Positions 1 through 31,446 of a DNA stretch of 31,446 nucleotides are shown one piece after another. How positions within the stretch are numbered: the first letter of the stretch is position 1; the number at the start of each line of letters is the position of its first letter. The position numbers and the translations under genes are program-made. Source of the stretch: a virus; the IMG/VR virus record IMGVR_UViG_3300038701_001325, positions 1-31,446 of that record. One strand, 5' to 3'. A model generated the notes under the pieces. That model was given only the letters and a program-made list of their open reading frames with translations. It searched no databases and was not told where the DNA came from.

Positions 1-8
1 GTTGCCAT
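1..8 (-). CDS. Start of a further leftward gene, cut by the window edge
   Basis: An ATG on the minus strand at position 8 follows the stop of the 62-aa gene by 11 bases, with a weak purine-rich GAGAG stretch upstream. Only two codons are in view, so nothing can be said about the product. It is listed because the operon is tightly packed and another gene would be expected here. Confidence 0.3.
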
Positions 9-19
9 AATGTGCTCTC

Positions 20-208
20 TCACTTATTGCCCTTTTTAAAGTTGTGATAATTTCTTAATGCATCTTTTTGAAGTTCGCGAATAAAATTCATTCTAGCTTG
101 CAACTGCTTTTTTATAACCTTATTTTTTTCTAAAGTTTTTCTTTGAAATAATTCTTCAAATCTTTGCTCATATTGCTCCGCTCTTTTTTTCCATGCTGAC
201 CTGTTCAT
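20..208 (-). CDS. Small basic hypothetical protein, 62 aa
   Basis: I do not recognise this protein. It is rich in Lys, Arg, Glu and Gln and looks like one or two long amphipathic helices, with no cysteine pairs and no membrane segment. Its ATG overlaps the stop of the VRR-NUC gene (ATGA), and GAGGGG lies at the right distance upstream, so it is probably translationally coupled to the nuclease. Position at the far end of a replication/recombination operon suggests a nucleic-acid-related accessory role, but that is inference only. Confidence 0.6.
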   Translation of the reverse strand: MNRSAWKKRAEQYEQRFEELFQRKTLEKNKVIKKQLQARMNFIRELQKDALRNYHNFKKGNK

Positions 209-567
209 ATATGCCCCTCAAGGTAGTCAATTATTAGGTCTACCGCCTCCGTTGCGCCAAATCTTACATCAGCAAAGTAGCCTTGACCTGTCAGAAAATT
301 TATAAAGTTAATCTGCTCTTTACTTGCCTTATTGCTATTTACTTTCAGCTCAATAAATAAGCCCGAATAACCATTTCTCACAACAGGCAAAATTATATCT
401 GGCACGCCAGCCTTTAAGCCCGATTTTTTTGCCTTTACCGCTTGACCAATATTTAGTTTTACACCATTAAGAGTCGCAAACATATATTTGAGTTCGGGGT
501 ACTTTGTTTGAGCCGCCTGTGCCCACTCAAATATAAGTACCTGTTCTTCGTATTCTGATTTTTTCAT
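205..567 (-). CDS. VRR-NUC domain nuclease
   Basis: A 120-aa stand-alone VRR-NUC protein, a PD-(D/E)XK-fold nuclease family common in phages and related to the nuclease domain of FAN1 and to Holliday-junction-type resolvases. The visible motif is an early E-Q pair (residues 8-9), GVPDIILP at about 54-61 (the PD acid), then GLFIELK at 69-75 (the ExK part), followed by Q85. The whole length corresponds to a single-domain family member. The start ATG has AAGGA upstream. It lies in the early operon after the replication genes, with a terminator-like hairpin just ahead of it. Likely role: structure-specific cutting of branched DNA during replication or recombination. The family assignment is fairly sure; the substrate is not known. 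Confidence 0.85.
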   Translation of the reverse strand: MKKSEYEEQVLIFEWAQAAQTKYPELKYMFATLNGVKLNIGQAVKAKKSGLKAGVPDIILPVVRNGYSGLFIELKVNSNKASKEQINFINFLTGQGYFADVRFGATEAVDLIIDYLEGHI

Positions 568-578
568 AATTCCTTTTT

Positions 579-604
579 AAAACCCCCGACCATGCGCAGG
601 GGTT
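579..604 (-). terminator. Terminator or attenuator hairpin before the VRR-NUC gene
   Basis: On the minus strand AACCCC (604-599) can pair with GGGGTT (586-581) around a 12-base loop, followed by a short T-run. It lies 12 bases upstream of the nuclease ATG, so it may attenuate transcription into the last genes rather than end the operon. The T-run is short, so it may be weak. Confidence 0.5.
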
Positions 605-688
605 ATAGAGAGAATTTAGTAAATTTATCGTTTTTAGTTGCTATTTGCATGGTGCTGATAACATAGAATTTTTAAGTCTTATTTTGAA

Positions 689-916
689 CTAAAGTTTTCT
701 TAAGAAGTAATTATTGCAGGTATTTAATTTTTTTGGCTGATGAAACCTTAATAGGTGCTGATGGAATAAGATATTTTCCTGAACGTCCTCAATCTTTTCA
801 TTAAGACGCTTGTATATGTTTTTATTATTCGTCTCGTCACGCTTTTCAATGAGAATTTCTAATTGATCTAATAGCTCTTGATGTCTTTGTGCGGCAATTT
901 TTAAAAACTCATACAT
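689..916 (-). CDS. Small hypothetical protein with predicted coiled coil, 75 aa
   Basis: I do not recognise this protein. Residues 5-55 are rich in Glu, Leu, Lys and Gln in a pattern compatible with helical or coiled-coil structure, followed by a His- and Asn-rich tail. It begins 9 bases after the preceding gene without an obvious Shine-Dalgarno sequence, so its start is less certain than others in the operon. A gap of about 120 bases with no ORF that I can support separates it from the VRR-NUC gene. Confidence 0.55.
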   Translation of the reverse strand: MYEFLKIAAQRHQELLDQLEILIEKRDETNNKNIYKRLNEKIEDVQENILFHQHLLRFHQPKKLNTCNNYFLRKL

Positions 917-924
917 ACGTTTAT

Positions 925-1269
925 TTATTCATCAATAGCGCTAACTGTCCAGCCCCTATACATTTTCTTCCACTTATAATTATCGCCCCGCATTGTTCTA
1001 AGGGATTCGAGGTCTAATATTCTTGAGCATTTGAAATAAACGCCTAGAAAGTTTTTGTAATCGACCAATTTAACCGATTCATCGTATTCGTATTCAGCTA
1101 GATTTTTATATAGAAACTTCATTGATTCTAGGTAATCGAAGTAAGTTTCCATGTTTCCAGTTGCCCTCATATCAAAATCAACCCAAGAGTGAAATAACAG
1201 GTGATAGTAAATATTTTCTGGCAATTTTTTTATTGTTTGTTTTGATTTAATTCTTTCCAGCATCCCCAT
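925..1269 (-). CDS. Hypothetical protein, 114 aa
   Basis: No family recognised. The protein is rich in aromatic residues (Tyr, Trp, Phe) and charged, with no signal peptide or membrane segment. The ATG at 1269 overlaps the stop of the ATPase gene (TAATG) and has GAGAGG at good spacing inside the 3' end of that gene, so the two are probably coupled. A second ATG lies two codons downstream and is less well placed. Direct coupling to the helicase-like ATPase makes a replication accessory role plausible, but there is no sequence motif to show it. Confidence 0.65.
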   Translation of the reverse strand: MGMLERIKSKQTIKKLPENIYYHLLFHSWVDFDMRATGNMETYFDYLESMKFLYKNLAEYEYDESVKLVDYKNFLGVYFKCSRILDLESLRTMRGDNYKWKKMYRGWTVSAIDE

Positions 1270-2117
1270 TAAAAACCTCTCTTTGTTTTTTTTGCGCCGC
1301 TTACCATAGCCTTGTAATCTTCAACATAATACTCATTGCAATCAACAAACATCCCAACCTGAGGGTTGTATTTCATTTCATAGAATTTCTTATTTGACTT
1401 AGAGTGATATCTTGCCTTTTCAACAAAAAGAAAATTTCTAAGCTCTCCCTCGAAATAAACTTGATTCATAACGTAGTTATAAGATCCAATATTAATAGCT
1501 GTTGCCGAGCCTCTGACATTGTCGCCGTTTAAAAGGTTTGGATCAGCCATTTTGCTTGTGTGAAAAAACACTAGCACTGGAATATCTAGCTGGTCGGCTA
1601 TTCTTTTAAGACCTCGCAGCATTGATGATTGCTTGTTAATAAAAACCTCTGATAGATGACTCGTAGTAAAATTATCAAAAATGAACATTTGCGCCTCAGA
1701 CTCTTTTAAGATTTCCCTAATAAAATCCATGACCTCATCTTCGTTTAATGGATTCATCTCAAGCTCACTTACAACCAGCAAGTGTTCCATGAGGGATTTT
1801 AGCTTTTCCTCAGTTTTACAAACTCTGAGCATATTATTGTTTAGATCATATAAATATTTTGATCGACGTTCCTCACTGATAAGAAGTATTATATCTTTTC
1901 CTTGATTAAGAAGCGGCGCAATAATTGATCTGGTCATGGTTGACTTACCAATCCCCTTACCGCCTACAAAGGTATGAAGCTCACCACGCTGAAAACCACC
2001 ATGATGATCAAAGGCCCTCAGACCCGTTTTAAAGCCTCCGGATTCTAACCCTTGCCTTACCCTTAGTCTTTCGTCCAAATCCAAATAACCCGTCTTTACG
2101 GTGCTTATATCACGCAT
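1269..2117 (-). CDS. DnaB/RecA-type replicative helicase ATPase
   Basis: A 282-aa RecA-fold ATPase. Walker A GGKGIGKST is at about residues 52-60, Walker B MFIFDN at 144-149, a DnaB-like VLVFFHTS strand at 181-188 and a NVRGSATAINIGSYN segment at 200-214 typical of hexameric DnaB-family helicase cores. It lacks the N-terminal DnaB domain, so it is a core-only helicase or RepA-like ATPase, as found in some phages. The ATG has GAGGGG upstream, embedded in the 3' end of the replication-protein gene. Placed directly after the winged-helix replication protein, it probably forms the helicase part of the phage replisome. A helicase-loader role is the main alternative. Confidence 0.8.
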   Translation of the reverse strand: MRDISTVKTGYLDLDERLRVRQGLESGGFKTGLRAFDHHGGFQRGELHTFVGGKGIGKSTMTRSIIAPLLNQGKDIILLISEERRSKYLYDLNNNMLRVCKTEEKLKSLMEHLLVVSELEMNPLNEDEVMDFIREILKESEAQMFIFDNFTTSHLSEVFINKQSSMLRGLKRIADQLDIPVLVFFHTSKMADPNLLNGDNVRGSATAINIGSYNYVMNQVYFEGELRNFLFVEKARYHSKSNKKFYEMKYNPQVGMFVDCNEYYVEDYKAMVSGAKKTKRGF

Positions 2118-2119
2118 TT

Positions 2120-2824
2120 TTATTGCCCCTCAAACATTTCAAAGTATTTTTCATAATATTGCACCGCACGATTCTTTTCGAATATGTCATCGAACTGGCA
2201 TTTCCATATTTTTCCATCTGGGAAACTGTATTCTGTGTTTACAGCTACGTTAAAAATCTTTCGCCAATCATCTAGGGTTTTGAAATTTTCTATTTCTCGT
2301 AACAGAAGTTTTTTCCGTTTTGCGTTTATAGTCATAACTTTTGAACGATCAAATTCATTTGCTTTTGAATTCCATAGATCAACTATCTGGTCAGGCAACT
2401 TGTTGCCGGTGTTCCCTTTTTCTTTTACTTTCTCTTTTTCTTTTTCTTTTTCTTTTGTGGCTACTAGTAACTCGGAGTAGGGTACTAGTGGGGAACTATC
2501 ATCTAAGTATCTAAAAGAACTGGGTTTTTTAATTTGTTGATGTTTTAGGAAATTTGGAACGATGCAATATAACTCCTCCCTCTGTTTTACCATTTTTATG
2601 AGATTTTTTTCCTCTAACTCACCAAGCCAATTAGTGATTTTTGATGCAGGAAATTCGGAATAGGGGAACAAGTTTGACTTTAAGTATACGGGGTCGCACC
2701 TACTAACACCGCCATCGTCAGATAAATTCCATATTCCAATAAACAGTAGTTTAGCATCATTACTGACCCTTCCTATTTTTTGGTCACTCCAAAAATCTAC
2801 TTTTATCATTCTGTTTCTAGGCAT
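2120..2824 (-). CDS. Phage replication initiator / replisome organiser (winged helix)
   Basis: A 234-aa protein whose N-terminus (IKVDFWSDQKIGRVS, then LLFIGIWNLSDDGG and LKSNLFPYSE) matches the pattern of phage replisome-organiser proteins that carry an N-terminal winged-helix DNA-binding domain. A highly charged Lys-Glu linker follows at about residues 124-136. The C-terminal part (residues 145-234) ends in W- and Y-rich helices typical of the DnaD/DnaT-like helicase-contacting region. It overlaps the upstream 58-aa gene by 8 bases and is followed at once by the helicase gene, the usual initiator-helicase order. Likely role: binding the phage origin and recruiting the helicase. The fold-level assignment is firm; exact partner contacts are inferred. 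Confidence 0.75.
   Translation of the reverse strand: MPRNRMIKVDFWSDQKIGRVSNDAKLLFIGIWNLSDDGGVSRCDPVYLKSNLFPYSEFPASKITNWLGELEEKNLIKMVKQREELYCIVPNFLKHQQIKKPSSFRYLDDSSPLVPYSELLVATKEKEKEKEKVKEKGNTGNKLPDQIVDLWNSKANEFDRSKVMTINAKRKKLLLREIENFKTLDDWRKIFNVAVNTEYSFPDGKIWKCQFDDIFEKNRAVQYYEKYFEMFEGQ
2415..2456. repeat. Hexanucleotide-type simple repeat encoding a Lys-Glu linker
   Basis: A pyrimidine-rich tract on the plus strand made of repeated CTTTTT-like units. On the coding strand it reads as alternating AAA/GAA codons giving Lys-Glu repeats between the two domains of the replication protein. A six-base unit means slippage would change linker length without breaking the frame. Confidence 0.7.
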
Positions 2825-2993
2825 CTTCTGATGCCCAGTTAGCAGGAACTAGTTCAACCTCAAGTTCATCGCTATAGGTATTTCTTGAGATAACAACATC
2901 AAATTGTTCCCATTCGCTGCTTTCTAAATATTCAGCTAGTAATTTAATTTCTGATTTTTTTAAAAATGAACCGTTTTGCATAATGAAATTCAT
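2817..2993 (-). CDS. Small acidic hypothetical protein, 58 aa
   Basis: The protein starts MNFIMQNGSFLKKSE and ends in an acidic segment with VELVPANWASEDA. A strong AAAGGGGAAAG Shine-Dalgarno lies ahead of the ATG, and the stop overlaps the start of the replication protein gene by 8 bases, which supports real, coupled translation. No family recognised. A second ATG at codon 5 is possible but is further from the ribosome site. As the first gene after a regulatory-looking intergenic region, it could be a small regulator or an accessory replication factor; nothing in the sequence decides this. Confidence 0.65.
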   Translation of the reverse strand: MNFIMQNGSFLKKSEIKLLAEYLESSEWEQFDVVISRNTYSDELEVELVPANWASEDA

Positions 2994-3002
2994 GCTTTCC
3001 CC

Positions 3003-3098
3003 TTTGTGTTTAGTTTAGGAGAAATTTTTATAATAGACATTTACTTTAGTAAAGTGTGGTGGTAAATAATTCATCGGAAACCCTTTCCAGTTTAGTTT
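3003..3098 (-). promoter_or_regulatory. Intergenic region with palindrome, possible internal promoter
   Basis: About 100 non-coding bases ahead of the 58-aa gene. They contain the inverted repeat TTTACT-TT-AGTAAA (3040-3053), a TATTATAAA-like stretch read on the minus strand, and two copies of TTTAGTTTA (3009-3017 and 3091-3099). No -35/-10 pair with ideal spacing is visible, so a promoter or operator is only a suggestion. Its place between the recombination genes and the replication genes makes a second leftward promoter plausible. Confidence 0.3.
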
Positions 3099-3135
3099 AA
3101 AGCTCTAGGTTTGATGCAAGTTTTCCTAGGGCTTT
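3099..3135. terminator. Bidirectional-looking hairpin after the exonuclease gene
   Basis: AAAGCTCTAGG (3099-3109) pairs with CCTAGGGCTTT (3125-3135) around a 15-base loop, with one G-U pair when read on the plus strand. The best T-run lies on the plus strand side. On the minus strand it sits directly after the stop of the exonuclease gene, where it would end that transcript, but there it carries one mismatch and a weak T-run. Confidence 0.5.
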
Positions 3136-3136
3136 T

Positions 3137-3832
3137 TTATTCCCATTGCGATTCCCAGTTCAAACCAAACTTCTCTAAGCACTTATCAATATCGCTAGCT
3201 GCCATTTCAATTCGCTCCATTATTTCTTTATGTGTTTTTTCACAGGCTTCATACTCATAAAAATGAAGTGGCTTAGCTTTGCATCTAGGTTCATACTGCG
3301 CGTAGATAGCCACCTTTGCGCCTGATACAAGCATATTAAACTGACATTGAAGCTCATGCTCTTTTTTGATGTTATCCTGAGCAACAAATTTAACGTAGTT
3401 ACTTGGGTTAAAAGTAGTTTTTATCTCGACAATTTTTACTATGTCGTCGTCATTGTTTATAATTAAACCATCAGGAGAACAGCCATAACGCATAGATTCA
3501 TCACCATAAATAAAGGGCACTTCGATGATTGGCTCTTTGAAGTAGAATTCATACGCAGATCTAGCAGCGTCTTCATGGGTGTTACCCCAATCCAAGGCAG
3601 CGGCAGATATGTTCATTTTCTCTTGTGTGACTATTTGGGAGACTAGCTCAGCAATATAAGTTTTATAAGTCTGTGCTGTTGGCTTCGCCAAAAGCTCTTT
3701 GCATTTTGATCCTGAAATCACGCCTAGCTTTGCTTTGTGCCATTCATCTGACTGTTGAGTAATATCATCTAGGTTAAAACCTAGTTTTGGCTCGATTGTT
3801 TTGTATAGATTTTTTATGTCGGTTAGTTTCAT
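3137..3832 (-). CDS. YqaJ / lambda-Exo-type 5'-3' exonuclease
   Basis: A 231-aa PD-(D/E)XK exonuclease of the YqaJ recombinase family, which digests one strand of linear duplex DNA so that the partner annealing protein can pair it. Motifs: QQSDEWHKAKLGVISGSK at about residues 26-43, WGNTHEDAA at 82-90 (catalytic Glu), GCSPDG at 117-122 (metal-binding Asp), VEIKT at 136-140 (ExK) and LQCQFN at 161-166. I chose the ATG at 3832 because GGAGAAA lies just upstream and the protein then begins MKLTDIKNLY. A longer frame reaching 3895 would only add residues that overlap the HNH gene. It forms a two-component recombination pair with the RecT-type gene, split by an inserted HNH gene. Confidence 0.88.
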   Translation of the reverse strand: MKLTDIKNLYKTIEPKLGFNLDDITQQSDEWHKAKLGVISGSKCKELLAKPTAQTYKTYIAELVSQIVTQEKMNISAAALDWGNTHEDAARSAYEFYFKEPIIEVPFIYGDESMRYGCSPDGLIINNDDDIVKIVEIKTTFNPSNYVKFVAQDNIKKEHELQCQFNMLVSGAKVAIYAQYEPRCKAKPLHFYEYEACEKTHKEIMERIEMAASDIDKCLEKFGLNWESQWE

Positions 3833-4460
3833 TCTTATTTCTCCATGTAAATTTACCAGCTTTTTCAGTAAAAGCTCTTTCCTTTGTCCATCCACGCTTA
3901 AGCCTACATTTTATTAACTCGGTGTTTCCGCCAAGCCTTATAGAGGCTTGCCTAGCAGTTTCTTTATTGTCAAATGGATTTAAGGTAACGTTTCTTCTAT
4001 TTGCGGATTGCTTGCTTTTGCTTATCCAGACACAATTTTCTTTCGAATAGCCCTTGTTGTTATCTACTCTTTCTATAGTGTGATCATTGGAAGGTCTTTT
4101 GCCCATATCTTCAAAAAATTTTATGAAAGAATTTTTCCACTCATCCGACATCACAATTCCTCTTCCACCGTAATTTTTATAGGAATCTAAATTCTTGTTA
4201 TAGCACCTTTGTTTAATTCCGCACCAGATATTGTATTCTGGTGTTTTGTTCATGTTGTGTTTTTCGTATACTTTGAGACCGTTTTTAATTTTATAATGCC
4301 TTAAATTTTTAGATCTTTCTGCGTGGTATTTGTCGCAACATTTTTTGCATGAGGAATAAAAGCCATCCTTTTTGGTTTTATCGCTCCTAAAAAAAGCAGA
4401 TAAATTGTATTCTTTGTACGTAATTTTGCACTTTGAGCATTTTTTAGAATTAATTTTCAT
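3774..4460 (-). CDS. HNH homing endonuclease inserted between recT-like and exonuclease genes
   Basis: A 228-aa free-standing HNH-family endonuclease of a type common in phages. The N-terminus carries two CxxC-like pairs (CSKC near residue 8 and CKKCC near residue 38). The core has TPEYNIWCGIKQRCYN, NYGGRGI and the HTIERVDNNKGYSKENCVW segment with the catalytic His and Asn. A C-terminal segment (TARQASIRLGG, then RGWTKERAF) looks like a DNA-specificity repeat. ATG 4460 has AAGG upstream and overlaps the RecT-type stop by 11 bases. Its 3' end runs 59 bases into the exonuclease gene in another frame. It is a selfish gene, probably cutting phages that lack it. It is not predicted to help recombination. 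Confidence 0.82.
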   Translation of the reverse strand: MKINSKKCSKCKITYKEYNLSAFFRSDKTKKDGFYSSCKKCCDKYHAERSKNLRHYKIKNGLKVYEKHNMNKTPEYNIWCGIKQRCYNKNLDSYKNYGGRGIVMSDEWKNSFIKFFEDMGKRPSNDHTIERVDNNKGYSKENCVWISKSKQSANRRNVTLNPFDNKETARQASIRLGGNTELIKCRLKRGWTKERAFTEKAGKFTWRNKNETNRHKKSIQNNRAKTRF

Positions 4461-5271
4461 CGCCAATATCCTTGGGTAAAAACTGGCTAATTTCAGCTAT
4501 TATTTGGTCGGCTTCAGTAGTTGAAAAATCCTTAATAGCTTCAATGGGTCGGTTAAATTTCCTAGTGGCGTGAGAGCAAACTTCGTCTTCATTTCGTTCA
4601 ATTTTGCCCAAGAGAACCAGTATTTCTTCTAGTTGATACTTTGTAATTGGCTCAAATGGCGGCGAATCAATTCTTACACCCTCTCTGGGTAAGTCATTGG
4701 AACTATATTCAGCAATTTCTATACCGTTAAGAATATCGGCAAACTTTGATTTTATAGCTTGGGTTCTGGCTCTATACCTCATCATAGTTCTTTGGTATCT
4801 ATTCCATGTTGGACTTTTAATTTGCGCCAACTTCATATCATCCAAAGTAAAATAATCTTCTTGAACTATTGGGTCACCCTTTCTTTTTATTCTGCATATT
4901 GCGGCATATGGTATTGCCTTTAGGTTTTTATTTTCTACGCTTATTTTATTCCCATCATCGTCAACCCAAAACTCTTCTATCTCTTCTAACTGTCCAGTTG
5001 ACTGTATAAGACTAAGTGGCAGGTCTCCAAAAATGGCAGGCTTTCCATGAACTACATACATCATCTTAAGCCCCACCATCGGGTCAATCCCTAGCGATTT
5101 GCAGTTTTGAATGGCAATGACGACCTGTTGGGGATTTTTAAACGTATCACTTATCAACCTATTTCTAATAAGCTTATCAGCTAAGACTAACTGGCTTTCG
5201 ATAGTATCAAGTTCAAATTTCCCCTCCTTATTTGTAGTTAATAATTGCTTTGGTTGTAGTTGGTCAGACAT
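4450..5271 (-). CDS. recT: RecT-family single-strand annealing protein
   Basis: A 273-aa RecT-family recombinase, the annealing partner of the YqaJ-type exonuclease. The central segment (FKNPQQVVIAIQNCKSLGIDP, then GLKMMYVVHGKPAIFGDLPL) and the later TWNRYQRTMMRYRARTQAIK are typical of the family fold. The C-terminus is acidic (PKDIGDEN). ATG 5271 is preferred because AAAGGAG lies 6 bases upstream; an in-frame ATG at 5286 would include that ribosome site as coding sequence. The start overlaps the stop of a 40-aa ORF whose own N-terminus also reads MSDQLQ. The pair with the exonuclease would support double-strand-break-dependent phage recombination and concatemer formation. Confidence 0.87.
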   Translation of the reverse strand: MSDQLQPKQLLTTNKEGKFELDTIESQLVLADKLIRNRLISDTFKNPQQVVIAIQNCKSLGIDPMVGLKMMYVVHGKPAIFGDLPLSLIQSTGQLEEIEEFWVDDDGNKISVENKNLKAIPYAAICRIKRKGDPIVQEDYFTLDDMKLAQIKSPTWNRYQRTMMRYRARTQAIKSKFADILNGIEIAEYSSNDLPREGVRIDSPPFEPITKYQLEEILVLLGKIERNEDEVCSHATRKFNRPIEAIKDFSTTEADQIIAEISQFLPKDIGDEN

Positions 5272-5386
5272 AAAGTCTCCTTTCATGTGCTTTAAAATTT
5301 ACGACATTGTGAATCTTTGCCATTTCTTCAAATGTCGTGCGGCTTTTTTCTATTGTGCCTCGCAATAGTTGTAGTTGGTCACTCAT
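5264..5386 (-). CDS. Tiny ORF, 40 aa, MSDQLQ start
   Basis: The ORF starts MSDQLQLLRGTIEKSR and stops eight bases inside the RecT-type gene. AAGGAG stands 8 bases ahead of its ATG, and the ATG overlaps the previous stop (ATGA). The peptide is basic and probably helical; no family recognised. Its first six residues match the RecT-type N-terminus exactly, so it may be a remnant of a duplicated recT 5' end, or a real small protein with coupled translation. Confidence 0.6.
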   Translation of the reverse strand: MSDQLQLLRGTIEKSRTTFEEMAKIHNVVNFKAHERRLYV

Positions 5387-5763
5387 TGGTTATTCTCCTT
5401 AACTCTTGCGAGTGTTTTTCTTGCTAGCTCTCCATCAATCTCGTAAGCTTCGTAATTACGAACACACTCCATCAACTCCGCAATAATCTCATCCTTCGCT
5501 TTGAGTTTGGCTTGGAGTTGCTCGATCTCTTTTTGCCGCTCATCGTTAACCATATTATATATAGTTCTTTCTTGACATAGATAATTTATTATCCTTTGCT
5601 CCAATACGTTCAATTGTTTATTGATGCTTTTTGCGCTTGGCGCTTCGTAAGGTCGACCATATTCATAACTTTCATAGCAATAATAACAAATAGGTTTCCC
5701 TCTTACGTTTTCTCTCAATCTATACAAGGGCAATTCCGATTCACATATAATACATTTACTCAT
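5383..5763 (-). CDS. Zinc-finger plus coiled-coil hypothetical protein, 126 aa
   Basis: The N-terminus has CIICE at residues 4-8 and CYYC at about 26-29, a likely four-cysteine zinc site. Residues about 48-105 form a Gln-, Glu- and Lys-rich coiled coil (VLEQRIINYL, then EIEQLQAKLKAKDEIIAELM). AAGGTGAG upstream supports ATG 5763. It lies in the chain of overlapping small genes ahead of the RecT-type gene. The architecture suggests a DNA- or protein-binding accessory factor; no named family is assigned. Confidence 0.65.
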   Translation of the reverse strand: MSKCIICESELPLYRLRENVRGKPICYYCYESYEYGRPYEAPSAKSINKQLNVLEQRIINYLCQERTIYNMVNDERQKEIEQLQAKLKAKDEIIAELMECVRNYEAYEIDGELARKTLARVKENNQ

Positions 5764-5835
5764 TTACTCACCTTTAATTCTAGTATTGCTTTTGCGATTG
5801 CATTCACTGTCGCTTAGTTTTAATTGGTCACTCAT
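5764..5835 (-). CDS. Tiny ORF, 23 aa, MSDQLK start
   Basis: The ORF starts MSDQLKLSDSECNRK and is followed directly by the ATG of the zinc-finger gene. TAGGAGAAAATA precedes its ATG, and it overlaps the upstream zinc-ribbon gene by 8 bases. It carries the same MSDQL opening as the 40-aa ORF and the RecT-type protein. It may be a translated leader peptide or a duplication scar rather than a functional protein. Confidence 0.45.
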   Translation of the reverse strand: MSDQLKLSDSECNRKSNTRIKGE

Positions 5836-5998
5836 TATTTTCTCCTAGCTTTTTCTCTTCCCTTTTGTTGTCGTAGTAATCTTGCAGCTCACCTAAGCAG
5901 TAATCACAAATTTGTTTTAACTTCATACCTCCAAATCCCGATGGCACTCTTTCTAGGGTAGTTCTTTCATTTGTCTTGCCGCATTGATCGCATTTCAT
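5828..5998 (-). CDS. Small zinc-ribbon protein, 56 aa
   Basis: Four cysteines in two pairs, CDQC near residues 3-6 and CDYC near 30-33, form a classic zinc ribbon or treble-clef-like site, followed by an acidic and basic tail. ATG 5998 is chosen because GGAGAAAATT lies just upstream; a slightly longer frame begins at 6010. Role unknown; such proteins in phage early operons are often small regulators or nucleic-acid-binding factors. Confidence 0.65.
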   Translation of the reverse strand: MKCDQCGKTNERTTLERVPSGFGGMKLKQICDYCLGELQDYYDNKREEKKLGENNE

Positions 5999-6053
5999 AA
6001 TTTTCTCCAATTTTAAAATTATGATAAGTTTTTAGCTCGAATAACTTATCACT

Positions 6054-6311
6054 TTACCAAAGTTCTCCGTTAGTTATTTTCTTTTCAATGACCTTTTCAG
6101 CATCATTAATCATTTCGACAAGTAACTCAGGGTTACAGAATTCGATCAAGTCATTAAGAACTGGCTTGTATGAATCCTCACTTATTTCTATTTTTTGAAT
6201 GCTCCATCCTTCGTTTTTAATGTATTCAACGACTGCAAAAAAGTAGAATGGTTTTTCTTGATTGGTATTTGGGTGGGGAAAAGATAGTTCAAAGTCAAGT
6301 TCGATATACAT
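6054..6311 (-). CDS. Hypothetical protein, 85 aa, first gene of the leftward operon
   Basis: No family recognised. The protein begins MYIELDFELSFPHP and is acidic with an alternating beta/helix look and no membrane segment. ATG 6311 has AAAAAAGGA upstream. A longer frame to 6362 would run through the promoter and the inverted repeat and is unlikely. It is the first gene behind the leftward promoter, so it is expected to be expressed earliest. Confidence 0.6.
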   Translation of the reverse strand: MYIELDFELSFPHPNTNQEKPFYFFAVVEYIKNEGWSIQKIEISEDSYKPVLNDLIEFCNPELLVEMINDAEKVIEKKITNGELW

Positions 6312-6329
6312 AATTAATCCTTTTTTTAG

Positions 6330-6344
6330 AGACCGCATCGGTCT
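6330..6344. promoter_or_regulatory. Perfect inverted repeat, operator-like
   Basis: AGACCG-CAT-CGGTCT, six-base arms with a three-base spacer. It begins at the predicted start point of leftward transcription and could bind a repressor, or form a hairpin at the very 5' end of the early mRNA. I saw no second copy in the window. Confidence 0.5.
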
Positions 6345-6350
6345 AAATAT

Positions 6351-6359
6351 AGTATACCA
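6351..6359 (-). promoter_or_regulatory. Extended -10 promoter for the leftward early operon
   Basis: Read on the minus strand, TGG-TATACT is an extended -10 element with 5 of 6 bases of the -10 consensus. An overlapping alternative is TTGAGG (6373-6368), 16 bases, TATATT (6351-6346). Either would start transcription near the inverted repeat at 6330-6344. Its placement ahead of the whole leftward operon fits an early promoter. It is judged by eye only. Confidence 0.5.
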
Positions 6360-6481
6360 CAAAACTGCCTCAAATACTCAGACAAGCTAAAACTTTAGAA
6401 AAATTAAGGTATGAAATAAAACTAAATTACTCAGTGTTTTTAAGGGGTTATATTACCTAAAATAGGGGTAGTGAGGTTGCT

Positions 6482-6793
6482 ATGAAAAAAATACCTAGAT
6501 CATTTAATGTGCTTGGAAAGAAAATAAAGATAACTCAAAAACTGCCAACAAAATATGCCGCTAAATATGCAGGCTGGGATTTGTATGGTCTTTTTATGTA
6601 TGAAGATTGGACAATATATGTCGATCCAAATCGAAGTCTAGAACAGCAATGGCAAACGCTTTATCATGAATTACTGCATTGTGTCTTTTTCAGAACTGGT
6701 TTAGCTTTTGATGAAAGTTTTGAGGATGGTAAGCACGAACAGATTTGCGAGTCAGTTGCTGGTTTTATATTTGATACCTTTAAGGATGGTTAA
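6482..6793 (+). CDS. Zinc metallopeptidase-like protein (HELLH, ImmA/IrrE- or SprT-like)
   Basis: A 103-aa protein with a zinc-peptidase motif HELLH at residues 62-66 and a likely third ligand Glu in the downstream helix (EQICESVAGFIFD, about residue 90). Short proteins of this build occur in phages and belong to the wider ImmA/IrrE/SprT-like gluzincin group. ImmA-type members cleave repressors. No Xre-type repressor is seen next to it, so the target is unknown. It is the first gene of the rightward strand, opposite the early operon, with a GAGG ribosome site 6 bases before ATG. Activity is not proven by sequence. Confidence 0.7.
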   Translation: MKKIPRSFNVLGKKIKITQKLPTKYAAKYAGWDLYGLFMYEDWTIYVDPNRSLEQQWQTLYHELLHCVFFRTGLAFDESFEDGKHEQICESVAGFIFDTFKDG

Positions 6794-6804
6794 GGGTCAT
6801 AATT

Positions 6805-6833
6805 TTGACTTAGTATCTCTTTGTAAATAATCT
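6805..6833 (+). promoter_or_regulatory. Possible promoter ahead of the methyltransferase gene
   Basis: TTGACT (6805-6810) matches five of six -35 bases. AATAAT (6826-6831, spacing 15) or TAATCT (6828-6833, spacing 17) would serve as -10. The spacing is good only with the weaker -10, so the call is tentative. It would drive the methyltransferase-terminase-head operon. Confidence 0.3.
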
Positions 6834-6866
6834 AAAGTAAGTAAGAAGTTACAAGGAGCCACGAAG

Positions 6867-8090
6867 GTGCGAATAGAATGTAAGTATGACGAGCTAATGC
6901 CTTTAGCTGAAATCGAAAAAAGAATCCATCCAGATAATGAAAATAAACATCCAGATGAGCAGATAAGATCCCTTGCTAAAGTTATTGCTAAAATCGGTAT
7001 CCGTCATTCAATCCATATATCAAAACAGTCAGGAAAGATAGCTGGTGGTCATGGTAGATTTATGGCTTTTAAAAAGCTTGGCTACGATGAAGCGCCTATA
7101 GTTTGGGAAAATTTTAACGACGAGCTAGAAGAGCTAAATTATAGAGCATCGGATAATCTTGGGCAGTATGCAGAGTTCAGCAATGAAGATTATGTTAAAA
7201 ATTTAGAGATAGCTGGTATTGATATTCACGATGTTGACCTTGAAGAATTTGGGGTAATTAATTTTGAATTTCCAGAGGTAGAAACTCTTGAACCTCAGTG
7301 CGATGAAGATGAAGTACCAGAGGTTGAGAATCCAATTACTCGCAGGGGTGATATTTGGTTGCTTGGAAATCACAGGTTGATGTGTGGCGATTCAACAATG
7401 ATTGATGATGTTGAAAAGCTAATGAATGGTGAGAAGGCTGATATGGTTTATACTGACCCACCTTATGGTATGAAGCTGGATGTTGATTACGATAAAATGT
7501 TTAAAGATGATTCGCACAAAAACAAAGGCGATAGATTTGAAAAAGTAATCGCAGATGATAGCTATTTCGATCCTACTGATATTCTAGCAATAACAGACCA
7601 TGTAAAAGAAGTCTGGCTATGGGGCGCAGATTATTTTTACGATTCACTACCTCGTGGAGGTTCTCTTTGTGCATGGGATAAAAGAAATGAGAATTTAGAT
7701 AAAGTTGTAGGAAACACAACTGAATACCTTTGGAGCAAAACACCTCACAGGAGAATGACAGCAAGGGTGCTTTGGAGCGGTCATCATGGTATGGGTAAGG
7801 ACGATGATAAAAAAAGAGTTCATCCTACACAGAAGCCAATAACGCTGCATGATTGGTTTTTTGAAAATTTTGGTAGCAAGCATAAAAAGATTCTAGATTT
7901 ATTCGGTGGCAGTGGTAGCTGTTTAGTTGCGTGTGAAAAACATAATAAAGAAAACTACTCAATGGAACTTGATGAAAAATACTGCGATGTAATAATTAAT
8001 CGCTGGCAAAATTACACGGGCAAAAAAGCGACGCTAGAGTCAACTGGTCAAACCTATGAAGAACTAAAACAGGAGCGTGAAGATGTCTGA
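6867..8090 (+). CDS. ParB-domain / beta-class DNA methyltransferase fusion
   Basis: A 407-aa two-domain protein. Residues about 10-110 are a ParB/Sulfiredoxin-like nuclease-type domain (IRSLAKVIAKIGIRHSIHI, then GKIAGGHGRFMAFKKLG). Residues about 160-390 are an amino-methyltransferase: DPPY motif IV at 197-200 comes before the SAM-binding DLFGGSGS motif I at 344-351, the order of beta-class enzymes, with HPTQKP in between. It modifies adenine N6 or cytosine N4 in DNA; the target sequence cannot be read off. The gene starts with GTG, 8 bases after AAGGAG. Its 3' end overlaps the small terminase gene. This fusion is often found next to phage packaging genes, so it may protect phage DNA or mark it. 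Confidence 0.88.
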   Translation: MRIECKYDELMPLAEIEKRIHPDNENKHPDEQIRSLAKVIAKIGIRHSIHISKQSGKIAGGHGRFMAFKKLGYDEAPIVWENFNDELEELNYRASDNLGQYAEFSNEDYVKNLEIAGIDIHDVDLEEFGVINFEFPEVETLEPQCDEDEVPEVENPITRRGDIWLLGNHRLMCGDSTMIDDVEKLMNGEKADMVYTDPPYGMKLDVDYDKMFKDDSHKNKGDRFEKVIADDSYFDPTDILAITDHVKEVWLWGADYFYDSLPRGGSLCAWDKRNENLDKVVGNTTEYLWSKTPHRRMTARVLWSGHHGMGKDDDKKRVHPTQKPITLHDWFFENFGSKHKKILDLFGGSGSCLVACEKHNKENYSMELDEKYCDVIINRWQNYTGKKATLESTGQTYEELKQEREDV

Positions 8091-8451
8091 CAATAAGCAA
8101 AAGAATTATGATCCCGACAAAGCTCCTTTCTCATGGGATAAATTAGATGGTCTATTGGCATACAAATCAAGCCTAGTTGTTTGTGCTGATATTTTAGATT
8201 GCCACGAAAATACAATAAAAAATCATATCAAAAAGCGCTATGGTGTGACTTTTACTGAGTATGCAGATAAAAAGCTATCTCGCACAAAGGTTAAGTTAGT
8301 TCAAAAAGCTATTGAGTCAGCAATGTCAGGGAATACTACGATGCATATTTTCTGTCTTAAAAACATTTGTAAATGGTCTGACAACAATGATTCTCAAGTT
8401 GATATTGGTAAGATTGAAATAAACATAGATAAAGAAGATGCTAATTTATGA
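8083..8451 (+). CDS. terS: Terminase small subunit
   Basis: A 122-aa protein with an N-terminal helix-turn-helix-like region (VVCADILDCHENTIKNHIKKRYG, about residues 28-50), a basic mid-region, the typical terminase-small phrase CLKNICKWSDN near residues 95-105 and a acidic tail. ATG 8083 is chosen because AGGAG stands 7 bases upstream; a GTG two codons earlier is less likely. It overlaps the methyltransferase stop by 8 bases and is followed at once by the large subunit. Role: binds phage DNA and directs packaging by the motor. The identity rests on HTH plus position next to the large subunit. Confidence 0.8.
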   Translation: MSDNKQKNYDPDKAPFSWDKLDGLLAYKSSLVVCADILDCHENTIKNHIKKRYGVTFTEYADKKLSRTKVKLVQKAIESAMSGNTTMHIFCLKNICKWSDNNDSQVDIGKIEINIDKEDANL

Positions 8452-8478
8452 TCCAAAAGATATAAACAGAGGTAAAAC

Positions 8479-9741
8479 TTGGCGTCAAACATAGGTTTTC
8501 AAAAGACACAAAAACAAAAGGAGGCTATCCCTTTACTTAGTAGCAAAAAATATGCAGCTTTGTATGGGGGGTCTTGATCTAGGTCAGGTAAAACTTTTAT
8601 TATTGTTTATGCCTTAATAATCCGAGCATCTAGGGAAAAATCTCGACATGTAATTGTCAGGCGAACATTTGCATCGGTTAAAAGATCAATCTTTTTAGAT
8701 ACTCTGCCGAAAGTCTTGTCTATTTGCTTTCCTGACTTACCTGTAAAATGGAATAAAACCGACTACTATATAACTCTACCAAATGGAAGTGAGATTTGGC
8801 TTGCTGGGCTTGATGACTCTCGTGTAGAGAAAATTTTGGGAATGGAATTCAGCACAATTTACTTTAATGAAGCATCAGAGCTGGATTATCAGCCTATGCA
8901 GACGGTGATATCAAGACTTGCACAGAAAAATAATTTAAAGAAAAAGATATTCTTTGACTTTAATCCGCCAAATAAGACGCATTGGAGCTATTGGCTTTTT
9001 ATAAAGAAACTAGACCCCATTGATGATGAGCCGCTAGATAATGCTGATGAGTACGGATATCTATTAATAAACCCAAAGGATAACCTAGAAAATATTGATC
9101 CCGAATACTTAAAGATACTTGAAAGGATGCCACAGGCTGACAGGGAAAGATTTCTTGAGGGTAAATTCTCTGACAACTCTGACGGACAGGCATATTACTC
9201 ATTTAACAGAGAGATTCATGTTAAAGAAATAAAAAGGACACAAGGTCAAGTATTTGTCGGCATGGATTTTAATGTCCAACCGATGACCGCAGTAGTTTGC
9301 CAGGTAGTTAATAATAAGTTTTATATATTTGACGAGGTCTATCTCAATAACAGTGACACCTTCAAAATGGTGGCTGAGCTTAAAAAGAGAAATTACTTTG
9401 GCACTTGTATTCCTGACTCAACAGGTAAGAATAGAAAAACATCAGGTAAATCGGATCACTTAATACTCAAAGAGGCTGGATTTCAGATACCATCCGTTAG
9501 GAATCCATTCGTAACAGATAGGGTAAATAACGTGAATAGACTATTTACAGATAACAGGATTATAATAGACCCTAGATGCAAAAAGCTTATTAACGATTTG
9601 GAAAAAGTTTCATGGAAGGATAACAAGTTGGATCAAAAAACAGACCCCAATTTAACACACATATCTGACGCTATGGGATATCTTACTTGGTGGTTAGATC
9701 CATTAAAGAGTAAGCAAACTTCTGACGCAAGTTTTTCGTAA
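8479..9741 (+). CDS. terL: Terminase large subunit with an in-frame UGA inside Walker A
   Basis: The packaging motor ATPase/nuclease. The frame is open from a TTG start at 8479 (AGAGGT upstream; M-A-S-N-I-G-F) to 9741, except for one TGA at codon 33 (8575-8577). Around it the sequence reads GGS-stop-SRSGKT, whereas related terminases read GGSRSGKTF. ATPase features follow (HVIVRRTF, then ILGMEFSTIYFNEASE as Walker B). The nuclease part has VGMDFNVQP, DSTGKNRKTSGKSDHL and HISDAMGYLTWW. Without the first 33 codons no ATG restart exists; the next plausible start is TTG 8716, which would lack Walker A. The rest of the gene shows no decay. The stop may be bypassed, may be a mutation, or may be an assembly error. 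The identity of the gene is nearly certain. Confidence 0.9.
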
Positions 9742-9749
9742 AGGGAATT

Positions 9750-11225
9750 ATGGTAAATCTATTAGATGAAAATTACGTTCGTTCAATAATATACGATATT
9801 GAGACTAGTCAAAACAGAGAAAGAAGAAGAAGAGAAATTCGATCAAATGAAATATATAGCGGCAAACTAAGGGATCATGTTGAGGATAGACTAAAACAGA
9901 TATATCCGAATACATATAACTCTTTTTCATTTGCCGATCTAAACTTAACCAAAAAAATAGTTGATAAAGCGGCAAAGGCTTACAAGCAAAATCCAATAAG
10001 AGAGTTAGACACCGATCAGCAGTCAGAAAGCTATAGCTCTTTAATGCAAGAAATCGATGATTGTCACGCATGGCAGACTTTTGATGTTTACTATAATCTT
10101 CATAGATATGCTGCGATGTGGTTTAACTACTATGAGGATACTGAAGGTGAAATGAAGGTACTTCTTAGACCGTTAGCGCCATTCCAGTTTTCAAGGGTAG
10201 TGAACAGGTTTAATGAGACAGAAGTTTTTATCGTAAATTTCCCTTCTAATGATCTATACGAGACCACCGACACAGATGGCAGAAAAGCTATTATTCAGGA
10301 TTCTAGGGAGGATTCTAGTTGCTCTAGGTACGCAATGTGGTCGAAAGATCATCATGTCGTAATCAGAGCCTATACAACTGTTGTTAATGGTGAGATGACA
10401 GATTGTCGCATCAAATACGAGGATATTCCCGGCAATAATGAAATGATTAATGCTCTTGGCGTAATTCCTGCTGCCTTTGCTCAGCAAGGTGATAATTTTG
10501 CGCTGCCGATACTTAACCCACTGCCAGAGCAAACAGTGGAGTTTAACCAGCAGTATTCAGTTATGCTAACCGGAAGTTCTCTTCAGACATTTGGACACCT
10601 AGTGCTTTCCCATCCAGAAGATCAGAAAATGCCAGATGAGATATACAACTCTCTTTTTACTTATTCTAGGCTACCTCAAAAGGGCGCTGATGAACCTGCC
10701 ACCACACTAGATTACCTCAATCCAAGCCCAAATCTTGATTCTCAACTGCAAGTGCTTCAAAACTATGCGCATCAAATAATTACCGAGCATCTTGGTGATG
10801 GATCACAAAACATTAAAGGCTCTAGCGACTTTACGTCTGGGCTAGACAGGCTTATTGCGATGAGTGATATCACCAATATAATTGAATCGAATCAGCAAGT
10901 TTACGCAAAAGTTGAAAATCAGCTCTATCAAATTATCAAATCTTTTTATGAGGCTATGAACGATTTTAGGTTTTCCAGCGAATCAATCACTGTTAAATAC
11001 CCTAAAGCTAAGCCTGCGCTTTCAGAAAAAGAGCTTTTGGAAAATATTAAGAAAAAGCTAGACATGGGATTGATTCAAAAATACGAGGCTTTACTTGCGC
11101 TTGATCCAAATATGAGTGTCGAGGCTGCTATGGATAAGATAGAGGCTGTTAAAGAGGAAAAGGCAGAGGCTTTTAACGAATTTGTAGCAATAGATGGTGA
11201 AGAAGATGCCGATCAAGAAGAATAA
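9750..11225 (+). CDS. Portal protein (head-tail connector ring)
   Basis: A 491-aa protein at the portal position directly behind the terminase. The N-terminal part (LYPNTYNSFSFADLNLTKKIVDKAAK-like segment at about residues 50-75) and the long central part fit portal proteins of the SPP1 gp6-like group. The C-terminal 60 residues are helical and acidic and may form the internal barrel or crown. AAGGG lies ahead of the ATG. The portal forms the dodecameric DNA gate at one capsid vertex and docks the terminase. The assignment comes from order, length and general pattern rather than one decisive motif. Confidence 0.8.
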   Translation: MVNLLDENYVRSIIYDIETSQNRERRRREIRSNEIYSGKLRDHVEDRLKQIYPNTYNSFSFADLNLTKKIVDKAAKAYKQNPIRELDTDQQSESYSSLMQEIDDCHAWQTFDVYYNLHRYAAMWFNYYEDTEGEMKVLLRPLAPFQFSRVVNRFNETEVFIVNFPSNDLYETTDTDGRKAIIQDSREDSSCSRYAMWSKDHHVVIRAYTTVVNGEMTDCRIKYEDIPGNNEMINALGVIPAAFAQQGDNFALPILNPLPEQTVEFNQQYSVMLTGSSLQTFGHLVLSHPEDQKMPDEIYNSLFTYSRLPQKGADEPATTLDYLNPSPNLDSQLQVLQNYAHQIITEHLGDGSQNIKGSSDFTSGLDRLIAMSDITNIIESNQQVYAKVENQLYQIIKSFYEAMNDFRFSSESITVKYPKAKPALSEKELLENIKKKLDMGLIQKYEALLALDPNMSVEAAMDKIEAVKEEKAEAFNEFVAIDGEEDADQEE

Positions 11226-11676
11226 GATATCTTATACACTTGATCTTGAGCAAGAATTTAATAAGGCGGATATTGCGCCAAGTAAAAGAAAGTCTTTATC
11301 CGAGCTTATTGGCATTACCCTATTAGATGAAATTGTCAGTTATTTAGATAAGGGGACAACTCCTGTCTCTAAAGGCGAGTATAAAAGATCGCTATCTAAG
11401 GAATACAGAGAAAAGAAGCGCTCAGAAGGCAAGAGAAGCTACGCTGATATGCAACTAACCGAATCAATGCTTAATAATCTTAGTATCATTCCCACCAAAA
11501 AAGGCGTTGAAATAAAACTGACCGACTCACTCGAAAAGAAAAAAGCTTATAACCACAATGTTGGGGATACGCTGCCAAAAAGACAGTGGCTTCCTAATGA
11601 TGAAGCTGGTGAGTCTTTTAAAAGAAGTATTATAAGCAAGGTTAAAGAGGTTATTCAAGATGCCAGTGAAGATTAA
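11206..11676 (+). CDS. Head-tail morphogenesis protein, paralogue A
   Basis: A 156-aa basic protein similar to its downstream neighbour. Both share a SKGEYKRSLSKEYREKK-like segment, a central short-acidic helix, KKGVEIKL-like strand and a C-terminal PKRQWLPND...GESFKRSI block. This pattern resembles neck or virion morphogenesis proteins of the HK97-gp10 / gpS type that end in a LPxRxxLP-like phrase. ATG 11206 is used; an ATG four codons earlier (11194) is also possible. Both lie within the end of the portal gene. The exact family is uncertain. Confidence 0.6.
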   Translation: MPIKKNKISYTLDLEQEFNKADIAPSKRKSLSELIGITLLDEIVSYLDKGTTPVSKGEYKRSLSKEYREKKRSEGKRSYADMQLTESMLNNLSIIPTKKGVEIKLTDSLEKKKAYNHNVGDTLPKRQWLPNDEAGESFKRSIISKVKEVIQDASED

Positions 11677-12118
11677 GGGTGTCAAACAACTCGATAATCG
11701 ATTGAAAAGAATATTGCCGGATGCAAGGTCTAATTTTGCTAGAGAAATGAAAAAGACGATAGTAGATATAATTGTTGAAAAGATTGTGTCAGGCTTATCT
11801 CCAGTTAAAGGGCAGAATAGATACCCAAAATACTCTGATGATTACGCTAAAAAGAAAGGCAGAAGTCAGCCTGTTGATTTAGTCGATACTGGTAAGATGC
11901 TTGAAAATCTTAGGGCGAGGCAGACTGCAAAAAATACAATTGTACTAGAATTTCCAAGCGCCAAGCAGAGGAATAAGGCTATAGGTCACAATGAAGGCGC
12001 TAATAACCTCCCCCAAAGAAAAATACTTCCCACCAAAAAAGGTGAGACTTTTAAACAAGAAATCTTAAATAAAATAATCAAGATAGTTGAAAAAGCGATT
12101 AACAACGCAATAAGATAA
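11660..12118 (+). CDS. Head-tail morphogenesis protein, paralogue B
   Basis: A 152-aa basic protein, starting MPVKIKGVKQLDNRL, a start phrase frequent in HK97-gp10-like neck proteins. SPVKGQNRYPKYSDDYAKKK, VDTGKMLENL and NLPQRKILPTKKGETFKQEI line up with the previous gene. GAGG stands 9 bases before the ATG, and it overlaps the previous gene. One of the pair is probably a head-completion or tail-completion protein, the other a diverged duplicate; which is which cannot be said. Position between portal and scaffold is less usual for neck genes, which normally follow the capsid gene. Confidence 0.6.
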   Translation: MPVKIKGVKQLDNRLKRILPDARSNFAREMKKTIVDIIVEKIVSGLSPVKGQNRYPKYSDDYAKKKGRSQPVDLVDTGKMLENLRARQTAKNTIVLEFPSAKQRNKAIGHNEGANNLPQRKILPTKKGETFKQEILNKIIKIVEKAINNAIR

Positions 12119-12164
12119 TGTTTACATAGTCAGATTTTTGGCTTTACAATTAAAGGAGTAATTA

Positions 12165-12767
12165 ATGTCAGAAAACACTCAAGAAGTTGAGAACACGCCG
12201 AACGGTAATGACGAGAATGATTTAGCGGCACAACTTGAGCAGCTTAAATCAACAAACGAAAGGCTTTTAGCTGAATCTAAGAAGCACAAGACTCGAATGA
12301 GTGAAGTGGAAGAGATGAGGCAAAAATTAGAAGCCTATGAGCAGGAAAAGCTCGAGCAAAAAGGTAACTACCAAGAAATGCTCGAGAGAGAAAGGCAAAA
12401 AGCCAGAGAGCTTGAGCAAAAGATGCGTCAAAAAGATGACATGATTTTACAATCAAACGTCTTTAACTCTGTCGCAAATTATGCAAAAGACGCTCATGAC
12501 ATCAATGATTTGCTAGCACAAAAAGACTACGCAAAATTGATTGAGGTTGATGAGGACAGCTTACAGCCAACTCCTGACTCGGTTAAAAAGTTTGTAGACT
12601 CGTTGAAAAATGACAAGAAGTATTTATTTAAAGGGCAAAAAGTAGCAAGCATGGCAGATGCTAAGCCTTCTACTGAGAGCCCTAGGACGAAAACTTTAGC
12701 GCAGATGACTGACACAGAAAGAAAAGAGGCATTGAAGTCCTCTTTAAGTCAACTGCCTAGCCGTTAA
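12165..12767 (+). CDS. Capsid scaffold protein
   Basis: A 200-aa, strongly helical, acidic protein. Residues about 20-100 form a Glu/Lys/Gln-rich coiled coil (QLEQLKSTNERLLAESKK, then MLERERQKARELEQKM). The C-terminal tail ends in DTERKEALKSSLSQLPSR, a typical helix-turn-helix capsid-contacting end. AAAGGAG stands 7 bases ahead of the ATG. It sits directly upstream of the capsid gene, the universal place for scaffold genes. Role: fills and shapes the procapsid and then leaves. Related to the minor structural GP20-like scaffold group by general build. Confidence 0.8.
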   Translation: MSENTQEVENTPNGNDENDLAAQLEQLKSTNERLLAESKKHKTRMSEVEEMRQKLEAYEQEKLEQKGNYQEMLERERQKARELEQKMRQKDDMILQSNVFNSVANYAKDAHDINDLLAQKDYAKLIEVDEDSLQPTPDSVKKFVDSLKNDKKYLFKGQKVASMADAKPSTESPRTKTLAQMTDTERKEALKSSLSQLPSR

Positions 12768-12778
12768 AGGAGAATATT

Positions 12779-13630
12779 ATGGCTGACGCATTAATGGGTG
12801 TAACTGAGACAAGTGCAAATGCACTGGCGCAGGTATCAGAACTTGCACAGATTTACCTACAACAAGAATCAAAACTTTTACCAACTGTTACTGACTACAG
12901 CTTTTTAGCAACAAAAGGCTCAAGCTCAATCAAGCTTCCTAGATCAGGTGGTTTCACTGTTGGTGATAAAGCAGAAAACACAAGAGTTGATTCTCAAGTA
13001 ATTACTTATGCTGCTGATACTATTTCACTAGACCAGCACAGAGTTATTCAATTTCTTTTAGAGGACATTGCAGATCAGCAATCAATGGTTGCTGTAACTC
13101 AAGATGCTCTTTTGAAAGCTTCTAAAGATCTTGCTTTTGATATCGACAAAAAGATCAAAGCAGAATTTGATAATGCATCAACTTCTTCGCCTGATCACGT
13201 AATTCAGTATAACGATGCTACAAATGAAGACATTGAAAAAACCGATATCTTAGAAATGAGAAGGCTTTTAGTTGTGCAAAACATCAACCCAAGAGAGTGT
13301 TTTTTAGGTCTTGCTCCAGGGCAAGAGAAGAATATGCTTTTAATTGATGACTTCGTACATGCTGAGAAGTACGGATCAAGCATTCCGGTGATGCAAGGTG
13401 AGATCGGCATGGTTTACGGTATGAGAGTAATCGTATCAAACGTATTTGATGGAACTGACTCATACGCATGGCATCCAACTGCTGTTGGTATGGCATTGCA
13501 GCAAGGTGTAAGAGTACAAAGAGATTATGACCTGGCTAATTTAGCTTGGAGATATTCTCTAGACTACCTTGCAGGATTTGAGATTTTAGACTCTGGTAAA
13601 AGAGTTGTTAAGATCGAAGAAACAGCTTAA
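12779..13630 (+). CDS. Major capsid protein (HK97 fold)
   Basis: A 283-aa protein between scaffold and decoration/neck genes with the composition of HK97-fold capsid subunits. GSSSIKLPRSGGFTVGDKAE is an early strand region, LLEDIADQQS and DIDKKIKAEF fit the spine helix, and GMVYGMRVIVSNVFDGT with a C-terminal GFEILDSGKRVVKIEE fits the end strands. The ATG has AGGAG 7 bases upstream in a 17-base start region shared exactly with the tail-tube gene. A strong terminator follows the stop by 12 bases, as expected for a very highly expressed gene. It assembles the icosahedral head. Confidence 0.88.
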   Translation: MADALMGVTETSANALAQVSELAQIYLQQESKLLPTVTDYSFLATKGSSSIKLPRSGGFTVGDKAENTRVDSQVITYAADTISLDQHRVIQFLLEDIADQQSMVAVTQDALLKASKDLAFDIDKKIKAEFDNASTSSPDHVIQYNDATNEDIEKTDILEMRRLLVVQNINPRECFLGLAPGQEKNMLLIDDFVHAEKYGSSIPVMQGEIGMVYGMRVIVSNVFDGTDSYAWHPTAVGMALQQGVRVQRDYDLANLAWRYSLDYLAGFEILDSGKRVVKIEETA

Positions 13631-13642
13631 TAGGCAAAATAT

Positions 13643-13663
13643 GGGGGCGCATGCCCCCTTTTT
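13643..13663 (+). terminator. Rho-independent terminator after the capsid gene
   Basis: GGGGGC (13643-13648), GCAT loop, GCCCCC (13653-13658), then five T. A strong, compact stem. Because more late genes follow, it probably lets only part of the transcription through and sets a high capsid-to-downstream ratio. Confidence 0.85.
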
Positions 13664-13666
13664 ATT

Positions 13667-13825
13667 ATGGAAATACCCTATAACTATATTGAAGCTAAGA
13701 ATGAAAAAGAGCTTAGAGATAAGCTTCTCAAGATTTATTCTGTGAGCGGCTATGCTTATAAAATAATAAATATATATCCAAAAGGTAAAAAAATTGTTGC
13801 GTGGTATTACGCAAGCAAAAGGTAG
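13667..13825 (+). CDS. Small basic hypothetical protein, 52 aa
   Basis: The frame starts MEIPYNYIEAKNEKELRDKL and ends VAWYYASKR, directly ahead of the LamG gene. The ATG lies three bases after the terminator T-run and has no Shine-Dalgarno, because the upstream bases are the terminator stem. The protein is Tyr- and Lys-rich and looks folded (helix, strands). Similar tiny proteins follow capsid genes in some phages. Translation is uncertain because of the missing ribosome site. Confidence 0.5.
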   Translation: MEIPYNYIEAKNEKELRDKLLKIYSVSGYAYKIINIYPKGKKIVAWYYASKR

Positions 13826-13827
13826 AA

Positions 13828-14943
13828 ATGGCATCATCATCACACAGACATGACATGGAGAAAAGAAGCTATATAGAGTCACCTGATAGACCATCTGGTT
13901 TTTCTCAAGCTGTGGTTAATGAAAATACTCTTTCTGACCCTGTTTTTATTGTTGATGTTGGCTTTGCTTTGACAGGTTTTAGTCTTTCCAATAACAGTGT
14001 TGCAGAAAGCTTAAATAATGAGTTGGTGGGGACGTTAAGTGTTGACTTTGGCGGTCTGTCTCCCTTTACATATGAGATAACCGATAACCCCGGCAATCTT
14101 TTTAAAATATCTAACGGTAACGAGTTGAGAACTAACGCAGAAATTGACTTTGATGTTAATCCAAGTGTTGATATTGAAATAACGGTATCAGACTCAGCGG
14201 GAAGATCGTTTGCTCAAGATTTTACTATAACAGTAATTGAAACAGCTTTTGTAAGTAACTCACAAGCTGAATTTAATGGTGTTGACGAGTATATTACATT
14301 TGGTCAGTCTTTAAGGTTTCAAAGAGAGGATGCGTTTAGTATATCTTTTTGGTTTGAATTGGATAACACTTCAGGCTCCCAGGTTTTTGTAGGCAACCAG
14401 GTTAATGGTGGTGGTTTTCCCGGATATTCAGTTTATAATAATTCTGGGCAGCTATCTTTTGACTTGTATGGATCTTTCACAGGCGCAAGATATATAACGG
14501 TAGAAACAACTTCTAGCGTCATATCCTCCAATACAAGATATCACGCTTGCATGACCTATGATGGCAGCTCTAGTGCTTCGGGTGTAACACTGTATCTTAA
14601 TGGAGTTTCTCAATCACTAACAGAGGTCAATGATAATATAAGCGGTTCTATAAACTATGGTTCAGTCAACTTTCAACTATCGGGTATCGATGGTGCTAAC
14701 TTTTTAATGGATGGCACTCTTGACGAAGTAAGCATATATGAAATAGAGCTTTCCTCCTCTCAGGTTTCTGAAATATATAACTCAGGAGATGTAGTAGACA
14801 TTTCAGATTTTTCTTCTTATTCGGATTGCTTGGCTTGGTTTAGGATGGGTGAAGGTTCAACTGCACCAAGCTTAAATGAGGAAATTAGCGGCACAACCGC
14901 AACGATGGTTAATATGAATTCAAGTAACTTTGTGAGTCTTTAA
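13828..14943 (+). CDS. Virion surface protein with Ig/cadherin-like and LamG-like domains
   Basis: A 371-aa protein. Residues 1-10 are Ser/His-rich, about 49-137 look like a putative Ig or cadherin-like domain (TYEITDNPGNLFKIS, then VDIEITVSDSAGRSF and DFTITVIE). Residues about 147-290 are a LamG/concanavalin-type jelly roll (FNGVDEYITF, FSISFWFELD, RYHACMTYDG, VTLYLNGVSQ, DGTLDEVSIYE). A shorter C-terminal LAWFRMGEGS segment follows. LamG folds bind sugars or proteins. Directly after the capsid gene, it is best read as a head decoration or fibre protein that lets the particle touch surfaces. AGGTAG precedes ATG 13828. No signal peptide. Confidence 0.7.
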   Translation: MASSSHRHDMEKRSYIESPDRPSGFSQAVVNENTLSDPVFIVDVGFALTGFSLSNNSVAESLNNELVGTLSVDFGGLSPFTYEITDNPGNLFKISNGNELRTNAEIDFDVNPSVDIEITVSDSAGRSFAQDFTITVIETAFVSNSQAEFNGVDEYITFGQSLRFQREDAFSISFWFELDNTSGSQVFVGNQVNGGGFPGYSVYNNSGQLSFDLYGSFTGARYITVETTSSVISSNTRYHACMTYDGSSSASGVTLYLNGVSQSLTEVNDNISGSINYGSVNFQLSGIDGANFLMDGTLDEVSIYEIELSSSQVSEIYNSGDVVDISDFSSYSDCLAWFRMGEGSTAPSLNEEISGTTATMVNMNSSNFVSL

Positions 14944-15170
14944 TGTGGTACGTTATTAATAAAAATTTACTTCTTTTGAAAGATGAAAAGGAAATAAAAA
15001 GCGTTCCACTTTTCGCAGGATCAGATCAATCAATTATCAGATGCTGCTCTTGCGAAGATGATTTTTTTAGAGGTTTTATAAAATATTCAAAAGATGAAAT
15101 ACTTAAAGCTAGAAGCGAAAAAACTAAATTGCCAGAGAGATATTCTGGAGACCCTAGAGGGCAAATGTAA
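14943..15170 (+). CDS. Small hypothetical protein, 75 aa
   Basis: The ATG overlaps the previous stop (TAATG), so translation is probably coupled. Features: hydrophobic start (MWYVINKNLLLL), a CCSC cluster near residues 34-37 and a basic C-terminus ending in YSGDPRGQM. No family recognised. It is in the neck-gene region, but nothing in the sequence shows a structural role. The unusual CCSC cluster could bind metal. Confidence 0.55.
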   Translation: MWYVINKNLLLLKDEKEIKSVPLFAGSDQSIIRCCSCEDDFFRGFIKYSKDEILKARSEKTKLPERYSGDPRGQM

Positions 15171-16021
15171 TGATTAAAAAAAATGAAAGATTAGATATTT
15201 TACACGACGACAATGGCTCTTTTGTTGATTTTACCAAAGAGCTTTCCAGATTTAAGAGAGGAACGGCTAGTATTAGCTACGTTGCTGCTGAGGATTCATT
15301 ATATATAGGCTTTTATAAGCCCATAAATTGCTTCTACGTTGACTTAACTACAGCTAACACCAATGATGTCTCTTTAACGCTGGAATACTTTAACGGCTCA
15401 TTTAACGCCCCTGATGGCTTGATTGATGACACCGATGGATTTCAAAGATCAGGGTTTGTGATGTGGGAGAGAAACCAAAAGAATACTAGTGGCGATTTGG
15501 ATGAGATTAAAACAACTATAAATTCGGTAGAAAAGTATTGGTACAAGCTGGATTTTAGCGGTGATACAAGTGCCATGGTTGTAAATGCCATAAATATTTT
15601 ATTTTCGACTGATGAAGATTTGAAAAATGAGCTTTATGAGATTAATCAATATCTACCAAGTGGTGAAGGTACTCACCTACTTACCCACGTAGCCTGTAGA
15701 GATGAAATCATCCAAACTTTAAACCTACAAGGAAAAACCAAAGATAATAACGAGACTGGATGGAAAGAAGATATAAGTGCGTTTGATCTTCTGGATATTT
15801 CAGAAGTTAGACTGGCATCAACTTATTTGGCACTAGCTAAAATAATGTTCAATGTTTCGGATCAGATTGATGACTCATATTTACAAAAGTCGCAGATATA
15901 TCGATCAAAATACAATGATATTATCAATCAGATGACCATAAGGGTGGATCATAATGATGATGGCTTGTATGATAGGCCAGAGCGTGAAAATGTCATTAGA
16001 GGTACAATCAGAAGGGAATAA
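15170..16021 (+). CDS. Putative head-tail adaptor / neck protein
   Basis: A 283-aa protein without a decisive motif. The N-terminal half is beta-rich (SISYVAAEDSLYIGFYKPINCFYVDL) and resembles a carbohydrate-module-like sandwich. The C-terminal half is helical (SEVRLASTYLALAKIMFNVS, then DDSYLQKSQIYRSKYNDIINQ) and looks like gp6/gp15-type head-tail connector proteins. GAGGG precedes the ATG, which overlaps the previous stop. The next gene is a tail-terminator-like protein, which supports a neck role. A fusion of an adhesion-type sandwich and a connector helix region is the main oddity. Confidence 0.55.
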   Translation: MIKKNERLDILHDDNGSFVDFTKELSRFKRGTASISYVAAEDSLYIGFYKPINCFYVDLTTANTNDVSLTLEYFNGSFNAPDGLIDDTDGFQRSGFVMWERNQKNTSGDLDEIKTTINSVEKYWYKLDFSGDTSAMVVNAINILFSTDEDLKNELYEINQYLPSGEGTHLLTHVACRDEIIQTLNLQGKTKDNNETGWKEDISAFDLLDISEVRLASTYLALAKIMFNVSDQIDDSYLQKSQIYRSKYNDIINQMTIRVDHNDDGLYDRPERENVIRGTIRRE

Positions 16022-16459
16022 ATGAGTGTTTCAAGCATACTAACAAGTCTTAAAAACAGCGTTGGTGACGTTTTAGGGTCAGATTGGTCTGAATTGAATC
16101 ATGTTTATAATCTTGAGGATAATTCATTTCGCACAGGTGATAATAGATATGGTGTTGGTGCGCTATCTGGTGATTCTGTAAGTGGAACGAATAAGGCAAT
16201 AACGCTAGATTTTGGGTTTTTTGTTGTCTTGACGAATAGCTTTGTAAATAGATCAAGTGATGCCAATGAGAGAGAGGCTCTGTCTGTTATTTATGACCAG
16301 TTTGACTCAATAAATGAAAATGTATTTCAAAAGAAACTAAATAACGCTAATATTTTAGTAGTACAGGATATTTCTTACGATGAGCCTTTAAAGGTCGATC
16401 GAGGGGTAATTTCTGTAAGAGTGAATTTTACTGTAAAATATAGAAGGCAAACAACTTAG
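16022..16459 (+). CDS. Putative tail terminator / tail completion protein
   Basis: A 145-aa protein in the place where phages carry the tail terminator, between the adaptor and the tail tube. It starts with a helix (VSSILTSLKNSVGDVL) and then has beta strands (ITLDFGFFVVLTNSF, VISVRVNFTVKYRRQ), a build like lambda gpU-type proteins. AAGGG precedes the ATG. Likely role: caps the tail tube when length is reached and joins it to the head. Identity rests on position and general fold pattern. Confidence 0.55.
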   Translation: MSVSSILTSLKNSVGDVLGSDWSELNHVYNLEDNSFRTGDNRYGVGALSGDSVSGTNKAITLDFGFFVVLTNSFVNRSSDANEREALSVIYDQFDSINENVFQKKLNNANILVVQDISYDEPLKVDRGVISVRVNFTVKYRRQTT

Positions 16460-16468
16460 GAGAATATT

Positions 16469-17653
16469 ATGGCTATTGGGATAATTACTAACGAATCGAC
16501 CATTGCGCTCGTTGAAGAAGTGAGTGAAGGGGTAGAAAATCTTGCATCAGTATCTTCAACCGATTATGTAGAGGTTTTGGCTGATGGACTTGAGCTTAAC
16601 AAGACTAGAGAAGAGCTAACTAGAGACCTTTTAGGTGGATCAGTTGAAACGGAGGCTTCAAGGGTTGGGATTTCTGACGTTACAGGCTCAATTCCAGTTG
16701 AATATAAGGCAAGTGCCACAGAGGGTGATGCTCCACAATCAATGGATGTTCTATTAAAATCTATTTTAGGTGGAAAAAGGCAAATTACGGCAGATCAAAT
16801 AAGCGATGACACTACTCATACAGCTACCACTATATTCTTTGCAGATACATCGGCTTTTAGTGTTGGTGATATTGTTTTAGTCAAAGAGGCTGGAGCTTAT
16901 GAGTGTAGACCTATTTCAGCCATAACAACCGATACTTCTATAACTTTCCCTTTTGCATTGGATAATGGTGCACCCAGCAACGAGGTTGTTGTAGCGCAAG
17001 TTACTACTTATTTTCATGATACAAATAATTCTGTGACATTTTCAGCAGAGCACAATCTAGGAAATAATGCAATTCAACAAAAAGCGAGAGGCTTAAGATG
17101 CACCTCGATGAGTGTTGAGAATTGGACAGTTGGTCAGATTCCGACAGTTAACTTTGGAGTGCAGGGACTTGACTTGGACAGGGTAGACGCTGACGCAAGT
17201 GCTTCTCCTAATTTTACAGCAGATGGGACACCGCCTGTAATGCTTGAGGCTTGTATCTGGCTTGCCGGAACTAAAACATCGTATACAGAGTTTACTTTAA
17301 ATGTTGAAAACACAGTAAATTATATTCAAGATGCTTGCGATGAAGAAGGTAGAATCGGATCTAGAATTACTCAGCAAGTTGTTACCGCTTCATTTAACCC
17401 ATATATGGATGATTCAAGCCTCACGGCAGATTGGGATAAATTCAATAGCAATGATGACGTATCTCTTTTTGGGTATGCATTCAATCCAACAGGAACGGAT
17501 GGTGAGTTTTCAGAAATTATTGCTTTTTGGATACCTCAAGCAAAAATTATTGCAACGCCGGTAGCTGATAATGACGGTATTATAGCAAACCAAATTGAAC
17601 TTAAAGCACATCGAAATTCTGGAAAAGATTCTATTTTCCTCGGATTTATTTAA
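16469..17653 (+). CDS. Major tail tube protein
   Basis: A 394-aa protein at the tail-tube position, directly before the frameshifted chaperone genes. The N-terminal half reads as a tube-domain beta barrel (STDYVEVLADGLELNKTREE, then SIPVEYKAS). The C-terminal half looks like a second similar beta domain (PPVMLEACIWLAGTKT, then VTASFNPYMDDSS). It is longer than small tube proteins and may have two tube-like domains. The start region is identical over 17 bases to that of the capsid gene and is followed by a strong terminator, as expected for an abundant protein. It polymerises into the tail tube. Confidence 0.78.
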   Translation: MAIGIITNESTIALVEEVSEGVENLASVSSTDYVEVLADGLELNKTREELTRDLLGGSVETEASRVGISDVTGSIPVEYKASATEGDAPQSMDVLLKSILGGKRQITADQISDDTTHTATTIFFADTSAFSVGDIVLVKEAGAYECRPISAITTDTSITFPFALDNGAPSNEVVVAQVTTYFHDTNNSVTFSAEHNLGNNAIQQKARGLRCTSMSVENWTVGQIPTVNFGVQGLDLDRVDADASASPNFTADGTPPVMLEACIWLAGTKTSYTEFTLNVENTVNYIQDACDEEGRIGSRITQQVVTASFNPYMDDSSLTADWDKFNSNDDVSLFGYAFNPTGTDGEFSEIIAFWIPQAKIIATPVADNDGIIANQIELKAHRNSGKDSIFLGFI

Positions 17654-17679
17654 TCCTACCAGACATCCACACCAATACT

Positions 17680-17700
17680 GGGGAGCGCAAGCTCCCTTTT
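17680..17700 (+). terminator. Rho-independent terminator after the tail tube gene
   Basis: GGGAGC (17681-17686), GCAA tetraloop, GCTCCC (17691-17696), then TTTT. GCAA is a GNRA loop, which is very stable. Together with the capsid terminator it brackets the two main virion genes. Confidence 0.85.
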
Positions 17701-17702
17701 CT

Positions 17703-17731
17703 TTGCCAAAAACCTCAAATTGTTATTTAAT
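17703..17731 (+). promoter_or_regulatory. Possible promoter for the tail assembly operon
   Basis: TTGCCA (17703-17708), 17-base spacer, TTTAAT (17726-17731). Each box matches five of six consensus bases and the spacing is ideal. It comes directly after the tail-tube terminator and 20 bases before the chaperone gene, where a fresh start would make sense. The start point would leave a short leader that still holds AAGGA. Confidence 0.45.
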
Positions 17732-17750
17732 TTTTTAAAAAGGATTCTAC

Positions 17751-18155
17751 ATGGCGAAAATACTCAGGCTTAAAGATAGGTTGAAAGTTACCATTGGAGA
17801 TGTAGTTTTTACGATTGCACCACTTTCCTACCTGCAAAAGCAAGAACTAGCCAATTGCACTTCGATTAAAGGTGGTCAAGAAAGACTCGATTTAGCTAGG
17901 TCTCAGGCTCTTTATCTTAAGTATGCAGTAAAGGATATTGAGGGCGTTGAGGATTACACAGGCAAAAAGTATGAGCTTCAATTTGAGGGCGATCACTTGA
18001 GCGATGAGTGCGTCTCAGACCTATTTCATTTAGAAGAAAGGGAAAAGCTAAGCATAGCATCTTGGCAGCTTTTAAATGGCGTCAAAGAGCTTAAAGATCC
18101 TGTTACAGGCGAAGAGCTTGAAGGCGTATCTATAGAGGTTGAGTCGGGAAAGTAG
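17751..18155 (+). CDS. Tail assembly chaperone, gpG-like
   Basis: A 134-aa protein with AAAAAGGA before the ATG, ending just after a GGGAAAG slippery site. It carries the typical chaperone features: N-terminal strands (KVTIGDVVFTIAPLSYLQKQEL) and a helical C-terminus. It holds unstructured tape measure protein soluble during tail assembly and is absent from the mature particle. A minority of ribosomes slip back one base at 18146-18152 and make the longer G-T fusion. Its position between tail tube and tape measure gene is the hallmark of this family. Confidence 0.82.
   Translation: MAKILRLKDRLKVTIGDVVFTIAPLSYLQKQELANCTSIKGGQERLDLARSQALYLKYAVKDIEGVEDYTGKKYELQFEGDHLSDECVSDLFHLEEREKLSIASWQLLNGVKELKDPVTGEELEGVSIEVESGK
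18146..18152 (+). other. Programmed -1 frameshift site GGGAAAG
   Basis: In the zero frame the bases read G-GGA-AAG, followed at once by the TAG stop. It is the same heptamer used by phage lambda for its G-T fusion. After the slip, the -1 frame is open from 18152 to 18658, as required. Confidence 0.88.
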
Positions 18156-18658
18156 TTATTAGAGATATTGGCTGCAATCTTTATATCTCTGCTTTAATTG
18201 AAAAAATAAAAGAAATATCAAGGATAACAGATCGAGATTATATTGAGATAACTTCGACCTTTATGACTATGACGCAACCTGTTTACAGGTGTCATGATTG
18301 TAAAAATAAATATAAATATGAGCCTGAGAGAAGAAAAAAATACGTGGAGAGTATGGCTTGTAACTTTTTAGCCGACAAACCTCGTCATCAATATCGACCT
18401 GAACACAATAATAAAGGCAATCCAAAGATTTCTTATAATACTTGTGTTGGTAACTTTTATTTTGCTTACTGGGCGAGTTTAATCAACTACTATCCTGATT
18501 ATGAGAAAGGAATCTTGCCTTATTCAGGAAGTTTCTTCGAGCAGCCAGCTAAATTTGTCGAAGCTATGCAGTTGATACATAATTTAATAAGAGAAAATGA
18601 AAATCAAAAGTCAAAAAAAGACGAAATGCTAAGGAAAAATAGACGCAATGGCAAATGA
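18152..18658 (+). CDS. Tail assembly chaperone extension, gpT-like (-1 frame)
   Basis: The -1 frame continues after GGGAAAG and adds 168 residues to the G-like protein (about 302 in all). It begins VVIRDIGCNLYISALIEKIKEI and has no well-placed start of its own before 18263, consistent with expression by frameshift. CHDC near the middle, another Cys in MACNF and a Cys in NTCVGNFY could form a zinc site. The tail end is very basic. In lambda-like phages the T part binds the tape measure protein and the tube protein. The stop overlaps the tape measure ATG. Confidence 0.82.
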   Translation, partial: VVIRDIGCNLYISALIEKIKEISRITDRDYIEITSTFMTMTQPVYRCHDCKNKYKYEPERRKKYVESMACNFLADKPRHQYRPEHNNKGNPKISYNTCVGNFYFAYWASLINYYPDYEKGILPYSGSFFEQPAKFVEAMQLIHNLIRENENQKSKKDEMLRKNRRNGK

Positions 18659-20957
18659 TATAAGTGTTGAAATTTCAATTGAGGAAAGAGCGGCTATAAA
18701 AGCGTTAACAACTCTGACTACCAATGTAAAGAAATTTGAGGGTGAGGCTACAAAAGGTTTTAGGGCTGCTGATAGCGCATTTAAAGTTTTTGCTGGCAAT
18801 CTAGCTGCAAGAGGTGCTGAAAAGGCAATCCAATTTCTAACTGATTCGGTTGTTGATTCCGTTCAGGAATTCGCAAGGTTTGAAAAGGGTCTTACTGCTG
18901 TAGCTAAAACAACAAACTTTAGCGAAAAAGAAATAAGTCAGTTTGGTCGTGTTATCAATTCCTTAACAAAGGAAATACCAGCTACCACAGATGAGCTTTT
19001 GGGCATTGCAGAGGCGGCTGGGCAACTTGGTGTTTCTGGCATTGATAATGTTTCAAAGTTTACCGAGACAATTGCAAAACTGGGAAGAGTTTCAAATTTA
19101 GAGGGTGATTTTGCGGCAACCACTCTAACTAGAATATTAAATATTACGGGTGAGAGCGTTGGTTCTATCGATACTTTGGCGAATGTTATTGTTGATCTAG
19201 GAAATAACTTTGCAGCAAGTGAGTCTGAAATAGCGGGAATGGCTAATGAAATTGCCAGGGCTACTCAAAATTATGGCGTAAATGCCGCTGAGTCGGTTGC
19301 GCTTGGTGCAGCTTTAAAAAGTCTTGGTGTAAGAGCGGAAGAGTCTGGTGGGGTAATAAACAGATCATTTCAAGCTATTGATAAAGCTATAAGAGAGGGT
19401 GGAGAGCCTTTAAATGACCTTGTCAAGTTAACAGGTATAAGCAGGGATGAAATTGCTAAGGCTTTTGGTGAGGACGCTATAGGTGTTTTTCAAAAATTTG
19501 CCGCTGGACTTGGAAGAGTTGGTCAGCAAGGCGGTAGCATTGTTAATCAATTAAGGACATTAGGTCTCGAGGGTGTTAGGGTGACTTCTGTTCTTCCAGC
19601 GCTAGCTAATAACACTGATCTTTTTGCAGAGGCTTTAAATAGAGCAAATATTCAAGTTAAAGAAGGCGGGGCATTAAATAAAGAGTTTCAGGCAATATTA
19701 GATGACACAGACACTAAAATAACTCTTTTTAGTACTTCTGTTGATGACCTTCAAAAAAGTTTATTTTCAAAGGTCGCACCAGCATTTAATAATGTAACTG
19801 ACGTATTGACAGCTTTTAATAATAGCTTAACGGCATCACTTAGTGGTGACAGAGCCGCAGAGCTTAGAGCCGAAATACAGGGCTTAGAAGCCACAATAAA
19901 AGACGTTACAGAAACAACAGGGTTTTTTAACGGATTTCTACCAGAATTTGCAGAAAATCTAAACAACTCCTTTGCCGAGGATAGAGTCAAAAGAATGAAG
20001 GCTCAAATAGAGGCTGCTAGGGCTGAGCTTGCGTCTCTTAATCAGGAAGTCGTTGGCACTTCAGAGAGGGCTGAACAGGCTACTGCACCAACTCAAAGTG
20101 AGTCGTCTGAGACCACAGGCAGAGCAGAAATAGAAATGGCTGAAAACCAAAAAATTATTGCTCAAAGGCAACAGCTATTTGCAACATTAGAACAATTGAA
20201 GCTAGACCAAGAAGTTCAAGAGGCGGAAAGAAGATTAGCACAAGGCGAGCTAACTGCTGAAAGGCGAGAGCAGGAAATCCAGAATGTAGCCAACTTTGAA
20301 ATGCAAAAAGCTGACGCAGCTCTTATGGCGCAGCTTGAAAAAAATAAAAACATAAAAGATGCCGAGTCCAAAAGATTGGCTGACGAGCAAGCTTTTGCAA
20401 AAAGATCCATAGAAATAGCGCAAGCCGAACAAAGAGAAAAACAAAGACTTTTAGAGCTTGAAAGACAACAAGAACAAATCCAGTTAAATGCTGCTAGAGG
20501 TTTTTTGCAGGCAGGCTTAACACTGGCAAAACAAGGATCAAGAGAACAGAAAGTGTTACAGACTGCGCTAGCGTTAACGTCTACATATACAGCGGCAACT
20601 CAAGCACTAGCATCCCCTCCGGGTCCACCAGTAACTATACCTCTCGCAGCCTCAGTCGTCGCTCAGGGGCTTGCAAATGTGGCAAGGATAAATCGTCAGT
20701 CTTTTGCTGACGGTGGTGTTGTAGATGGTTTTAGCGGAGCATCAGCAGGTAATGACAATAGAGTAGTAAATGCTAGGTCTGGAGAAATGTTTTTAAACGC
20801 TCAACAACAGAGAAATTTATTTGAACTTGCTAACGGAAATAGAGATACAGAAAACACAATGCCAAAAACACTTGAGATAACAAGCATAGTGCAAGTTGAC
20901 GAAAGAGAGATAGCTAGGGCTGTTAGAAATCAAAAACTAGAAGGATTCGCGGTTTAA
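18648..20957 (+). CDS. Tail tape measure protein
   Basis: A 769-aa protein with the TP901-type tape measure core in its first 350 residues (SAFKVFAGNLAARGAEKAIQFL, then TNFSEKEISQFGRVINSL, RATQNYGVNAAESVALGAALKSLG). A long charged coiled coil follows at about residues 490-620. A hydrophobic segment (ALTSTYTAATQALASPPGPP near residues 640-660) may help DNA entry through the membrane. It sets tail length: at roughly 0.15 nm per residue, about 115 nm. Long flexible tails (siphovirus) are thus expected. It follows the chaperone genes with an 11-base overlap. Confidence 0.88.
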   Translation: MANDISVEISIEERAAIKALTTLTTNVKKFEGEATKGFRAADSAFKVFAGNLAARGAEKAIQFLTDSVVDSVQEFARFEKGLTAVAKTTNFSEKEISQFGRVINSLTKEIPATTDELLGIAEAAGQLGVSGIDNVSKFTETIAKLGRVSNLEGDFAATTLTRILNITGESVGSIDTLANVIVDLGNNFAASESEIAGMANEIARATQNYGVNAAESVALGAALKSLGVRAEESGGVINRSFQAIDKAIREGGEPLNDLVKLTGISRDEIAKAFGEDAIGVFQKFAAGLGRVGQQGGSIVNQLRTLGLEGVRVTSVLPALANNTDLFAEALNRANIQVKEGGALNKEFQAILDDTDTKITLFSTSVDDLQKSLFSKVAPAFNNVTDVLTAFNNSLTASLSGDRAAELRAEIQGLEATIKDVTETTGFFNGFLPEFAENLNNSFAEDRVKRMKAQIEAARAELASLNQEVVGTSERAEQATAPTQSESSETTGRAEIEMAENQKIIAQRQQLFATLEQLKLDQEVQEAERRLAQGELTAERREQEIQNVANFEMQKADAALMAQLEKNKNIKDAESKRLADEQAFAKRSIEIAQAEQREKQRLLELERQQEQIQLNAARGFLQAGLTLAKQGSREQKVLQTALALTSTYTAATQALASPPGPPVTIPLAASVVAQGLANVARINRQSFADGGVVDGFSGASAGNDNRVVNARSGEMFLNAQQQRNLFELANGNRDTENTMPKTLEITSIVQVDEREIARAVRNQKLEGFAV

Positions 20958-20959
20958 TT

Positions 20960-21730
20960 ATGAGCTTAAAGTTTTTATCAAATAATTTAATAGACTCTGC
21001 CACGCTAACAGCCTCAACAGAAAATGCGCAATATCCTGTATCAAACATCAATGATCCCAGAAGAACTAAAACATTTAGATCAACGTCTAATAGCGATAAT
21101 ATTGTTATTGATTTTGGATCAGCAGAAGAAATAGATCACTTTGCTATTGTTGACAATTGGCAGAATGGTTTTGGTGTTACATCTATAACTATAGAAGGAA
21201 ACGGCACAGATAGCTGGGGCGCTCCTGCATTTTCAACAACCGCAACACTAGATACTACTTTTGGCGTTTCAATAAAAGCTTTTGCAAGCGCTCAAACTTA
21301 TAGGTTTTGGAGAATAGTTTTAACTTCCACTTTGGGATATTGCGAAATAGCAAATATGTTTCTGGGGAAGGCTACTCAGATCACCACTAATGGCTTGGCT
21401 TATGGCTGGCAATATAGAAATAACGATCTTTCCAGAAAATCATCTAACAGATATGGTCAAAGATTTGTAGACGATATTGGCACACAAAAGTTTCTCTCGA
21501 ATCTGCAATTTCAAGTAATGGATAAGGACGAGATTGATTTGGTGTTGAGTGTCTATGATCGCAATAGAGAAGTGAAGCCTTTTTTTGTTGCGCTGCCTCT
21601 TGAAAGTGATTCCTTGTTTAATAACGACGATAGGTTTAATGGTTTTTATTATTTTAATGCTGAGCCTAGAGTCAACAACATTAACTCAGGCTACTACAAC
21701 ACGACCTTAAACCTCATAGAGGCTAAATAA
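20960..21730 (+). CDS. Distal tail protein-like, discoidin-type domain
   Basis: A 256-aa protein at the distal tail position. Residues about 30-135 read as an F5/8-type-C or discoidin-like galactose-binding sandwich (NIVIDFGSAEEIDHFAIVDN, then TYRFWRIVLTST). Residues 140-256 fit a tail-tip hub-attaching domain (VDDIGTQKFLSNLQFQVMDK, then DRNREVKPFFVALPLES). It likely joins tube end and tip proteins and may touch host sugars. No Shine-Dalgarno is obvious near the ATG, so it may be coupled to the tape measure gene 2 bases upstream. Confidence 0.6.
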   Translation: MSLKFLSNNLIDSATLTASTENAQYPVSNINDPRRTKTFRSTSNSDNIVIDFGSAEEIDHFAIVDNWQNGFGVTSITIEGNGTDSWGAPAFSTTATLDTTFGVSIKAFASAQTYRFWRIVLTSTLGYCEIANMFLGKATQITTNGLAYGWQYRNNDLSRKSSNRYGQRFVDDIGTQKFLSNLQFQVMDKDEIDLVLSVYDRNREVKPFFVALPLESDSLFNNDDRFNGFYYFNAEPRVNNINSGYYNTTLNLIEAK

Positions 21731-22182
21731 TGAGCTTTATTGTGGTAGATGAGCTAAAAACAACACTCTCACAAGAGATTAATCTTTTATATGATCGAGT
21801 TTATCAAATTGATGGTATATCAGTGAAAATTTTAATGTTCAACGCTCCAAGCGGTACGTTTACCGTATCTTTAAAAGATTCTGACGATAACACTCTAGCA
21901 TCAGACACGTTTACGAGCGCAGAAATAAAAACAGCTCTTGGCACTAGTGACGATTATGCTTACTGCTTTGTGCCTATTAGTATTTATGCCCCATTGAAAA
22001 AGGCGAGTTATACGCTAGAGCTTTCTGCTAGTGGATATACCTACGCAGAGAATAGCTTTATAGGGTGGATAAAGTCATATGAAAATGTTTACAATAGTAT
22101 AAGCGGCAATCCTGCTAATTATACAGCAAACCCCTTTGATTTTTTATTGCATGAAAGGGTTAGAGAGGACTTACTAAGATGA
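21730..22182 (+). CDS. Small tail tip / fibre structural protein, 150 aa
   Basis: The ATG overlaps the previous stop and has GAGG upstream. Beta-rich sandwich pattern (ISVKILMFNAPSGTFTVSLKD, then ASYTLELSASGYTYAENSFIG), no membrane segment. Most likely a virion tip or fibre component by position. No family assigned. Confidence 0.5.
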   Translation: MSFIVVDELKTTLSQEINLLYDRVYQIDGISVKILMFNAPSGTFTVSLKDSDDNTLASDTFTSAEIKTALGTSDDYAYCFVPISIYAPLKKASYTLELSASGYTYAENSFIGWIKSYENVYNSISGNPANYTANPFDFLLHERVREDLLR

Positions 22183-22403
22183 CGATAAGAATATTTGATT
22201 TTAGTGATGGCTTTACAAGTTCCGCTGCACCGACAGAAGAGAAAATAGAGGCAAGTAAGCTTCCAAGCTATGCGAGTGATGCTGCCTTTGTTTCAGCTGA
22301 GGGAACTGCCACTGATGGTGATATTTACTACAATACAACAGATAACAAGGTTAGAATTTATGAAAATGGCTCATGGGTCGAAAATGCTTCATTTGAGGCT
22401 TAA
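22179..22403 (+). CDS. Short fibre-type protein, 74 aa
   Basis: The core TDGDIYYNTTDNKVRIYENG matches the short repeated motif seen in many tail fibres and collagen-like surface proteins (DGDxYYNT followed by strand). A related motif (EGDCVVSTDDNQVYFYLNSVW) occurs in the next gene. It overlaps the 5' part of the fibre gene by 44 bases in another frame. It may be a cut-off fibre N-terminus left after the large gene was replaced or recombined. Confidence 0.55.
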   Translation: MTIRIFDFSDGFTSSAAPTEEKIEASKLPSYASDAAFVSAEGTATDGDIYYNTTDNKVRIYENGSWVENASFEA

Positions 22404-24732
22404 TATTATACGTTTATTGGTATTATTTTGTTTTATACCTTTATCCGTATTAAACGCCAAAACTCTGAAAGTTGATACTCTTACACCGTCAATTACTAAT
22501 GGCGACTTAACACTCCAAAAAGATGGCACTGGAGACATTGTTCTGGGTTCTGGTACAGGTGTGGCGAAGCTTTCTAGTGGAGTTCTCTCAGAAAGTGACG
22601 TTAACCTCACAAGCGAAGTGACTGGCATTCTACCAATTGCCAATGGAGGTACAGGATCATCAAGCCAAAACTTTGTTGATTTAACAACTAGTCAATCAAT
22701 AGCAGGTGATAAAACCTATTCAGGATTAACGACTTTTAATGGTCAATATGTAGCCATCTCAACTACTAACGGAAATAGACCATGCCCTGTCATGAGTGCA
22801 GCACAAAGAGATGCTATCAGTTCGCCAGCTGAGGGCGATTGTGTTGTAAGTACGGATGATAATCAGGTTTATTTTTACCTTAACTCTGTTTGGTCATTAA
22901 CTGGCGGAAGCGGATCGGGCGGGATTAATTATTTAGATGGCGAAAACTCAACCGCAGAGGCAACGGCTGGAGATTGGGCAGCATACGCAGATGCGGCTGG
23001 AGTCCTTCCAGTTGACGGCACAGGCGGATCAGCTACAGTAACAATCGCAAGAAATACTACTACACCGCTTCGAGGTGATGGTGATTTCGTATTAACTAAA
23101 GACGCTTCTAATAGACAAGGTGAAGGCGCAAGTGTTGCATTCATGATTGATAAAGCAGATCAAGGAAAGACTTTAAGGATTAGCTTTGACTATACTACAT
23201 CAACAAATTATGTAGACGATGATGTTCAAATATTTGTTTATGACGTAACTAATTCAAACTTAATCAGAGGAAATGGTGAGCTTTTAAAAGGGATAACTGG
23301 AAACTCTACTCACTATTACCAATTTCAAGCAGCATCGGATTCGACTAGTTATAGGTTAGTTGTTCATGTTGCTAGCACCAATGCCAGTGCTTACACAATT
23401 AACTTTGATAATGTAAGGGTAAGTCCTGCGCCTTTGGTTTATGGTGTGCCTGCGACTGACGAAATTGATATAGCTTCGGACATTTCTTTTTCTGCTTTTG
23501 GAGGTTCAGAAACTATAGATCTAGCTGTATATAGAAGAGTCGGCAGAACGGCACACATCGAAATTCAAGTGACCCTAGGGGCGACTCCCAGTGGAGGTAT
23601 GCAGATTATTCTTCCAAGCTATTTACCGATAGACAGAGACGAAGCACTTCTTTTCAAGCCCGGGTCGGTTTCTGCTAGAGACACAAGCACTGGAGGCTTG
23701 CACGAGGGAAGCGTTTTGATCTCAGATACAGATACCTTGGAATTTAGGGGAGATGATGGCTCGGGTGGCTGGAACGCTACAATACCTTTTACGTGGGCTT
23801 CAGGTGATACTATTTTCATAGAAGTAACAGTCCCAATCCAAGGCTGGTCTTCCAACGCTAGAATAAGTGAGGACTTGGGTGGGCGTGAAGTTGTATTGCA
23901 AGCGTCTAGGTCAGGCTCTAATCAAACGGTAGGAACTTCGGAAACAGATATTATTTTTAATAACGGCATCACAGACGATTTATCAATACTAAATACGACG
24001 ACAGGGATAGTAACACTGCCCGAATCAGGATTTTATGATGTTAGTTCGATATTAAGGGTAGATACTGGGGGTACTGCACCTACGCAGCTTATTTTTTATA
24101 TCGACCACAGCGACTCAAGTGGCTCCTTAATACAAAGATACACATTTACAGCAAGGACAGACCTAGATTCTAGCTCAGCACATTTTGACAGTGGGGATAT
24201 TGTCATAAAAGGAAGCAGGGGAGATCAAATTAACATTGTGGGGCAATCATCTACAACAAGCTCAACACTACTTACGTCAAGTTTATTTAAAGTAGCCAAA
24301 AGATCATCACCTCAAACACTCTACCAAGATGCGTTTATGGAGTGTCAGACTAAGTTTTTGAGTGCTGATGTTACATCTAATAACACAGATATCGCAGACT
24401 TGAGATTTAATAATGTAGACATTGGTAAGCCGCACTCGATAATATTTAGTGCGTACTTTAATAGCTTGACCACAAACACACAGAGTGAGTGTTGGGTTTA
24501 TAATGGGGCAAACCCTACAAGACTTGCTACTAGAAGAAGCTTCTATGCCTCAGCTGATGCGAGTACACGTCACACAACTGCCTCTGCGATTAGATACCAC
24601 ACAGCGGTAGATGATACTTATAACGTTAGATGCTCAATAGGCTCAGGTTCTGTAAGGCAGGGGGATGAGACTTACGTAACTCTCTGCCAACTACCAAGTG
24701 GTACAATATTAAATTCAAATAGATGGGATTAG
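22360..24732 (+). CDS. Large tail fibre protein with N-terminal signal peptide
   Basis: A 790-aa beta-rich fibre. From ATG 22360 the N-terminus is MKMAHGSKMLHLRLNIIRLL, then VLFCFIPLSVLNA-KT, a classic signal peptide (possible cut after A33). ATG 22384 would give a 25-aa signal. AAGG stands 9 bases before 22360. Then come GDIVLGSGTGVAKLSSGVL and ILPIANGGTGSSSQN repeats common in fibres, a jelly-roll-like middle (SNLIRGNGELLKGITGNSTHYY) and a C-terminal C1q/TNF-like segment (YDVSSILRVDTGGTAP). It probably binds host receptors. The signal peptide is unusual for a cytoplasmically assembled virion protein and suggests descent from a bacterial cell-surface gene. Alternatively the true start lies inside and the signal is accidental. 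Confidence 0.68.
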   Translation: MKMAHGSKMLHLRLNIIRLLVLFCFIPLSVLNAKTLKVDTLTPSITNGDLTLQKDGTGDIVLGSGTGVAKLSSGVLSESDVNLTSEVTGILPIANGGTGSSSQNFVDLTTSQSIAGDKTYSGLTTFNGQYVAISTTNGNRPCPVMSAAQRDAISSPAEGDCVVSTDDNQVYFYLNSVWSLTGGSGSGGINYLDGENSTAEATAGDWAAYADAAGVLPVDGTGGSATVTIARNTTTPLRGDGDFVLTKDASNRQGEGASVAFMIDKADQGKTLRISFDYTTSTNYVDDDVQIFVYDVTNSNLIRGNGELLKGITGNSTHYYQFQAASDSTSYRLVVHVASTNASAYTINFDNVRVSPAPLVYGVPATDEIDIASDISFSAFGGSETIDLAVYRRVGRTAHIEIQVTLGATPSGGMQIILPSYLPIDRDEALLFKPGSVSARDTSTGGLHEGSVLISDTDTLEFRGDDGSGGWNATIPFTWASGDTIFIEVTVPIQGWSSNARISEDLGGREVVLQASRSGSNQTVGTSETDIIFNNGITDDLSILNTTTGIVTLPESGFYDVSSILRVDTGGTAPTQLIFYIDHSDSSGSLIQRYTFTARTDLDSSSAHFDSGDIVIKGSRGDQINIVGQSSTTSSTLLTSSLFKVAKRSSPQTLYQDAFMECQTKFLSADVTSNNTDIADLRFNNVDIGKPHSIIFSAYFNSLTTNTQSECWVYNGANPTRLATRRSFYASADASTRHTTASAIRYHTAVDDTYNVRCSIGSGSVRQGDETYVTLCQLPSGTILNSNRWD

Positions 24733-24733
24733 T

Positions 24734-25057
24734 ATGCAAGACAACGAACAACCGACACAATTTACTAAGACTGAAAAGAAAGTTCTTCTCACTGAAACTA
24801 CAGGTATAACTATCGGGGTTTTAGTTCTTATTGTAATTGGTGTGGTTTATGTTGTGACTGTTGCAGGGGTAAGTTCAGCTAATTCAAAAGCTATAACTTT
24901 AAATGAGCAAAGAATTAATAGCTTTGTTGAAACCTACAAAGGACATACAAGGATAGTTGATAAAAATTTTAATGAATTAAAAGGCGAGATTGGCGAGCTA
25001 AAAGGTCAGAATTTAATTATTATAGAATTGTTAAAGCGCAATGATGCGTCAAATTGA
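24734..25057 (+). CDS. Single-pass membrane protein, possible holin or signal-arrest lysis protein
   Basis: A 107-aa protein with one strong transmembrane segment at about residues 25-46 (GITIGVLVLIVIGVVYVVTV) and a C-terminal coiled coil (FNELKGEIGELKGQNLIIIELL). N-terminus charged and soluble. A GGGA precedes the ATG. It sits directly upstream of the spanin-type genes, so a holin-like or i-spanin-like role is possible. One TM plus periplasmic coiled coil would fit either. The exact role is not decided by sequence. Confidence 0.55.
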   Translation: MQDNEQPTQFTKTEKKVLLTETTGITIGVLVLIVIGVVYVVTVAGVSSANSKAITLNEQRINSFVETYKGHTRIVDKNFNELKGEIGELKGQNLIIIELLKRNDASN

Positions 25058-25080
25058 AGAACTAAAAGGAAGGTGGTTAA

Positions 25081-25137
25081 ATGTATAACAAGAAAAAGAA
25101 AGGTCGCAAAAAAGGCGGCACAAAAAGAAAAGGATAA
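25081..25137 (+). CDS. Very small basic peptide, 18 aa
   Basis: The frame reads MYNKKKKGRKKGGTKRKG, with 10 of 18 residues Lys or Arg. AAGGAAGGTGG stands ahead of the ATG at workable spacing. Placed between the membrane protein and the acidic 94-aa gene. Either a real tiny nucleic-acid or membrane-binding peptide or a chance ORF in an A-rich stretch. The strong ribosome site favours translation. Confidence 0.4.
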   Translation: MYNKKKKGRKKGGTKRKG

Positions 25138-25140
25138 ATT

Positions 25141-25425
25141 ATGAGTGATGACAAAATTAAATTTGGATTTGAAGGATCAAGCTTTGCGGTAGCATACGAT
25201 GGTGATGCTGATGGAAAAAACTCTGCTGAGTTAAAGGTAAATCTTGCGGAGGTCTTATCTGAGCTTAGAGGAAGTGGTAAGGCAGAGGTACAAGCTGACA
25301 AGGTTACTTTTGAGTTAGACGGATCTGACTTAATTTTAAAAGTTGATCTTGATGGTGATAAGGAAGCTGTGCTTGAGTTTAAAGCAAGTTTACTTGAGGG
25401 CTTACAAGAGGCTGGTATTCTTTAA
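25141..25425 (+). CDS. Small acidic hypothetical protein, 94 aa
   Basis: Asp/Glu- and Gly-rich, with two strand-forming segments of similar pattern (ELKVNLAEVLSELR and VLEFKASLLEGLQEAG). They look like a short internal repeat. AAAAGGAT precedes the ATG; the stop overlaps the next gene's ATG (TAATG). No family recognised. It directly follows the very basic 18-aa peptide, and the two opposite charges could pair, but this is speculation. Confidence 0.6.
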   Translation: MSDDKIKFGFEGSSFAVAYDGDADGKNSAELKVNLAEVLSELRGSGKAEVQADKVTFELDGSDLILKVDLDGDKEAVLEFKASLLEGLQEAGIL

Positions 25426-25646
25426 TGCAAAGTAAGATTCTACAGTTATTTTTTGTAAATGTAGTTTACCCACTAGCTCAAAGGCTGGTGGGTTATATTA
25501 TTGATAAATACATATTAGAAAAATCTAAAAAAGCAATTGAAAAGAAGCAGCAAAAAAGAAAAGAAATAATAAAGGAATTAAAAAATGCAAGCTCCAACGA
25601 AGAAAGGCGTGCTTTATCTATTCGCCTTGCTAGTCTTAATAAGTAG
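25425..25646 (+). CDS. Inner-membrane spanin-like protein (i-spanin candidate)
   Basis: A 73-aa protein with an N-terminal hydrophobic segment (LQLFFVNVVYPLAQRLVGYII, about residues 6-27) and a charged coiled-coil C-terminus (EKSKKAIEKKQQKRKEIIKEL). This build fits an i-spanin, which spans the inner membrane and meets the lipoprotein in the periplasm. The next gene begins inside its 3' end in another frame, the nested arrangement known from Rz/Rz1. It is shorter than most Rz proteins, so a membrane-bound role of another kind is possible. Confidence 0.5.
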   Translation: MQSKILQLFFVNVVYPLAQRLVGYIIDKYILEKSKKAIEKKQQKRKEIIKELKNASSNEERRALSIRLASLNK

Positions 25647-25875
25647 CTGTCAAACTCCTGACGCTGCAGACATTGCGAGGCGTGTCGGTAGACCAGTTTT
25701 TCCAAATCCTTGCCTGTCTAATGGTGATGGCACTTGCTTTAGAAATGGAGAGCTTGAAAATACTGAAAATATGATATGCGGAACGCCCGAGGAATATGAC
25801 GAGATTCAAACTTATATAGAAGATCAAGAGCTCAGACTTTATATCTGTCTTAGAAATTCGAGAAGGTGTGATTAG
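25585..25875 (+). CDS. Outer-membrane lipoprotein, o-spanin-like
   Basis: A 96-aa lipoprotein: basic start (MQAPTKKG), hydrophobic core (VLYLFALLVL) and lipobox LISSC with Cys at residue 22. The mature part carries five further Cys (PNPCLSNGDGTC, MICGTPEEYDEIQTYI, YICLRNSRRCD) that could form disulfides. The start, with AAAGGA upstream, lies 62 bases inside the i-spanin-like gene. Likely role: fuses outer and inner membranes at lysis together with the partner. It implies a Gram-negative host. Confidence 0.7.
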   Translation: MQAPTKKGVLYLFALLVLISSCQTPDAADIARRVGRPVFPNPCLSNGDGTCFRNGELENTENMICGTPEEYDEIQTYIEDQELRLYICLRNSRRCD

Positions 25876-28439
25876 TGGCAAATACCTATGCTGATTTTCA
25901 AGCAAAAACCAGATCATCAAAGATATTATTGTGTCACATTGAGCCTAAGCAGCGGCTTTCTGTTTTTACCCTTGAGTCTGGAAGCATCTATAAAAAGTCA
26001 GTAAATTACGTTGTCGTAAATATAAAAGAAAATGGCACAAGTCTAACAGAGGCTAGTAGCTCATCTTTAAGCTCAGGAGAATGGTACTATGATAACATTA
26101 GCGGTGATCTCTATGTTAATACCAGTGAAGATTCTAATCCTAGCTCTAAAACTATCATCGCCACGTACAGGCTATTCTTCTCTAATAGACCTATTGATTT
26201 ACCTTATGATCTTAACTCTGGCTTTGATGTTCATTACGAAGGGCGAATAAGCTCAACTTCCCCAATAAAAAAACAGCTTGATTATGAGCAAATAGGAGTG
26301 GTTTTAGAGTCGTCCACAAATGTTAAACTCGAAAATACTGACGGTTACTTTGATGAGTTTTATGATGTCTTAATTTTTGAGAATTCAAAAATTGAGCTTT
26401 ATAGCTTTAGTGAAATATTACCTCTATCTGAAAAGAAAAAATTATTTAGCGGTATTGTACAGGATAAAAATTTTAGCGAATCATCTGTTACTTTTCAATG
26501 CAAAGACGATCTTTATAAGCTTAGAGAACTTGTGCAGCTTGAAAATTTTACCTCTAGTGATGGTAACGTCCCAGAGAGGTTTTTAAATAAGCCCAAAAGA
26601 AGAGTTTATGGTAGACATGACCAACTTCAATGCGTCCCTATTGATTCAATACTGGATGGATTTGAGCTTACTGGCACTGTTTCTGGTACATCAGGCTCAG
26701 CAACACTAACAGGCACTGGCACAGCATTTTTAGATGAGTGCTCACCAGAGGATGACTTATTTTTTGATGACGGTTCACAGGTTTTTAGATTTGGAATAAA
26801 AACAGTTGATTCAGACACACAAATAACATTAAACGAAAATCTAGACATTAATGTTAGCGGAAGCCTGACAATAAATCCCAAAATACCTTGGAGAAAAAAG
26901 AATAGAAACTGGCATATAGCAGGGCACAAACTTAGATCACCATCAACCACCGTTAGAATTGCCACAAGCTCCAGAAGGTTTAACTTAGATGACCCTAGTG
27001 ACTTCTTGGATGGCGATTTAATAAACTTAAATGGTACAAACGTATTTATATCCACTATTGTTGGTGACTTCGTAACGCTAACCGCAGCATTTCCTAGCGG
27101 CATTGTGCCTCTAAATGCACCTGTAACTAAAAACCCACTAACCAGAGTATTTCTTGATGGTAGGGAGGTTTTTATTGATAGAGACTGGAGCGTTACCAAC
27201 GGAAGCACTGATGCGATTTTAAATCTTGATCCGTTATCTGAGTTTAACATAGCCCAAGCCGTTGATATAAACCTAACTATAGATTTCACCAATGCAAGCA
27301 GGACTATAACTATAAATGGAGCTGATTTTACATCTCAGCTACAAACTAGAGACTGGATAAGAAGTGATGATATTAATCACACTACTTGGTATGAAGTCTT
27401 AGACGTTCAATATGACGAGGTTGCAAATGACACAACCGTTACAATAAGAACAGCCTACGCAGGATCTACTACTTCAACAAATGGTCAAAAGAAAAATGTT
27501 CAAATCGTAGATGACAGATCAATTATAACTGTTAACTGCATTGGTAAAGAGGACTCAAACGGAAAGTGGATAAGAACGGCTAGCGATGCCGTTGAGGATT
27601 TACTTACTGGTGACGCTCAGTTAACAAACATTAATACCTCATCATTTACAGAATCAAAAGAAGATGCTTTTTATACTCTAAGCTACAAAATACCAGAGCA
27701 GATAGGTGGAAGCTCAAGAGTTATAAGAGAAGTAATTAACGAAATAAATAGGTCAGTTATTGGATCGCTAGTTATTGATGATGACCAAAATTTCAAGCAC
27801 GAAGTTTTATCTCCAAAAAAACCTGCTGATACTCAAACCTTAACAGACTCAGACATTTTGCGTATTTCTTCAATATCTTCAAAAAATGAAATAATAAGAA
27901 AAGTAATTGCATCGTATAGATTTTTTGCAGATAAATTCACAGGCGACAGATCAAGGCTTCTTTACGAGTTTACCAATCAATTTGTTGATGATCTTGTTGG
28001 GTCTAATAGGGAGCTTGAATTGGATCTGTTTTTATACGAGCTTGAAGATGCTACTGTAATAGCTCAAAGGTATGCTTTTTTTAACTCACTTAGTCAATCA
28101 ATCATTACTTTAAAGGGTAAGCTCAACCTAGGTCAGTTCACCATTAACGATAAGGTCATATTGAGCCTTGACAGGCTATATAAGCGACTTGGAGCTAAAG
28201 ACAGACGCAAGATAGGTATAGTTAACGCAATCACCACAGGGGGCTCTGACGTGTCTCTAACGCTTAGTGATTTAGGTAATATATTCTCCAGAGTGGGCAG
28301 TATCTCCCCTGATGATGCACAAGTATTCTCAAGCGCCCCAGATTCCGAAAAAATAGTCAGCAATTATGTGGTCGACAACTCAACCGAAACTCCAGACACT
28401 AGTAGCGACGCAGAGCTATATAATAATTTAATCGGCTAG
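25875..28439 (+). CDS. Tail tip hub / baseplate-like structural protein
   Basis: An 854-aa protein with GTG start (AAGG upstream). The N-terminal part (RSSKILLCHIEPKQR, then SGEWYYDNISGDLYVNTSED) and the middle (KKLFSGIVQDKNFSESSVTFQCKDDLYKLRE) resemble tail hub proteins of siphoviruses that receive tube and fibres. A central part has repeated beta segments (GTVSGTSGSATLTGTGTAF). The C-terminus (LGQFTINDKVILSLDRLYKRLG) resembles a domain that closes the hub. It lies after the lysis-type genes, separated from the fibre gene by about 1.1 kb, which is an unusual order. The stop overlaps the end of the opposite HNH gene by 12 bases. Confidence 0.6.
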   Translation: MANTYADFQAKTRSSKILLCHIEPKQRLSVFTLESGSIYKKSVNYVVVNIKENGTSLTEASSSSLSSGEWYYDNISGDLYVNTSEDSNPSSKTIIATYRLFFSNRPIDLPYDLNSGFDVHYEGRISSTSPIKKQLDYEQIGVVLESSTNVKLENTDGYFDEFYDVLIFENSKIELYSFSEILPLSEKKKLFSGIVQDKNFSESSVTFQCKDDLYKLRELVQLENFTSSDGNVPERFLNKPKRRVYGRHDQLQCVPIDSILDGFELTGTVSGTSGSATLTGTGTAFLDECSPEDDLFFDDGSQVFRFGIKTVDSDTQITLNENLDINVSGSLTINPKIPWRKKNRNWHIAGHKLRSPSTTVRIATSSRRFNLDDPSDFLDGDLINLNGTNVFISTIVGDFVTLTAAFPSGIVPLNAPVTKNPLTRVFLDGREVFIDRDWSVTNGSTDAILNLDPLSEFNIAQAVDINLTIDFTNASRTITINGADFTSQLQTRDWIRSDDINHTTWYEVLDVQYDEVANDTTVTIRTAYAGSTTSTNGQKKNVQIVDDRSIITVNCIGKEDSNGKWIRTASDAVEDLLTGDAQLTNINTSSFTESKEDAFYTLSYKIPEQIGGSSRVIREVINEINRSVIGSLVIDDDQNFKHEVLSPKKPADTQTLTDSDILRISSISSKNEIIRKVIASYRFFADKFTGDRSRLLYEFTNQFVDDLVGSNRELELDLFLYELEDATVIAQRYAFFNSLSQSIITLKGKLNLGQFTINDKVILSLDRLYKRLGAKDRRKIGIVNAITTGGSDVSLTLSDLGNIFSRVGSISPDDAQVFSSAPDSEKIVSNYVVDNSTETPDTSSDAELYNNLIG

Positions 28440-28973
28440 ATCAACGTGCTTCCAAGTTTTTCTTTGGAGTATATCTGATATGGCATTGGTCTGAACTCCG
28501 TATATCAGTGCTATTTTACTCATTGAAATAAATTTTGCCATCTTAAATATTATTTTTATATCGTGCTCAATAAATTTGGCGTTACCGTGGTCTGATCCAG
28601 TTACACTTCTCGCCAATCCCGTTAAAAGTGCGTGATTTCTGTTCTCGGCAGCAGTGCACCATTCTAGGTTTTTCAGGTTGTTATTGCTTTTGCAGCCATC
28701 TTTGTGGTTAATACATGGAAGCTCATATTCATTTAATAAAAAAGCAGTAGCCACCAACCTATGTACATAATATCTTCTTTTTTTGCTCTCTTTGGTTAGC
28801 CCAACAACCTTGTAACCTCTGCAATCTGATTGTTTCATTATTATTTCATTCAATTTTGTATGATTTACATCACCCTTTTTTCTTATTATTCTTTCTAGCC
28901 TTTTAATTCTAGCCCTATTGCTAACCTGATAAATTCCCTCGTAACCCTTAATGTCCTTCCATATTTCTTTCAT
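28428..28973 (-). CDS. NUMOD4-HNH homing endonuclease, antisense to late genes
   Basis: A 181-aa protein on the strand opposite to the late operon. NUMOD4 (EIWKDIKGYEGIYQVSNRARIKRL) at residues 2-26, then a HNH core with YYVHRLVATAFL, INHKDGCKSNNNLKNLEWCT and AENRNHA, and a C-terminal helix-turn-helix-like part (MSKIALIYGVQTNAISDILQRK). The His-Asn-His residues are visible. ATG 28973 is chosen; an in-frame TTG at 28982 is less likely. No clear Shine-Dalgarno. It is a mobile gene that spreads by cutting phages without it. Confidence 0.85.
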   Translation of the reverse strand: MKEIWKDIKGYEGIYQVSNRARIKRLERIIRKKGDVNHTKLNEIIMKQSDCRGYKVVGLTKESKKRRYYVHRLVATAFLLNEYELPCINHKDGCKSNNNLKNLEWCTAAENRNHALLTGLARSVTGSDHGNAKFIEHDIKIIFKMAKFISMSKIALIYGVQTNAISDILQRKTWKHVDLAD

Positions 28974-29036
28974 ATTGTACAAATAACAAAAAATGTTGAT
29001 AAAATTAACACGATTGTAAATAATACAAGGAACGCT

Positions 29037-29564
29037 ATGAGTTTTACTGAAATACCCACGAGCTGGCTTGACGTAGGTGACCCTTTGCGCAAAGAGCTAT
29101 TTGATAGAATCCGTGAAAATCAAAACGACATCAATACCAGAATTGAAAATGTCGAGACCAATGCGAACAAAATTGTAATTTTTAACGAGATTGTTGTAAA
29201 TGCTGCGACATTAAGCGCTGGTGGAACCGTTACAGGTTTAGATCTTTATAGATGCCAAGGTAACTTCAACTTAACCGATTGCAAGGTCTGGATATTTGAA
29301 AAGAACTCTTTAACTGGAAATCTTGAAGTAGATATTCAGGTTTCTTCAAGTGCGGATTTTACAAGCTCAAATAGTGTTTTTACTACAAAGCCAAGGATAG
29401 TTTATTCAACAGCATTAGATTATGATGAGTCTGCAAATGCTGTATTTAACGCAAGTTTTCAATCGGTTTCTTTGGGTGATTACTTGAGACTTGATATAAG
29501 TGAATTGCCTAGCGGTGGAACCCTTGGTAAGTTTGGAATATATTTTATTGGTGAAATAGCCTAG
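29037..29564 (+). CDS. Tail fibre-type protein with N-terminal coiled coil
   Basis: A 175-aa protein with a helical attachment-like N-terminus (EIPTSWLDVGDPLRKELFDR, then a coiled coil up to residue 45) and a beta-sandwich C-terminus (VEVDIQVSSSADF-like, SVSLGDYLRLDISELPSGG). CAAGGA precedes the ATG. Located after the hub and the HNH gene, it is most likely a short fibre or tip protein. Confidence 0.6.
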   Translation: MSFTEIPTSWLDVGDPLRKELFDRIRENQNDINTRIENVETNANKIVIFNEIVVNAATLSAGGTVTGLDLYRCQGNFNLTDCKVWIFEKNSLTGNLEVDIQVSSSADFTSSNSVFTTKPRIVYSTALDYDESANAVFNASFQSVSLGDYLRLDISELPSGGTLGKFGIYFIGEIA

Positions 29565-29572
29565 GAGAAATA

Positions 29573-30082
29573 ATGAGCATAGTTGTACCGTTCAATTTTG
29601 CACCTGAAAGCGTAGATGTTAAGACGGCAAGCTACACTATACCAACTGGTAAGTATGCTTATGTCGCAGCTCACGTTGAAAATGGTGGCACTTTTACTAT
29701 CGATAGCACAACGGCTTTAAGCTCTGAGGCTGGTGTTGATGGCGACGTTGATGACGTTAGTTTGTCGGGACTTGCCAACGGGACATTTTACACCGTCCCA
29801 TCTGGATACAGGTTTGAGGGTATTGCCAAGGTTGCCAGTGGTAACTTAGTTGTGGGTGGAGTTGTTCGTACAAGTGGAACGGAATTTGTAGAGATAAAGG
29901 CGGGCTCTGGCGCAACAATTGCGACAACCGTTAACGTTTTATATGATATAATAGGTTACTCAATTAGAGTTTCTGATGCCGAAACTAGTGTAGCGCAAGG
30001 CTTTTGGCTTCCTGCTGGCACAGTAATAAATGGCACAGGGACTTGGCGCGCAACTGTTTCAATATATAACGAAATATCTTAA
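29573..30082 (+). CDS. Fibre-type structural protein, 169 aa
   Basis: A beta-rich protein (TASYTIPTGKYAYVAAHVENGG, then YTVPSGYRFEGIAKVASGNL) with a sandwich pattern known from small phage fibre or receptor-binding tips. TAGGAG stands 6 bases ahead of the ATG. It is the last recognised virion-type gene before lysis genes. No enzyme motif. Confidence 0.6.
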   Translation: MSIVVPFNFAPESVDVKTASYTIPTGKYAYVAAHVENGGTFTIDSTTALSSEAGVDGDVDDVSLSGLANGTFYTVPSGYRFEGIAKVASGNLVVGGVVRTSGTEFVEIKAGSGATIATTVNVLYDIIGYSIRVSDAETSVAQGFWLPAGTVINGTGTWRATVSIYNEIS

Positions 30083-30091
30083 GGGGAATTT

Positions 30092-30253
30092 ATGCTTTTA
30101 TTTTTATTTGTTTTATCTTTTAGTGCAAACATTTACACTTATCAAAAATCTTTTGAAATTTGCAAGGCAGAGGATTTTAAACCAAAGGCTTGCGAGTGGC
30201 ATAAAAAAATGGTTGAAGCTAACCCAAAAAGCAAGCACTACCCAGTTGAATAG
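30092..30253 (+). CDS. Small secreted or membrane-anchored protein, 53 aa, before endolysin
   Basis: Starts MLLFLFVLSFSANIY, a short hydrophobic signal sequence (residues 1-12), followed by a soluble basic part with two Cys (EICKAEDFKPKACEWHKKM). AAGGGG lies ahead of the ATG. Its TAG stop overlaps the GTG start of the endolysin. It could be a secreted lysis helper or a superinfection-exclusion factor; sequence does not decide. Confidence 0.55.
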   Translation: MLLFLFVLSFSANIYTYQKSFEICKAEDFKPKACEWHKKMVEANPKSKHYPVE

Positions 30254-30693
30254 TGAAATTTAAGCATAAAAAAGATATGAAGCTTTTCTTTTCATTGCAT
30301 CCTGCACTTATTTTAATCTTTGCTGATCTTAATAATTATGCGTATGAAAAGCACAATATTGAGCTAACAATAACCTCCACTGTATCAACACCACAAGAAG
30401 ATGCTGCACTTGGAAGGATAAGCTCTAGTCATGCTACAAGGAGAGCAATCGATATTCGCACAAAAGACATTGATGTTTTTGCGCTTCAAGATATGCTTAC
30501 CTATATAAATTCAAAACCTGAATATAAAAAATACCATTACGTTTCTTTTTCAGGCGAAAAAAGACTTGCTTATTTACATGGCAAAGGTGATGAAGAACAT
30601 ATTCATTTAGCCATACACGCAGATTACGCCCTTCCTCAACTTGAAAATACATATATAGCTAGAGCAAAGTCGTACTTTAAAAGTCTGTTTTAA
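30253..30693 (+). CDS. Endolysin, peptidase M15-type
   Basis: A 146-aa protein with the M15 peptidase zinc site: SSHATRRAIDIR at residues 58-69 (H60 and D67) and EEHIHLAIH at 114-122 (catalytic Glu and HxH). These peptidases cut peptide bonds in peptidoglycan (such as L-Ala-D-Glu or D-Ala-D-Ala). No signal peptide or membrane segment, so a holin is needed. GTG start coupled to the preceding gene (TAGTG); an ATG eight codons inside is possible. It is the last late gene, far from the spanin pair. Confidence 0.78.
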   Translation: MKFKHKKDMKLFFSLHPALILIFADLNNYAYEKHNIELTITSTVSTPQEDAALGRISSSHATRRAIDIRTKDIDVFALQDMLTYINSKPEYKKYHYVSFSGEKRLAYLHGKGDEEHIHLAIHADYALPQLENTYIARAKSYFKSLF

Positions 30694-30765
30694 AAATCTT
30701 ACACTTATTTTATTTGTATTTTTATTTGAGATAATAATTTTAGGCAGAATCCTTGTCTCTCAAAA

Positions 30766-30798
30766 AGCCGCTTGTATTCATGGATGAGTCTTGCGGCT
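30766..30798 (-). terminator. Terminator of the leftward exonuclease gene
   Basis: Read on the minus strand, AGCCGC (30798-30793) pairs with GCGGCT (30771-30766) around a 21-base loop that can itself form a small TCAT/ATGA stem. Five T follow. The stem begins inside the stop codon of the gene it ends. The convergent late operon has no equally clear terminator here. Confidence 0.6.
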
Positions 30799-31446
30799 AT
30801 AATTCTCTAGGGTTATTACCTCTATGATTTGTTTTTAGATAACCGCCGCAATCTTGGCATTTAAATCTTTGATGTTTTGTTGTCGCAGTGTATGCCCAAC
30901 CTTTGCTGTGGAGATTTGCAGAGCCGCATTTAGGACATACCTTTTCAAAATTTTTATTTTCGTTATCTACATTTTGATTTGGCAAGCCCTTAGTAAGCGG
31001 TCTAAGCTTTAAAAATAGCTTTTCCAACAGGTCAACGTCTTGCTTGCAGTATTTCTCCATAAGATTCTGGTACTTTTTTATTCTTTTGGAAACCTTGACC
31101 CACAAGTCCCAGCCGCCATTTTCTAGCTTTCTATCCTTAACAAAATACTCGCCTAGATAGTCTAGCTTATTAGAAAACATAAAAAGATTTGATCTTGCAA
31201 CCGCACAAGTATCAACATGAGGAAGTTTGGGAAGCGGATCAAGCCCATGCATCACAAATTTAGTTTGAAGATACTTCCAATCAAAGCGCTTTCCATTGTG
31301 AGTGATGACGCCATCAGCATCTTTCATGACTTCGTAGATTGCTTTTGTAATCGCCTTATCATCGTTTATATCTTTATCCCAAGAGGGGTAATCCCATGCG
31401 TTTATGCAGTAAGTTCTTTTTGATCCAAGTTCTTTATAGCCAACTC
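30797..31446 (-). CDS. RNase H-fold 3'-5' exonuclease with C-terminal zinc ribbon, partial
   Basis: The reading frame enters from the right edge and stays open to the stop at 30797; the N-terminus is outside the window. Visible: CINAWDYPSWDKDINDDKAI, then the exonuclease-typical ITHNGKRFDWKYLQTKF, LPKLPHVDTCAVARS, LDYLGEYF and KYCKQDVDLLEKLF (second Asp). It resembles YprB-type DEDD exonucleases related to DNA-polymerase proofreading domains. A zinc ribbon follows (CPKCGSANLHSKGW, then RFKCQDCGGYLK). It reads in the same direction as the early operon at the other window end, so it likely belongs to replication. Confidence 0.78.
   Translation of the reverse strand, partial: VGYKELGSKRTYCINAWDYPSWDKDINDDKAITKAIYEVMKDADGVITHNGKRFDWKYLQTKFVMHGLDPLPKLPHVDTCAVARSNLFMFSNKLDYLGEYFVKDRKLENGGWDLWVKVSKRIKKYQNLMEKYCKQDVDLLEKLFLKLRPLTKGLPNQNVDNENKNFEKVCPKCGSANLHSKGWAYTATTKHQRFKCQDCGGYLKTNHRGNNPREL

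Follow-up and report, generated by a model that had tools for sequence, protein, structure and literature searches.

A candidate minimal stop-hop in the Walker A codons of phage large terminase genes, probably carried as part of a homing cassette

The window, by which we mean the whole stretch of DNA analysed here, is a 31,446-base virus record from IMG/VR (IMGVR_UViG_3300038701_001325). It contains a large terminase gene, terL, in its usual genomic place (Table 1). The gene begins with a TTG start codon and extends over 421 codons, counting the final stop, in a single open frame whose sole interruption is an internal TGA. A PHROG match identified the product as terminase large subunit (1e-32), the part following the stop matched Pfam PF04466 (1.2e-20), and both halves of the interrupted gene thus belong to one large terminase. 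The terS-like gene directly upstream had no PHROG match. The gene preceding it (6867-8087) combines a ParB-like and a DNA methyltransferase domain, with PHROG matches to both. Besides the distant NUMOD4-HNH_3 endonuclease gene, a second HNH-like gene with PHROG matches and no Pfam match is located on the minus strand (3774-4466), where it overlaps the start of the downstream ORF at 3137-3895.

Table 1. Features at the terL locus of the window, and HNH genes in the terS-terL junction of two insert-free relatives (positions in the respective sequence)
Feature	Location	Strand	Evidence
terL, large terminase subunit (Terminase_3 / Terminase_6N), stop in frame at 8575-8577	8479..9741	+	translation, PHROG, Pfam, 64 relatives
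Shine-Dalgarno-like AAGGAGG within coding sequence, -54 to -48 from take-off codon	8518..8524	+	anti-Shine-Dalgarno energy comparison
Stem-loop	8528..8570	+	stable and covarying in 16/16 carriers
Walker A (P-loop) region, GGS-[stop-S]-RSGKT	8566..8595	+	GGSRSGKT-type, insert-free in 77/93 readable relatives
Putative take-off codon TCT (Ser)	8572..8574	+	TCN in 16/16 carriers
In-frame stop TGA, first inserted codon	8575..8577	+	stop in every carrier
Putative landing codon TCT (Ser); decoding would restart at AGG 8581-8583	8578..8580	+	TCN in 15/16 carriers
terS-like gene directly upstream of terL	8077..8451	+	position and C-terminal motif common to relatives
NUMOD4-HNH_3 endonuclease	28428..28982	-	Pfam NUMOD4 5.8e-14, HNH_3 1.6e-7
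Junction HNH gene of insert-free relative L137	2410-2898		
Junction HNH gene of insert-free relative L089	2340-2918		

The codons around the interruption are TAT GGG GGG TCT TGA TCT AGG TCA GGT AAA ACT, and the translation at the Walker A motif is YGGS-*-SRSGKT. The original prediction had described a terL frame that is open except for this TGA, with UCU on both sides, and a six-base difference from GGSRSGKT that can be placed in four ways. Both statements hold exactly at the level of the codons, the two TCT triplets that flank the stop forming a 3-base direct repeat. As explanations it had offered a short bypass from UCU to UCU, a scar left by an intron or intein, a killed gene and an assembly error, and it had proposed a search of terL homologues for the same insertion.

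We ran this search on a panel of 95 distinct terL sequences made up of IMG/VR relatives, one GTDB MAG contig and the window. The Walker A site was readable in 93 of them, and 77 of these lacked an insert and read a GGSRSGKT-type motif, as had been expected of related terminases. The other 16 (15 viral contigs, the window included, and one bacterial MAG contig) carried an insert at the identical place, a recurrence well beyond chance, so that with 15 further carriers the stop is not unique to this assembly. The insert consists of a stop plus 3 nt (6 bases) in 13 carriers and of a stop plus 4 nt (7 bases) in the remaining three. Thirteen metagenome data sets and one MAG contributed carriers; the same element was present in two metagenome data sets, as L005 and L006. 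A search of one genome per species returned a single carrier, a contig of a Bdellovibrionales MAG, and the 16 relatives that a second, alignment-based scan contributed were all without the insert. The MAG contig (L149, JAGRAG010000058.1) was the sole bacterial-genome match with the insert, and the terL match on it is in two pieces; it may stem from a phage binned along with the bacterium, and Bdellovibrionales would then be no more than a hint to the host. An exact DNA search with the window's own motif gave no other occurrence. No insert was present among the cultured relatives inspected (best identity 43%), and the terL of Synechococcus phage Ssp-JY42 is without it. Pattern matches with long spacers in L081, L236 and L238 were chance hits in unrelated sequence and were discarded.

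Within one genome, a stop in an essential motif resembles damage, as expected of a pseudogene, a defective phage or an assembly error. Against this, the same insert recurs in the 13 metagenome data sets and the bacterial MAG, the window holds no second terL copy within its 31,446 bases, and the stem described below covaries. Moreover, dN/dS after the stop was 0.03-0.07 in pairs of close relatives of which one or both carry the insert (L003/L004, both carriers, 0.07; L008/L013, 0.05; L024/L032, 0.04; L079/L154, 0.03), indicating strong purifying selection. Conservation, dN/dS and the covarying RNA signals rule out the earlier options of a killed gene and of an assembly error, and we assign this explanation a practically negligible probability. 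The insert appears to behave as a maintained recoding element and not as a dead scar.

The first inserted codon is a stop in all 16 carriers, and TGA, TAG and TAA all occur. In the 6-base inserts the stop is followed by TCN, with TTT in its place in L018 only. The 7-base inserts read TGAC-TCT in L051 and L147 and TGAA-TCA in L079, and they shift the following frame by one. The codon preceding the stop is TCN in every carrier; insert-free relatives use AGY too. The triplet that would serve for landing is UCN in 15/16 carriers and UUU in L018 (TCG to TTT), and take-off and landing codons are identical in just five of the 16. In each carrier, a forward shift of 6 or 7 nt from the UCN codon onto this triplet would give exactly GGSRSGKT. 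A pattern scan of IMG/VR that left two inserted codons free found no sense codon at this place in any terL, and its other three matches were rejected as unrelated sequences. That only a stop is tolerated here would follow if a sense codon were translated and thereby spoiled the P-loop.

These data show two properties of bypassing in 16/16 carriers: a coding gap whose skipping would restore the protein and a stop that would occupy the A site at take-off. We consider it highly probable that terL contains a minimal programmed bypass (a 'stop-hop'), stimulated by a Shine-Dalgarno sequence and a stem-loop and probably part of a homing cassette. Among the earlier options, the short bypass from UCU to UCU is the one that the further carriers and their RNA signals support best. 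The reading has its difficulties, namely the TTT landing of L018, where G-U pairing is possible, and the non-identical codon pairs. In addition, TerL N-termini look alike in carriers and non-carriers, and no conserved nascent-peptide signal was identified in them.

If a tRNA decoded the stop instead, by readthrough or suppression, the product would remain in frame and read GGSXSRSGKT, with a P-loop two residues longer; the 7-nt forms would need a +1 frameshift, giving GGS[D/E]SRSGKT. The TCT TGA N of these forms does resemble RF2-type +1 shift sites, and the TTT of L018 would be no problem because no landing codon is needed. However, neither one suppressor nor a common readthrough context explains three types of stop, and slippage of tRNA-Ser from UCU to CUU would be poorly paired. 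Furthermore, the length of Walker A is fixed in the 77 insert-free relatives, a sense codon would serve equally well yet was not found, and no tRNA gene was found in the window. We saw neither a single stop used as sense nor a shared context, as a code change would entail, and the 7-base forms are out of frame. We regard readthrough as improbable. Codon reassignment was rejected because all three stops occur at the site, and reinitiation after the stop was rejected because no start codon near the site is common to the carriers.

Micro-splicing, editing or programmed excision that took the six or seven bases out of the RNA or DNA ahead of translation would likewise produce GGSRSGKT, whatever the sequence of the insert. 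Such a process, however, has no need for a stop in first position, for matching UCN codons, for a Shine-Dalgarno sequence or for a stem-loop, and we know of no system that removes so short an insert. It is a very improbable explanation.

Comparison of the sequences preceding the insert points to mRNA stimulators of the kind known from bypassing, a 5' stem-loop and a Shine-Dalgarno-like sequence. The latter is present upstream of the take-off codon in all 16 carriers, mostly as AAGGAGG or a near match that starts 54-60 nt before this codon; in L015, L019 and L149 it lies at about -38 instead. Median anti-Shine-Dalgarno energy was -11.3 in the 16 carriers versus -3.0 in the 77 insert-free relatives (p=3e-9). 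GGAGG occurred in 12/16 carriers versus 3/62 others; elsewhere in terL it was counted over -126 to -66 and +30 to +1000 and was absent from every carrier.

The stem-loop begins directly 3' of the Shine-Dalgarno-like sequence, and its 3' arm is the Tyr/Phe-Gly-Gly coding stretch up to the take-off codon. In the window, the outer 5' arm TCCCT (8528-8532) pairs with GGGGG (8566-8570), and the stem ends one nucleotide (8571) before the take-off codon; its predicted energy is -14.1 kcal/mol (synonymous-shuffle z -2.4). For the 51 nt before the take-off codon, the median was -17.5 kcal/mol in carriers versus -9.4 kcal/mol in insert-free relatives (p=1e-8), energies that assume 37 °C, from which the source temperature may differ. 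Relative to synonymous shuffles, stability had a mean z of -3.2 in carriers and -0.8 in insert-free relatives.

RNAalifold found no common structure on the MAFFT alignment, which is explained by loop lengths that differ between the sequences; the shared stem became visible only once the arms had been aligned by hand. In this alignment 93.8% of the cells were paired, compared with 44-56% when the arms were slid, and the pairs at the Gly wobble position were C-G in seven carriers, G-C in five and A-U in three, with one mismatch. Since an alignment by hand leans towards structure, more weight falls on the arm-swap control, in which each arm re-finds its best partner: among 20,000 permutations of arms between carriers, none was as stable as the native combination.

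Both signals together were found in 16/16 carriers and in 1/77 insert-free relatives (L113; Fisher 4e-17, with cut-offs chosen after the data had been seen). The pair tracks the insert and not the HNH gene described below. The distance from the Shine-Dalgarno-like sequence to the stem-loop is always 2-8 nt, though the size of the loop varies. Unless the stem-loop forms, the Shine-Dalgarno-like sequence is too distant from the decoding site; as it always abuts the stem-loop, folding of the loop would place it beside the take-off codon. Three insert-free relatives (L040, L042 and L138) have a strong GGGGG/CCCTC stem-loop upstream of Walker A and are possibly former carriers.

We infer the hop itself, and the way in which the signals act, from these patterns. 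The ribosome would translate up to the UCN serine codon preceding the stop. The A site would then hold the stop, which is slow to decode, and peptidyl-tRNA-Ser would release the UCN codon and re-pair with the next one, 6 nt downstream (7 nt in three relatives). Skipping the stop together with one serine codon would yield the normal Walker A motif. The stem-loop and the Shine-Dalgarno sequence just 5' of it would stimulate the hop: the loop would refold behind the ribosome, draw the Shine-Dalgarno sequence near, and pull or hold the mRNA forward. Alternatively, the Shine-Dalgarno sequence might delay the following ribosome, leaving time for the loop to form.

On T4 gene 60, forward sliding is promoted by a 5' stem-loop that folds again behind the ribosome (PMC5009743; PMC11194080). 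A distant Shine-Dalgarno sequence is brought within working distance by an RNA structure in T4 genes 25 and 38 (PMC3014915). The terL element differs from gene 60 in several respects. Take-off and landing codons are separated by 3-4 nt in place of a 50-nt coding gap, they specify Ser and not Gly, and the gap is unstructured. Unlike in gene 60, a strong Shine-Dalgarno sequence sits 5' of the stem-loop and no nascent-peptide signal was identified. Finally, the terL insert is found in many phages through repeated gain and loss, in genes that are otherwise intact.

The synthetic stop-hops comprise nine nucleotides (codon, stop and matching codon) and yield one amino acid, as the hop in terL would, but are engineered. 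They reportedly originate from Weiss et al. 1987 (reference 54 of PMC5009743). Such constructs work in E. coli, and a 2016 review considered natural in-frame stop-hopping conceivable, with no occurrences known (PMC5009743). Later reports of a natural stop-hop, or of the terL feature, did not turn up in the literature outside subscription journals.

The insert is scattered over a terL tree built from the part after Walker A (L149 left out): 11 gains or losses are required, of which supported branches account for at least 10. Near-identical terL genes differ in its presence, as in L008/L013 (96.6% protein identity) and L024/L032 (94%). The DNA of L024 and L032 is approximately 85% identical across terS and terL, but identity drops to 55% over the 60 nt that lead to the insert; we read this stretch as a local conversion tract. 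From the position exactly after the insert, L079 and L154 share 95.8% identity over 3.2 kb; upstream of it they are unrelated. This tract and this breakpoint together mark Walker A as a recombination boundary. In the latter pair, terS and the terL N-termini are unrelated, which places a recombination joint (4142 in L079, 1511 in L154) inside an essential gene.

An HNH gene occupies the terS-terL junction in 9/16 carriers compared with 5/60 insert-free relatives that had enough upstream sequence (p=1e-4). The association held when lineages were collapsed (p=2e-5) and when L015 was omitted, leaving eight carriers (p=5e-4). Eight of the junction genes in carriers are of the NUMOD4/HNH_3 type and that of L015 is of another type, according to Pfam and PHROG matches. 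In the remaining seven carriers, which include the window, no HNH gene adjoins terL. The window's junction is empty, and its HNH gene of the same family (1.8e-48 with an HMM of the junction genes) is at the distant site listed in Table 1. The five insert-free relatives with a junction HNH gene represent three lineages. One of these (L022, L025 and L030) has an ordinary Walker A site, and in L089 and L137 the Ser-Arg-Ser codons are rewritten as AGY CGT AGY, perhaps another escape from the nuclease. As is typical of homing cassettes, the NUMOD4/HNH gene sits in an intergenic site and is absent from close relatives, for example in the comparison of L154 with L079. The same motif also hosts a different element, an intein-like insert within Walker A of L101 (~630-1572; GGSR-intein-HN-SGKT).

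The simplest account of these sequence comparisons would be that the Walker A DNA is a homing target and that the insert gives immunity. We infer that the HNH endonuclease encoded between terS and terL recognises and cuts the conserved Walker A DNA. The insert would destroy this target site and confer immunity, and the hop would make it harmless. It would have arisen, and would spread, as part of the homing cassette, and the carriers that lack the nuclease, the window being one, would have lost it. A precedent exists in T4 gene 60, whose gap has been linked to protection from a homing endonuclease (PMC5009743), and the terL insert is probably likewise part of a homing cassette, one that protects Walker A DNA after the fashion of gene 60/mobA. 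With regard to the scar proposed originally, the intein of L101 and the HNH genes of 9/16 carriers support the notion of a mobile-element site; the notion of a remnant fares less well, as the insert behaves as maintained and no intermediate remnant of an intein or intron was seen in insert carriers.

TerL is required in small amounts, and the hop might be real but kept for regulation, with the HNH genes as mere bystanders. It could then set a low or late TerL level, or sense the supply of release factor or serine tRNA. The seven carriers that retain insert, Shine-Dalgarno sequence and stem-loop next to a junction without an HNH gene speak for such a role. However, the insert has come and gone repeatedly between near-identical genes, as suits a mobile or immunity trait better than a conserved control, and the HNH association and the use of the same site by the intein of L101 also speak against regulation. 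We consider a purely regulatory role unlikely, while giving it appreciably more weight than any of the other alternatives.

Free-standing HNH homing endonucleases of the T4 mobA/mobE type (PMC2988022) similarly lie between conserved genes, near a conserved motif, and are absent in close relatives; the terL-junction HNH genes are putative enzymes of this kind, and the junction of the window is empty. The bypass elements of Magnusiomyces capitatus mitochondria are also made harmless through ribosome hopping and have spread through genes (PMC5009743). They are mitochondrial and apparently independent of mRNA context, whereas the terL signals are elaborate and belong to phages.

On balance we favour the view that minimal bypass cassettes (Shine-Dalgarno sequence, refolding stem-loop and UCN-stop-UCN) form a mobile and widespread class that HNH homing endonucleases have repeatedly delivered to terminase Walker A codons. 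If so, in-frame stop-hopping would have its first natural example, and the gene 60/mobA principle a second case, one that recurs, in a field where programmed bypassing in bacterial systems has so far rested mainly on T4 gene 60. The 16 distinct natural versions vary in stop, spacing, codon pair, stem and Shine-Dalgarno sequence and are short enough for one reporter plasmid. With them one can also test the idea that the evolution of translational recoding is driven by homing endonucleases. Phage terminase surveys may miss such terL genes, because gene callers would split or shorten them.

A published bypass candidate in the terL of Hautrevirus, a genus of Streptomyces phages, has been tied to UUA use in Streptomyces. 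In these phages (phiHau3, GreenWeasel and BroPlease) the large terminase P-loop likewise contains an insert between codons of the same box (GGC and GGT). The Hautrevirus insert differs in being 10 nt long (GGC-TTACYCC-GGT) with no stop in the gap, compared with 6 or 7 nt and a stop in the terL described here; the terminase sequence is unrelated and gave no sign of the Shine-Dalgarno plus stem-loop layout. That both inserts fall within the P-loop agrees with a common cause, for example homing. The Hautrevirus loci in our collection are L150 (2329-3995, phiHau3), L233 and L235, and the terL genes of GreenWeasel and BroPlease are annotated as split genes.
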